55,515 bases of DNA from an uncultured Desulfobacterales bacterium (GCA_937998305.1 CALLDL010000060.1:1-55515), one strand, 5' to 3'. Numbered from the stretch's first letter, positions 1 through 55,515 are shown. A program made the numbers and translations. The notes: generated from the sequence alone by a model not told the origin.

Positions 1-141
1 GAGATGGTGATGCCCGGAGACAATGTGACGATCGCAGCGGAGTTGATAACGCCCATAGCGATGGAAAAAGAGCTACGGTTTGCCATCAGGGAAGGCGGCC
101 GGACGGTTGGCGCCGGTGTGGTCAGTGAGATTATCGAGTAA
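1..141 (+). CDS. tuf: Elongation factor Tu, C-terminal fragment (5' truncated by window)
   Basis: Frame 1 reads [46 protein letters not shown], the EF-Tu C-terminus; precedes rpsJ. Confidence 0.95.
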
Positions 142-159
142 AGAGAAACGAGAATAATA

Positions 160-465
160 ATGAATACTAAAATCAGGATCAGGCTCAAGGCATATGACCA
201 TAAACTTCTGGATCAATCTGTTGGAGATATTGTCAATACGGCCAATAAAACCGGAGCAAATGTCGTCGGACCAATACCACTTCCAACAAGAATCAACAAA
301 TATTGTGTTCTTCGATCTCCTCATGTAGACAAGAAATCTCGTGAACAGTTTGAAATCAGAACACACAAACGTCTTCTCGATATTCTGGAGCCGACTCAAC
401 AAACTGTTGATGCTTTGATGAAGCTGGATCTTTCTCCAGGCGTAGATGTTGAGATAAAACTGTAG
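160..465 (+). CDS. rpsJ: 30S ribosomal protein S10
   Basis: ORF 101 aa, typical S10 sequence and operon position. Confidence 0.98.
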
Positions 466-517
466 TATTTAATAAAGGTCGTTTCATAAAAGCGACAATA
501 GGGAAAAAATAATAGTA

Positions 518-1153
518 ATGTGTAATGGATTGATAGGAAAAAAATTGGGAATGACGGGTCTGTTTACTTCCGAAGGTAAATATATTCCGGTGACAGCCAT
601 TCAGCTTGGCCCATGTGTGGTTACCCAGATAAAGACTGTCGCCACCGATGGATATAATGCACTTCAGCTTGGTTTTGGCGAGAAAAAGAAATCTCGTGTA
701 AACAAAGCGTTGGAGGGTCATCTCAAAAAAATTGGTGAAACGCGTTTTGCATTTCTGCGTGAAGTTTACGTGAATGATCCAAGTGAATACGGGCTTGGCC
801 AGACAATAAATATAGATATTTTCAATATCGGAGAATACATTGATGTTACCGGAACGACCAAAGGAAGGGGTTTTTCCGGTGTTATTAAACGTCATGGGTT
901 CCATGGCGGCAAGAAAACTCATGGTAGTCACAGTCACAGAATTCCAGGATCCATCGGATGCAGTGCGACGCCTGCAAAGGTTATTAAGGGAAAAAAAATG
1001 CCGGGCCAGTATGGGAATACTAGAAAGACAATTCGAAATTTGGAAATTGTCGACATTAGGCCGGAAGAAAATCTTATTCTGATAAAAGGAGCAATTCCGG
1101 GTTCAAGAAACGGTATTGTTGAAATCAAGAAACCCAAAATTGCTAATAAATGA
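518..1153 (+). CDS. rplC: 50S ribosomal protein L3
   Basis: ORF 211 aa, IGKKLGMTGLF..., order S10-L3-L4. Confidence 0.98.
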   Translation: MCNGLIGKKLGMTGLFTSEGKYIPVTAIQLGPCVVTQIKTVATDGYNALQLGFGEKKKSRVNKALEGHLKKIGETRFAFLREVYVNDPSEYGLGQTINIDIFNIGEYIDVTGTTKGRGFSGVIKRHGFHGGKKTHGSHSHRIPGSIGCSATPAKVIKGKKMPGQYGNTRKTIRNLEIVDIRPEENLILIKGAIPGSRNGIVEIKKPKIANK

Positions 1154-1284
1154 TGGTTTTTTCATATCGAGTCTGAATCCACCCATATTCCGTTTTTGGT
1201 CGGATTTAAAATTAAATATACCTAAGCCCGTTTGAAAGAATTAAACGATCAAATAAATTAAAGAAATCTTGAGATATTAATGAT

Positions 1285-1908
1285 ATGGCTGTTGTAGATG
1301 TTATAAATCGTAAAGCAGAAAAAGTTTCACAGGTTGAACTTGAAGACAATATTTTCAAGATTCCCGTTAAGTCGAGTATACTGCATGAAGTTGTAACCAT
1401 GCAACTTGCAAATAGACGTGCAGGTTCCGCTTCCGTAAAGCATCGCAGCGATATAAGGGGAAGTGGAAGAAAACTTTTTAGACAGAAAGGAACCGGTCGT
1501 GCACGGCGTGGTGATGTTAAATCACCCCTGTTAAGAGGCGGAGGTTCTGTGTTTGGACCTGATCCCAGATCCTATTCGTACAAGGTCCCCAAAAAGGTAA
1601 AAAGACTGGCACTTAAGATGGCCTTGAGCACAAAACTTAAAGAAGACAACCTTATTGTGATTGACGAGTTTAATCTCGATAAGATTAAGACCAAAGAATT
1701 CTCTGCTGTTTTGGATGTGTTAAACATAAAAAATGCATTGATTATCACCGAAAAAAAGAATGAGAATCTCGAGCTGTCTTCCAGAAACGTTTCCGGAGTA
1801 AAAGTATTAAGAGTGGAAGGAATGAACGTATATGACATTCTTAAATATGAGAATGTTGTTTTGCTTGAGTCTTCGATAAAGTCCATTGAAGGGAGGCTGC
1901 TTGGATGA
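1285..1908 (+). CDS. rplD: 50S ribosomal protein L4
   Basis: ORF 207 aa with [24 protein letters not shown] motif. Confidence 0.98.
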
Positions 1909-2192
1909 TTCCGCATGATTTAATTAAACGGCCTTTGGTTACTGAAAAAACTAATATTCAAAAAGAGAGTTATAATCAGATTACATTCGAAGTCGATCGC
2001 AGGGCGAACAGAGTTGAGATTAAAAAGGCTGTCGAGAATATTTTCAATGTCAAGGTCGAGACGGTAAGAACAATGCAGATCAAGGGCAAGACCAAACAAA
2101 GAGGTCGAGTTATAGGAAAACGAAGGGACTGGAAGAAAGCGATTGTCAAATTAATGCCAGGTGAGCGAATCGATTTTTTTGAGGGAGTATAA
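1905..2192 (+). CDS. rplW: 50S ribosomal protein L23
   Basis: ORF 95 aa, RPLVTEKT..., overlaps rplD stop. Confidence 0.97.
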
Positions 2193-2204
2193 AAGGGGTA
2201 AGGA

Positions 2205-3032
2205 ATGGGTTTAAAAAAAGTAAAACCTACATCTGCCGGGAGGCGTGCTCAATCATATTCGACATTTGATGAAATTACTAGCACCACTCCTGAGAAGAGT
2301 CTCTTAAAGGTAATTAGGAAAAAAGGAGGCCGTAACTCCTACGGACGTATTACGTGCAGACATCGCGGGGGCGGTCATAAACGGCATTACAGAGTTATCG
2401 ATTTTAAAAGAGATAAAATAGGGATTCCTGCCAGAGTGGCTACTATAGAGTATGACCCGAATCGATCTGCACGGATTGCGCTTCTCCACTATGCTGATGG
2501 TGAAAAGCGATACATACTGGCACCGGTGAATCTTCGGGTCGGCGACACCGTGATTTCAGGACCTGAAGCAGATATAAAACCAGGCAATACATTACCCCTT
2601 AGCAAGATTCCTCTTGGAACACATATTCATAACATTGAATTGCTTATCGGAAAGGGTGGACAGATTGTAAGAAGCGCCGGAACATACGCCCAGTTAATGG
2701 CAAAGGAAGATCGCTATGTGCTTATAAAACTTCCATCCGGAGAAGTCCGAATGATCCTTTCAAACTGCAAGGCTACCATCGGTCAGCTTGGAAACGTGAT
2801 CCATGAGAATATATCTCTTGGTAAAGCAGGACGCAAACGATGGCTCGGCAGACGTCCCAAAGTTAGAGGTGTCGCCATGAACCCCGTTGACCATCCAATG
2901 GGTGGCGGTGAGGGAAGATCTTCCGGCGGACGACATCCATGCAGCCCTTGGGGTATGCCGACAAAAGGTTTTAAAACGCGCAAAACAAGAAAAAGCAATC
3001 GCTATATTATTAAAAAGCGTACGAAGAAATAG
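2205..3032 (+). CDS. rplB: 50S ribosomal protein L2
   Basis: ORF 275 aa with [17 protein letters not shown] and [26 protein letters not shown]. Confidence 0.99.
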
Positions 3033-3043
3033 CAGGAGAAGTT

Positions 3044-3325
3044 ATGCCACGATCGTTGAAAAAAGGTCCGTTTGTTGATCAAAAACTGTATAAGAAAGTG
3101 CGTATCACCCAGGAGACCCGGAGCAGTCGAGTGATTAAGACATGGTCCAGAAGGTCGACAATAATTCCTGAGATGGTGGGTATTACCCTGGCGGTTCATA
3201 ATGGAAGAAAGTTTATTCCCGTATTTGTAACAGAGGACATGGTAGGACATAAGCTCGGTGAATTTTCACCGACTCGGACGTATTACGGTCATGCTGCTGA
3301 TAAAAGATCAAGGTTAAAGCGATAA
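3044..3325 (+). CDS. rpsS: 30S ribosomal protein S19
   Basis: ORF 93 aa [12 protein letters not shown]... Confidence 0.98.
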
Positions 3326-3342
3326 AGCTGTCAGAAAAGGAA

Positions 3343-3684
3343 GTGTTTGTAATGGAAGTTAAAGCTGTAGCAAAATATGTTCGCATTTCTCCTCAGAAAG
3401 TTCGTAAATTGATTGATGGTGTTAAGGGAAAGCCCGTAGAAGAGGGCCTGAACATGCTCAAATTTATGCCCCAGAAGGCAGCATCAATCGTTGAAAAAAT
3501 AATCAGAAGCGCTGTGGCAAATGCTGATCAATATCCGGATATGGATGTCGATTCTCTGGTTATTCATAATATTACGGCGGACCAGGGGCCAACGTTGAAG
3601 CGTTTCAAAGCTAGAGCGCGCGGCAGAGGCACACGTATATTAAAAAGGACTGCCCATATAACGGTAATTCTATCTGAAGGTTAG
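3343..3684 (+). CDS. rplV: 50S ribosomal protein L22 (start may be the ATG at 3352)
   Basis: ORF with [20 protein letters not shown]; operon position. Confidence 0.97.
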
Positions 3685-3705
3685 ATCTAAAAAGGAGGTA
3701 ACAGC

Positions 3706-4356
3706 TTGGGCCAGAAAGTAAATCCTATTAGTTTGAGATTGGGTATTGTTAAAACCTGGGAATCTCGGTGGTATGCTGGAAAAAAATATGCTGATTATAT
3801 TCTGGAAGATTATAATATAAGGAAGTTTATAAAAAAGAGACTATACCATGCAGGTATTTCAAGGGTTGAAATTGAAAGATCGTCCAAGCGTGTCAGGCTC
3901 CGTGTATTTACATCCAGGCCCGGAATTGTCATCGGAAAAAAGGGATCTGAAATTGCGTTACTCAAAAAAGAACTTGAAAAAATTGTTTCACATGAAGTCA
4001 TTATCGATATCCAGGAAGTCAGAAAACCCGAGCTTGATGCCCAGCTTGTCGCTGAAAATATAGCACTTCAGATTGTACGGAGGGTTGCATTTCGACGTGC
4101 CATGAAGCGAGGCATTTCATCCGCGATGCGATTTGGTGCCGAGGGTATAAAAATTATATGCTCAGGCCGGTTGGGCGGGGCCGAGATGGCGAGGACCGAA
4201 CAGTATAGAGAGGGCCGAATACCTTTACATACTTTAAGGGCGGATATAGACTACGGTTTTGTAGAAGCTCGCACAACATACGGAATTATCGGTATAAAGG
4301 TGTTTATTTTTAAAGGAGAAATTTTAAAAAAAGATAAGGTGGCGATTGGTGGTTAG
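3706..4356 (+). CDS. rpsC: 30S ribosomal protein S3 (TTG start)
   Basis: [13 protein letters not shown]...; AAAAAGGAGG ribosome-binding site upstream. Confidence 0.98.
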
Positions 4357-4374
4357 GTCTGGATCGTTGTGCAA

Positions 4375-4513
4375 GCCATCTCAAAAATACATCTAACGCC
4401 CAATTACGGTGTTGCGAGCTTCTTCAAAATGCTCACATACTCTCTTCATGTATGCTGCTTTTTTCATCGGCTCACGCCTTGTCTTTGAGCATAATCTGCA
4501 ATTTTGAGATGGC
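4375..4513. repeat. ~139-bp inverted-repeat-bounded element inserted between rpsC and rplP
   Basis: Ends GCCATCTCAAAA (4375) and TTTTGAGATGGC (4502-4513) are exact reverse complements; interior is non-coding. Confidence 0.6.
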
Positions 4514-4578
4514 CTGTAGAAAAGCTACTTTTTGACTTTTATTTGGTACCAAACATAGTCGTAATGGAGATATAAGGG

Positions 4579-4992
4579 ATGCTTAGTCCAAAAAAAGTAA
4601 AATTTCGAAAACAGCAAAAAGGCAGGATGAGAGGGATTTCATATCGGGGATGTAATCTCGATCACGGTGAATTTGGATTGCAGGCCGTAGAGTGCGGGAC
4701 AATCAGTTCAAAGCAGATTGAGGCCGCACGTATCGCAATGACACGGCATGTGAAAAGAGGCGGAAAGATGTGGATAAGGATATTCCCGGACAAACCGTTC
4801 ACGAAAAAGCCTGCTGAAGTCAGAATGGGAAAAGGAAAAGGATCTCCTGAAGGATGGGTGGCCGTCGTTCGCCCCGGGAGAGTTCTCTATGAAATGGAAG
4901 GTGTTCCCAGAGACCTGGCCAAAGAAGGGTTTCGGCTTGCCTCACATAAGCTTTCTGTAAAAACAAGGTTTATAGAGAGGGGTGATTTGTAA
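4579..4992 (+). CDS. rplP: 50S ribosomal protein L16
   Basis: ORF 137 aa [19 protein letters not shown]. Confidence 0.98.
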
Positions 4993-5195
4993 TGAAAGCG
5001 AGTGAGATTAAAGATCTGAGCATGGAAGAAATGCTCCGAAAACTTGATGATCTTAAAGAGGAATTTTTTAACTTGCGCTTTCAGCATGAAACCGGCCAGC
5101 TCGAAAATCCCCAGAAGATGAAGCAAACTAAACGCGATATTGCCAGGGTGAAAACTTTCATAAAACAATCTGAATTAAATAACGAGGCGGGTTAA
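4992..5195 (+). CDS. rpmC: 50S ribosomal protein L29
   Basis: ORF 67 aa, [10 protein letters not shown]..., overlaps L16 stop. Confidence 0.97.
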
Positions 5196-5208
5196 AATAA
5201 TTATTACA

Positions 5209-5466
5209 ATGAAAAAACGATTATTGAAAAGACAGATGGTCGGAACTGTTGTAAGCGACAAGATGGACAAGACTGTAGTTGTCCTGGTTGAGAGACTGGT
5301 TAAGCATAGACTTTATAAAAAGTATATTAGAAGACGCGCCAAATTTGCAGCTCATGATGAAAATAATGCTTCTCGTATTGGCGACAAAGTGTTGATCATC
5401 CAGTCCAGTCCAATTAGCAAAACCAAGAAGTGGCGTGTTAGAGAAATTGTCGAAAAAGCTGTTTAA
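5209..5466 (+). CDS. rpsQ: 30S ribosomal protein S17
   Basis: ORF 85 aa, [22 protein letters not shown]. Confidence 0.97.
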
Positions 5467-5618
5467 TTCTTAAATTACGGTTTCTTAGCACATCAAAAAA
5501 CATGACTTTTTACGAACGTTTTAGGTTTTAAAGGTCTATAAAGAGAGTTGAAGATAAAAACCTAAAGTATGATGAATTTATTTTATAAATTCATATTTAT
5601 ATAAGGAAAGTAAAAAAG

Positions 5619-5987
5619 ATGATTCAGGCGGAGACAAGATTGACTGTGGCGGACAATTCTGGAGCCAAGATATTATACTGCATAAAAGTTCTTGGGGGTT
5701 CACGAAGAAGGTATGCAAGTGTCGGTGACATCATTGTTGTATCTGTTAAAGAAGCCATACCGAATACCAAGGTCAAAAAAGGGGATGTTTTGAAGGCTGT
5801 TGTGGTTCGAACCAAAAAGGAGATTCGAAGACCGGATGGGTCATACATACGATTTGATGATAATTCGGCTGTTTTAATTACACAGACCAGGGAACCCATT
5901 GGGACGCGAATATTCGGGCCGGTAGCGAGAGAGCTCAGAGCCAAAAGATTTATGAAAATTATATCACTTGCCCCGGAGGTATTATAG
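5619..5987 (+). CDS. rplN: 50S ribosomal protein L14
   Basis: ORF 122 aa [17 protein letters not shown]. Confidence 0.99.
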
Positions 5988-6013
5988 TTAAAGGCCCAGT
6001 GGAGAATTGATTC

Positions 6014-6343
6014 ATGATAAAAAATAAATGTCACATAAAAAAAGACGATAAAGTAAAGGTTGTCGCTGGCAAGGATAAGGGTAAGATCGGTAAAGTTCTT
6101 AGTTTAAAAAGAAAGAATAGCAGAATTATTATTGAAAATATCAATATGATGAAAAAACATGCTCGGGCCAGTGCAAAGCACAGGCAGGGCGGAATAATTG
6201 AGAGTGAATCGCCGATCCATTGGTCAAACGTCATGTTGATGTGCAGCAAATGTGTTACACCCGTAAGAATCAAAATGAAGCGTCTTGAGGATGGAAAAAA
6301 GATACGAATTTGCAGTAAATGCAGTGAAATTATAGATTCTTAG
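6014..6343 (+). CDS. rplX: 50S ribosomal protein L24
   Basis: [24 protein letters not shown] motif. Confidence 0.97.
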
Positions 6344-6365
6344 GGTCGTGTGTCGGAGGGATTGA

Positions 6366-6905
6366 ATGTCACAATTAAAACTGTATTATAATAAAGAAGT
6401 CGTTCCCAAGTTGTTGAAAACCTTTAAATACGATAACATCATGCAGGTCCCAAAGCTTGAGAAGATAGTATTGAATATGGGACTTGGCGAAGCGATTCAT
6501 AACATCAAACTCCTTGATTCAGCCTTGGAAGAACTAAAAATTATATCAGGTCAGCAACCGGTTGTCACTCGTGCTAGAAAGTCCATAGCAGCGTTTAAGT
6601 TGAGGGAAGGAATGCCTATAGGCTGTCGGGTTACACTCCGTTATAAACGTATGTATGATTTTTATTATAAATTAGTGAATATAGCGCTACCTCGTGTTCG
6701 TGATTTTAGAGGTCTTTCGGGAAAAGCGCTTGATGGTCACGGAAATTATACGTTGGGAATTAAAGAGCACATTATTTTTCCTGAAATCGATTACGATAAA
6801 ATCGATAGAATCAAAGGTCTTAACATTACGATAGTTACATCTGCAAAGACGGATGAAGAGGGGAAAGAACTTCTAAAATCAATGGGTATGCCGTTCAGGA
6901 ATTGA
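6366..6905 (+). CDS. rplE: 50S ribosomal protein L5
   Basis: ORF 179 aa; order L24-L5-S14. Confidence 0.98.
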
Positions 6906-6951
6906 AGAATAAGCAACGAGTGTCGATAGTCAATCAAATATGGAGGAAGAT

Positions 6952-7137
6952 TTGGCAAAAAAATCTCTAAGAATAAAAGCAGTTAAAAAACCCAAGTTCA
7001 AAGTGAGAACATACAACCGGTGCCCCATTTGCGGCAGACCAAGGGGATTTTTAAGGAAATTTGGAATTTGTCGTATTTGTTTTCGAAATCTCGCCTCCCA
7101 AGGAAAACTTCCGGGTGTAGTGAAATCAAGCTGGTGA
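6952..7137 (+). CDS. rpsN: 30S ribosomal protein S14, zinc-binding type Z (TTG start at 6952; ORF track gives 6940)
   Basis: [47 protein letters not shown]; four-Cys zinc motif. Confidence 0.95.
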
Positions 7138-7234
7138 TTGTTTAAAACCGGCTTAAGTGTACTCAAATTGTGTTTATACTGAGAAATTAGGCATAAAAGC
7201 TTAAAGAAACAAATTAATAACGGAGAAATTTATT

Positions 7235-7630
7235 GTGATGAGCGATCCAATTGCTGACATGCTGACCAGAATAAGAAACGCCGGAAAGGCAAAATTCAAT
7301 AGTGTCGACATTCCAGGGGCAAAATTAAAAATAGAATTGGCCCGGGTATTAAAAGATGAAGGTTTTATAAGAAATTACAAGCTCATTAAAGATAAGAAGC
7401 AAGGCATCTTACGTGTTTATCTTAAATATGATGAAAAAGAGACCCACGCAATTTATGGCCTTGAGCGCGTCAGTAAACCCAGTAGACGTGTTTATGCCAA
7501 GAGCAAGGATGTAAAACCGGTTTTGAACGGAATGGGTATTGCAGTTTTATCAACCTCAACAGGAATAATGACGGATAAGAAGGCCAGAGCTAAAAATGTG
7601 GGAGGAGAAATTCTCTGCAATATTTGGTAA
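7235..7630 (+). CDS. rpsH: 30S ribosomal protein S8
   Basis: MSDPIADMLTRIRNAG... Confidence 0.98.
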   Translation: MMSDPIADMLTRIRNAGKAKFNSVDIPGAKLKIELARVLKDEGFIRNYKLIKDKKQGILRVYLKYDEKETHAIYGLERVSKPSRRVYAKSKDVKPVLNGMGIAVLSTSTGIMTDKKARAKNVGGEILCNIW

Positions 7631-7690
7631 GTTTATCACTCGTTATTGATAGATGATTTAAATAATGAATTACCGATAAGGACGTAATCA

Positions 7691-8236
7691 ATGTCAAGAG
7701 TAGGAAAAACACCGATAAGTATACCTGATAAGACCAAAATAACCTATAAGGACAGAATTATTACTGTGCAGGGTGAAAAGGGGACACTTACAAGATCTGT
7801 TCATCCAGCAGTTGATTTAAAGATAGAAGATGGAATGATAAAGGTGGACGTTGTTAAAGATGACAGGACCAGTGGGGCTTTGCGAGGATTGACGCGTAGC
7901 CTTGTCGCCAATATGGTTATCGGTGTGAACAAAGGATTTGAAAGAGTTCTTGAAATACATGGTATCGGCTATCGTGCAGTGCTTAGTGGTAACTGTATCG
8001 AATTTAATCTCGGATATTCACATCCTGTTAAATTTGATCTTCCCGAAGGTATCTCAGCATCCATTGACAAAAGGAACGTTATAAGATTGACCGGTATCGA
8101 CAAAGAGTTGTTAGGTCATACCGCTGCATCTATTAGGAGATTGAGGCCGCCCGAAAGCTATAAGGGTAAGGGAATAAAATATGCTGAGGAACGTATTCAG
8201 CGCAAGGCTGGGAAATCTGGAGCCACAGCATTATAA
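7691..8236 (+). CDS. rplF: 50S ribosomal protein L6
   Basis: MSRVGKTPISIPD... Confidence 0.98.
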   Translation: MSRVGKTPISIPDKTKITYKDRIITVQGEKGTLTRSVHPAVDLKIEDGMIKVDVVKDDRTSGALRGLTRSLVANMVIGVNKGFERVLEIHGIGYRAVLSGNCIEFNLGYSHPVKFDLPEGISASIDKRNVIRLTGIDKELLGHTAASIRRLRPPESYKGKGIKYAEERIQRKAGKSGATAL

Positions 8237-8247
8237 GGTTATAGAAT

Positions 8248-8616
8248 ATGGGGTCATTGAATTTTAAAAAAAGAGCGCGCTTAAAGAGGAAAAAAAGGAT
8301 CAGGAAAAATCTGGTCGGCACACAGGAACGTCCTAGACTGAGTGTTTTTCGAAGCTCAAAACATATCTACGCTCAAGTCATTGATGATACGTATGGACGT
8401 ACTCTGGTGGCTGCATCAAGTATGGAAAAAGTAGTAAAAGAACACCCTGAATTTGAAAATAAAGTTGCCGTGGCAGGTTTTGTCGGGAAACTTATCGGTG
8501 AGCGGGCTGTAAAAAAGGGTATAAGCAAGGTTGTTTTTGACCGAAATGGTTTTTTATATCACGGTCGAGTTAAAGCTATTTCAGATGGTGCCCGTGAGAC
8601 GGGTTTGGATTTTTAG
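8248..8616 (+). CDS. rplR: 50S ribosomal protein L18
   Basis: [20 protein letters not shown]. Confidence 0.98.
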
Positions 8617-8710
8617 ACTTTAATGCTTTTGGTGTCTAATTGAAATCACAGAGTTTAGTAACGCTTAATGACATGTGATTTGAGTCATCCATGATGAAGG
8701 AGGCAGATTT

Positions 8711-9205
8711 TTGTTCAAACAGGATAAAGGCGAAAATCAGTTAATTGATAAGGTTGTTTACATTAACCGTGTTGCAAAGGTTGTCAAGGGCGGCCGCAGG
8801 TTCAGCTTCAGCGCAATCGTTGTGGTTGGTGATGGTGAAGGAAGCGTTGGCTACGGACTTGGAAAGGCAGGTGAAGTGCCTGAGGCAATTCGCAAAGGTA
8901 TAGAGAAAGCTAAAAAGAACATGGTCAAAATACCTTTGATTAATGAGACGATACCTTATGTCGTTGTCGGAAAATATGGAGCCGGCCGTGTTCTGTTAAA
9001 ACCTGCCTCCAAAGGTACCGGCCTTATCGCAGGCGGAGCTGTTCGAGCTGTGCTGGAAGCTGCAGGTATTCAGAATATTCTGACAAAGTGTATGGGGTCG
9101 CATAATCCTCATAATGTCGTCAAGGCCACCATTGAAGGTCTTTCTCGATTGGAGAGTCGCGAACAGGTTGCTGCCAGGCGAAATATTGAAGTAGAGGCCC
9201 TTTAG
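8711..9205 (+). CDS. rpsE: 30S ribosomal protein S5 (TTG start)
   Basis: [30 protein letters not shown]. Confidence 0.97.
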
Positions 9206-9343
9206 ATCACTTTTAACTTTTCCGGGTTGTCTGGGTTCGGATTTTCAAATTAAGAATGAGGATTGATGACGATAAGCTGCAGATTAAAAGATCCAGGGCA
9301 ATCAAATTGGCCATCGGCAATGGTTAATGGTGAGGAATAATAA

Positions 9344-9541
9344 ATGAGTGGAATGTTGAAAATAACTCTTGTGAAAAGCATGATTGGAAGGCCCGAAAAA
9401 CACCGGAAAGTACTGCGAGGCATGGGACTGACAAAGATTAATAGAACGGTTGAACTTGAAGATACGCCTTCTATTCGAGGAATGGTCCACGTGGTTTCGC
9501 ATCTGGTGAAAGTCGAGGAAAAAATAGATGAAACTGAATGA
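9344..9541 (+). CDS. rpmD: 50S ribosomal protein L30
   Basis: [23 protein letters not shown]. Confidence 0.95.
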
Positions 9542-9968
9542 ATTGTCACCACCGGACGGATCGCGCGGAACCCGAAAACGTGTAGGGCGTGGTGTGGGAT
9601 CAGGTAAAGGAAAAACAGCCGGAAGAGGTACAAAAGGTCATAACAGCCGCAGTGGAGGCGGTGTAAGGCCTGGTTTTGAAGGCGGCCAAATGCCGATTCA
9701 TCGTCGTTTGCCCAAACGCGGCTTTACCAATATATTTAAAAAGAAAATAGCCGTAATTAATATTCGTGACTTGGCAAAGTTTGAGAGCGGGAGTATTGTG
9801 GACGAGGCATCCCTTATTCGAGCCGGTCTTGTTAAAGGCCGAAGAGACGGTATTAAACTGCTCGGACAAGGAGAGATTAAAATTCCGCTTACAATCAAGG
9901 TGAATGGGGTCAGTAAAAACGCCAGAGAAAAAATCATTGCCGCGGGCGGGAATATAGAGGTTGGTTAA
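9528..9968 (+). CDS. rplO: 50S ribosomal protein L15
   Basis: [37 protein letters not shown]. Confidence 0.98.
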
Positions 9969-9969
9969 T

Positions 9970-11286
9970 ATGCTTGGTGGTGGGTTCGGAAATATATTCA
10001 AAATACCGGAGCTGAAAAAAAGGATTTTATATACATTAGGACTACTGATTGTCTATCGTATTGGTGTTCATGTTCCAACTCCAGGTATAGACTCTGTGGC
10101 CCTGGCCTCTTTTTTTGCGCAAGCAAAAGGGACGTTGCTTGGTCTTTTTGATATGTTTTCGGGGGGCGCTTTAGAGCGGCTTTCTGTTTTTGCTCTTGGG
10201 ATAATGCCCTATATCAGTGCATCGATTATACTTCAGCTTTTAACGGTGACAATTCCGCATTTAGAACGCTTGTCTAAAGAGGGTGAACAGGGAAGAAAAA
10301 AGATAACACAGTACACCCGTTACGGCACGATACTGCTCAGCGTAATTCAGGGATTCGGTATTAGTATCGGCCTTGAACAAATGACTTCTCCCGGTGGAGC
10401 CCCGGTGGTTATTTTGCCCGGATGGGCATTCAGACTCATGACAGTAATGACCCTAACGGCGGGGACGGCCTTTATTATGTGGCTGGGTGAACAAATTACT
10501 GAACGGGGTATCGGCAACGGTATTTCTCTTATCATATTCGCCGGCATTGTCGCACGAATGCCAATTGCAACTGGAAATACATTCCGCCTCCTTTCAACAG
10601 GTGAAATGGGGTTGTTTGTTGTTCTCATTTTGGTTGTTCTAATGATAGGTGTTATCGCTTTCATCATCTATATGGAGCAGGGCCAGCGGCGGATATCGGT
10701 TCAGTATGCCAAAAGAGTCGTCGGCCGAAAGATGTATGGTGGTCAAAGCACTCATCTGCCGCTAAAGGTTAATACCTCAGGTGTAATACCACCGATTTTT
10801 GCTTCATCAATTATAATGTTTCCGGCAACATTGGCCAGCTTTATTGCAGTTCCATGGATGCAGAGTGTGGCTTCAGCCATGAGGCCGGGTAACATTGCGT
10901 ATGAAACTTTATATGTCGGGTTTATATTCTTTTTCTGCTACTTTTATACCGCCATTACTTTTAATCCCGCCGATGTTGCAGATAATATGAAAAAACAGGG
11001 TGGATATATTCCAGGTATCCGCCCGGGTAAACGTACGGCAGACTATATCGATAGGGTTTTGACTCGAATTACTTTAGGCGGGGCTATATATGTTTCTGCA
11101 GTGTGCGTATTACCATCTGTTTTAATGACAAAGTTTAATGTTCCTTTTTATTTTGGCGGTACTGCTCTTTTAATTGTGGTGGGGGTTGCCGTCGATACCA
11201 TTCAGCAAATAGAATCTCATATGCTGACCCGACATTACGAAGGATTTTTAAAAAAGGGCGGGGCCGGAAGGAAAGGAAGATTCTAA
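9970..11286 (+). CDS. secY: Protein translocase subunit SecY (ORF track start 9961)
   Basis: [29 protein letters not shown]; multi-TM; operon position. Confidence 0.98.
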
Positions 11287-11316
11287 CACTTTTTAGCGAA
11301 CAAGTAGGGGGCAAAA

Positions 11317-11535
11317 ATGCCGAAAGAAGAGGCAATTAAAGTTGAAGGTGTAGTGCTCGAGACATTGCCCAATGCAATGTTCAAGGTAGAGCTAGAAAAT
11401 AAGCATCAGGTGCTTGCGCACATTTCCGGTAAGATGCGCATGCATTTTATTAAAATATTGCCTGGAGACAAAGTCACAGTTGAACTTTCTCCATATGATT
11501 TATCTCGTGGAAGAATAACATACAGGTCAAAATAA
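11317..11535 (+). CDS. infA: Translation initiation factor IF-1
   Basis: 72 aa [26 protein letters not shown]. Confidence 0.98.
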
Positions 11536-11616
11536 AAAGGTAATCGGTTATGGGTATCGGTTGTCTGTAGGGAGCTGATCTCTTTTGATTGATACCCTTT
11601 TAAAGGAGTATTTTGA

Positions 11617-11730
11617 ATGAAAGTAAGAGCATCGGTTAAGAAAATATGCGCCAAGTGTAAGATCGTTCGCAGAAAAAGAGTTGTTAGGGTTATCTGCGAG
11701 AATAAACGGCACAAACAAAGGCAGGGATAA
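11617..11730 (+). CDS. rpmJ: 50S ribosomal protein L36 (not in the ORF track; too short)
   Basis: Translates [37 protein letters not shown], preceded by AAAGGAG; C+ zinc form. Confidence 0.97.
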
Positions 11731-11746
11731 AAAAGGAGGATTAGCT

Positions 11747-12127
11747 TTGGCAAGAATTTCAGGAGTAGATTTGCCGAGACGCAAACGAATTGAGGTGGGA
11801 CTTACATATATTTATGGTATCGGTCCAGGTATTTCAAAGCGAATACTCCAACAGCTAAATATTAATGCTGATACAAAGACAGATGATTTGTCAGAATCTG
11901 AGATAAACAGTATCCGCAAATTAATTGATAGAGATTATAAAGTTGAAGGAGAACTTCGTACCGAAGTTTCAATGAATATTAAAAGATTGATGGATCTTGG
12001 ATCATACCGAGGTCTTCGCCATCGAAAGTCGCTGCCGGTGCGTGGACAGCGGACAAGTACAAACGCACGAACTCGAAAAGGACCCAGAAGATCAGCTATC
12101 AAGAAGAAGGGTGGCATTAGAAAATAA
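11747..12127 (+). CDS. rpsM: 30S ribosomal protein S13 (TTG start after AAAAAGGAGG; ORF track start 11681)
   Basis: [25 protein letters not shown]. Confidence 0.97.
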
Positions 12128-12200
12128 TAAAAAGTTATTTGTTATTAGAGTTGATAATGTTCAATGATGGATAACGAATCGGTTGTCAGGAGCATAAACC

Positions 12201-12587
12201 ATGGCAAAAAAAGTTCGAACCAAACGAAAAGAAAAGAAAAATATACCCAGCGGGATCGTTCATATTCAGTCGACTTTTAACAATACGATCGTTACAATTA
12301 CAGATCCTGCGGGTAATGTCGTCGCCTGGTCGAGTGCGGGGGTCCAGGGTTTTAAGGGATCACGAAAGAGTACACCATTTGCTGCTCAGATCGCAGCAGA
12401 AGATGCTGCTAAAAAGGCAATGGAACACGGGATGAAAAATGTAGAGGTGTACGTTAAAGGTCCGGGTTCCGGACGGGAATCCGCTCTTCGATCACTGCAG
12501 GCGGCAGGATTTAACGTTTTAATGATTAAGGATGTAACACCCATACCGCATAATGGTTGTCGACCACCCAAGCGAAGAAGGGTTTGA
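12201..12587 (+). CDS. rpsK: 30S ribosomal protein S11
   Basis: [19 protein letters not shown]...[17 protein letters not shown]. Confidence 0.98.
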
Positions 12588-12685
12588 ATAATTGAAAATT
12601 GAAGGTTGAATAATTGAAAAATTATCTGAATATTTCATCAGCTTTTTCACATAAATATTCGATTTTCATCTAAAAGGAGGAATAC

Positions 12686-13315
12686 TTGGCTCGATATACA
12701 GGTTCAGTATGCCGGATATGCCGGCGCGAAAACTTAAAATTGTTTCTTAAGGGAGACCGCTGTTATTCGGATAAATGTGCTTTCGATCGACGCGGTTATC
12801 CACCAGGTCAGCATGGGCAGCGCCGCGGCAGAAAAATATCAGATTACGGGATTCAGCTCAGAGAAAAACAGAAAGTAAAGCGGATGTACGGTCTTTCAGA
12901 AAAACAGTTCCACCTATTTTTTGAAAGAGCAGATAATCAAAAAGGCATTACCGGTACAAATCTTTTGGTATTTTTGGAACGCAGACTTGACAATGTTGTT
13001 TATCGATTGGGCTTTGTTAATTCTCGAGCTCAGGGTCGCCACTTTGTAAGGCACAGTCACTTTCTGATTAATGGAAAAAAAGTTAATATTCCATCATATC
13101 TAATTAGAATCGGGGATGTTGTTGAAGTCCGCGAAAAGAGCCGTAAGATTCAGGCCCTAGAAGGTGCACTTGATGCTGTGGTACGAAGAGGTATTCCACA
13201 GTGGGTTGATTTAGAAAAAGAGAACATGAAAGGAATGATAAAAGAGTTTCCTTCTCGTGAAGATATAACAACACCTATTCAGGAACAACTTATAGTAGAA
13301 CTTTATTCTAAGTAG
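12686..13315 (+). CDS. rpsD: 30S ribosomal protein S4 (zinc-ligand CxxC form, TTG start)
   Basis: [35 protein letters not shown]... Confidence 0.98.
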
Positions 13316-13420
13316 TTGAAGATAAAGGATGTAATATATGGACTGTAGGACAGTCGTAATTTCATATATCATTCATATATCCTGCCGATATTCCTCTTAA
13401 AAAAAAATGGAGAATTTATA

Positions 13421-14440
13421 ATGACATCAAATGAACTTATGTACATGAACTGGCGAGAGATGATAAGGCCAAAAAAGGTTCAGGTAACTAGCAAACCCAG
13501 CTATGGAAAGTTTGTTTGTGAACCTCTTGAAAGGGGATTTGGTATAACAATCGGAAATACATTAAGAAGGATAATTCTTTCCTCCCTATACGGTGCTGCT
13601 ATAACATCCGTAAAGTTTGAAGGGGTTATGCACGAATTTAGTGTTATTGAAGGTGTATATGAAGATGTGTCCGAGATTATCCTAAATTTAAAGGAGGTTC
13701 GTTTCAAACTTGCTGATTCTGAACCGAAAACAGTTCGAATTGATCTAAAGGGAAAGAGGGAGGTTGCTGCAGGCGATATCATCAGCGATGATGGAAGATG
13801 TGAAGTGTTGAACCCCGAACAACATATCGCAACACTTTCAGATAAAGCAAAATTAATGATGGATATGACCGTTAATATAGGTAAAGGCTATTCCTTGTCA
13901 GAAGCAAACAAAGATGAAGAAGCACCTCTGGGCACAATACCGGTTGATGCTGTTTTTTCACCGATTAAACGTGTAACATACGTAGTGGGGAATGCTCGTG
14001 TCGGTCAGAGAACGGATTATGACAAACTAAGCCTTGAGGTCTGGACGGACGGAAGTATTCTGCCTGAAGATGCAGTGGCCTATGCTGCTAAAATATTGAA
14101 GGAACAGATGACGATTTTTATCAACTTTGATGAACAACTTGAGCCGGAGCCCGTCAGAAAGATTGAGGAAAAAGAAAAACCTAAATTTAATGAGAATCTT
14201 TACAGAAGCGTTGAAGAACTTGAGCTTTCTGTTCGCAGCGCCAACTGCCTTAAAAATGCAAACATTGTAAAAATTTATCAGTTGGTAAATAAAACAGAGG
14301 CGGAGATGCTTAAAACCAAAAATTTTGGAAGAAAATCTTTAAATGAGATTAAGGAAGTACTCAGCGAAATGGGCCTTTCTCTTGGAATGAAGCTGGAAGG
14401 ATTTGAGCCGTTGGAGGAAGATACAGAGGAAGGAGAGTAA
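13421..14440 (+). CDS. rpoA: DNA-directed RNA polymerase subunit alpha
   Basis: 339 aa; [23 protein letters not shown]; alpha-CTD at the C-terminus. Confidence 0.98.
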
Positions 14441-14448
14441 TTAGTCTA

Positions 14449-15183
14449 ATGAGACATCGAAAAGCGGGTTTAAAATTAAATAGAACGAGCAGTCACCGGG
14501 ACGCCATGTTCAGAAATATGGTGACCTCACTTTTCAAACATCAACGTATTCGTACAACAGACGTCAAAGCAAAAGAATTAAGACGGTGGGCCGATAATTT
14601 AATTACTCTGGCAAAACGGGGTGACCTTCATGCCAGGCGACAGGCGCTTTCCATTGTCAGGGAAAAAGAAGTTGTTCATAAACTCTTTGCTGAAGCCGCC
14701 GAACAGTATGGAGATAGATCAGGAGGTTACACCCGAATTACTAAGCTTGGAAGACGACCGGGCGATGCCGCCCCCATTTCATTGATTGAGTTGATCTTAT
14801 CCGTCGATGACAAAAAGAAAAAAATAAAAAAGAAAAAGAAGGCTAAGGTCACAATAGATAAAAAAAGCGCTGGCAAGAAGAAAGATATTAAAGAGGAAGA
14901 ATCCATAGAAAAAAAGAAGGCTTTAGAAGAAGATATTGAAAAGAAAAAAGCCGATGAAGAAGAAAAAGCAGCGGTCGAAGAGGAGAAGGACGAAACAACA
15001 ATAGAACAGGCTAAGCCTGATGACAAGGCGGAATTGTTGGAATCAGATACAATTTCTGAAGACGCGGATGAAAAAGCCGGAGATGAGACTTTGGAATCGG
15101 CTGAATCCAAAGAAACAGAAGAAGTTGAAACTGAAGTGAAAAAGCCCCCCAAGAAAATAAAAGACACAGAATCAGAAGCCTAA
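14449..15183 (+). CDS. rplQ: 50S ribosomal protein L17 with long charged C-terminal extension
   Basis: N-terminal ~120 aa L17; remainder Lys/Glu/Asp-rich ([13 protein letters not shown]...). Confidence 0.95.
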
Positions 15184-15214
15184 CCTGAATTTATTGTCAG
15201 GAAAGTATCTTTTT

Positions 15215-15250
15215 AAAAGCCTTGTCCGAAAAGACAGGGCTTTTCTATTT
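15215..15250 (+). terminator. Rho-independent terminator after rplQ
   Basis: AAAAGCCTTGTC-CGAAAA-GACAGGGCTTTT hairpin followed by CTATTT. Confidence 0.8.
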
Positions 15251-15313
15251 CGGTTAGATTGAGAAACGCTATAAGATAATAGAAAAAGGACTTTTTGGTA
15301 TAAGGAGAAAAAT

Positions 15314-16723
15314 ATGTCGGCGTCCAAATCAACACTAAAGAGCAATGAATATGATGTCATTATTGTCGGGGGTGGGCCTGCCGGACTATTTGCAGCGTTT
15401 TATCTTTGTGAACACTCTAATCTCAATGTTCTTATTGTTGAGAAAGGGAAAGGTCCTTTAAAGCGCAGATGCCCGATGAGTAAGAATAAGAAATGCATGA
15501 AATGTCGACCGTGTAATATATTGTGCGGTGTCGGTGGAGCAGGTCTATTCTCAGACGGTAAGCTAAACTTTATCCACAAATTAGGAAAGACCGATCTAAC
15601 ACAGTTTTTGTCGATACGCCGGGCCCAGATGCTTATTCATGAGACTGAACAGATATTCAACAAATTCGGCATGGATAGCATTGTCTATCCGACGGATATG
15701 GAAGAAGCCAAAAACATCCGTAAAAGGGCCAAGCGGTATGGAATCGATCTGCTTATTATCAAACAGAAACATCTTGGCAGCGAATGCTTGCCCGGATATA
15801 TTTCAGATATGGCTGATTACATCAAGTCCAAAGGGGTGACCTTGCACACGTCTGAGGAAGTAAAGGACATCATTGTGGAAAATGGACGAGTAAAAGGTGT
15901 CGTGACCAGCAGAAAAAAATACCTTTCCAACAACCTTATCCTGGCCCCCGGACGTGTGGGGGCTGAGTGGGTTGGAAAACTGGCCCAAAAATACGGGATC
16001 GGACTCAAGCAAAGAGGCATTGAAGTTGGCGTACGTGTTGAGGTTCATAAAGATATCATGCAAGATCTTTGTGATGTAATTTATGACCCTACTTTTTTTA
16101 TACAGACATCAAAATATGATGATCAGACCCGGACATTTTGTACCAATAAAGGCGGGTTTGTTTCTTTAGAAAATTATAGTAACTTTGTCTGTGTCAATGG
16201 CCATTCATATCAGCACAAGAAATCTGAGAATACTAACTTCGCATTTCTGTCCAAGGTGATCCTCACCGAACCCGTAACAGACAATCAAGCATACGGTGAA
16301 TCAATTGGGAACCTCGCCACTTTGATTGGCGGGGGCAAACCAATACTGCAGCGTTTTGGTGATCTCAAGCGGGGAAGGCGCAGCACATGGCATCGAGTCC
16401 AAAAAGGCTACATCGAGCCGACACTGACCGGCGTGGTCTGTGGTGATATTGCAATGGCCTTGCCAGAGAGAATTTTAACCAACATTATTGAAGGTTTGGA
16501 TAAACTTAACCGCGTGGTTCCAGGAGTGTCCAATGATGAAACACTCCTTTACGCACCTGAGATTAAGTTTTTTGCTACACAGGTTGATACAACCAGCGAA
16601 CTGGAAACAAAGATTCATGGGATGTACGTCGCCGGGGACGGACCAGGTGTGGCTGGAAATATTGTATCAGCCGGCGCTACCGGAATGATACCTGCAAAGG
16701 CCATCATAGAAAAATTTCTCTGA
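15314..16723 (+). CDS. FAD-dependent dehydrogenase (COG2509-like)
   Basis: GGGPAGLFAAFYL Rossmann motif, CxxC-rich N-region, C-terminal YVAGDGPGVAGNIVSAGATG. Confidence 0.85.
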   Translation: MSASKSTLKSNEYDVIIVGGGPAGLFAAFYLCEHSNLNVLIVEKGKGPLKRRCPMSKNKKCMKCRPCNILCGVGGAGLFSDGKLNFIHKLGKTDLTQFLSIRRAQMLIHETEQIFNKFGMDSIVYPTDMEEAKNIRKRAKRYGIDLLIIKQKHLGSECLPGYISDMADYIKSKGVTLHTSEEVKDIIVENGRVKGVVTSRKKYLSNNLILAPGRVGAEWVGKLAQKYGIGLKQRGIEVGVRVEVHKDIMQDLCDVIYDPTFFIQTSKYDDQTRTFCTNKGGFVSLENYSNFVCVNGHSYQHKKSENTNFAFLSKVILTEPVTDNQAYGESIGNLATLIGGGKPILQRFGDLKRGRRSTWHRVQKGYIEPTLTGVVCGDIAMALPERILTNIIEGLDKLNRVVPGVSNDETLLYAPEIKFFATQVDTTSELETKIHGMYVAGDGPGVAGNIVSAGATGMIPAKAIIEKFL

Positions 16724-17546
16724 TGAATCGCGTCATTTCTGAAAGGACGGTATCTTTGGCCTGAAAATGAGGCGTGTGACCGCAGTCAGGGATGAGTTTG
16801 ACACGCACCGGTCCGGATACTTGTCTGGCGATACCTTCGACCTGGGCAGGGGTTCCATACGCATCTTCTTCACCCTGGAGAACGAGGACCGGACATGTTA
16901 TTTTAGAAAGGTCTTTTTGAATATTCCAGTTGGAAAATTCAGGTGACAGCCACCTGTTGGCCCACCGGTAGAAAATCGTCTCCGTATGTTCTTTGTGATA
17001 CCGGACAAACTTTTCTTTTAGAGAAGTGGTTTCGAAAGCTTCAATCGCACTGCGAATACCTTCGATGGTTATTTGTTCAACAAAGATGTGTGCTGCTTCT
17101 GTGATAATCCCGCGCACCAAGTTGCTGTGAGATGCGGCGGTGATTAGTGCGATGGTTCCCCCATCGCTATGTCCGATGAGAATGGCATTATCAATGCCGC
17201 ATTCCTTTAGCAGTGCAGGCAAGTATGTTGAAGATTCCATCTCTAGATAATCAACCGGCCAGGGGCCTTCAAACATTTCGGATCCGCCGTAACCTCTTCG
17301 GTCGTAAACCAACCCAGAGCAACCGAGAAATTCACAGAGCATTTCCGGGAAATCCCGCCAGATCTCGATACAGCCAAGGCCTTCATGAAGAAAAACAAGT
17401 GTGGATCGATCCTTTAAAAGTGTTCCAGGTTCAGGCTCAATGCGCTTAACCCTGAGCTGACAGCCGGCAGTTTGTACATGAAATGTTCGAGAAAAGATAT
17501 TCTTTTTTACTTTGAGATTTTTTGTCATTGCAAATGGGGTCTCCAA
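16704..17546 (-). CDS. Alpha/beta hydrolase
   Basis: LIGHSDGG nucleophile elbow; LVYDRRGYGGS; DCGHTPHFQ. Confidence 0.88.
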   Translation of the reverse strand: METPFAMTKNLKVKKNIFSRTFHVQTAGCQLRVKRIEPEPGTLLKDRSTLVFLHEGLGCIEIWRDFPEMLCEFLGCSGLVYDRRGYGGSEMFEGPWPVDYLEMESSTYLPALLKECGIDNAILIGHSDGGTIALITAASHSNLVRGIITEAAHIFVEQITIEGIRSAIEAFETTSLKEKFVRYHKEHTETIFYRWANRWLSPEFSNWNIQKDLSKITCPVLVLQGEEDAYGTPAQVEGIARQVSGPVRVKLIPDCGHTPHFQAKDTVLSEMTRFIREIFL

Positions 17547-17596
17547 AAGAGATTATCTCCATGGTCATTGGTCAGATGATTCGGTTCATTGCCGGA

Positions 17597-18538
17597 TTAA
17601 AGTAAATCCAGGACTTCAAAAATATTATCCATTAGATCGATTATACCCAGTTTGTTTCTTAAGACAGAGCCTTTTTTTAAAAGTATTTTTACGACTTCGG
17701 AAGCTTCCAAAGCTGCAAGGAGTGTGACAGCATGCGGCAAGCAACCCAATGAAGTCTCAACCCCTTTCTGAGGCAGAATATCTGAATCACCGTATATGAG
17801 CTTTAACCCCTTGTCTTCGGGAAAGATGCTGGTGACATGCCCGTAGACTCCAGCAACCGCAGCAGAGACAAGAGGTGATCCGACCTTTTTTGCGGCGCTT
17901 TCCAGAAAAAATCGAGTTTGTATATTGTCAAGGCAGTCAACAATAACATCTGAATTTTCAGTTAGACTTGCTGCATTGTTATCGTCAAGTAATTCGTCAT
18001 GTTCCTTAACAGTAATTATCGGATTTATTTCATGGACCCTTTTAATGGCGGCTTTGGCTTTTGATGTATCAAGAAGGCGATGTGTGCTGAAAAATTGCCG
18101 GTTCAGGTTACTCTCTTCGAATGTGCCGGCTTCAATCAGTGTAAGTGTGCCGATTCCAATACGAGCGAGAATTTCAGTTACAGCACCGCCCAGTCCCCCT
18201 AAACCAACAATGCTTGTCCGTGAACTTAGTAGAATCGACTGATCCTTTGGTGAAAATGTTTTCATGTTACGGACATAATGTTCAGGAATAATGTTTTCAT
18301 CAAGGGCTGTAATTTCAATGTGACTTCCGCTGAGTTGAAAAAAATCCGAGAGATTTATTATATGTTCAATAGAGATACTGGTATACCAAGAACCGTCAGG
18401 GAACTTTTTTCTAATGGAAACCTCTTTGACTTTATTGATGATATCATTTTTCACATAACACCCCTCGTTTATAAGGGTAAACGCATTTGAATCCCAATGC
18501 AGTGAGAACGCTCCACGACGGCGTATATCTCTTTCCAA
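17597..18538 (-). CDS. ThiF/MoeB/HesA-family adenylyltransferase (start may be GTG at 18454)
   Basis: IVGLGGLGGAVTEILARIGIGTLTLIEAGTFEESNLNRQFF. Confidence 0.88.
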   Translation of the reverse strand: MERDIRRRGAFSLHWDSNAFTLINEGCYVKNDIINKVKEVSIRKKFPDGSWYTSISIEHIINLSDFFQLSGSHIEITALDENIIPEHYVRNMKTFSPKDQSILLSSRTSIVGLGGLGGAVTEILARIGIGTLTLIEAGTFEESNLNRQFFSTHRLLDTSKAKAAIKRVHEINPIITVKEHDELLDDNNAASLTENSDVIVDCLDNIQTRFFLESAAKKVGSPLVSAAVAGVYGHVTSIFPEDKGLKLIYGDSDILPQKGVETSLGCLPHAVTLLAALEASEVVKILLKKGSVLRNKLGIIDLMDNIFEVLDLL

Positions 18539-18554
18539 CCGACTGAAACTTGTG

Positions 18555-18672
18555 CTTTAGCACCCGTAAGCCCGAGCCGTGCCAGAGTTATAAAGAACAA
18601 TTTGTCGCTAAAATATACTATTGATTTTTTTAAGTCATAATTTCGTTCGGCTCGGTCTAACGCGTGCTAAAG
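18555..18672. repeat. Inverted repeat, 25-bp arms (3 mismatches)
   Basis: CTTTAGCACCCGTAAGCCCGAGCCG (18555-18579) vs reverse complement of CGGCTCGGTCTAACGCGTGCTAAAG (18648-18672). Confidence 0.6.
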
Positions 18673-19049
18673 CCCTTCAAACAGTCAGTCGGTTTACAAG
18701 AGAAACACGCCGTCGCTTCGCTGTACAGAAGTCAATTTCGTTTGCCCTACCTCGTTTATTAATAACTGGATCTTGCACAGCCAATCTTGAAAAATTCAGA
18801 TAATATAACTTGTAACTCTTGGAAAAACACTATAGAGATGAAAGCTTCGATATTCCGGACATCGAGTAAAGTGTAGGTTTCAGATGGTTGAAAGTCAAGA
18901 AAGTAAGTTGATTCACTGTTCCTTAAGTTTCGCATCCTTAATTTTTATTAGCGCCAATAAAATAAGATAGGCCGAGAAAATTTATTATACCTGAAGCGGC
19001 AATGTCTTCAAAAGGCTTAAGTGTTACGAATACTCTATGACCGTATCTT

Positions 19050-19973
19050 ATGAATATTGCAACGACGATAATTCCGATATTTGCCGTAATAACCCTTGGA
19101 TGGTTTGTTCGGATTAAAGGATTTATTCAGCCGGAATTTTTGGGCCCGGCAAACCGGTTGGTCTATTACCTGGCAATCCCTGCCATGATTTTTCACGCGA
19201 TCTCCAAAGCGTCCTTAAGTACCCAGTTGGATGTTACCGTAATTTTAATCACACTTTTATCCGTTTTGGCTGTTTTTGCTGTGGCATGGTGTGTGGGTTT
19301 GATCTGGCGTATCAGAAGAGGGGGGCTGGGGACATTTATTCAGGCCTCTTTTCATGGGAATCTGGGATATATCGGTCTTGCTGTGGCATATTATTCTCTC
19401 GGTAATGATGGATTTGTGAGGGCCAGTATCATTGCCGGATTTGTCATGATATTACAAAATTTTCTCTCAGTGGTAGCCCTTCAATTCAATTCTGACGATG
19501 CTTCAACCTCAAAAAATAAACGAGATCTTGTATTAAGAATACTGGGCAACCCCGTGATTCTTTCGGCACTGGCAGGCATTCTATTTTCCTCTACAGGGCT
19601 AAAGTTACCTCTGGTTATCAGTAGGAGTCTGGATATTTTAAGTGGACTCGCACTCCCTATGGCTTTAATCCTCATTGGGGCTTCTTTGTCTTTTAAATTG
19701 ATGAAGTTAAGGATGTTAAGAATATTATCTTCAAGTTTTTTGAAGCTGGTTCTGCTTCCAGGGTTGGGTTTTATTTTTTACCGTTTGTTCGATATAAAAC
19801 TGCATGACTATCTACCAGGCCTTATTCTTTTGGCATCACCGACAGCCACTTTAACCTATGTTATGGCAAAAGAAATGAACGGTGATACCGATTTTGCCGT
19901 GGCAGCGCTTTCCTCATGTACCATATTGTCTGCTGCAACATTTTCCATATGGTTGCATATTGCGGCTGGATAA
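19050..19973 (+). CDS. AEC (auxin efflux carrier) family transporter
   Basis: ~10 TM hydrophobic protein, PANRLVYYLAIPAMIFHAIS. Confidence 0.85.
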   Translation: MNIATTIIPIFAVITLGWFVRIKGFIQPEFLGPANRLVYYLAIPAMIFHAISKASLSTQLDVTVILITLLSVLAVFAVAWCVGLIWRIRRGGLGTFIQASFHGNLGYIGLAVAYYSLGNDGFVRASIIAGFVMILQNFLSVVALQFNSDDASTSKNKRDLVLRILGNPVILSALAGILFSSTGLKLPLVISRSLDILSGLALPMALILIGASLSFKLMKLRMLRILSSSFLKLVLLPGLGFIFYRLFDIKLHDYLPGLILLASPTATLTYVMAKEMNGDTDFAVAALSSCTILSAATFSIWLHIAAG

Positions 19974-20069
19974 AGATAAAACCTTAATCTTTGCCCCCGA
20001 TGACGGGATTTCGCTATGCTCAACTTGCTATATGAAAGCCTCCGGCCCGGGCAAGATTTAGGAAAAAAA

Positions 20070-21278
20070 TTAGACTAAATACGAGTCCGCCCAGCTCACG
20101 GCATCCTGATAGAATTCGGGAATCTTTTTTTCAGTGATATTGACGTTGGAAATGATTGAAGAAAATGTCTCCCAATCTGCCGACTCATAGCTGGAAACCA
20201 GTTTTAAATAATCTGATAGATCGCCATTTTCCTCCAAAAGTGCCTGTTTGATGTTTTTCGATAATGGGAGGGTTTGCATGATATCGTCCATATTATTGTC
20301 GAGCATCGCATCAATAAGGGAAAATAGGCCCATGAGAAAGAGCTCCGAAGCATCTGCTCCGTTTTGTGAGTGCATACCCAAAAGTTCGCAAAATCTGGCT
20401 CTAATAATCGACGTACGAACAAGCTCGTCAGGTTTATCCGAAGCAAGCTCTGCAGTGGCAACCATGGAGATAAACCGCTTGATCTCCATCTCTCCCAATA
20501 AAACGATGGCGTGTTTAATGGTAGAGATTTCACAAGCGCGTTTAAAGAAGGCGGAATTCATATAGCGCAATAGCTTGTAGGAAATTGACACATCTCTGTT
20601 AATGAGTTTCTCGAGTTTATCAAAACTGCAATCTTTCTTATTTGCCTCACCCACGATTTGTAACAGGGTGATCTTGGAAGGGGCGATTTCTTTGCCTGAA
20701 ATAATTTCCGGTTTGCTGAAAAAATATCCCTGAAAATACATAAACCCCATGGATAAAGCGTTCTCAAACTCCTCGTATGTCTCTATTTTTTCGGCGAGTA
20801 ATTTGATGTTATTGCCTTTAAAGCCGCTCACCATTTTCTGTATTTCATCAATGGGGGTCAGCATGAAATCAACTTTGATGATGTCTGCAAGCTCGATTAA
20901 GGGCTGCATTTCGCTTTTAAAGACAAAGTCATCCAATGCAAGTGAATATCCCGCCTCTGCAATATCAGTACAGGCACTGATAACCTGTTCATTGGGGTGC
21001 ACATCTTCCAGGATTTCCACCATCATTTTCTCTGAGGGAAACATCATCGGGATTTTTTTTAACAATAGACTTTGAGGAAAGTTGATAAAAGCTGTTTTTC
21101 CAGCTGTAAGCTGGTTCATGCCGATGCTGAAGAAACTGTTGGATAGGAGTTTGGAGGTGGCTGTATCACCATCAATATCCGGAAAGGCATTCGACAACCC
21201 ATCACGAAAAAGAAGTTCATATCCATACAATTTTTTATTTTTATTAAAAATAGGCTGTCTTGCTACATATACTTCCAT
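20070..21278 (-). CDS. EAL + HDOD domain signalling protein (EAL probably degenerate)
   Basis: VARQPIFNKNKKLYGYELLFRDG (EAL-like N-term), HDOD C-terminal half. Confidence 0.85.
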   Translation of the reverse strand: MEVYVARQPIFNKNKKLYGYELLFRDGLSNAFPDIDGDTATSKLLSNSFFSIGMNQLTAGKTAFINFPQSLLLKKIPMMFPSEKMMVEILEDVHPNEQVISACTDIAEAGYSLALDDFVFKSEMQPLIELADIIKVDFMLTPIDEIQKMVSGFKGNNIKLLAEKIETYEEFENALSMGFMYFQGYFFSKPEIISGKEIAPSKITLLQIVGEANKKDCSFDKLEKLINRDVSISYKLLRYMNSAFFKRACEISTIKHAIVLLGEMEIKRFISMVATAELASDKPDELVRTSIIRARFCELLGMHSQNGADASELFLMGLFSLIDAMLDNNMDDIMQTLPLSKNIKQALLEENGDLSDYLKLVSSYESADWETFSSIISNVNITEKKIPEFYQDAVSWADSYLV

Positions 21279-21728
21279 AGATGTTCATTTCCAAGAGAGA
21301 TTAAATGTCCTTATTTGCGTTTACCCTGTCAATTTATGCCTCTCAAAAATTATGTCAGGGTATTTTAGATCAACGATAAGATGTGTCCAGTTTCTTTTGC
21401 AGGTCTATAGCGGGCTGCAACTATTTTTGCAAGAGGAACTTTTTTAGATTTTGAAAAAGCAAATACCATGCCAGAAGACGGTGTATAAATTGTTTGATAG
21501 GAACTTGCATTTACCGAAGAATAACTTAAGGGTCACTTTGGCACGATTCGTGCTAATTTTTTTAATCGATCGATGAATATATCGTCGAAATGCTTTTTCG
21601 CTGATTTCAAACAGTAGTGCCGGGAAAGACTGGTCTGATCGATCCTTTCAATGGATATGGTATGGCCAGTTCAAATTTACCGTTCAAAAGGGTACAACTT
21701 TGCATTTAAACCATCAGAGGTTAAACAC

Positions 21729-22088
21729 ATGGAAGAAAAGACTGCCAATAACGATTTTGCCGAAAGGAACCTTGAGCCGAGAAATATTCTCAACAAATAT
21801 TACAGTGTTCAGTTCTCCATAAATGGCTATGATCCGGTTTACATGTTTAAATTACGTGACTCTTCCTATAACGGTTTATGTATTCTAGTAAAAGAGGATT
21901 CTGAAGTCCTGAAGTGTTTGAAGGTAAATGAAACAGTAAACATGGAATACAATCCATCTGCTTCACAAGGAAACAGCAAATATTTAAAAACCATGATCAG
22001 TGATATCACAAAAAATAACCATGGTGGTTTCACTGGACATTGTCTCGTCGGGTTGTCCATTATCGAAGCGCATGGTGATCATTCGTAA
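21729..22088 (+). CDS. Small PilZ-like protein (tentative)
   Basis: DSSYNG fits the (D/N)xSxxG PilZ motif; the RxxxR motif is not clear. Confidence 0.4.
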   Translation: MEEKTANNDFAERNLEPRNILNKYYSVQFSINGYDPVYMFKLRDSSYNGLCILVKEDSEVLKCLKVNETVNMEYNPSASQGNSKYLKTMISDITKNNHGGFTGHCLVGLSIIEAHGDHS

Positions 22089-22353
22089 TTTTCAGAAGAC
22101 TAAAAATGTCATGCGACTTTAGAACGGATTCATTTAAGATTACCCCATAAAAATATCGACTCATTTGATAGCTTATCCAAGATTATTCTTAAAGTTTGAT
22201 GACCCAATTTGAGTTGTTCGCCAATTTTTTGTTTATGTGTGTCAATATTTTGGCAAAATGGCGTATCCTAATTTATCATTTTGAAAAAATTGTACTTTCT
22301 CAAAAACTTTGGTATGATTTTATCAAAATGGATAAGGGAGAGGACAAAAATAG

Positions 22354-22722
22354 ATGGCTCGAGTTCTTGTGATAGATGATGATGAACAAGTTCTGGACAT
22401 GCTCTATGAATCATTAACGCGTGAAGGATACGATGTTTTGAGGGCTTCTAATGGAGAGGAGGGACTGAGGCTCTATCGGGAAGAGCCTGTTGATCTGATC
22501 ATTACAGACCTTATCATGCCCGAGAAGGAGGGTATCGAAACGATCATTGAACTTCGACAAGATTTTCCCGATGTGAAGATAATCGCCATATCCGGAGGCG
22601 GACGTATCGGCACAAAAGACTACCTTAAAATGGCCGAAATATTTGGTGTACAGCGAACCTTTACAAAACCGGTTGCGAGGGAGCAACTTTTAGATGCAAT
22701 TAGAGAACTTATAAAAGAATAA
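22354..22722 (+). CDS. Single-domain response regulator (CheY-like receiver)
   Basis: VLVIDDDEQVLDML... LIITDLIMPEKEG ... AISGGG ... FTKPV. Confidence 0.93.
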   Translation: MARVLVIDDDEQVLDMLYESLTREGYDVLRASNGEEGLRLYREEPVDLIITDLIMPEKEGIETIIELRQDFPDVKIIAISGGGRIGTKDYLKMAEIFGVQRTFTKPVAREQLLDAIRELIKE

Positions 22723-22808
22723 GTGAATGATGAAGATCAAAGAAAAAATATGTGACACCCGAAGTTATTATTGAGCAAACCGCTAACGGATTGAAAAAGG
22801 AGGAAAGC

Positions 22809-23414
22809 ATGATAAAAAGGTTTATGTCAAGGTTCGAACTTTTTGGCGTCATCCTTTTGATAACTGTACTGGTTCTTTCAGTGTCGGGGAATGCTGCGGA
22901 TATTACCGCAGACATGATTCATACATCGCCCATGGGAAACTTTAACGGAAAGATGTTTCTGAAAGGGGACAACCTCAGACAGGAAATGAACATCGGAGGT
23001 GAAAAACAAATAACGATTTTCAGGAAAGATAAAGGGGTTGTCTGGATCCTTATGCCAGGGCAAATGATGTATATGGAAATGTCGGCGGGCAGTCAGAAAA
23101 ATATGGCACCTGTTGATCTTGATGAACTGGAAAAGATAGGAAAGAAGAAATTTATAGGCAAAGAAAAGGTCAACGGGCAGATGTGTTCAAAATATTATTA
23201 TACATTCAATGATCCATCCATTGGTACTGCAACATACTGGATTTCAGAAAAACTAAATTTTCCTGTTAAAATGGAAATGGATGGGCCATCCGGCCACATG
23301 GTTATGGAATACCGGAACATCCAAGAAAAAACGGTGCCTGACTCCTTTTTTAATATCCCCTCCGGGTACCAAAAAATGTCGATGCCAATGATGCCGGGTA
23401 TGCAAAATCAGTAA
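22809..23414 (+). CDS. Secreted DUF4412-like/outer-membrane lipoprotein-sorting-like protein
   Basis: Signal peptide; AAAAAGGAGG upstream of ATG 22809; ADMIHTSPMGNFNGKMFLKGDNLRQEM. Confidence 0.6.
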   Translation: MIKRFMSRFELFGVILLITVLVLSVSGNAADITADMIHTSPMGNFNGKMFLKGDNLRQEMNIGGEKQITIFRKDKGVVWILMPGQMMYMEMSAGSQKNMAPVDLDELEKIGKKKFIGKEKVNGQMCSKYYYTFNDPSIGTATYWISEKLNFPVKMEMDGPSGHMVMEYRNIQEKTVPDSFFNIPSGYQKMSMPMMPGMQNQ

Positions 23415-23474
23415 AAACCATGAATATATGGTAAAGCTTTATTGCTTAAAAACCTTTGAAGCAGGGAGCCGTGG

Positions 23475-23510
23475 TAAATAATCCCCGCCTTAAAAGGCGG
23501 GGATTATTTA
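23475..23510. terminator. Bidirectional terminator between convergent genes
   Basis: Perfect TAAATAATCCCCGCC-TTAAAA-GGCGGGGATTATTTA. Confidence 0.85.
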
Positions 23511-23861
23511 CTTAATGATATCAATGATGGACTTCAACATTTCATCCTGGGTCCTTAATGTTGCAAGATTTGCCTCATAACCCCTTTGTGCAATGATCGT
23601 TTGTGGAATTTCCTCTGCCAGATCCACATTGGACATTTCTTTTTCAGTCAATTGCCCATCGGTTTCATCAACAACAACTGGACCCGGGATGTCCGGTTGC
23701 GTGATCTCTACCTCCACATTCTCTTTAGAACCTTCAACCAATGTCGCTGTGCTTTTTTTGAATTCTTCTGTTTCCACGTTTGCAATATTGTTGGCAGTAA
23801 CCCCCATTTTGTCACCAAACGCCTTAATTGCTGAAAGCGTACTTTGAATTGAAAAAGTCAT
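23508..23861 (-). CDS. Orphan flagellar basal-body rod-like protein
   Basis: GVTANNIANVETEEFKKS N-terminal motif and C-terminal IAQRGYEANLATLRTQDEMLKSIIDI. Confidence 0.8.
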   Translation of the reverse strand: MTFSIQSTLSAIKAFGDKMGVTANNIANVETEEFKKSTATLVEGSKENVEVEITQPDIPGPVVVDETDGQLTEKEMSNVDLAEEIPQTIIAQRGYEANLATLRTQDEMLKSIIDIIK

Positions 23862-24022
23862 GGATTTACCTCCTTATTTAAAGCACTTCCAAAGAAATAA
23901 TACCTGAATCTTGCATGAAAATTAATGAGAATCTTTTAAGTCAGCACAAATTCCGCTATCGGGGCATATGAAAGCCTCCCGCTTGTTCAAAATTCAGGAA
24001 ATATGATAAACAGAGGATTGTA

Positions 24023-24141
24023 TCTAAGTTGAGCGATTGTCGAGGTTGCCGCCCCAGAGAAATAGGCTCTGCATTTCACAGGGCAGGCAGAGACAAGGAA
24101 GATATCGTTCCGCTTTTAAAATTTGAAACGCTCAGCTTAGG
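24023..24141. repeat. MITE-like element, family A/B (degenerate TIRs)
   Basis: CTAAGTTGAGCG...CGCTCAGCTTAGG; same terminal motif as element at 26918-27067. Confidence 0.5.
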
Positions 24142-24170
24142 TTGTAATATGGCGGTGTTGTATTGACATA

Positions 24171-24285
24171 AAAGGCGGGTGGCTCAAATCGGTCAGGCAA
24201 CCCTGCCGCCATATCCTCTGGGTCTTAATTTTAGGATTTAGGCCAGTGGCTTTGCGTCCCACCCTTTCGGATGGTTTGCCTTTAT
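24171..24285 (-). ncRNA. GEMM-I (cyclic di-GMP-I class) riboswitch aptamer with putative terminator
   Basis: Minus strand: GGCAAACCATCCGAAAGGGTGGGACGCAAAGCCACTGGCCTAAATCC...GGATATGGCGGCAGGGTTGCC; GAAA tetraloop, CCTAAR/TATGG receptor and GGACGCAAAGCC core match the class. Confidence 0.9.
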
Positions 24286-24398
24286 TCAACCTTTTATTAT
24301 ATCGGACACTTTTTGTGAGAACTTTAAAAAAAACTCAAGTTTCACACCAAAATTACGATTTTGCCTTAAAAAATTTTCAATGAATAACTGTTTAACTC

Positions 24399-24539
24399 GT
24401 GTCCATCCATAAATGAGGATTTTTGTTTAAGATCAAGGCATGCGAGAAAAATAACCAAAGGCATATGTATAATATTCCGAGGATTATTTTTTGAGCATAA
24501 CGCAGAGATTGAGCAAAAAGACCATTTATTGATGGACAC
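24399..24539. mobile_element. MITE-like element, family C copy 1
   Basis: TIRs GTGTCCATC(C/A)ATAAATG; possible TAACTC flanking direct repeat; homologous to 36521-36695 in opposite orientation. Confidence 0.65.
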
Positions 24540-25237
24540 TAACTCATTGGAGTGAGAATATGCTTACCTTCTTTTTCTTTAATCGTTAGGCCGTAAATCT
24601 TTATGGTTTCTGTAATGGGGCGGCCGAAGAGAAAATCTGTCAAATCAGTTTCAAGGCCTGCTTTCTGCACTACCAGTTCTCTAATTTCAAGATCATACTC
24701 GATAATCTCAAGTATGCCTTTAAGTGCTTCGTCCTTTTTACCTTTGTTCAAAGAATCAATAAAAAACGTGAGCATGTCATATGAACATTGCTTTTGGTGA
24801 CCTTCAACAAGTTCCCATAATCCTTCAACGGATGAAATAAGATCTTGTCGTGTCAATCGATTTTTTGCATAAATTTTTTCAATTTCTCTAGTATCCCAGC
24901 ATTTAAGGACTTTGCACTCCATGGGCCTATGCTCATATATTTTACAATTATTATTTGTTTCGTTAAAAAAAACACAGGTCCATGAACCTTTTTGTCCCTT
25001 TAGCTTTAGAATATCTGAAGATGCCGGCAAAAAGCATTCTTGAACATTGTCATAAGAACGTTCACCTTGTCTGATGGTATAGATATACTTTGACGGAATA
25101 ATACCTTTATCAATCAAAATCTTATCTTCAAGGTGAAAAGACGGCCCGCCTTTTTTGCAGCAGGTGCCTCATCGGATACATTCTTTTGCTTTGGTTTCTT
25201 GTTTGGTTTTTGAAACATTTGAAATCTTTTTAATCAA
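24539..25237 (-). CDS. YkgJ-family cysteine cluster protein, candidate selenoprotein (Sec/UGA at 25169-25171); ORF track only shows 24539..25117
   Basis: TTG start 25237 with GAGGTG upstream; LIKKISNVSKTKQETKAKECIR[UGA]GTCCKKGGPSFHLEDKILIDKG... reads through in one frame. Confidence 0.7.
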
Positions 25238-25283
25238 AATAACACCTCATTTGAGGTAACATTTTATCTTATTCAAAGAATGG

Positions 25284-26897
25284 TTACCCATCCATCAGCT
25301 TTTCAAAAAAATCGTTCCCTTTGTCGTCAACAATAATAAAGGCTGGAAAATCTTTGACGGTAATCAGAAAGATCGCTTCCATTCCAAGATCGGAATACTC
25401 TAACGTTTCGATGTTGGTTATACAATCTTTACCCAGACGTGCCGCAGGTCCGCCGATGGAACCCAAATAGAATCCGCCGAACTTTTTACACGATTGCGTA
25501 ACTTCTTTTGAACGATTTCCTTTTGCCAGCATGATCATGGAAGCGCCTTGTTCCTGAAAAATGGGAACATAAGGATCCATACGGCCCGCAGTGGTGGGGC
25601 CGAAAGATCCTGAAGGATATCCAGTCGGTGTTTTTGCGGGACCGGCATAATATACCATGTGATTTTTGAAATATTCCGGAAGACCTTCACCTTTGTCAAG
25701 TCGTTCTTTAAGTTTGGCATGGGCGATGTCCCGGGCCACGACGATTTTTCCGGTCAGCATCAGACGGGTTGCCACCGGATATTGACCCAATTCGGTCCGA
25801 ACTTTATCCATTGGCCGGTTTAGGTCGATGCGAACAGCTTCTGTATCCTCACCCGCAGGTTCCGGCAGATACCTTGCCGGATCGGTCTCAAGACGTTCTA
25901 AATAGATTCCGCGCTTTGTTATTTTTCCTTTGATATTCCGGTCCGCGCTGCAGCTGACGCCAAGGCCGATGGGACAAGATGCACCGTGTCTTGGAAGCCG
26001 AATGACCCGAACATCAAGACAGAAATATTTTCCGCCGAACTGGGCACCGATACCTAGTTCTCGGGATATCTCAAGCAGTTCTGTTTCGAGTTTTAAATCC
26101 CGGAATGCACGACCCCATCGATTTCCAGTTGTTGGGAGATGATCGAGATATCCTGCTGAGGCCAATTTGACAGTTTTAAGGTTGAGTTCAGCAGATGTTC
26201 CACCGACGACAAATGCAAGATGATAGGGTGGGCAGGCGGCTGTACCCAGGGTTTTCATCTTTTTTTTCATAAATGTAGCCAGCTTTTCCGGGGTTAACGT
26301 TGCTTTGGTCTCCTGAAAAAGATACGTCTTGTTGGCAGATCCGCCGCCCTTGGCTATGAAAAGAAAATGGTAGGTGTTGCCTTCAACGGCATAAATTTCA
26401 ATCTGTGCAGGAAGGTTGCACGCAGTATTGACCTCATCATACATGGTCAATGGCGCATTCTGTGAGTAGCGTAAATTGTTGGTTGTATAGGCATTGAAGA
26501 TGCCCCTTGAAAGCGCTTCTTCGTCACGAAAATCGGTCCAGATCTGTTGGCCCTTTTTCCCCATTACGATAGCTGTGCCTGTGTCTTGACACATGGGGAA
26601 TACACCATCTGCGGAAATGACAGCATTTTTCAGCATTTCAATGGCCACGTACCGATCGTTATCGGAGCTTTCAGGATCATTGAGAATTTTTGCCAAGAGC
26701 GACAGATGTGAAGGTCTCAGCAGATGGGAAACATCCTTAAACGCATGTTCAGCCAGAAGGGTTAATCCTTCCGGGGTGATGGTTAGTATCTCGTTACCCT
26801 TAAAAGAATCTAAAGAAACATGGTCATCGGTTAATCGACGATAATCTGTCGTATCGTCTCCTAAAGGAAACATATCCTGATATTCAAATTCTACCAT
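25284..26897 (-). CDS. fumA: Class I fumarate hydratase (fused, Fe-S dependent)
   Basis: 537 aa; [29 protein letters not shown]. Confidence 0.93.
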
Positions 26898-26917
26898 TGT
26901 TGTTCTCCTTAAAATAA

Positions 26918-27067
26918 CCTAAACTGAGCGTTTCAAATGGTGACAATTTTTTACTTAAATATTTACACCTAATTGTATGAGACTTATTAGTGATTTTAGT
27001 AATGTATGTTTATCTATAATTATTAGTTTTTTATATTCCTGTCACTATTTGAAACGCTCAGTTTAGG
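26918..27067. mobile_element. MITE-like element, family A (150 bp)
   Basis: 28-bp TIRs with one mismatch: CCTAAACTGAGCGTTTCAAAT(G/A)GTGACA at 26918-26945 and 27040-27067. Confidence 0.7.
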
Positions 27068-27071
27068 AATA

Positions 27072-27101
27072 AAAAAGCCTTCCTGATGAGGAAGGCTTTT
27101 T
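27072..27101 (-). terminator. Terminator downstream of the por/GltD-like operon
   Basis: AAAAAGCCTTCC-TGAT-GAGGAAGGCTTTTT. Confidence 0.85.
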
Positions 27102-27147
27102 AAAAGTCTGAATGCTAAGGCTTTATAATTATTACACGAAAGCCGGA

Positions 27148-28800
27148 TCACTTTTCCAGGGTCATTTGAATATAATGGCAAGGGCACTCTTTTGCACACA
27201 AGCCACATCCCTTGCAGAAGTCGTAGTCAAATTCGTAGAAACCGGTGGTCTTCGACTTTTGAACGGCATTGTCAGGGCAATACATGTAGCAGTTGCCGCA
27301 ATCGTAACAGAGCCCACAGCTAAAGCATCGGTCCGCCTCGGAAATAATATCATCTTGGTCAAAAGCTGGATAAACCTCTTTGAAACCCTTGAGTCTCATA
27401 TGGATCGACCTGGCCTCCTTCTCATATCGCTTGACCGGCTGATAGTAATAGGTGTTCAATTCTCTTGAGTAGACCACGGGCGGTTGTGACAATTCGCTCT
27501 CTTTATTTCCTTCGATGTAATCTTCAATTGCGGAAGCAGCACGCATTCCCTGACCAATGGCCAAAGAGACCGTTTCCAGACCTACCACGGCATCACCACC
27601 GGCAAAAACACCTTCCATATTGGTCATCAAATATTCGTTGGTGTAGATCCATTGTTTATCTGCGGTCTGAATTTCGATGCCATCATAATCCACGGCCTGG
27701 CCTGTGGCCATAATGACGGTTTCTGCGGGAATGAAGGCTTCTGATCCGGAAATGGGAACCGGTCTGGCCCGACCACTGGCATCGGGTTCTCTTAGCTCCA
27801 TTTGAACACACAAAAGACCGACAACCCGACCTTCATCCAATATTAATTTAACCGGGTTGGTGTGATACCGAAACATGATGCGTTCTTCCATGGCTTCGTC
27901 GATTTCGGCGGTAATCGCAGGCATTTCCATTCGGGTGCGTCGGTAAACAATGCTCACATTTGCTCCCAGACGCTTGGCAACCCGGGCACAGTCCATGGCG
28001 GTATTGCCACCGCCTATGACCACAACATCATTACCGAGCTCTACCCATTTGCCGGTATTAACCTGTCTTAAAAACTCCACTCCGGTAAAAACATTTTCTG
28101 CGTCTTTGCCCGGGATGTTAATCGACAACCCTTTTTGGGCACCGATCCCTAAAAATACCGCATCATATTCATTTCGCAATTGATCCAAGGGTATGTTAAC
28201 TCCGACCTTGACATTACATTCCAATTCAACGCCTAAGCGGAGAATATTGTCAATTTCTTGTTTCAAAATGTAATTCGGTTGCCGGTAGGATGGAATACCA
28301 TAACGCATCATACCGCCGGGCTCGCTGTTTGCCTCATATATTTTCACCTGAAACCCTCTTTTGGCCAAATGAAAGGCACAGGAGAATCCGGCCGGACCGG
28401 AACCGATAACCGCCACTTTTTCTTTTCTTGTATCGATAAGTTTTTTGTGTTGCAGGTTATTCTCCAGACCGTAATCACCCACAGCGCGTTCTGAACAGTT
28501 TATTGCCAGAGGTTCGTCAAAATCCCGTCGATTACATCCCCCTTCACAGGGGTGGGGGCAAACTCTGCCGCAGACTGCCGGGAAAGGGTTGGTGCGGGTC
28601 AAAATATGCCAAGCTTGCTCATAATCTTTCTTTTCCGCCAGGACCCTTAGAAAACCGCGGATGTCATTGCCGGCAGGGCAAGCGTTGTTGCAGGGCGGTG
28701 TATGCGCGATATTGATGGGCATGAGGGTCCGCCATGAACCTGTTTTATAAGGAACTACTTTGCGTAAATCCAGGACCAATCCTAAAGGTAGCTTTTCCAT
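27148..28800 (-). CDS. GltD-like FAD/NAD(P) oxidoreductase with C-terminal 2x[4Fe-4S] ferredoxin domain
   Basis: CNNACPAGNDIRGFL, GSGPAGFSCAFHLAKRG, C-terminal CGLCYDCGNCYMYCP...CKGCGLCAKECP. Confidence 0.9.
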   Translation of the reverse strand: MEKLPLGLVLDLRKVVPYKTGSWRTLMPINIAHTPPCNNACPAGNDIRGFLRVLAEKKDYEQAWHILTRTNPFPAVCGRVCPHPCEGGCNRRDFDEPLAINCSERAVGDYGLENNLQHKKLIDTRKEKVAVIGSGPAGFSCAFHLAKRGFQVKIYEANSEPGGMMRYGIPSYRQPNYILKQEIDNILRLGVELECNVKVGVNIPLDQLRNEYDAVFLGIGAQKGLSINIPGKDAENVFTGVEFLRQVNTGKWVELGNDVVVIGGGNTAMDCARVAKRLGANVSIVYRRTRMEMPAITAEIDEAMEERIMFRYHTNPVKLILDEGRVVGLLCVQMELREPDASGRARPVPISGSEAFIPAETVIMATGQAVDYDGIEIQTADKQWIYTNEYLMTNMEGVFAGGDAVVGLETVSLAIGQGMRAASAIEDYIEGNKESELSQPPVVYSRELNTYYYQPVKRYEKEARSIHMRLKGFKEVYPAFDQDDIISEADRCFSCGLCYDCGNCYMYCPDNAVQKSKTTGFYEFDYDFCKGCGLCAKECPCHYIQMTLEK

Positions 28801-29690
28801 TATAAGTTATACCTCTCTATATTTTGGTTGGCGATTTGTTGAATTTCGGCGATGATTTCCGGGGACCCGCCTTTCTTGAACAGATGACTGAACCGACCCT
28901 GCAATTTCAGATACTCTTGTACCGGAACCTTGACCGGGATCTTTTTTACATTGGTCATCTTGCCGTCAACGATTTCATATATTGGAAACAGACCGGTATC
29001 TTTCGCCAGCCGGCAAATCTCTACGGTGAGTTCACCGTGATGGCCCCAGCCTAAGGGGCAGGGCGCCAGGATGTGAATGTATTTGGGCCCTTCAATGGAA
29101 AGGGCGGTCTTCACCTTTCGCTGCAGGTCTCTGAAATCATCGACTGTGGCGGTGGCCACATAGGGAATACCGTGATTGGCTGCAATCAACGGCATATTTT
29201 TTTTCCTTGTTTTGTTGCCCATGGGTGTTGTACTGGTCCTGGCGCCTAAAGGGGTAAAGCTGGAACGCTGAACACCGGTATTCATATAGGCTTCGTTATC
29301 GTAGCATACATAGAGCACATTGTGGCCCCTTTCAAACATGCCGCTGATACTTTGAAAGCCGATATCGGCAGTACTGCCGTCACCCCCCTGGGCGATGATG
29401 TTGACCGGCCCTTTCTTCAAGGCTTTGTAAGCGGCTTCTACGCCGGAGGCAACCGCGGATGCATTTTCAAAAAGACTGTGCAAAAAAGGAATGCGCCATG
29501 AAGGGTCGGGATAGGGTGAACTGAAAACTTCCAGACAGCCCGTGGCAACGCAGGCAATGGTATTTTCACCGGAGGCATCTTGCACCAGACGTGCGGCAAG
29601 GGCTTGGCCGCAGCCGCCACATGCGCGGTGCCCGCTGGTGAATAAATCTTTTTTCTCTACTTTGTTGAGTTCTTCAGCGCTTTGATTCAT
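28800..29690 (-). CDS. porB: 2-oxoacid (pyruvate):ferredoxin oxidoreductase beta subunit
   Basis: GHRACGGCGQALAAR..., TPP-binding GDGSTADIG. Confidence 0.88.
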   Translation of the reverse strand: MNQSAEELNKVEKKDLFTSGHRACGGCGQALAARLVQDASGENTIACVATGCLEVFSSPYPDPSWRIPFLHSLFENASAVASGVEAAYKALKKGPVNIIAQGGDGSTADIGFQSISGMFERGHNVLYVCYDNEAYMNTGVQRSSFTPLGARTSTTPMGNKTRKKNMPLIAANHGIPYVATATVDDFRDLQRKVKTALSIEGPKYIHILAPCPLGWGHHGELTVEICRLAKDTGLFPIYEIVDGKMTNVKKIPVKVPVQEYLKLQGRFSHLFKKGGSPEIIAEIQQIANQNIERYNL

Positions 29691-29692
29691 GA

Positions 29693-30868
29693 TTATAAAT
29701 CCTTCTCAGATATCAATTCTTTATTCAGGCCTAAAAATTCCAATTCCACCGGTTCTTTCTCGACCTTTTCCACCATATATCGCAGGTCGTTCTTCGTAAT
29801 GTTTCGGCCGCCCAATCCTGCAATAAAGCTGCTGATATTACGATCTTTTTTCTCGGCACGCGGAAAAGACCAGCGCACATCGCTGGCCAGAATGCCGCCT
29901 CTTCCCAGGGAAATCGATTTCTCGACAACAACAATGTTCATTTTGTCTTTCAGTGTATTGTAAATTTCTTTCCGCGGAAACGGGCGGTAGGAGCAGATTT
30001 GCAGAAGTCCAACTTTTTTACCCTCTTCTTCAAGCTGATCGATGAGATCCTTAATGGTGCCAACCACGGAACCCATTGAAATGATAACCACATCGGCGGC
30101 TTCAAGTTTATAGGTTTTGATGAAACCGCCGCTGTCCCTGCCAAAGGCTTTTTTAAAATCTTCGCTGACTTTCTTGATGGTTTCTTCAGATTTTTCCATG
30201 GCACGGTGCAGGATATATCGGGTTTCCATGTAAAAACGAGGATCTGCAAAAAGACCGATACCTCTGGGCCACCGGGGGTCTACGATATTCGTTGGCCGAA
30301 AGGGCGGCAAAAAGTTATCGACTTCTTTTTGGTCGGGGGTATCCACCGGTTCGAACGCATGGGTCAGAATAAAACCGTCCATGCAAACCATAATCGGCAA
30401 ATTGGTTTCTTCGGCTATTTTAAAGGCCTGGATATGCAAATCAGCCGCTTCCTGGTTGTCCTCGGCATGGAGTTGGATCCAGCCGGAATCCCTTAACGCC
30501 ATAGAATCCTGTTGATCGTTCCAAATGCTCAATGGGGCTGATATGGCTCTGTTTGCAATGGTAAACACAATGGGAAGGCGCATCCCGGCGATACAGTAAA
30601 TAACCTCACTCATAAGCAGCAAACCCTGGGACGTCGTCGCCGAATAGGCACGGGCGCCGGCAGCACTGGCACCTAATACAACCGATGCCGCAGAAAATTC
30701 GCTCTCCACGTTTACATATTCTGCATCCAGCTTCCCCTGGCCGACAATATTGGCCAGTTCTTCAACGATATGAGTTTGTGGGGTAATCGGATAAGCGGAG
30801 ATAACATTCGGACGGCACTTGGCCACCACTTCCGCAACAGCATGAGATCCTTCAATTTGTTTAAGCAT
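29693..30868 (-). CDS. porA: 2-oxoacid (pyruvate):ferredoxin oxidoreductase alpha subunit (ORF track start 30973)
   Basis: MLKQIEGSHAVAEVVAKCRPNVISAYPITPQTHIVEELA. Confidence 0.88.
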   Translation of the reverse strand: MLKQIEGSHAVAEVVAKCRPNVISAYPITPQTHIVEELANIVGQGKLDAEYVNVESEFSAASVVLGASAAGARAYSATTSQGLLLMSEVIYCIAGMRLPIVFTIANRAISAPLSIWNDQQDSMALRDSGWIQLHAEDNQEAADLHIQAFKIAEETNLPIMVCMDGFILTHAFEPVDTPDQKEVDNFLPPFRPTNIVDPRWPRGIGLFADPRFYMETRYILHRAMEKSEETIKKVSEDFKKAFGRDSGGFIKTYKLEAADVVIISMGSVVGTIKDLIDQLEEEGKKVGLLQICSYRPFPRKEIYNTLKDKMNIVVVEKSISLGRGGILASDVRWSFPRAEKKDRNISSFIAGLGGRNITKNDLRYMVEKVEKEPVELEFLGLNKELISEKDL

Positions 30869-30872
30869 GAAA

Positions 30873-31424
30873 CTACCTCTTTTGCATGATTTCGTGAGCC
30901 CGCTCAAGGGCTGCGACGTTGTTTTCACCAACCCTGCCGGGAAATTTCCCCATAATTGCTTCCTGTACAGCATCCAGTCTCACCAGACCGGTAATTGTAC
31001 AAAATGCACCAATCATTATTGCATTCGGTATGGGCCTGCCGATGATTTCCAGCGCTATTTCCGTAGCAGGAATGGTTTCTACCTTTGCAGTTGTTTTGAG
31101 TTGTAATTCTTCGGGCTTTTTTTCTGTATTGATCAGAATTAAACCATCCGGCTTAAGTCCATCCAATACAGGCACTGATCCAATCAAGTTATAATCTTGG
31201 ACGATCAGATAATCCGGGGTCTGCACGTCTTCACGTGTTCGAATTTTCTTATCATCGATTCTAACAAAAGCCATGACAGGGGCGCCGATCCGTTCAGCTC
31301 CAAAAGAAGGGAAGGCTTGAGAAAACTTGCCATCCATGAAGGCACCAACAGAGAGCAGCTCGGCAGCCGCAACGTTACCCTGTCCACCTCGACCGTGTAT
31401 TCTGATTTCAATCATTCTACTCAC
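30873..31424 (-). CDS. porG: 2-oxoacid:acceptor oxidoreductase gamma subunit
   Basis: EIRIHGRGGQGNVAAAELLSVGAFMDGKFSQAFPSFGAERIGAPV. Confidence 0.88.
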   Translation of the reverse strand: MSRMIEIRIHGRGGQGNVAAAELLSVGAFMDGKFSQAFPSFGAERIGAPVMAFVRIDDKKIRTREDVQTPDYLIVQDYNLIGSVPVLDGLKPDGLILINTEKKPEELQLKTTAKVETIPATEIALEIIGRPIPNAIMIGAFCTITGLVRLDAVQEAIMGKFPGRVGENNVAALERAHEIMQKR

Positions 31425-31490
31425 CTTGGTTATTGCGTGCTTGGGGGCATAATCGAAGCACTAAACTGTTCTATTTCCCTATATAACATG

Positions 31491-31557
31491 AAAAGATCCG
31501 CTTGCAGTTTCCTTTGGTCGGCAAACAGAACCGTGTCCTTTTGGCTCGGATCTTTTT
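31491..31557 (-). promoter_or_regulatory. Structured 5' leader of the por operon (unidentified motif)
   Basis: 10-bp outer stem AAAGATCCG.../...CGGATCTTT; sits just downstream of a sigma70-like promoter. Confidence 0.5.
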
Positions 31558-31562
31558 CCTAG

Positions 31563-31592
31563 GATATAAATTTATATGCTGCTGCCTGTCAA
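31563..31592 (-). promoter_or_regulatory. Sigma70-like promoter for por operon
   Basis: Minus strand TTGACA (31592-31587) - 18 nt - TATATC (31568-31563). Confidence 0.5.
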
Positions 31593-31693
31593 CAAAAAAG
31601 ACTCAAAAAACTGTACTTTATGAATTGTAAACATTTATTTTTCAGATTTTGCCATTCAGTGAAAAAAATGTAGTGGTTTCTAAAATGTTTTCG

Positions 31694-32809
31694 TCACACG
31701 AGTTTTTCATAAAAAACCTTGAGTCTGTCTATTCTTTCAGGAAGTACATGTACCCCGATTCCTGCTCCTTTGGGAATTTCTATGGAACCATCGGGTTGCA
31801 GGATTACAGGTTTATCCACGATATCTTCAGCAAAGTATCGTGAGGTTTCGGAGGTGTCACCTGGAAGAACAAAACCCGGAAGCGTCTGAAGATGAAGGTT
31901 AAATGCTCGGCCGATTCCGGTTTCAAGCATGCCGCCTGACCAGGCTTTAATGTTGTTTTCCATACAATACGCCTGAATTTTTTTAGACGCTGTCATGCCG
32001 CCCACGCGACCCTGTTTGATATTAATTATTTTACAGCTTCCAAGCTCAGTGGCAGTTTTTGCGTCATTTAGATTTTTGATGGATTCATCAAGGCAGATGG
32101 GCGTTTGGATCTGTTTTTGAAGTAGCGCGTGAAAATAAATGTCATCATAATTCAACGGCTGTTCGATCATCATGAGGTTAAATTCATCAAATTTTTTTAA
32201 AATAGGAATATCTTCAAGAGTGTAATCGCTGTTGGCATCAGCCATTAGGTTGATACTCGGGAACGCTCTTCGAACTTTTTTCAGTATCTCAATATCCTTG
32301 CCCTTTTTTATTTTTATCTTGATTCTGTGGTATCTTTTGTCGTGTGCTTTTTGAATGGATTCAAGGAGGTCGTCTATACTTTCTTGGATTCCGATACTGA
32401 TTCCTGACATGATTTTTTGGGGTGTACCGCCCATGAGTTCAAAAAGGGGAATTTTATATTTTTGGGCCATTATATCAAGAAGGGCATTTTCAACAGCGGC
32501 CTTGGCCATATGATGTCCTCTAATTTGCTCAAAATTTTGGAGAACCTCTTCAATGGTAAAATTGTTCATGGCCGTTAAAATAGCGATTAAAAAGTCTTGT
32601 ATTATATGAGACGCTGTTGCATTGGTTTCATAACAGTAGTACGGGTCCGGAGAGGTTACACACTCTCCCCATCCGCAAACATCATCTGACACGATTTTTA
32701 ATAACAAGGCCTCTCTGTGCGTCTGCACAGAAAAGCTTGTCTCAAATGGTGAGACAAGCGGCAACCTGACAATAAACATTTCCACTGAATCAATTTGTTT
32801 TATTTTCAC
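31694..32809 (-). CDS. Enolase-superfamily enzyme, o-succinylbenzoate synthase / N-succinylamino acid racemase-like
   Basis: KIKIKKG, MADAN, IEQPL, CLDESIK, NIKQGRVGG motifs. Confidence 0.82.
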   Translation of the reverse strand: MKIKQIDSVEMFIVRLPLVSPFETSFSVQTHREALLLKIVSDDVCGWGECVTSPDPYYCYETNATASHIIQDFLIAILTAMNNFTIEEVLQNFEQIRGHHMAKAAVENALLDIMAQKYKIPLFELMGGTPQKIMSGISIGIQESIDDLLESIQKAHDKRYHRIKIKIKKGKDIEILKKVRRAFPSINLMADANSDYTLEDIPILKKFDEFNLMMIEQPLNYDDIYFHALLQKQIQTPICLDESIKNLNDAKTATELGSCKIINIKQGRVGGMTASKKIQAYCMENNIKAWSGGMLETGIGRAFNLHLQTLPGFVLPGDTSETSRYFAEDIVDKPVILQPDGSIEIPKGAGIGVHVLPERIDRLKVFYEKLV

Positions 32810-32821
32810 ATATCCACCTTG

Positions 32822-33088
32822 TAATAGTTTAGTCCTTTGAAAACATTACCGCTTTAGGTATAATTAAATTTTTGCTGCAAGAACTCGTGAATAAGGGTTC
32901 GTAATGAAAGAACCTGCCCGGGCTATTAAGAAAGGCCCCTGCTTTAACAGAGGGTTTCATCCATAACGTTAAATCGCCGATGGTTCCTTCAAAACGATCC
33001 CTAATTCATTCAGACAGCTTCCAGCCAAAAATTTAATCATACCTGAAGCTTCTTTGAAATCGATTTGTTTCAAAGGACTAAATTATTA
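32822..33088. mobile_element. MITE-like element, family D (267 bp)
   Basis: Ends TAATAGTTTAGTCCTTTGAAAAC / GTTTCAAAGGACTAAATTATTA plus second inner arm pair TTTAGGTATAATTAAATTTTT / AAAAATTTAATCATACCTGAA. Confidence 0.65.
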
Positions 33089-33121
33089 TCTTTTTTTTTA
33101 AGTTCGCCGAAGGCGGACGTT

Positions 33122-33913
33122 TTATAGAATCGCGAGGCGATTGTATAGCTTATAGAAAATTCTCTTTTTATCCTCGGAAAACACGATATCTGTAACAACA
33201 TAATCTTTTTGAAAAGCCGATTCAAAAAGACGACGCGTTTTCATTCTCCATCGAACGGCTTCGTTTATATTCTTCTCTTTCAATGACCTTACATCGCGGG
33301 GAATTTCTATATAGGCTGTTTCTTGAGTAAAATTATCCAGATTTTTCTTGGGGATATTCTCTGAAATCGGAGGTTCTTTTTGTTTCATCTTGTTAATGAC
33401 CCGATCTGAGTTCAGGTTCCAGGTTGCGATCAGTCTGTCTGTGGGGAGCCCTTTGTGAAGTCCGCTTTCCCCCGTTCCATATATATCGTTTTCATATTCT
33501 AGGCTGATAATGCCGAGTCTGTGGATATTGAAAAAAGCGTTCATGGATTCGAGAGGATCAAAATTCCAGCGAATGATATCATATCCCATTTTTAAAACTT
33601 CTTCTCTTTGGGCTTTTTTAAGCAAAAAACCGAATCCTTGTGTCTGATATTTTTGATGAACCCCGGTCATGTGGGAATAGATAAAGTGTTTACCTTTCCA
33701 CTTGCCGATGAGTGCATAGGTAAAACCCGCCAATTTGCCATTGAAATAAAGCCCTTGAACAAGACCCCCATATTTCTGGACTCGCGTCATCAAATGATGG
33801 GGTTCAATGTCAAGATCTAAAAATCCCCAGGCACTTTTCTGGATTTCGAGTAATTTTTTAAAATCTTCTATGTCCTCTATTTTTTTTAACTCGATCATGT
33901 CTCTTTTCCTCAA
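33122..33913 (-). CDS. GNAT-superfamily acyltransferase (COG3375-like)
   Basis: AWGFLDLDIEPHHLMTRVQKYGGLVQGLY...HFIYSHMTGVHQKYQTQGFGFLLKKAQR. Confidence 0.8.
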   Translation of the reverse strand: MRKRDMIELKKIEDIEDFKKLLEIQKSAWGFLDLDIEPHHLMTRVQKYGGLVQGLYFNGKLAGFTYALIGKWKGKHFIYSHMTGVHQKYQTQGFGFLLKKAQREEVLKMGYDIIRWNFDPLESMNAFFNIHRLGIISLEYENDIYGTGESGLHKGLPTDRLIATWNLNSDRVINKMKQKEPPISENIPKKNLDNFTQETAYIEIPRDVRSLKEKNINEAVRWRMKTRRLFESAFQKDYVVTDIVFSEDKKRIFYKLYNRLAIL

Positions 33914-34536
33914 AAAATGGCGTTGAATTTTACAGTCGTTTCAAAATTAGGTTCTTCTACACTTTAGTTGGAGAAGAGGGTCCAAGGACTCCAGGGGTCA
34001 AGGGTTCAAGGGTTTGTTTTCTAAAGACTTTATCAGCGCATTTAACAGTCTTTCGATTTCTGCGATGTCTTTTTTTAGTGGTCCCAATTCACCTTTTTCA
34101 ATTAAATCTAAATCTTTAGCTAACAATATATAGGTTGCTCTCTTTGAATATTTTTTTGCTTTTCACTTGAATCCTTGGATCCTTCAGTGGTTTTTAAAGC
34201 ATTTCACTCGAACCCCTGGCCCAGACCGATTAACCTTACTATATTGTCAATAAACTATCATCATTATGAAGCTTAGCCTATACCTTAAGTAATCACCGCG
34301 TCGCGACAGGGCGGGCCTTGAATCCTTTAAATCACACTTGCTCAATTGGAGATGACCCACTTATTTTACCCTAATTAACTTCAACTAATCGGGGGATGAT
34401 CCTATATTCTGAACTTTCGACAAGAATAACATGAACATGCTTTTTGTCAAATAGATGGAAACTAAAAGCTTGACAACATCAGTGTTAATTCTTAGTTTTG
34501 TTGCGATATTATAATCATAATGGGGGATAAAGAATT

Positions 34537-35373
34537 ATGGTACAAATTCATGAAAATGTTGAAGCGGCCCAAAAGCAAAAAAATGCGCAGACAGAACAGG
34601 ATATGGCTGTTGACAGCTCTTTAAAAAAAATAAAAAATAAATATATTGTCCTGAGCGGGAAGGGCGGTGTGGGCAAGACCAGCACCTCAGTTAATCTGTC
34701 CATGGCCCTTGCCAACAAAGGGTTTAAGGTCGGGATTATGGATGTCGACTTGCACGGTCCTGACGTGCCGAGAATGCTCGGTTTAAAGGGAATGCTGGAT
34801 TTAACCAAAAATAACAAATTGAATCCCATACGATATTCAGAGAACTTGAAAGTGGTTTCAATAGAATCCATGATTACAAGCAAAGACGATGCGATCATAT
34901 GGCGGGGTCCGCTTAAATACTCTGCCATACGCCAGTTTATCGGCGAGGTGGAATGGGGCGAACTTGACTTTTTGATTATCGATTCTCCTCCGGGAACCGG
35001 CGATGAACCGCTGACCATTGCTCAGACCATTCTTGACGCCAAAGCCATCATCGTCACGACGCCTCAGGAGGTTTCTCTGGCGGACGTCCGAAAATCCATC
35101 AGTTTTTGCAGGACTGTTAAGATGGATATTTTGGGTCTTATCGAGAACATGAGCGGCTTTGCCTGTCCTCACTGTAATAAAATGGTCGATCTTTTTGGAT
35201 CGGGTGGCGGGGAAAAAACCGCAGGTACTGCGGGCATTACGTTCTTAGGTAGAATTCCCTTTGATCCAAACGTTGTGTCTTGTGGCGACAACGGCATCTC
35301 TATTCAGGAAAAATATGCGGACACCCCGGTGTCTCGGGCTTTTATAGAATTGGCCGAGAAAATATCGAAGTGA
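34537..35373 (+). CDS. Mrp/NBP35-family P-loop ATPase (Fe-S carrier)
   Basis: LSGKGGVGKTSTSVNLS, CPHC motif. Confidence 0.93.
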   Translation: MVQIHENVEAAQKQKNAQTEQDMAVDSSLKKIKNKYIVLSGKGGVGKTSTSVNLSMALANKGFKVGIMDVDLHGPDVPRMLGLKGMLDLTKNNKLNPIRYSENLKVVSIESMITSKDDAIIWRGPLKYSAIRQFIGEVEWGELDFLIIDSPPGTGDEPLTIAQTILDAKAIIVTTPQEVSLADVRKSISFCRTVKMDILGLIENMSGFACPHCNKMVDLFGSGGGEKTAGTAGITFLGRIPFDPNVVSCGDNGISIQEKYADTPVSRAFIELAEKISK

Positions 35374-35655
35374 CCAAAACCTTTAAGCCGGAAAGAGGAT
35401 AGAGGATAGAGGAAAGAGGATAGAGGATAAGGGAAACCACGGACAAACACAAATATTATTAAAAAATAAGAAAATAAGAAGGTGAAGGGCAAGAAGGTGA
35501 GAAGGTGGGAAGATAAGAAGGTTGGCATGTCTTAGATCCTCCGACCTTCTGATCTTCTAACCTTCTTAACTTCCTGTTTTCCGAGACCTTCTCATCTTCT
35601 AATTACATTTGCGTCCATTTGCGGTGTTCTATTTTCTAATTCCTCTTTCCTATTT

Positions 35656-36492
35656 TCAGGGTTTGATCCAGGTTCCCTGCTTTAGATAGGGATGGGTAAT
35701 CTCTTTGAGGGCTTTCTTGTGCTCGATAAACCGGGATTTCATTCCGAGCAACCATTCCTTGTGTTTGAGTGCATCCTCTTTGCTGGAAAAAAAATCGTGA
35801 TGGCTTTTGGTGATCTCAAACGTCGGGGATCCTGATGGTAGGGTTATGATTCCGGAATTGCTGCACAGCATGCATCGTACGTTGTTGTTATCTAAAAACC
35901 GGAATGTATCCCCTCCACACTGAGGACAACAGGGGCCTTTTTTTTCAACCCTGGATCCAAAAAGCGCTGACGCCAGTTCACCGGCCGCCTGTTTGTTCTC
36001 TTTGTTCAGAAAAATCTCTCCAGGTAAAGCACCATAAACCACCTTTGTGTTTTTATCATCTGCAAAAATCATCTTTAAAAAACTTTGAATGATCAGCCGG
36101 CTGTATCCTTCCTTTCCTTCGATACCGGCGATGGCCACACCAACTGCCGGTTTGCTCCATAGATTTTCAATATGAGCGTAAAAAGAAATTCCTCTATCGA
36201 GAAATGTTTTAACAGATGCATTGATCCCCAAAAAATAGGTTGGTGCTGACACGATGTATGCATCGGCCGCCACTATGGCCTTTAAAACAATGTTTAAATC
36301 ATCATCCAGAACGCAGTGCTCTTTTGTGAAAAGACACTGGTAACATCCCCGGCAGGGAAGAATCTTGAAATCCTGGAGCCGTAACAGATTCAACTCATGG
36401 GGGATGGACAGTTGATTGCTGATTTCCTTGGCCATGATTTCGCAATTGCCAAGTTTTCGCGGCGAACCGATAATGGCAAGAATTTTTTTCAT
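35656..36492 (-). CDS. Flavodoxin/NADPH-dependent FMN reductase family protein with C-terminal zinc ribbon-like CxxC motifs
   Basis: IIGSPRKLGNCEIMAKEI, CRGCYQC, CCPQCGG...CMLCSNSG. Confidence 0.85.
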   Translation of the reverse strand: MKKILAIIGSPRKLGNCEIMAKEISNQLSIPHELNLLRLQDFKILPCRGCYQCLFTKEHCVLDDDLNIVLKAIVAADAYIVSAPTYFLGINASVKTFLDRGISFYAHIENLWSKPAVGVAIAGIEGKEGYSRLIIQSFLKMIFADDKNTKVVYGALPGEIFLNKENKQAAGELASALFGSRVEKKGPCCPQCGGDTFRFLDNNNVRCMLCSNSGIITLPSGSPTFEITKSHHDFFSSKEDALKHKEWLLGMKSRFIEHKKALKEITHPYLKQGTWIKP

Positions 36493-36520
36493 AGATAGTA
36501 CCTCAGGTGTGTTTAACTGG

Positions 36521-36695
36521 GTTCACCCATAAATGGTCTTTTTGTCCAATCCCTGCGCCTGCCCTGTGAAATGCGGAGCCTGATTCTCTGGGGTTATGCT
36601 CAAAAAATAATCCTCAGAATATCAATTATATGCCTGCGGTTATTTTTTTCGCAAGCCTTGATCTCGAACAAAAATCCTCATTTATGGATGGACAC
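36521..36695. mobile_element. MITE-like element, family C copy 2 (opposite orientation to copy 1)
   Basis: GGTTCACCCATAAATGGTC...CATTTATGGATGGACAC; flanked by TAACTGG on both sides; long similarity to 24399-24539. Confidence 0.65.
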
Positions 36696-36713
36696 TAACT
36701 GGTTTATTGCTCG

Positions 36714-36998
36714 AGTTTCGCACCCCAATATTGCGAAAAAACCTTGTAACAAGCAGGCCGAAAAAATTTTTTAAGGTAAAATATTTCATTGGCGCATGAT
36801 CGGACGGCACCAAGATTCAAAGTGATCATTATTATTGCATCTTAAATAGATATCTGTATGTTACAACTTCTTTGTGCCTTTTTCAGGGTGCATGCGGCTT
36901 TTTTCTGTTTACCGATTGCATCCGAATATTTTTACCTTAAAAAATTTCCCGGCCTGCTCCGCTGTATTGGCGTTGCTTAAAATTAAGGGGGCGAAACT
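36714..36998. mobile_element. MITE-like element, family I (285 bp)
   Basis: AGTTTCGC(A)CCCC ends and inner arms GCAGGCCGAAAAAATTTTTTAAGGTAAA / TTTTTACCTTAAAAAATTTCCCGGCCTGC. Confidence 0.6.
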
Positions 36999-37121
36999 TA
37001 AGTTAAATGTTAAAACAGATCCTTGCTATCTATCAATATTTATTTTATAAAAAATGGGTTTGATGCTGAATCGGAGAGCGATGTAAAAAAATAATGAAAG
37101 CGGAACCGTGAACTAAAATAG

Positions 37122-38057
37122 ATGGATTTTGATATGAATAGCAAAAAGCCTCAGATGCGTGTGGATATCGGCGGGATAGAGATCAAAAATCCTGTAATGA
37201 CGGCATCCGGTACTTTCGGGTATGCCAACGAGTTTGAAGAACTTATCGATTTAAACCGCCTGGGGGCGATTGTTGTAAAAGGCTTGTCCCTTGAACCCTC
37301 CAGGGGAAATCCACCGCCGAGGATCGTTGAAACACCCTGCGGCATGTTAAACGCCATCGGTCTTGAAAACGTCGGACTGGCAGCATTTGTAAAAGAAAAA
37401 TTACCATTTTTGAGACGTCTTCACACGCCGATATTTGTAAATGTCTACGGGAAAAGTATAGAAGAGTACGCTGAACTGGCCGTTCGCCTGGAAGATATTG
37501 ACGGTGTTTCGGGCATCGAAGTAAACATTTCTTGTCCCAATGTAAAATCGGGCGGAATGGCCTTTGGCGCTTATCCGGAATCTGCCGCCGAAGTTGTCAG
37601 GGCGATCAGAAAACAGACCACCAAACCACTGATGGTCAAGCTTTCTCCCAATGTCACCGACATTACGGAAATTGCAAAAAGCGTGGAAGGAGAGGGCGCG
37701 GATTCCATTTCTTTGATCAATACCATTACCGGTATGGCAATCGATATTGAAACCCGGCGTCCAAAGATCGCCAATATTACCGGCGGGCTTTCAGGGCCGG
37801 CCATAAAGCCGGTGGCGTTGCGTATGGTCTGGCAGGTGGCGCAAACCGTCAACGTTCCGGTGGTGGGTATCGGCGGCATAATGACCGCAAAAGATGCACT
37901 GGAGTTTTTGATTGCTGGCGCCGTGGCCGTTCAGATCGGAACCGCCAACTTCATCAATCCGCATGCAACCACAGACATTGTCGATGGCATCGAAACTTTC
38001 CTGATGGAGCGAAATATTTCTGACATTTCGGATATCATTGCTACACTTCAAGTATGA
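37122..38057 (+). CDS. pyrD: Dihydroorotate dehydrogenase B catalytic subunit
   Basis: NPVMTASGTFGYANEF, EVNISCPNVKSGGMAFG, GIGGIMTAKDALEFLIAGA. Confidence 0.95.
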   Translation: MDFDMNSKKPQMRVDIGGIEIKNPVMTASGTFGYANEFEELIDLNRLGAIVVKGLSLEPSRGNPPPRIVETPCGMLNAIGLENVGLAAFVKEKLPFLRRLHTPIFVNVYGKSIEEYAELAVRLEDIDGVSGIEVNISCPNVKSGGMAFGAYPESAAEVVRAIRKQTTKPLMVKLSPNVTDITEIAKSVEGEGADSISLINTITGMAIDIETRRPKIANITGGLSGPAIKPVALRMVWQVAQTVNVPVVGIGGIMTAKDALEFLIAGAVAVQIGTANFINPHATTDIVDGIETFLMERNISDISDIIATLQV

Positions 38058-38144
38058 CCCATTCATTTGCTTAGTACATGTATTCGTAAATACGGTGACG
38101 TATTTATAACTTTGTTTATTCATTCTATGTATGCAAAAGTGTAA

Positions 38145-38251
38145 AGTGCCTAAAGTGAACTAAAGTGCCTAAAGTTAAGGTATTCTATCAATTTTAATTA
38201 TAATTGATTGCGCCGAAAGCGCGTTCCTCAACTTTAGCTCACTTTAGGCAC
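38145..38251. repeat. Inverted/direct repeat of GTGCCTAAAGTGA(A/G)CTAAAGT
   Basis: Left GTGCCTAAAGTGAACTAAAGTGCCTAAAGTT, right ACTTTAGCTCACTTTAGGCAC; central ATCAATT...AATTGAT. Confidence 0.6.
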
Positions 38252-38362
38252 TTCAAACTTCAAATTTTTGGACTTCATCTTATACGGGATAGTTGTACTG
38301 ATAAAAATACGTCATCGAACTCACGAACCAGAGCACTTAGCAGTATCTGAAAGGAGAAAAAA

Positions 38363-38923
38363 ATGAAAAGACTTCTAATTATGATATTGGCTGTTTTTGT
38401 GATGTCTACCATGGCTAATGCAAAGCAGGTCGGCAAAGTTGCACTCCCCGACAGTCTGATGGCAGGCAAGGATGAATTGCTTTTAAATGGCGCCGGTTTT
38501 CGGAAAAAATTTTTTATAAAGATGTATGCAGGGGGACTGTATCTTATACAGAAAAATCATGACCCTAAAAAAATCATTGATAGCGATGAGTCTATGGCAC
38601 TTAGATTGCACATTGTATCCGGTGTGATTACAACTAAAAAGATGACAGATGCTATTGATGAAGGTTTTAAAAATTCAACAGGCGAAAATATCACCTCATT
38701 TAAAATCGAAATAGCCAAATTCAAATCATTTTTCGCAGAGGAAATAAAGAAAGACGACATATTTGATATAATATATGTCCCAGCAGAGGGAATTAGTGTC
38801 TATAAAAATGAAAGCCTTAAAGGGACGATACAGGGGTTTAATTTTAAAAAGGCTGTATTCGGTATATGGATTGGTAAAAAACCGGCGGATGCAAAGTTAA
38901 AGAGAAAAATGCTTGGAGAATAA
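38363..38923 (+). CDS. Secreted chalcone isomerase-like domain protein
   Basis: Signal peptide; LLLNGAGFRKKFFIKMYAGGLYL. Confidence 0.8.
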   Translation: MKRLLIMILAVFVMSTMANAKQVGKVALPDSLMAGKDELLLNGAGFRKKFFIKMYAGGLYLIQKNHDPKKIIDSDESMALRLHIVSGVITTKKMTDAIDEGFKNSTGENITSFKIEIAKFKSFFAEEIKKDDIFDIIYVPAEGISVYKNESLKGTIQGFNFKKAVFGIWIGKKPADAKLKRKMLGE

Positions 38924-39028
38924 GGTAAAAAAATTAGGTTCTTCTCCAACTTAATTGGAGATGATCCAAAAAATAAGAGGTTTTGCTTAAGGGGCTGTTC
39001 AAGCCCCTTAAGCTTTTGTGAAAAAATG

Positions 39029-40561
39029 TTAGGTGGTTGCCATCACCGGATTGGCTTTCAAATATTCAAGACGGTTGAGTCCGTTGATGTAAGCCTTCAC
39101 ACTGGCGGTGATGATGTCAGGATCTGCGCCTCTGCCAAGGGCAACCAGACCGTTTTCTTTCAAGCGTACCGTAACCTCGCCCTGGGCATCCGTACCGCTG
39201 GTAATGGCGCTTATGGAAAATCTCAGGAGTTCGGATTCTGTTCCCGTCAGTTTGGCAATACTGTCATATGCCGCATCGATGGGACCGTTTCCGTATCCCG
39301 TACCCTGAACCGGCCTTCCATTGATAAAAAGTCTGACGGTTGCCATGGGAATGACGGTGGTACCGCTGGTGACATGGAGATATTCCAGTTCGAAAATTTC
39401 GGCGGTCCTTAAGATGCCTTCCGTAACGATGACTTCCAGATCCTCGTCAACAACGTGCTTCTTTTTGTCGGCCAGTTCCTTGAATTTTTTGAAAACGAGC
39501 TTTAACTCTTCGTCGGAAAGATCGTACCCCATTTTTTTCAAGTGGGAGCGCAGGGCGTGTCTTCCGGAGTGTTTTCCCAGAACCAACTTGCTGGCGCTGA
39601 GCCCGACGGTTTCAGGCTTCATGATTTCATAGGTCATGGGATTTTTCAGAACTCCGTCCTGATGAATTCCAGCCTCGTGGGCAAAGGCGTTGGCCCCGAC
39701 AATGGCTTTGTTGGGCTGGACGATAATACCGGTTATCATGCTGACCAGTCGGCTGGTGGGATAGATCAGCTCTGTTTTGATGTTGGACGAGAACGGCATG
39801 TAATTGGGCCTCGTGTGAAGGGACATAACGACTTCTTCCAGCGAGGTGTTCCCGGCCCGTTCGCCGATACCGTTGATGGTGACTTCCGCCTGTCTTGCAC
39901 CGCTGTTCAGCGCTGCAAGGGTGTTGGCCGTAGCAAGGCCGAGGTCATTGTGACAGTGGACACTCACGACAGCCTTGTTGATATTAGGGGTATGGTCGAT
40001 CACATACTTGACCAGATCCGCGAATTCCATGGGGATGGCGTACCCGACGGTATCCGGAATATTGATGGTTGTGGCGCCGGCCTCAATGGCCGCCTCAAAC
40101 ACCTTGCAAAGAAAATCCCGGTCACTGCGTGAGGCATCTTCTGCCGAAAACTCGATGCTGTCGGTAAGGCTCTTGGCGTATTTGACAGATTCCGAAGTGG
40201 TTTTTAGAACCTGGTCCCGGGTCATGTTGAGTTTGTATTGCATATGGATATCGGATGTGGCCAAAAATGTGTGAATCCTCGGTTTTGCTGCGCGCTGGAC
40301 AGCTCCCCAGGCGCGATCGATATCTGCTTTTGACGTCCGTGCCAGGCCGGCGACCTCGGTTTTTTTGAGTTTTGAGGCGATTTTGGAAACCGCATCAAAA
40401 TCACCTTCAGAAGCTGCCGGGAATCCTGCTTCCAATACATCTACGCCAAGCTTTTCCAACTGTGTGGCAAGGCGCAGCTTTTCCCCGGCATTCATGCTTG
40501 CGCCGGGAGATTGCTCGCCGTCTCTTAGCGTTGTATCAAAAATAATGATTCGTTCTTCCAT
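39029..40561 (-). CDS. leuA: 2-isopropylmalate synthase
   Basis: IFDTTLRDGEQSPGASM, HCHNDLGLATANTLAAL, GERAGNTSLEEVVM. Confidence 0.95.
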   Translation of the reverse strand: MEERIIIFDTTLRDGEQSPGASMNAGEKLRLATQLEKLGVDVLEAGFPAASEGDFDAVSKIASKLKKTEVAGLARTSKADIDRAWGAVQRAAKPRIHTFLATSDIHMQYKLNMTRDQVLKTTSESVKYAKSLTDSIEFSAEDASRSDRDFLCKVFEAAIEAGATTINIPDTVGYAIPMEFADLVKYVIDHTPNINKAVVSVHCHNDLGLATANTLAALNSGARQAEVTINGIGERAGNTSLEEVVMSLHTRPNYMPFSSNIKTELIYPTSRLVSMITGIIVQPNKAIVGANAFAHEAGIHQDGVLKNPMTYEIMKPETVGLSASKLVLGKHSGRHALRSHLKKMGYDLSDEELKLVFKKFKELADKKKHVVDEDLEVIVTEGILRTAEIFELEYLHVTSGTTVIPMATVRLFINGRPVQGTGYGNGPIDAAYDSIAKLTGTESELLRFSISAITSGTDAQGEVTVRLKENGLVALGRGADPDIITASVKAYINGLNRLEYLKANPVMATT

Positions 40562-40768
40562 GATTTTGCTCCTATTCATAAATGAGTTTGTACCTGAATA
40601 TAGGTGGTATTGAATTTTACTGTCTTATCTCTAAGCTCTCTAAGCAAAGGGCAAAATAAGAACGAGCATACGCCGCAGGACAGGATAAGAAAAATGTCCC
40701 ACGGCATTGATTCCCTCTCTTTTATTTAGAATGTCATATATTTTCATAATGATAGATTTAATTATTTA

Positions 40769-42370
40769 TTATTTATCATTTATCATTGCGAGCTTATACT
40801 GGAAGCTGTCGGCAAGTGCTTGCCAGCTGGCTTCGATAATATCTTCGGAAACACCGATGGTGCTCCAGATATGGTCGTGATCCCGCGACTCAATAAAGAC
40901 CCTTACCCTTGCCGCTGTTCCCTCGCGGCCATCTATGACCCGGACTTTAAAATCGATCAGGCGCATGGCGTCCAGATCCGGATAAAATTTGTCAAGTGCC
41001 TTGCGAAGGGCATTATCTAAGGCGCTGACCGGACCATCTCCTTCAGCGGCGGTGATTTCATCTTTGCCTCCCACCGAAATCTTGATGGTGGCATGGGCTG
41101 AACAGGGACGATCTTCGTCTTTTTCGATGGTGACCCGAAAGGATTTTAAATCAAAAAGCGGCTGAAACTGATCGGTAAACTTTTCGAGCAGGATCTTAAA
41201 TGATCCGTCGGCAGTGTCAAACTGGTATCCATCCTGTTCCATCTGTTTTATTTCTGTAACGATCTTACGGCTGTCAGTTCCATTGGCCCCAAGCTCGATC
41301 CCAAGTTCTTTTGCTTTGTATTCGATATTGCTTTTTCCCGAAAGATCCGACACCAATACACGGCGGCGATTTCCCACAAGTTCGGGCTCCATATGTTCGT
41401 ATGCCTTTGATACTTTCATAATTGCACTGACATGAATACCCCCTTTGTGGGCAAATGCGCTTTCACCGACAAAGGGACGGCTGTTCAAAGGAATCATGTT
41501 GGCCGTTTCACTGACAAACCGTGAGAGTAATCTAAGTTTTCCCATATTTTCTGAGGAAACACACGGACGGTTCATCTTTAGCTGGAGAATCGGTATGATA
41601 GAGGTCAGATCGGCATTGCCGCATCTCTCTCCATATCCATTCATGGTTCCCTGGACCATTACAGCACCGGATTGGACGGCTTCGATGGAATTGGCAACGG
41701 CCAGGCCGCTGTCGTTGTGGGTATGAATCCCGAGCTTGAATGGAAGTGAATCCTCTTTTGCAGCGTATTTTTCCGAAAACGCTTTTCGAACCTCATCCAT
41801 AATCGATTTGACTTCAATGGGAAGAGACCCGCCATTGGTGTCGCACAGCACGATGAATTCTGATCCGGCATCGATGGCGGCCATCAGTGTCTTTAAGGCA
41901 TAATCCGGATTTGCTTTGTAGCCGTCAAAAAAGTGTTCGGCATCATAAATCACCTCCCGATCACCTTTTTTCAAATATTCGACGGAATCGGTGATCATTG
42001 CAAGGTTTTCTTCAAGGGTATTGCTCATGACCTGCAGGACATGAAGATCCCATGTCTTTCCAAATATGGTCACTGAAGGGGTTTTGGCCTTAAGCAGTGC
42101 CTGCAAGTTTGGATCATCCGAAGGGTCGATACGGGGTTTGCGGGTTGATCCGAAAGCCGTTATCCGCGCGGTATTGAATTTTTTCTTCTGGGCCAGATCG
42201 AAAAATTCCATATCCCTGGGATTGGACCCCGGCCAGCCACCTTCGACGTAATGTATGCCAAAATCATCCAGCCTTTTCGCGATCTGGATCTTTTCCTTGG
42301 CACTGAAACTGATGTTTTCTCCCTGGGTTCCATCCCGCAAGGTCGTGTCATAAAGTAAGATCTGTTCCAT
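40769..42370 (-). CDS. cimA: Citramalate synthase
   Basis: LYDTTLRDGTQGENISFSAKEKIQIAKRLDDFGIHYVEGGWPGSNP. Confidence 0.93.
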   Translation of the reverse strand: MEQILLYDTTLRDGTQGENISFSAKEKIQIAKRLDDFGIHYVEGGWPGSNPRDMEFFDLAQKKKFNTARITAFGSTRKPRIDPSDDPNLQALLKAKTPSVTIFGKTWDLHVLQVMSNTLEENLAMITDSVEYLKKGDREVIYDAEHFFDGYKANPDYALKTLMAAIDAGSEFIVLCDTNGGSLPIEVKSIMDEVRKAFSEKYAAKEDSLPFKLGIHTHNDSGLAVANSIEAVQSGAVMVQGTMNGYGERCGNADLTSIIPILQLKMNRPCVSSENMGKLRLLSRFVSETANMIPLNSRPFVGESAFAHKGGIHVSAIMKVSKAYEHMEPELVGNRRRVLVSDLSGKSNIEYKAKELGIELGANGTDSRKIVTEIKQMEQDGYQFDTADGSFKILLEKFTDQFQPLFDLKSFRVTIEKDEDRPCSAHATIKISVGGKDEITAAEGDGPVSALDNALRKALDKFYPDLDAMRLIDFKVRVIDGREGTAARVRVFIESRDHDHIWSTIGVSEDIIEASWQALADSFQYKLAMINDK

Positions 42371-42464
42371 AATGTTATACTCCTAATAAAATTGTTTCTA
42401 AATGCTTATTCGCAATGTATCTATGATTTTTTGTGCATTTTATGGTAAAACTTTTTCCATTCTA

Positions 42465-42531
42465 CCACTAAGGCACCAAGGCACGAAGAAAGAATAATAA
42501 ATATATCCTTTGTGTCTTAGTGCCTTAGTGG
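42465..42531. repeat. CCACTAAGGCAC inverted repeat between ilvC and cimA
   Basis: CCACTAAGGCACCAAGGCAC...GTGTCTTAGTGCCTTAGTGG. Confidence 0.65.
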
Positions 42532-42637
42532 CAAATATTTTTAGTTTCCCGCTTCGGCTTCAATAAAGACGGGATCTTCGTTTCACTACGACCGGCTTGT
42601 CCGGGTTAGGTATTTGTTATTTTCATGAAAATTAGGG

Positions 42638-43684
42638 TTATCTGTTTTCCGGCCTCAATGACCTTACCGCTGCCCCGGCCTGCCACATTTCAGAATTCTT
42701 GATGACATCCAGTTCCTTTTGCAGTTTTTCAAGGTAGTCAGGAGCGCTGTTGGCTTCCAGGACTCTTTTTGTTTCTTTGCCGGTTATAACTCTTTCATAC
42801 AGTTCGTCAAACAGCGGGACAACGGCGTCGCGGAACTTTGGCGCCCAGTCCAGAGCACCGCGTTGTGCCGTGGTACTGCAGTTTGAAAACATCCAGTCCA
42901 TGCCGTTTTCAGCCACCAGCCGGATAAGGCTCTGAGTTAGTTCCTCAACAGTCTCATTAAATGCTTCACTTGGTGAATGCCCGTGCTTTCGCAAAAGGTT
43001 GTACTGGGCTTCCATAACACCTGCGAGGCAGCCCATGAGAACACCTCGCTCGCCGGTAAGATCACTATGAACTTCTTTTTCAAAAGTAGTGGGGAAAAGA
43101 TAGCCTGAACCGATGGCAATTCCCAAAGCCAATGTTCTTTCCTCTGCTCTGCCGGTATAGTCCTGGAAGACCGCAAAACTGGAATTGATGCCGCTTCCGT
43201 CCAGAAAATTCCTGCGTACATTGGTTCCCGATCCTTTTGGTGCCACCATAATTACGTCAACATTATCAGGGGGTATGACACCGGTTTGCTCCTTATAAAC
43301 AATTGAAAAACCATGAGAAAAATAAAGCGCATCACCTTCGTTAAGGCATTCTTTTATCTGAGGCCAGGTGGCTACCTGCCCTGCATCGGAAAGGAGTTCT
43401 TTAATGATAGTTCCCTGCTTTGCAGCTTCTTTGAGGGGAAATAAGGTTTCACCTGGAACAAACCCGTCGGCAACAGCCTTATTCCAGTAATCGTCTCCCT
43501 CAAGCTGTCCTATTATCACCTTAAATCCGTTATCTCTAAGATTGAGCGCCTGAGCCGGCCCCTGAACTCCATAGCCGAGAATTACAATTGTTTCATCTTT
43601 AAGCACTTCTTTAGCTTTATCCAATGAAAATTCTTCCGAAGTAATTACTTCTTCTTCGGTACCCCCGAAATTTATCTTAGCCAT
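42638..43684 (-). CDS. ilvC: Ketol-acid reductoisomerase
   Basis: ILGYGVQGPAQALNLRDNGF, MVAPKGSGTNVRRNF. Confidence 0.95.
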   Translation of the reverse strand: MAKINFGGTEEEVITSEEFSLDKAKEVLKDETIVILGYGVQGPAQALNLRDNGFKVIIGQLEGDDYWNKAVADGFVPGETLFPLKEAAKQGTIIKELLSDAGQVATWPQIKECLNEGDALYFSHGFSIVYKEQTGVIPPDNVDVIMVAPKGSGTNVRRNFLDGSGINSSFAVFQDYTGRAEERTLALGIAIGSGYLFPTTFEKEVHSDLTGERGVLMGCLAGVMEAQYNLLRKHGHSPSEAFNETVEELTQSLIRLVAENGMDWMFSNCSTTAQRGALDWAPKFRDAVVPLFDELYERVITGKETKRVLEANSAPDYLEKLQKELDVIKNSEMWQAGAAVRSLRPENR

Positions 43685-43860
43685 TTTACTCTCCTTTTTT
43701 ATAAAGTCATTGGATAGTTTCCAATTCAGAAATGAGCACTTTATTAGATTAGCTAAGCCTCATCCCTCATGGCGGGATGTTGAGGCGTGCATTGAGTACG
43801 CAACAGGCGAAAACCGAGGATAACTCAGCTCATCGAAAAAAGGGCCCTTTCTGATGGTAA

Positions 43861-44346
43861 CTATTTAGGATCCCTGAACAGCGCAATCATTCCTGTTCTG
43901 GCGATTTCCTTTATACCGATGGGTTTTAAAAGGTTTAAAAGTGCACTCAATTTTCCTTCATCGCCCGTGACTTCAATGGTGTAGTGGTCAGGTCCCACGT
44001 CAACAATCTTGCACCTGAAAATATCCACGGTTCTTAATATTTCTGCACGATGTTCCGGCTTGGCGACCACCTTTATAAGGGCCATTTCTCTCTGGACATA
44101 TTCCTTTCCGGTAAGATCGTGAACCTTGATGACATTGATGAGCTTGTTCAGTTGCTTCTCAATCTGTTCGATAATCGGCGGTTCCCCTGTCGTGACCAAT
44201 GTTAACCTCGATATCAACGGGTCCATGGTTTCGGCAACACACAGGCTTTCAATGTTAAATCCCCGGCCGCTGAACAATCCTGAGATTCTTGAGAGAACAC
44301 CGGGTTCATTATCCACTAGAATCGAAAGTATATGTTTTTCTTCCAT
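43861..44346 (-). CDS. ilvN: Acetolactate synthase small subunit (ORF track start 44421)
   Basis: MEEKHILSILVDNEPGVLSRISGLFSGRGFNIESL. Confidence 0.95.
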   Translation of the reverse strand: MEEKHILSILVDNEPGVLSRISGLFSGRGFNIESLCVAETMDPLISRLTLVTTGEPPIIEQIEKQLNKLINVIKVHDLTGKEYVQREMALIKVVAKPEHRAEILRTVDIFRCKIVDVGPDHYTIEVTGDEGKLSALLNLLKPIGIKEIARTGMIALFRDPK

Positions 44347-44363
44347 AATGAGTAGTATCCTTT

Positions 44364-46049
44364 CTATACCAAAAGCATTTCTGTAGCGGCGGCACCCGCC
44401 GGAATCATCGGGTAAACACATTCTTCTTTTTCTACCACAAAATCCATTATTACAGCCTTCTTGGAGAAAAGGCCTTCTTTCAGCAAAGGTTCAACTTCCT
44501 CGGGCTTGGTGGCTCTCAATCCCACGGCTCCATAGGCTTCAGCCAGCTTTACGAAATCGGGGGCATGTTCCATGCAGGTGGAGGCATACCGCTTATCGAA
44601 AAACAGCTGCTGCCATTGCCTGACCATGCCAAGATACCCGTTATTCAGGATCACCACTTTGATCGGAAGATTACATTGTGCTACCGTGGCCATTTCCTGG
44701 ATATTCATCTGAATACTTCCGTCACCGGCAATATCAACCACAAGCTTGTCCGGGCAGGCGAGCTGTGCGCCGATGGCGGCCGGAAGGCCAAACCCCATGC
44801 AGCCCAAACCGCCCGATGTAATAAAATGATTGGGTCGATCATAGTGATAATATTGAGCCGCCCACATCTGATTTTGACCGACCTCGGTGGTTATTATGGC
44901 GTCGCCTTTGGTGAGCTCGTACAGTTTCTCCACCACAAATTGCGGCTTGATCACATCTTTCTGCTCATAGGCCAAGGGTTTTGTGCTTTGCCAGTGCTCG
45001 ATTTGATCGAACCATTGTTTTCGCGTTTTCTTGAGATCGCCAAGGTCTTCCTTGTCCAGCAGCTTGTTCAGATGAGCGAGGGTGACTTTGCAATCCCCCA
45101 CAATCGGCACCGTGACAGGAATATTCTTTCGGATGGACGTTGGATCAATATCAATATGTATGATCTTGGCATTGGGCGCAAAGGCATCGATCCGGCCGGT
45201 AACACGGTCATCAAAACGAACACCGATGCCGAACAAGAGGTCGCATTCACCAATGGACATGTTGGACCGATAGGTGCCGTGCATGCCCACCATGCCCAGC
45301 CACAATGGATCTGAGCCCGGAAACCCACCGAGACCCATCAGGGACGTGGTTAACGGAATTTGGGTTTTTCGCGCAAGCTCCGTAAGCTCATTTGCAGCCC
45401 TTGACAGTATCACGCCGCCGCCGGCAAAAATAATCGGTTTTTTGGCTTTTTTAATCATCTTAACAACCTGATGCAATTGTTTTACGTTGGGGCTGTAGGT
45501 CGGGCTGTAAGACTTGAGCTTCACTTTTTCCAGTGGTTTGTAGTCGATTTGGTTGACCGAAACATCTTTTGGGATATCCACCAAAACAGGTCCCGGCCGG
45601 CCGGAGCTGGCGAGGTAAAACGCTTCCTTGATAATCTTGGCAAGATCCTCGGTGCGTTTAACCAGGTAGTTGTGTTTCGTGATGGGTCGGGTTATCCCCA
45701 CGGTGTCGACTTCCTGGAACGCGTCGTTTCCGATAAGATGCGTGGGAACCTGCCCGGTAAATATGACAACGGGTATGGAATCCATATAGGCGGATGCAAT
45801 ACCGGTGACGGTGTTGGTCGCGCCGGGACCGGATGTGACAAGACAGACGCCCACACGGTTGCCGGCCCGGGCATACCCGTCAGCCGCATGAACCGCACAC
45901 GCCTCCTGGCGAACCAAGACATGCCGGATATCTGTTCTTTCCATCTCATCATAGATGTCGATGACCACACCGCCCGGATATCCAAAAATAATCTCAACAC
46001 CTTCCTCCTTTAAAACCTTCATCATAATTTGTGCGCCTGTGAGCTTCAT
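44364..46049 (-). CDS. ilvB: Acetolactate synthase large subunit
   Basis: [31 protein letters not shown]. Confidence 0.96.
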
Positions 46050-46210
46050 GTTTCTTCCTTCCTTCCTTATTTCTTATGTTGTTTATTTATATATAAACTA
46101 TCAGCTATGCTGTTCGTTATAGCTTTGTTAGGCAGGTATGTAAAAGTATATCTTCACCGCCCATTCGCTCCGCTCATTAGAGCCGAAGAGAACACAGAGG
46201 TTAGTTATTT

Positions 46211-46334
46211 TATTGTTTTCCGTTGAGAGGACGGAAAACAATAAGAAACATGCCTTGCGGGCTTTTAGAACCCAAAAAATATCGCGTAGCGATTGATTTT
46301 TTTCTTTTGCCGTCCTCTCAACGGCAAAAGAAAA
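46211..46334. repeat. Paired perfect hairpins with complementary loops
   Basis: TATTGTTTTCCGT-TGAGAGG-ACGGAAAACAATA (46211-46243) and TTTTCTTTTGCCGT-CCTCTCA-ACGGCAAAAGAAAA (46300-46334). Confidence 0.85.
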
Positions 46335-46446
46335 GTATCTTTTCTTAGCGTCCTCCTCGCCTCTGCCTGCCCTATGAAATTCATGTCAATGAGGAGCGAA
46401 GCGAATTTCATTGGGGCGGTGAAAAATTTTCAGTTAAAGAACTTAT

Positions 46447-48117
46447 TTATCTGACCACCGCTCCTTTGCTGGCAGATGAGACCATTTTTGCATACCGGGC
46501 CATGTACCCGTGGGTGATTTTGGGCGGCGGGGGAGACCATTTGGACAACCGGTCCTGGATTTCGCTGTCCGGCACTTTGAGCGTTAATGTTTTGGCCGGA
46601 ATATCGATGGCAATCAAATCACCGTCCTTAACGATGGCAATGGGCCCTTTTTGCATGGCCTCCGGTGAAATATGCCCGATGGCCGCGCCCCGGGTTCCGC
46701 CTGAAAAACGGCCGTCCGTGAGCAGTGCCACGTGGGCGTCCAGTTTCATACCGGCGATGGCCGATGTCGGTGTCAGCATTTCCCGCATGCCAGGACCGCC
46801 CATGGGCCCTTCATACCGAACCACGATAACATCGCCTTTTTTTATTTTCCCGCCCATAATGGCCTCGCCGGCTTCTTCCTCGGAATCAAACACACGGGCC
46901 GGGCCTTCATGACGCAGCATTTCATCCAAAACAGCAGATTGCTTTACAACACCGCCTTCAGGGGCAAGATTTCCGAAAAGAACCGCAAGTCCGCCCTCCT
47001 CATGGTAAGGGTTTGTGGTTGATCGGATGACGGTGTTGTCCATGACGCTCGAGTTTTTTATATTCTCTTCCACGGTTTTGCCGGTGACGGTGAGACAGTC
47101 TGTTTTAATGCGGCCGGTGCCGGACAGTTCTTTCATAAGGGCCTGAATGCCGCCTGCCCGGTTCAGGTCTTCAAGGTGGTGCGATCCGCCGGGACTCAAC
47201 GAGCACAGATGCGGCGTGGCTTTGCTGATCTCGTTGATCTGATCGAGATCGATGGTAACGTTGGCTTCCCTTGCCAGGGCAGGGAGGTGAAGCACGGTAT
47301 TGGTGGAGCATCCAAGGGCCATATCCACCACCAAGGCATTGTGAAACGCCTGTTCGGTCATAATTTTTGACGGTGTTATATCTTTTTCCAAAAGATCGAG
47401 GATTTTCATGCCCGCTTCTTTGGCCAGGCGGATACGGGCTGACATTACAGCAGGGATGGTGCCGTTGCCGGGCAATCCCATGCCCACGGCTTCGGTCAGA
47501 CAGTTCATGGAATTTGCAGTGAACATGCCGGCACAGGATCCGCAGGTGGGACAGGCAGCATCTTCAATCTGGCAAAGCTGATCTTCGGTCATATCGCCCG
47601 AAAGCACGGCACCCACGGATTCAAACACCGTAATCAGATCGATTTTGTCATCGCCGGTCTTTTCAGGATGTTTACCGGCCAGCATGGGTCCGCCGCTGAT
47701 GACGATGGCCGGCAAATCGAGACGGGCGGCGGCCATCAACATTCCCGGAATAATTTTGTCGCAGTTGGGAACCATAACCATGGCATCAAATGCATGGGCT
47801 GTTGCCATGACTTCGATGGAGTCGGCGATCAGCTCCCGGCTTGCCAAAGAATATTTCATGCCCACATGATTCATGGCAATGCCGTCGCAAACCCCGATAA
47901 CGCCGAATTCAATGGGTGTCCCACCCGCCATGTAAACACCTGCCTTGACCGCTTCCACGATCTTGTCCAGGTGAACGTGCCCGGGGATGATGGCATTGAC
48001 GGAATTGGCAATGCCGATGAGCGGTTGTTTGATTTCTTCATCCGTGTATCCCATGGCTTTAAAGAGGGATCGGTGGGGTGCCCGTTCCACCCCTTTTTTT
48101 ACCAGGTCGCTTTTCAT
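46447..48117 (-). CDS. ilvD: Dihydroxy-acid dehydratase
   Basis: [42 protein letters not shown]. Confidence 0.96.
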
Positions 48118-48141
48118 AGGCTCTGTCTCCTCAAAAAAAAA

Positions 48142-48171
48142 CCGTTATCAGCTTTTTTGGGCTGATAACGG
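48142..48171 (-). terminator. Attenuator terminator hairpin in ilvD leader
   Basis: Minus strand CCGTTATCAGC-CCAAAAAA-GCTGATAACGG followed by T10. Confidence 0.9.
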
Positions 48172-48205
48172 TTTTTGTTTTTTTTGGCTTTGTTAGAAAT
48201 TCAGG

Positions 48206-48217
48206 CCATTATCAACC
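48206..48217 (-). promoter_or_regulatory. Antiterminator 5' strand, complementary to terminator ascending arm
   Basis: Minus GGTTGATAATGG can pair 12 bp (two G-U) with CCGTTATCAGCC (48171-48160). Confidence 0.75.
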
Positions 48218-48301
48218 CCTTGCCTCGCAGCAGATGCGTACATCTACGACGAGGAGAATAATAAGGCTAATAAGGATGTTAATGACTAAAATATTTTTCA
48301 T
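48212..48301 (-). CDS. ilv leader peptide (29 aa), MKNILVINILISLIILLVVDVRICCEARG
   Basis: 16 of 29 residues are Ile/Leu/Val; GCAGGA upstream of ATG; followed by terminator before ilvD. Confidence 0.85.
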   Translation of the reverse strand: MKNILVINILISLIILLVVDVRICCEARG

Positions 48302-48331
48302 AATGTCCTGCATATATAATTAAGAAACTTC

Positions 48332-48360
48332 TATCTAACTGTACTTATGTGCATTGTCAA
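48332..48360 (-). promoter_or_regulatory. Sigma70-like promoter for ilv operon
   Basis: Minus TTGACA (48360-48355) - 17 nt - TAGATA (48337-48332). Confidence 0.7.
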
Positions 48361-49359
48361 GCTTTTTCTTCAAATTTGAATTCCCCGCTGATTCCAGCGC
48401 TGGATGAATTCAAATAAATGATAAGATCCTTTCGAAAGCGAGAGTGCGGTAAAAATTCCAAAGTACCCCGAAGCTTGTTGGAGCACAGCGGAAATCCCGA
48501 TTCTTTTCCAAAATCTTGATCATCACTCCTGAGACAGACAGACGCATTTTTTTGCACAGAAAACTGTGCATCAATGCACAGAAAAATGTGCATATGACAA
48601 TCCTCTAAAAATCAAATACGCAAAATATCAATGGGTTAGGTTTTGGTACGCCTGTTGCACTTATAAGAGTGGTTAAGGGTCCCCGGTTAAATCCGCTTCG
48701 CTCCTTTTCTTCGAAAAATTTAACTTGGCCCCGATGACGGGATTTACGTTTCACTCCAACAAGCAGGGATCTGGGGCTAGGGGTTGGGTGTAAAGGACAG
48801 AGTAAGAGTTAGGGGTCTTGAGGTCAGGAGCTTTTGGGCACAAAGACGACAACCCGTATTTCTCACGACTTGATTCGTTCATTTGCAAGGCATTAGAGAT
48901 GAAGCTGTAGTATGTCTACCGCGAATCTCTTATAACGTAGAAAATGGGCGAATCAGGCTCGTCCGAAGGGTGAAAATTTTAACTTGTATTGAGGTTTAAC
49001 AAAAATGACAGAATGTTTTTATAAATTTATTAAAATTCTTCATGAGAAATTTGGGTTAGCACGACAATATTTTAAACTCATGTTTTAAATAGAGGTGGCC
49101 GAGGTGTAAAAAGCCCTGCGGGACATTTATGAATTTTATTACAAAATTGTATTTTCTCTTTCGAGTGTTATGCGTCATTTCGTAGACGGATAACACGCTC
49201 TAGCACTTTTTGGGTTTTTAATATAACATCTCGAATTTAAATTAAATTTATGATATAAGAATATAATCTGTCTCTAGTCTTACGCGTCTTTGAAAGACGC
49301 GTTTGTCAAAATATTTAGGTCGCATAATACTAGTTAGATGTTAATGAAAAATAATGTGA

Positions 49360-49668
49360 ATGATGAATAAGCTTGCTCAAGAGTTTAAAAAAAGAAAGAT
49401 ACGGCAGTGGTTAATCACAGTTTTCGGGCTTGGATGGTTTGTGGTTCTTTGTAGCTTGGTGATTTGGTCAGGGATACAAGTTAAGGAGCAAGGGGGATTG
49501 GCTCCTACACCAATTGGATATGTCTTAACGATAGTATTTGCCATCCTATTTATTCCCCCTATTTTGTTTCTAACCCATAAAAATTGGAGGTGCCCTTCAT
49601 GTGGGGTAGTTCTTGGACGATCAATAAATCCAAAAGTATGTCCAGGCTGCGGTCAAGCGTTGTCGTAG
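49360..49668 (+). CDS. Two-TM protein with C-terminal zinc ribbon (cassette gene)
   Basis: Two hydrophobic segments; CPSCGVVLGRSINPKVCPGCGQ. Confidence 0.7.
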   Translation: MMNKLAQEFKKRKIRQWLITVFGLGWFVVLCSLVIWSGIQVKEQGGLAPTPIGYVLTIVFAILFIPPILFLTHKNWRCPSCGVVLGRSINPKVCPGCGQALS

Positions 49669-49678
49669 ACGTGACTAC

Positions 49679-49753
49679 ATCTAACAAAGCAATTCAACGA
49701 GGACGCAAATTCCGCTGGCGCTCCATTTGCGCCTGTTAATTGAGCCGTTCTGC
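49679..49753 (+). other. attC-like site 1
   Basis: ATCTAAC...GACGCAAA-TTCCGCTGGCGCTCCA-TTTGCGCC...GCCGTTCTGC; imperfect hairpin, right core degenerate. Confidence 0.7.
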
Positions 49754-49756
49754 TTC

Positions 49757-50464
49757 ATGGAGGTGATTGTTGTGCAAATATTTTTTCCCTTAAAATACCT
49801 TAAAATCTTTCTGTCAATACTGATATTGCTTATTGGGATATCCGGAAATGTTGCTTTCAGTGCTGATTTCCTCAGGCATGATCATGACATTCTTGGGAAA
49901 ATTGTAGATTTTGATACGAGGAAACCCATTGCCGGTGTCGTCGTCTCGGCTATGTGGTTTACTTGGCCTGTTAGTTTATCCATTGAGCCTAAAATGAAAT
50001 ATTACGATTATTTTGAAACGCTAACCAACAAGGAAGGTAATTTCAGAATACCGGGAAAAGGTTTGAATATCATTAGGGATATGCCCCCACCGAAAATAGC
50101 GATTTTCAAGGCCGGTTATTCCATTTTGCATTTGCAGGACTTGGGTGCAAATTTCAAGCAAGACCACCCGCTGAGCGGTAAAGTAAAATGGATAGAAGGC
50201 AAACCGATCATTCCTTATAAAAGAAAATCATTAGAAAAAAGAAAAAGTTACCTCCGGACGCATCCACGGGTGCCGTTTAAGAAAATGGAGTATGTGATTG
50301 TTTCACAAGAAAAAACTCGGCAATTCATAGAGGAGCTTAGAAGGGAATATAAGGCAGTTGGCATGACGCCAACTCAACTAAATGATCAGCAATATTTGCG
50401 GTATAAGAATGGAGGTGTTTTCCCTTCTGAAGAAACATCGGTAAAACGGAAATCATCTGAGTGA
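49757..50464 (+). CDS. Secreted hypothetical protein with carboxypeptidase-regulatory-like fold (cassette gene)
   Basis: Signal peptide/TM then HDILGKIVDFDTRKPIAGVVVSA...NKEGNFRIPGKG. Confidence 0.65.
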   Translation: MEVIVVQIFFPLKYLKIFLSILILLIGISGNVAFSADFLRHDHDILGKIVDFDTRKPIAGVVVSAMWFTWPVSLSIEPKMKYYDYFETLTNKEGNFRIPGKGLNIIRDMPPPKIAIFKAGYSILHLQDLGANFKQDHPLSGKVKWIEGKPIIPYKRKSLEKRKSYLRTHPRVPFKKMEYVIVSQEKTRQFIEELRREYKAVGMTPTQLNDQQYLRYKNGGVFPSEETSVKRKSSE

Positions 50465-50503
50465 CAGGGGAATAGCGGTATTTTTCTGTTATGAAAAATC
50501 AGA

Positions 50504-50577
50504 GCATAACCATAGGATTCACTCGGATGTGAGTGCTGTTGGCGCTTCACTCACACCGGTAATTCTAGTCGTTATGT
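50504..50577 (+). other. attC-like site 2
   Basis: GCATAACCATAGGATTCACTCGGATGTGAGTG...CACTCACACCGGTAATTCTAGTCGTTATGT imperfect inverted repeat. Confidence 0.8.
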
Positions 50578-50603
50578 TGCGCAAGACGGGAAAGTTCTGA
50601 ACC

Positions 50604-51266
50604 ATGGTCGAAGAATCAGGGCAACAAGAACCACTTGCCGAACATGTATACGATAAGCGGGTCAAGGAATACGGATGGGTTGGTCCAGAGGTTGCGTTCG
50701 GCCTAGCGTATGAGTATACGAGTCCTGGCCAAACCATACTCGACGTAGGTATTGGGACGGGGCTTGGATCCGTTTTGTTTCAAAGGGCAGGTATGGTTGT
50801 CTATGGGCTGGATAACTCCGATGCAATGCTGGATATTTGTCGAAGGAAGGGGTTCGCGTCGGATCTTCAGTTACATGATATGAACAAGTTGCCGTATCCC
50901 TACGATGAGGAGTCTCTTGATCACGCCGTATGCATTGGGGCACTCCAGTACTTCGAGAATATCCAGCCAGTAATCGAAGAGTTGGCCCGAATCATTCGGG
51001 AAAGTGGGATATTCGTGTTCACCGTTCTGGACCGAAGCCCCTCCGAGAGCGCGGCAATGGTTTTGGGGCCCGAAATTACCGACTCGGGTTCTACGGATAC
51101 GATATACCGACATAGCACAGCACAGATCAGCGAATATCTTCAGGTCTGCGGTTTTGAGTCGGTCAAGTCTCTTGAGTTCAACATGTTCATGGATCGAGAG
51201 CAGAGGCGTAAGTCTCCTGTAAAGACCTACGTGGCTATGAAGCGCAGCATAACCCATAAGGATTGA
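50604..51266 (+). CDS. Class I SAM-dependent methyltransferase (cassette gene)
   Basis: ILDVGIGTGLGSVLFQRAGMVVYGLDNSDAML. Confidence 0.9.
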   Translation: MVEESGQQEPLAEHVYDKRVKEYGWVGPEVAFGLAYEYTSPGQTILDVGIGTGLGSVLFQRAGMVVYGLDNSDAMLDICRRKGFASDLQLHDMNKLPYPYDEESLDHAVCIGALQYFENIQPVIEELARIIRESGIFVFTVLDRSPSESAAMVLGPEITDSGSTDTIYRHSTAQISEYLQVCGFESVKSLEFNMFMDREQRRKSPVKTYVAMKRSITHKD

Positions 51267-51362
51267 CACGACCTGAAAGGTCGTTTTCAATCTATTGTTC
51301 AAGAAGGTCGGTTTTGTGACGCAACGGTCCAGGTGGCGCAGCTGAAGCCCCAGACGTTATTT
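51247..51362 (+). other. attC-like site 3
   Basis: GCATAACCCATAAGGATTGACACGACC...GCAGCTGAAGCCCCAGACGTTATTT; overlaps the methyltransferase stop. Confidence 0.6.
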
Positions 51363-51396
51363 AGGTTTCGGAACACAACATTTATTAAAGGTTAAT

Positions 51397-52068
51397 TTGT
51401 ATTCAAGAAGGATGACACTTATTGTAATTATCAGCGTTATCGCTTCCTTTTCTATTAGGACGTTCGGTACAATTTTTCCTCAGATATTTAAGAATATTCT
51501 TATAGTTAAAGCAACAATTCTGATTAATGCTTTATTCATATTGTCCCATCTTCTTTTCTGGCTGGTCTTTTACTGGGAATACATATCTACTGAGAAAGTC
51601 ACACTAAAAAAGACTTGCATACTTGCCATAATTGGATCTTTCGCCGTATCCGCTAATTACATGAAAAAACTCCCATTTGTATTTGGTATGAACATTCATT
51701 TTCCACTATTTCTTATGATTCCATATTTTGAAGCTGTTGTGCCATTAATAAGCTCTGCTTTTCATCTTATTTTTTTTGTTAGTTTCAAAAAATCACTTGA
51801 GCTTGACGAACAGCCAAGGCTAAGTAAGCCTATATTATCAATTATCATTGGAATTTCCATTTATATCTGTCTTCATTTGATTGTCCTTTTCAATTTCCTT
51901 GCAACAGATAGATTTGAATGGCTTGAACATATGCCGAAAGTTGTTGCTGTTAGCACTGTTCCATTAATTATCGTAGCTGTTTTTTCAATTCTATTTTTTT
52001 ATTATAGATTCTACTATTTCTTAGATTCAGGTTATAAAATTGAAACTGGAAATGAACGTTCATTATAA
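51397..52068 (+). CDS. Multi-TM membrane protein of unknown function (cassette gene)
   Basis: ~6 hydrophobic segments. Confidence 0.6.
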   Translation: MYSRRMTLIVIISVIASFSIRTFGTIFPQIFKNILIVKATILINALFILSHLLFWLVFYWEYISTEKVTLKKTCILAIIGSFAVSANYMKKLPFVFGMNIHFPLFLMIPYFEAVVPLISSAFHLIFFVSFKKSLELDEQPRLSKPILSIIIGISIYICLHLIVLFNFLATDRFEWLEHMPKVVAVSTVPLIIVAVFSILFFYYRFYYFLDSGYKIETGNERSL

Positions 52069-52072
52069 AATA

Positions 52073-52152
52073 ATCCAACATGACAACCGCATCAACTCGG
52101 ACTGGCAATTCTACTGCGCTCCATTGACAGACGGTTATACGGGACGTTATAT
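52073..52152 (+). other. attC-like site 4
   Basis: ATCCAAC...ACTGGCAA-TTCTACTGCGCTCCA-TTGACAGAC...ACGTTATAT; loop resembles site 1 loop. Confidence 0.7.
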
Positions 52153-52233
52153 TTAATAGTCCCAAATATATCTTGCATTTTGTTTCTAACAATGCTTACA
52201 ATGTATTACATCAAAATACATTGGAGGTGACGT

Positions 52234-52452
52234 ATGAGCACAGCAATTTCAGTAAGAATACCAGACCAACTCGCATCAAAACTAACCGAAATTTCAAAGG
52301 AAACAGAAAGGCCAAAATCTTTTCACATCCAAAAGGCTCTGGAGGCCTATTTAACCGAACTTGCCGACATTCAGGTAGCCATTGATCGATTACACGATAC
52401 ATCTGACCCTGTTATTTCCATCGAAGATATGAGGAAAGAGCTTGAGCTATAA
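52234..52452 (+). CDS. RHH/CopG-type antitoxin
   Basis: TAISVRIPDQLASKLTEISKETERPKSFHIQKALEAYL. Confidence 0.88.
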   Translation: MSTAISVRIPDQLASKLTEISKETERPKSFHIQKALEAYLTELADIQVAIDRLHDTSDPVISIEDMRKELEL

Positions 52453-52693
52453 AATTGCGTTCAAAAAGTCCGTCTCCCGAGACCTGAAGAAATTAAGCAG
52501 AGATGATGCGGAAAGAATTCTGGATAAAATAGAGCAGGATCTACCTGAAAAAGCGGATACTTTTCCTCTATTAACAGGCAAATTTGCAGGTTTGCGGAAG
52601 TTTAGAATCGGGGACTATCGAGTCATTTACACTATTATTAAAAACACGGCTCTTATTCTAAGGATTAGCCATAGGCGGGATGCCTACAGATAA
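52442..52693 (+). CDS. RelE/ParE-family toxin
   Basis: YKIAFKKSVSRDLKKLSRDDAERILDKIEQD...GDYRVIYTI...HRRDAYR; overlaps antitoxin. Confidence 0.9.
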   Translation: MSYKIAFKKSVSRDLKKLSRDDAERILDKIEQDLPEKADTFPLLTGKFAGLRKFRIGDYRVIYTIIKNTALILRISHRRDAYR

Positions 52694-52694
52694 A

Positions 52695-52822
52695 ATATAA
52701 CCAGTCGTTCCACTCGGACGGCGGAGATCCTCGTCCTCTTTGAAATATTTTTCTTGAGATCTATCTGTAACTTTTAAAATTATTCTGTGTAATACCCGCA
52801 GCCGGTGAACTCTTTGTTATGC
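52695..52822 (+). other. attC-like site 5
   Basis: ATATAACCAGTCGTTCCACTCGGACGGCG...GCAGCCGGTGAACTCTTTGTTATGC. Confidence 0.7.
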
Positions 52823-52860
52823 GGGAAAAAAGACTAAACCAAAAGGAGGTTTCAGAAAAG

Positions 52861-53721
52861 ATGAGATCAATTGACTGCAGCACCCAAGTTTGCGCGGTTA
52901 TTGGTAATCCAGTTGCGCACAGCCTTTCACCGGCAATTCACAATGCCGCCTTTGAGTTTTTGGACCTGAATTTCATCTATGTGGCGTGTCCGGTCGAGGA
53001 CGTAAAAGGTGCATTAGCAGGCATGCGTGCGATAAAAAACTTTCGAGGAATGAGTGTCACTATTCCGCACAAAATTGAAGTAATGAAATATATGGATGAA
53101 ATTGCGACCGTGGACCGTAACATTGGTTCAATAAATACGGTTCTTCATGAACAGGACAAGTTGGTCGGATTGGGCACGGATGGAATTGGTGCACTAAAGG
53201 CTCTCATTGATAGCGGTGTAGCAATTGATGGTAAGAACATCTTGATGTTGGGAGCTGGAGGTGCAGCGAGGGCGATTTCCTTTACTCTTGCCCAGAATAC
53301 CAAGCTGGGGGAACTTTCAATTCTCGATATTGATGAAGCTCTGCTTCAGGAATTGAAGACTGATCTGGAGACCGGTACGGGTGCCGTCATCAAGTCCGGG
53401 TTGATAAGTGAGAACGCTCTGGCGGTAGAGATGGAAAAAACGGATTTAATCATCAATTGTACGCCGGTCGGCATGCATCCAAACGTTGATGCCTCTCTAA
53501 TATCTCCTGGGTTATTTCGACCTGAACAGGTTGTCTTTGATATTGTGTATACGCCCCTTGAAACGAAACTGCTGGCCGAGGCCAAGTCTCGCGGCCTTAA
53601 GGTGATTCCCGGAGTTGAGATGTTTATCAACCAAGCGGCTCTGCAGTTTGAACATTTCACCGGCGTTGACGCGCCTGTCGAGGTTATGCGTCGAGTAGTA
53701 ATGGAGCATCTACAATCATGA
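52861..53721 (+). CDS. aroE: Shikimate dehydrogenase (ORF track start 52819)
   Basis: VIGNPVAHSLSPAIHNAAF, MSVTIPHKIEVM; AAAAGGAGG before ATG 52861. Confidence 0.93.
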   Translation: MRSIDCSTQVCAVIGNPVAHSLSPAIHNAAFEFLDLNFIYVACPVEDVKGALAGMRAIKNFRGMSVTIPHKIEVMKYMDEIATVDRNIGSINTVLHEQDKLVGLGTDGIGALKALIDSGVAIDGKNILMLGAGGAARAISFTLAQNTKLGELSILDIDEALLQELKTDLETGTGAVIKSGLISENALAVEMEKTDLIINCTPVGMHPNVDASLISPGLFRPEQVVFDIVYTPLETKLLAEAKSRGLKVIPGVEMFINQAALQFEHFTGVDAPVEVMRRVVMEHLQS

Positions 53722-54254
53722 ACATAGTACTGATCGGATATCGTGGTACAGGAAAGAGTGTAGTAGGAAAGCTTGTCTCCGAGCGCCTCCAGATAAAGTG
53801 TATTGCTATGGATGCGAGAATAGTTGAGGAGGCCGGAATGTCAATTCCAGATATTGTGGAAAATCATGGCTGGACGACATTCCGCGATATGGAATCTGAA
53901 GTCACCAGGGAGTTGGCAAAGCTTGACAACATTATTATTGATACGGGTGGGGGTGTTATTGAAAGGCCGGAAAATATTGATGTCCTGCAAGCGAACTCCT
54001 GTATTATTTGGCTCAAGGCTTCAGTAGGCGTGATCGTCTCGCGTATTCAAGGAGGCATTGAAAGACCCTCTTTGACTGGTGAAAAAAGCTTCACTGAAGA
54101 GGTGACAGAAGTTTTGGAGCGAAGGACTCCAAAATACACGAGTGCCGCTCAATACGAAATTGATACAGAACAACTAACACCAGAGCAGGTCGCAGACAGA
54201 ATAATTAAAATCTGGAAGAAAGGAGATTGCACAAGAAGTACTCAAGGAAGATAG
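53718..54254 (+). CDS. aroK: Shikimate kinase
   Basis: IVLIGYRGTGKSVVGKLVSERL, ATGA overlap with aroE. Confidence 0.92.
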   Translation: MNIVLIGYRGTGKSVVGKLVSERLQIKCIAMDARIVEEAGMSIPDIVENHGWTTFRDMESEVTRELAKLDNIIIDTGGGVIERPENIDVLQANSCIIWLKASVGVIVSRIQGGIERPSLTGEKSFTEEVTEVLERRTPKYTSAAQYEIDTEQLTPEQVADRIIKIWKKGDCTRSTQGR

Positions 54255-54256
54255 GT

Positions 54257-54347
54257 GCCCGTCACTGCAACTGACAGCCAGGACGGAGCGGTTTTGCAAG
54301 ATTGTAAATCCTTGTTACCCTGGCTGCCGCTGAGCTCGGCGTTGGAT
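54257..54347 (+). other. attC-like site 6 (left core degenerate)
   Basis: GACAGCCAGG...CCTGGCTGCCGCTGAGCTCGGCGTTGGAT; right core GTTGGAT fits GTTRRRY. Confidence 0.6.
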
Positions 54348-54429
54348 GTCTCCCGATAGTTCTTTAGGATTGAAAGGAACAAAACAATAACCCTTGACGA
54401 TAGTATCTTTTTGGGTTATTATATTTGCA

Positions 54430-54711
54430 ATGATCAAAATATTTAAATGCAAAGAGACTGAGAAAATATTTCAAGGTCAGTTCTCTAAAAAACTGCCCCA
54501 TGACATACAGCGACTTGCAGAAAGAAAACTCATTATGATCCATAGAGCGGGCAATCTTAGTGATCTTCGAGTCCCACCTGCAAACCGGCTGGAGAAATTG
54601 AGTGGCAACCGTGAAAGACAGCACAGTATACGAATAAACGACCAGTGGCGTATTTGTTTCGAATGGCGTGAAGAGGGTGTATGCGGTGTTGAGATAGTTG
54701 ATTATCACTGA
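54430..54711 (+). CDS. higB: HigB-like toxin (ORF track start 54394)
   Basis: RLAERKLIMIHRAGNLSDLRVPPANRLEKLSGNRERQHSIRINDQWRICF. Confidence 0.9.
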   Translation: MIKIFKCKETEKIFQGQFSKKLPHDIQRLAERKLIMIHRAGNLSDLRVPPANRLEKLSGNRERQHSIRINDQWRICFEWREEGVCGVEIVDYH

Positions 54712-54722
54712 GGAGGTAATAC

Positions 54723-55022
54723 ATGAGAGATTTCCCGCCAACACACCCTGGCGAAATATTGCTTGAGGAATTTTTAAAGCCAATGGGAATAACCCAGTAC
54801 CGGCTTGCAAAAGATATTGGCGTTCCTGCTATGCGAATTAGCAAAATTGTTCGCGGTGAAAGAGGTATTAGTGCTGACACAGCTTTAAGGCTGGCCCGAT
54901 ATTTTGGGATGTCTGTTGATTTTTGGACAGGTATTCAAGTCCATTATGACACTGAAATGGCCAAAATGAATTTGGGAAATCGATTAGAGAGAGAAGTCAA
55001 AGTTCTTGTTCCAGCAGCCTGA
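54723..55022 (+). CDS. higA: HigA-family antitoxin (XRE)
   Basis: PPTHPGEILLEEFLKPMGITQYRLAKDIGVP. Confidence 0.93.
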   Translation: MRDFPPTHPGEILLEEFLKPMGITQYRLAKDIGVPAMRISKIVRGERGISADTALRLARYFGMSVDFWTGIQVHYDTEMAKMNLGNRLEREVKVLVPAA

Positions 55023-55049
55023 AAATCAATCAATCCTCTTATATCCAGC

Positions 55050-55177
55050 ATCCAACAAAAGCTTGGAGGCAGACGCCTAAAACCCCCTCGGGTTGAAACC
55101 AATTTGGTTTCTCGGCATTCCATCAATTTTCGAACATTTTCGTTACTTTAACGGCGTGCTCAAGCTTGGCGTTATAT
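55050..55177 (+). other. attC-like site 7
   Basis: ATCCAACAAAAGCTTGGAGGCAGACGCC...ACGGCGTGCTCAAGCTTGGCGTTATAT; arms strongly complementary. Confidence 0.75.
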
Positions 55178-55203
55178 TGCTGGTAATGAAGTGAAATAAA
55201 CTC

Positions 55204-55515
55204 ATGAAAGCGATTTTACACACAAAATTCGGACCACCGGATGAACTTCAGTCCAAAGAGGTAGATAAACCTGTTCCCAGGGACAATGAAGTACTGATAA
55301 AAATACATGCGACAACAGTAACAAGCACGGACTGTAACGCTCGTAATTTCACATTTGTCCCTAAAGTGTTTCAGCTCCCCGCGCGACTGTTCTTTTTTGG
55401 TATCTTCAGACCAAGAATAAATATACTGGGGTTTGATCTGGCCGGAGAAATTGAGGCGGTCGGCAAAGATGTAAAACGATTTAAAGAAGGTGACCAGGTT
55501 TTTGGAACACCCGGC
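55204..55515 (+). CDS. Zinc-type alcohol dehydrogenase/quinone reductase-like protein, truncated by window end
   Basis: MKAILHTKFGPPDELQSKEVDKPVPRDNEVLIKIHATTVTSTDCNAR...GFDLAGEIEAVGKDVKRFKEGDQVFG. Confidence 0.88.
   Translation, partial: MKAILHTKFGPPDELQSKEVDKPVPRDNEVLIKIHATTVTSTDCNARNFTFVPKVFQLPARLFFFGIFRPRINILGFDLAGEIEAVGKDVKRFKEGDQVFGTPG

Follow-up and report, generated by a model that had tools for sequence, protein, structure and literature searches.

Reverse, or codirectional, chromosomal integrons are known, for example in Treponema denticola (PMC3607928, PMC4909258), where intI is read toward attI on the strand of the cassettes, attI lies between the two and the cassettes carry attC sites. 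The locus described here has the same layout, but it belongs to a member of the Desulfobacterales, retains only a 3′ stump of intI and has an attI motif repeated at several sites in a genome. It also resembles the clusters of attC sites lacking an integrase (CALINs), whose modes of origin have been described (PMC8618304), and fits the route termed 'loss of a recognisable intI'. Unlike CALINs as described there, it keeps attI and an intI scar, so that its origin is readable, and most of its attC sites are decayed. Two further comparisons concern the insertion target. At the attG sites reported by Loot et al. 2024 (doi 10.1038/s41564-023-01548-y), cassettes are found at dispersed chromosomal GTT positions, as in our case, but the target there is a loose consensus and here it is a conserved attI. 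In the delta-attI-type cassettes of class 1 and 2 integrons (PMC12901181), attI fragments likewise stand at unusual places among cassettes; there attI replaces attC, whereas the copies described below precede cassettes at separate chromosomal loci.

The window analysed is the whole 55,515-nt stretch of DNA, which is the entire contig C60 of the assembly of an uncultured Desulfobacterales bacterium (G000; 239 contigs, 88.55% complete). The original prediction of integron cassettes with no integrase in the window, possibly a CALIN, is supported: two or more attC sites are present and an intact intI is lacking in their vicinity. The locus is very probably the attI-proximal portion of a chromosomal integron of the reverse type whose intI has eroded, and is formally a CALIN. 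The sequence itself shows attI, the intI tail, their layout, the own-start matches of cassettes 1, 5, 7 and 9, where cassette 5 begins on its left side, and the contig join. The locus provides a readable case of CALIN origin, with attI and the intI scar still in place, and documents codirectional integrons in the Desulfobacterales.

The intI remnant and attI at the left edge

The intI remnant (49055–49132, + strand) preserves ~25 codons from the 3′ end of an integron integrase gene, interrupted by a stop (VSTTIF*THVLNRGGRGVKSPAGHL*), and is codirectional with the cassettes. The IntI of G035 matches it in tblastn with an E value of 5e-5, most of 22 IntI queries match the same place, and a 61-nt stretch shares 80% DNA identity with the 3′-terminal sequence of the intact intI in G064. 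The searched sequence upstream of the remnant gave no additional similarity to intI. The remnant is short, which is a caveat on the favoured explanation. The earlier statement that no intI is visible holds for an intact gene, but overlooks this same-orientation tail, whose direction is that of a reverse integron and not of the usual divergent layout.

Neither the final 15.5 kb of the window nor C88, the contig that continues the array, contains an intact intI, and no protein of the 88.55% complete G000 assembly exceeds the 265-bit cut-off of the IntI profile, TIGR02249. Assembly incompleteness makes an intI elsewhere in G000 possible. The IntI-like proteins of G000 were rejected as IntI: the best reaches 85 bits against 265, in a two-piece match that leaves profile positions ~181–240 unmatched, and we read these proteins as XerC/D-like.

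The attI region, or leader, spans 49133–49335 on the + strand, with its core, TTGTCAAAATATTTAGGTCGCATAATACTAGTT, at 49303–49335. The core lies ~170 nt after the intI tail, so that the relic retains the adjacency of attI and intI. Crossover probably takes place between G49333 and T49334, and the GTTAGAT at 49333, put forward in the original prediction as a possible left boundary, is indeed the junction of attI and cassette. The region contains a weak promoter-like pair (TTGTCA-17-AATACT), and a promoter scan of it gave no score above shuffled sequences; the first cassette may be expressed from this element.

Assignment of the leader as the attI of a codirectional integron follows from G064, a genome of another family, because a homologue sits there between an intact intI and cassettes. 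The G064 IntI has 327 residues and scores 464 bits against the cut-off of 265. At 263 nt past the end of the intI match comes TTTTTTTAGGCCGTATAATATAAT|GTTAGCT, followed by the cassettes. The intI gene, the attI homologue, the cassettes and four attC sites all lie on one strand, so that codirectionality of intI and cassettes is seen in both the relic tail and an intact locus. A G064 attC site is detected by the covariance model at E 3.7e-5, and the first R″ is the exact reverse complement of its own cassette start. The proposed homology of the G064 attI rests on a short core, which is to be kept in mind as a caveat.

A copy of the leader is found at another locus in G002, of the same genus, where positions 49092–49336 recur with 83.7% identity over 245 nt. 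The similarity ends at GTT, a different cassette lies beyond, and the R″ of the unit behind the leader is exactly complementary to that unit's start. Two other identities for the leader were discarded. It is not the attC of a gene-less cassette, as it has no conserved R″, and it is not the ordinary divergent attI of the family, as those at G003, G015, G018 and G022 look different.

These sequences also bear on an origin by off-target insertion, in which an IntI encoded elsewhere would have placed cassettes at an attG-like GTT and the leader would be only a favoured genomic target. Such an origin agrees with the intI of same-genus G003, which has the usual divergent layout, and with the occurrence of the leader at numerous loci that lack an adjacent intact intI. 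We nevertheless consider it unlikely, given that an intI tail directly precedes the leader in the window, that the same short tail is present in G002 and G019, and that the G064 homologue stands between intact intI and cassettes; together these mark an integron platform.

A further alternative to the eroded reverse integron, our preferred reading, is the suggestion that the array is the distal part of a chromosomal integron; its intI would then lie a long way to the left or in a different contig. The fragmentation of the assembly and its lack of an IntI match above the cut-off speak for this. The attI core at 49303–49335 and the 3′ stump of intI identify the left edge as the proximal end, however, and the gene calls of the window to the left of them give ilvD and ordinary genes. 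A distal position is very improbable, and this part of the original prediction is not sustained.

The array occupies a lineage-variable segment, because the ilvD-side flank lies close to C88 positions in two genomes of the same genus. In G001, 513 nt separate the end of the flank (48370) from C88:6390; in G004, 89 nt separate it from C88:8493. Gain in G000 and loss in G001 and G004 are both possible. Repeats scattered among the family's genomes make up part of the intergenic segment at 48370–49050. Elsewhere in the window, a c-di-GMP-I riboswitch (81 bits) is found on the − strand at 24193–24290.

Cassettes and attC sites

All genes from 49.36 kb to the window end lie on the + strand, confirming the gene orientation originally proposed for the array, and the following features are on that strand. 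Cassette 1 (49333–49753) encodes a zinc-ribbon-like membrane protein of 102 aa (49360–49668) and ends with attC1 (49679–49753), whose R″, ATCTAAC, is the exact reverse complement of the cassette's own start, GTTAGAT, in a 9-nt run. Cassette 2 (49747–50577) contains an ORF without a family match (49772–50464) and attC2 (50504–50577), the site with the top structural score of the window. Cassette 3 (50571–51362) carries a class I methyltransferase gene (50604–51266) and a weak attC3 (51247–51362), of which only the left 69 nt recur, at 91% identity, in an IntI-bearing contig of G022. Cassette 4 (51356–52152) encodes a membrane protein without a family match (51397–52068) and ends with attC4 (52078–52152). 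This site is 83% identical over 72 nt to an attC of G026 (GCATAACAACCGC...) that the covariance model detects, and the similarity ends at R″ and R′. By this homology the real R″ is ACATGAC (52078–52084), a mutated form of ..AAC, and the core ATCCAAC at 52073 assigned to site 4 in the original prediction is replaced.

Cassette 5 (52146–52822) encodes RelB-like (52234–52452) and RelE/ParE-like (52442–52693) proteins, followed by attC5 (52695–52822), with an R″ that is the exact reverse complement of its own start. Cassette 6 (52816–54347) carries two genes of amino-acid biosynthesis: aroE, with a likely start at 52861 and an end at 53721, and aroK (53718–54254). Its attC6 is decayed. The right arm is normal and R′ (GTTGGAT, 54341–54347) is present as originally described; of the left arm a remnant from ~54261 persists, and R″ is lost. 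Cassette 7 (54341–55177) encodes HigB-like (54394–54711) and HigA (54723–55022) proteins and ends with attC7 (55050–55177), where R″, ATCCAAC, exactly matches the reverse complement of its own start, GTTGGAT. Cassette 8 (55171–55515), whose gene belongs to the zinc-type alcohol dehydrogenase/quinone oxidoreductase family, is cut by the contig end.

The array continues on contig C88, whose first 84 nt repeat the end of the window. The join is spanned continuously by a G010 gene corresponding to that of cassette 8 (987 nt, 87%); the sharing with G010 is seen for the gene itself. Cassette 8 is closed by attC8 (C88:763–834), which shares 93% identity across 68 nt with an attC on a G075 contig that also carries IntI. 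Cassette 9, encoding an amidohydrolase, extends to C88:1922 and its R″ is an exact own-start match. C88 carries two attC sites, both found by the second of the covariance models described below, with E 0.003 (the best hit in its own genome) and 21 bits. Including C88, the array covers ~8.0 kb and holds at least nine cassettes.

The core letters quoted in the original prediction are all present in the window. The predicted palindromes stand at sites 1, 2, 5 and 7, where the bottom strand folds into long stems with extrahelical bases; site 3 is weak, site 4 irregular and site 6 without R″. A structural energy scan was abandoned as an attC detector, as stem energy does not discriminate. Two covariance models were used, one built from class-1 attC sites only and one from class-1 sites plus attC sites of relatives, with the window sites excluded from training. 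The first found none of the seven window sites. With the second, site 1 is the top window match (E 0.88) and most others score at background, an outcome that had been named beforehand as grounds for refutation. This model does detect untrained attC sites beside intI in relatives. Most window sites are divergent or decayed.

Integron R″ sequences are expected to pair with the start of their own cassette and not with the adjacent R′. In the array, R″ agrees with the own cassette start at 25 of 32 variable positions and with the adjacent R′ at 14 of 32, and the match to the own start is exact for cassettes 1, 5, 7 and 9. In a permutation test, 384 of 40,320 arrangements reach 25 matches (p = 0.0095). 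Exchange of a cassette as a unit is seen for the RelBE cassette, which recurs in G010, of another genus, with 90.8% identity over 618 nt. The similarity begins at GTT (CGTTATATTT), as anticipated for cassette boundaries in related genomes, and the sequence before the GTT is unrelated; the right attC arm is lost or decayed there.

We consider that this comparative evidence outweighs the background covariance-model scores. Those scores at most window sites, together with unexceptional stem energies, would suit an ordinary run of genes separated by unrelated palindromes, without any integron. The GTT boundary of the shared RelBE cassette, own-start matching, the attC sites of C88, attI and the intI tail together make that explanation barely credible. 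In the reverse-integron reading, intI, attI and the cassettes would have followed one another in this order on one strand. Each cassette would have entered as a circle, the bottom strand of its attC being folded and recombined by IntI with G|TT, either in attI or in a resident attC. Nearly all of intI would later have been lost, leaving the 3′ tail, and decay of several attC sites would have frozen the array at its nine or more cassettes. Site 6, behind aroE–aroK and without R″, should not act alone as an exchange point. We infer that IntI acted at the array in the past, and the array would now be immobile unless IntI acts in trans.

Dispersed copies of the attI core

Among 390 relatives, 10 have the attI core, with 18 copies in all and up to five per genome, and the reversed core pattern is absent from all 390 genomes. 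The family of the window accounts for 17 of the 18 (one each in G000, G002, G005, G012, G014, G020 and G023 plus a second in G023, four in G019 and five in G010), and the remaining match comes from G059, a member of a different family. The loci retrieved around the copies yielded no intact intI. Short intI tails precede the G002 and G019 C155 copies, as weak matches of 10–13 residues, with an additional 26 nt at 96% for the G019 tail. In G020, an intI fragment lies 3.8 kb upstream of the attI copy. G020 contains two copies of such a fragment (L240:6399–6890 and L241:8562–8071); in tblastn their best match is the same and covers identical residues (56.7%).

Signs of cassettes, of differing strength, are found behind eight of the 18 copies (about half). 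An exact R″ lies behind those of G000, G002, G019 C155, G019 C232 and G010 C105, the G012 copy is followed by a covariance-model match (E 0.12), and a cassette shared between G010 C86 and G000 C56 is a further sign. The last is in G010, where dapF (C1; L212:4015–4860) stands shortly behind an attI copy and its end reads TTCTAAC, the complement of the GTTAGAA just before the gene. A hisF-like gene (C86; L243:7605–8384) also lies shortly behind a copy; its 277 bits fall short of the hisF cut-off (294.55). At the same two G010 loci, L212 and L243, dapF and a 148-aa ORF are each followed by the same palindromic element, starting TCTAACATCTATATGGCCTTCG.

Own-start matching was compared between 16 leaders and control GTT positions. 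A stringent test combining attC with an own-start match is passed by 2 of 16 leaders and 0.4% of controls (p 0.002), and misses the window's own site. Exact own-start matches of 9 nt occur behind 3 of 16 leaders (controls 1.3%, p 0.001), of 8 nt behind 4 (4.7%, p 0.006) and of 7 nt behind 5 (14.7%, p 0.07). The statistical backing for own-start matching behind leaders is moderate.

The copies could be either separate decayed integrons or a dispersed landing site. A tentative extension, which we hold to be possible though doubtful, is that the reverse-integron attI of this family is a dispersed element. Each genome would have several copies at separate loci, those examined having no intact intI next to them, and every copy would bring a promoter-like core with cassettes behind it and be served in trans by an IntI encoded elsewhere. 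If so, cassettes would be distributed in numerous small arrays that are expressed, and genes of core biosynthesis (aroE–aroK, dapF, perhaps hisF) could travel in this way. The repeated copies raise the question of whether there are dedicated chromosomal landing sites for cassettes away from the integrase.

The aroE–aroK cassette

The aroE–aroK pair is widespread among Desulfobacterales, is present in some other bins too, and has varied neighbours. On a contig labelled Actinomycetota (L018:1000–2481), an attC lies directly upstream of an aroE–aroK pair with 79% and 78% protein identity to that of the window, which could reflect transfer or mis-binning.

The cassette aroE is the sole aroE in the G000 assembly. 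In G001–G003 (L165, L166 and L167), a different aroE with ~40% identity is located in an aro operon, together with a gene that we read as encoding DHQ synthase II. The idea that an essential aroE is carried only by a cassette was dropped as unprovable, given the G000 gaps in DHQ synthase II and aroA. Because DHQ synthase II and a true aroA are missing from the assembly (88.55% complete), an assembly gap is the likely cause; the 23% match of the aroA query in G000 probably represents MurA. As cargo the aroE–aroK cassette is unusual, because genes of amino acid transport and metabolism have been reported to be depleted among integron genes, with an odds ratio of 0.18 (PMC7370490).
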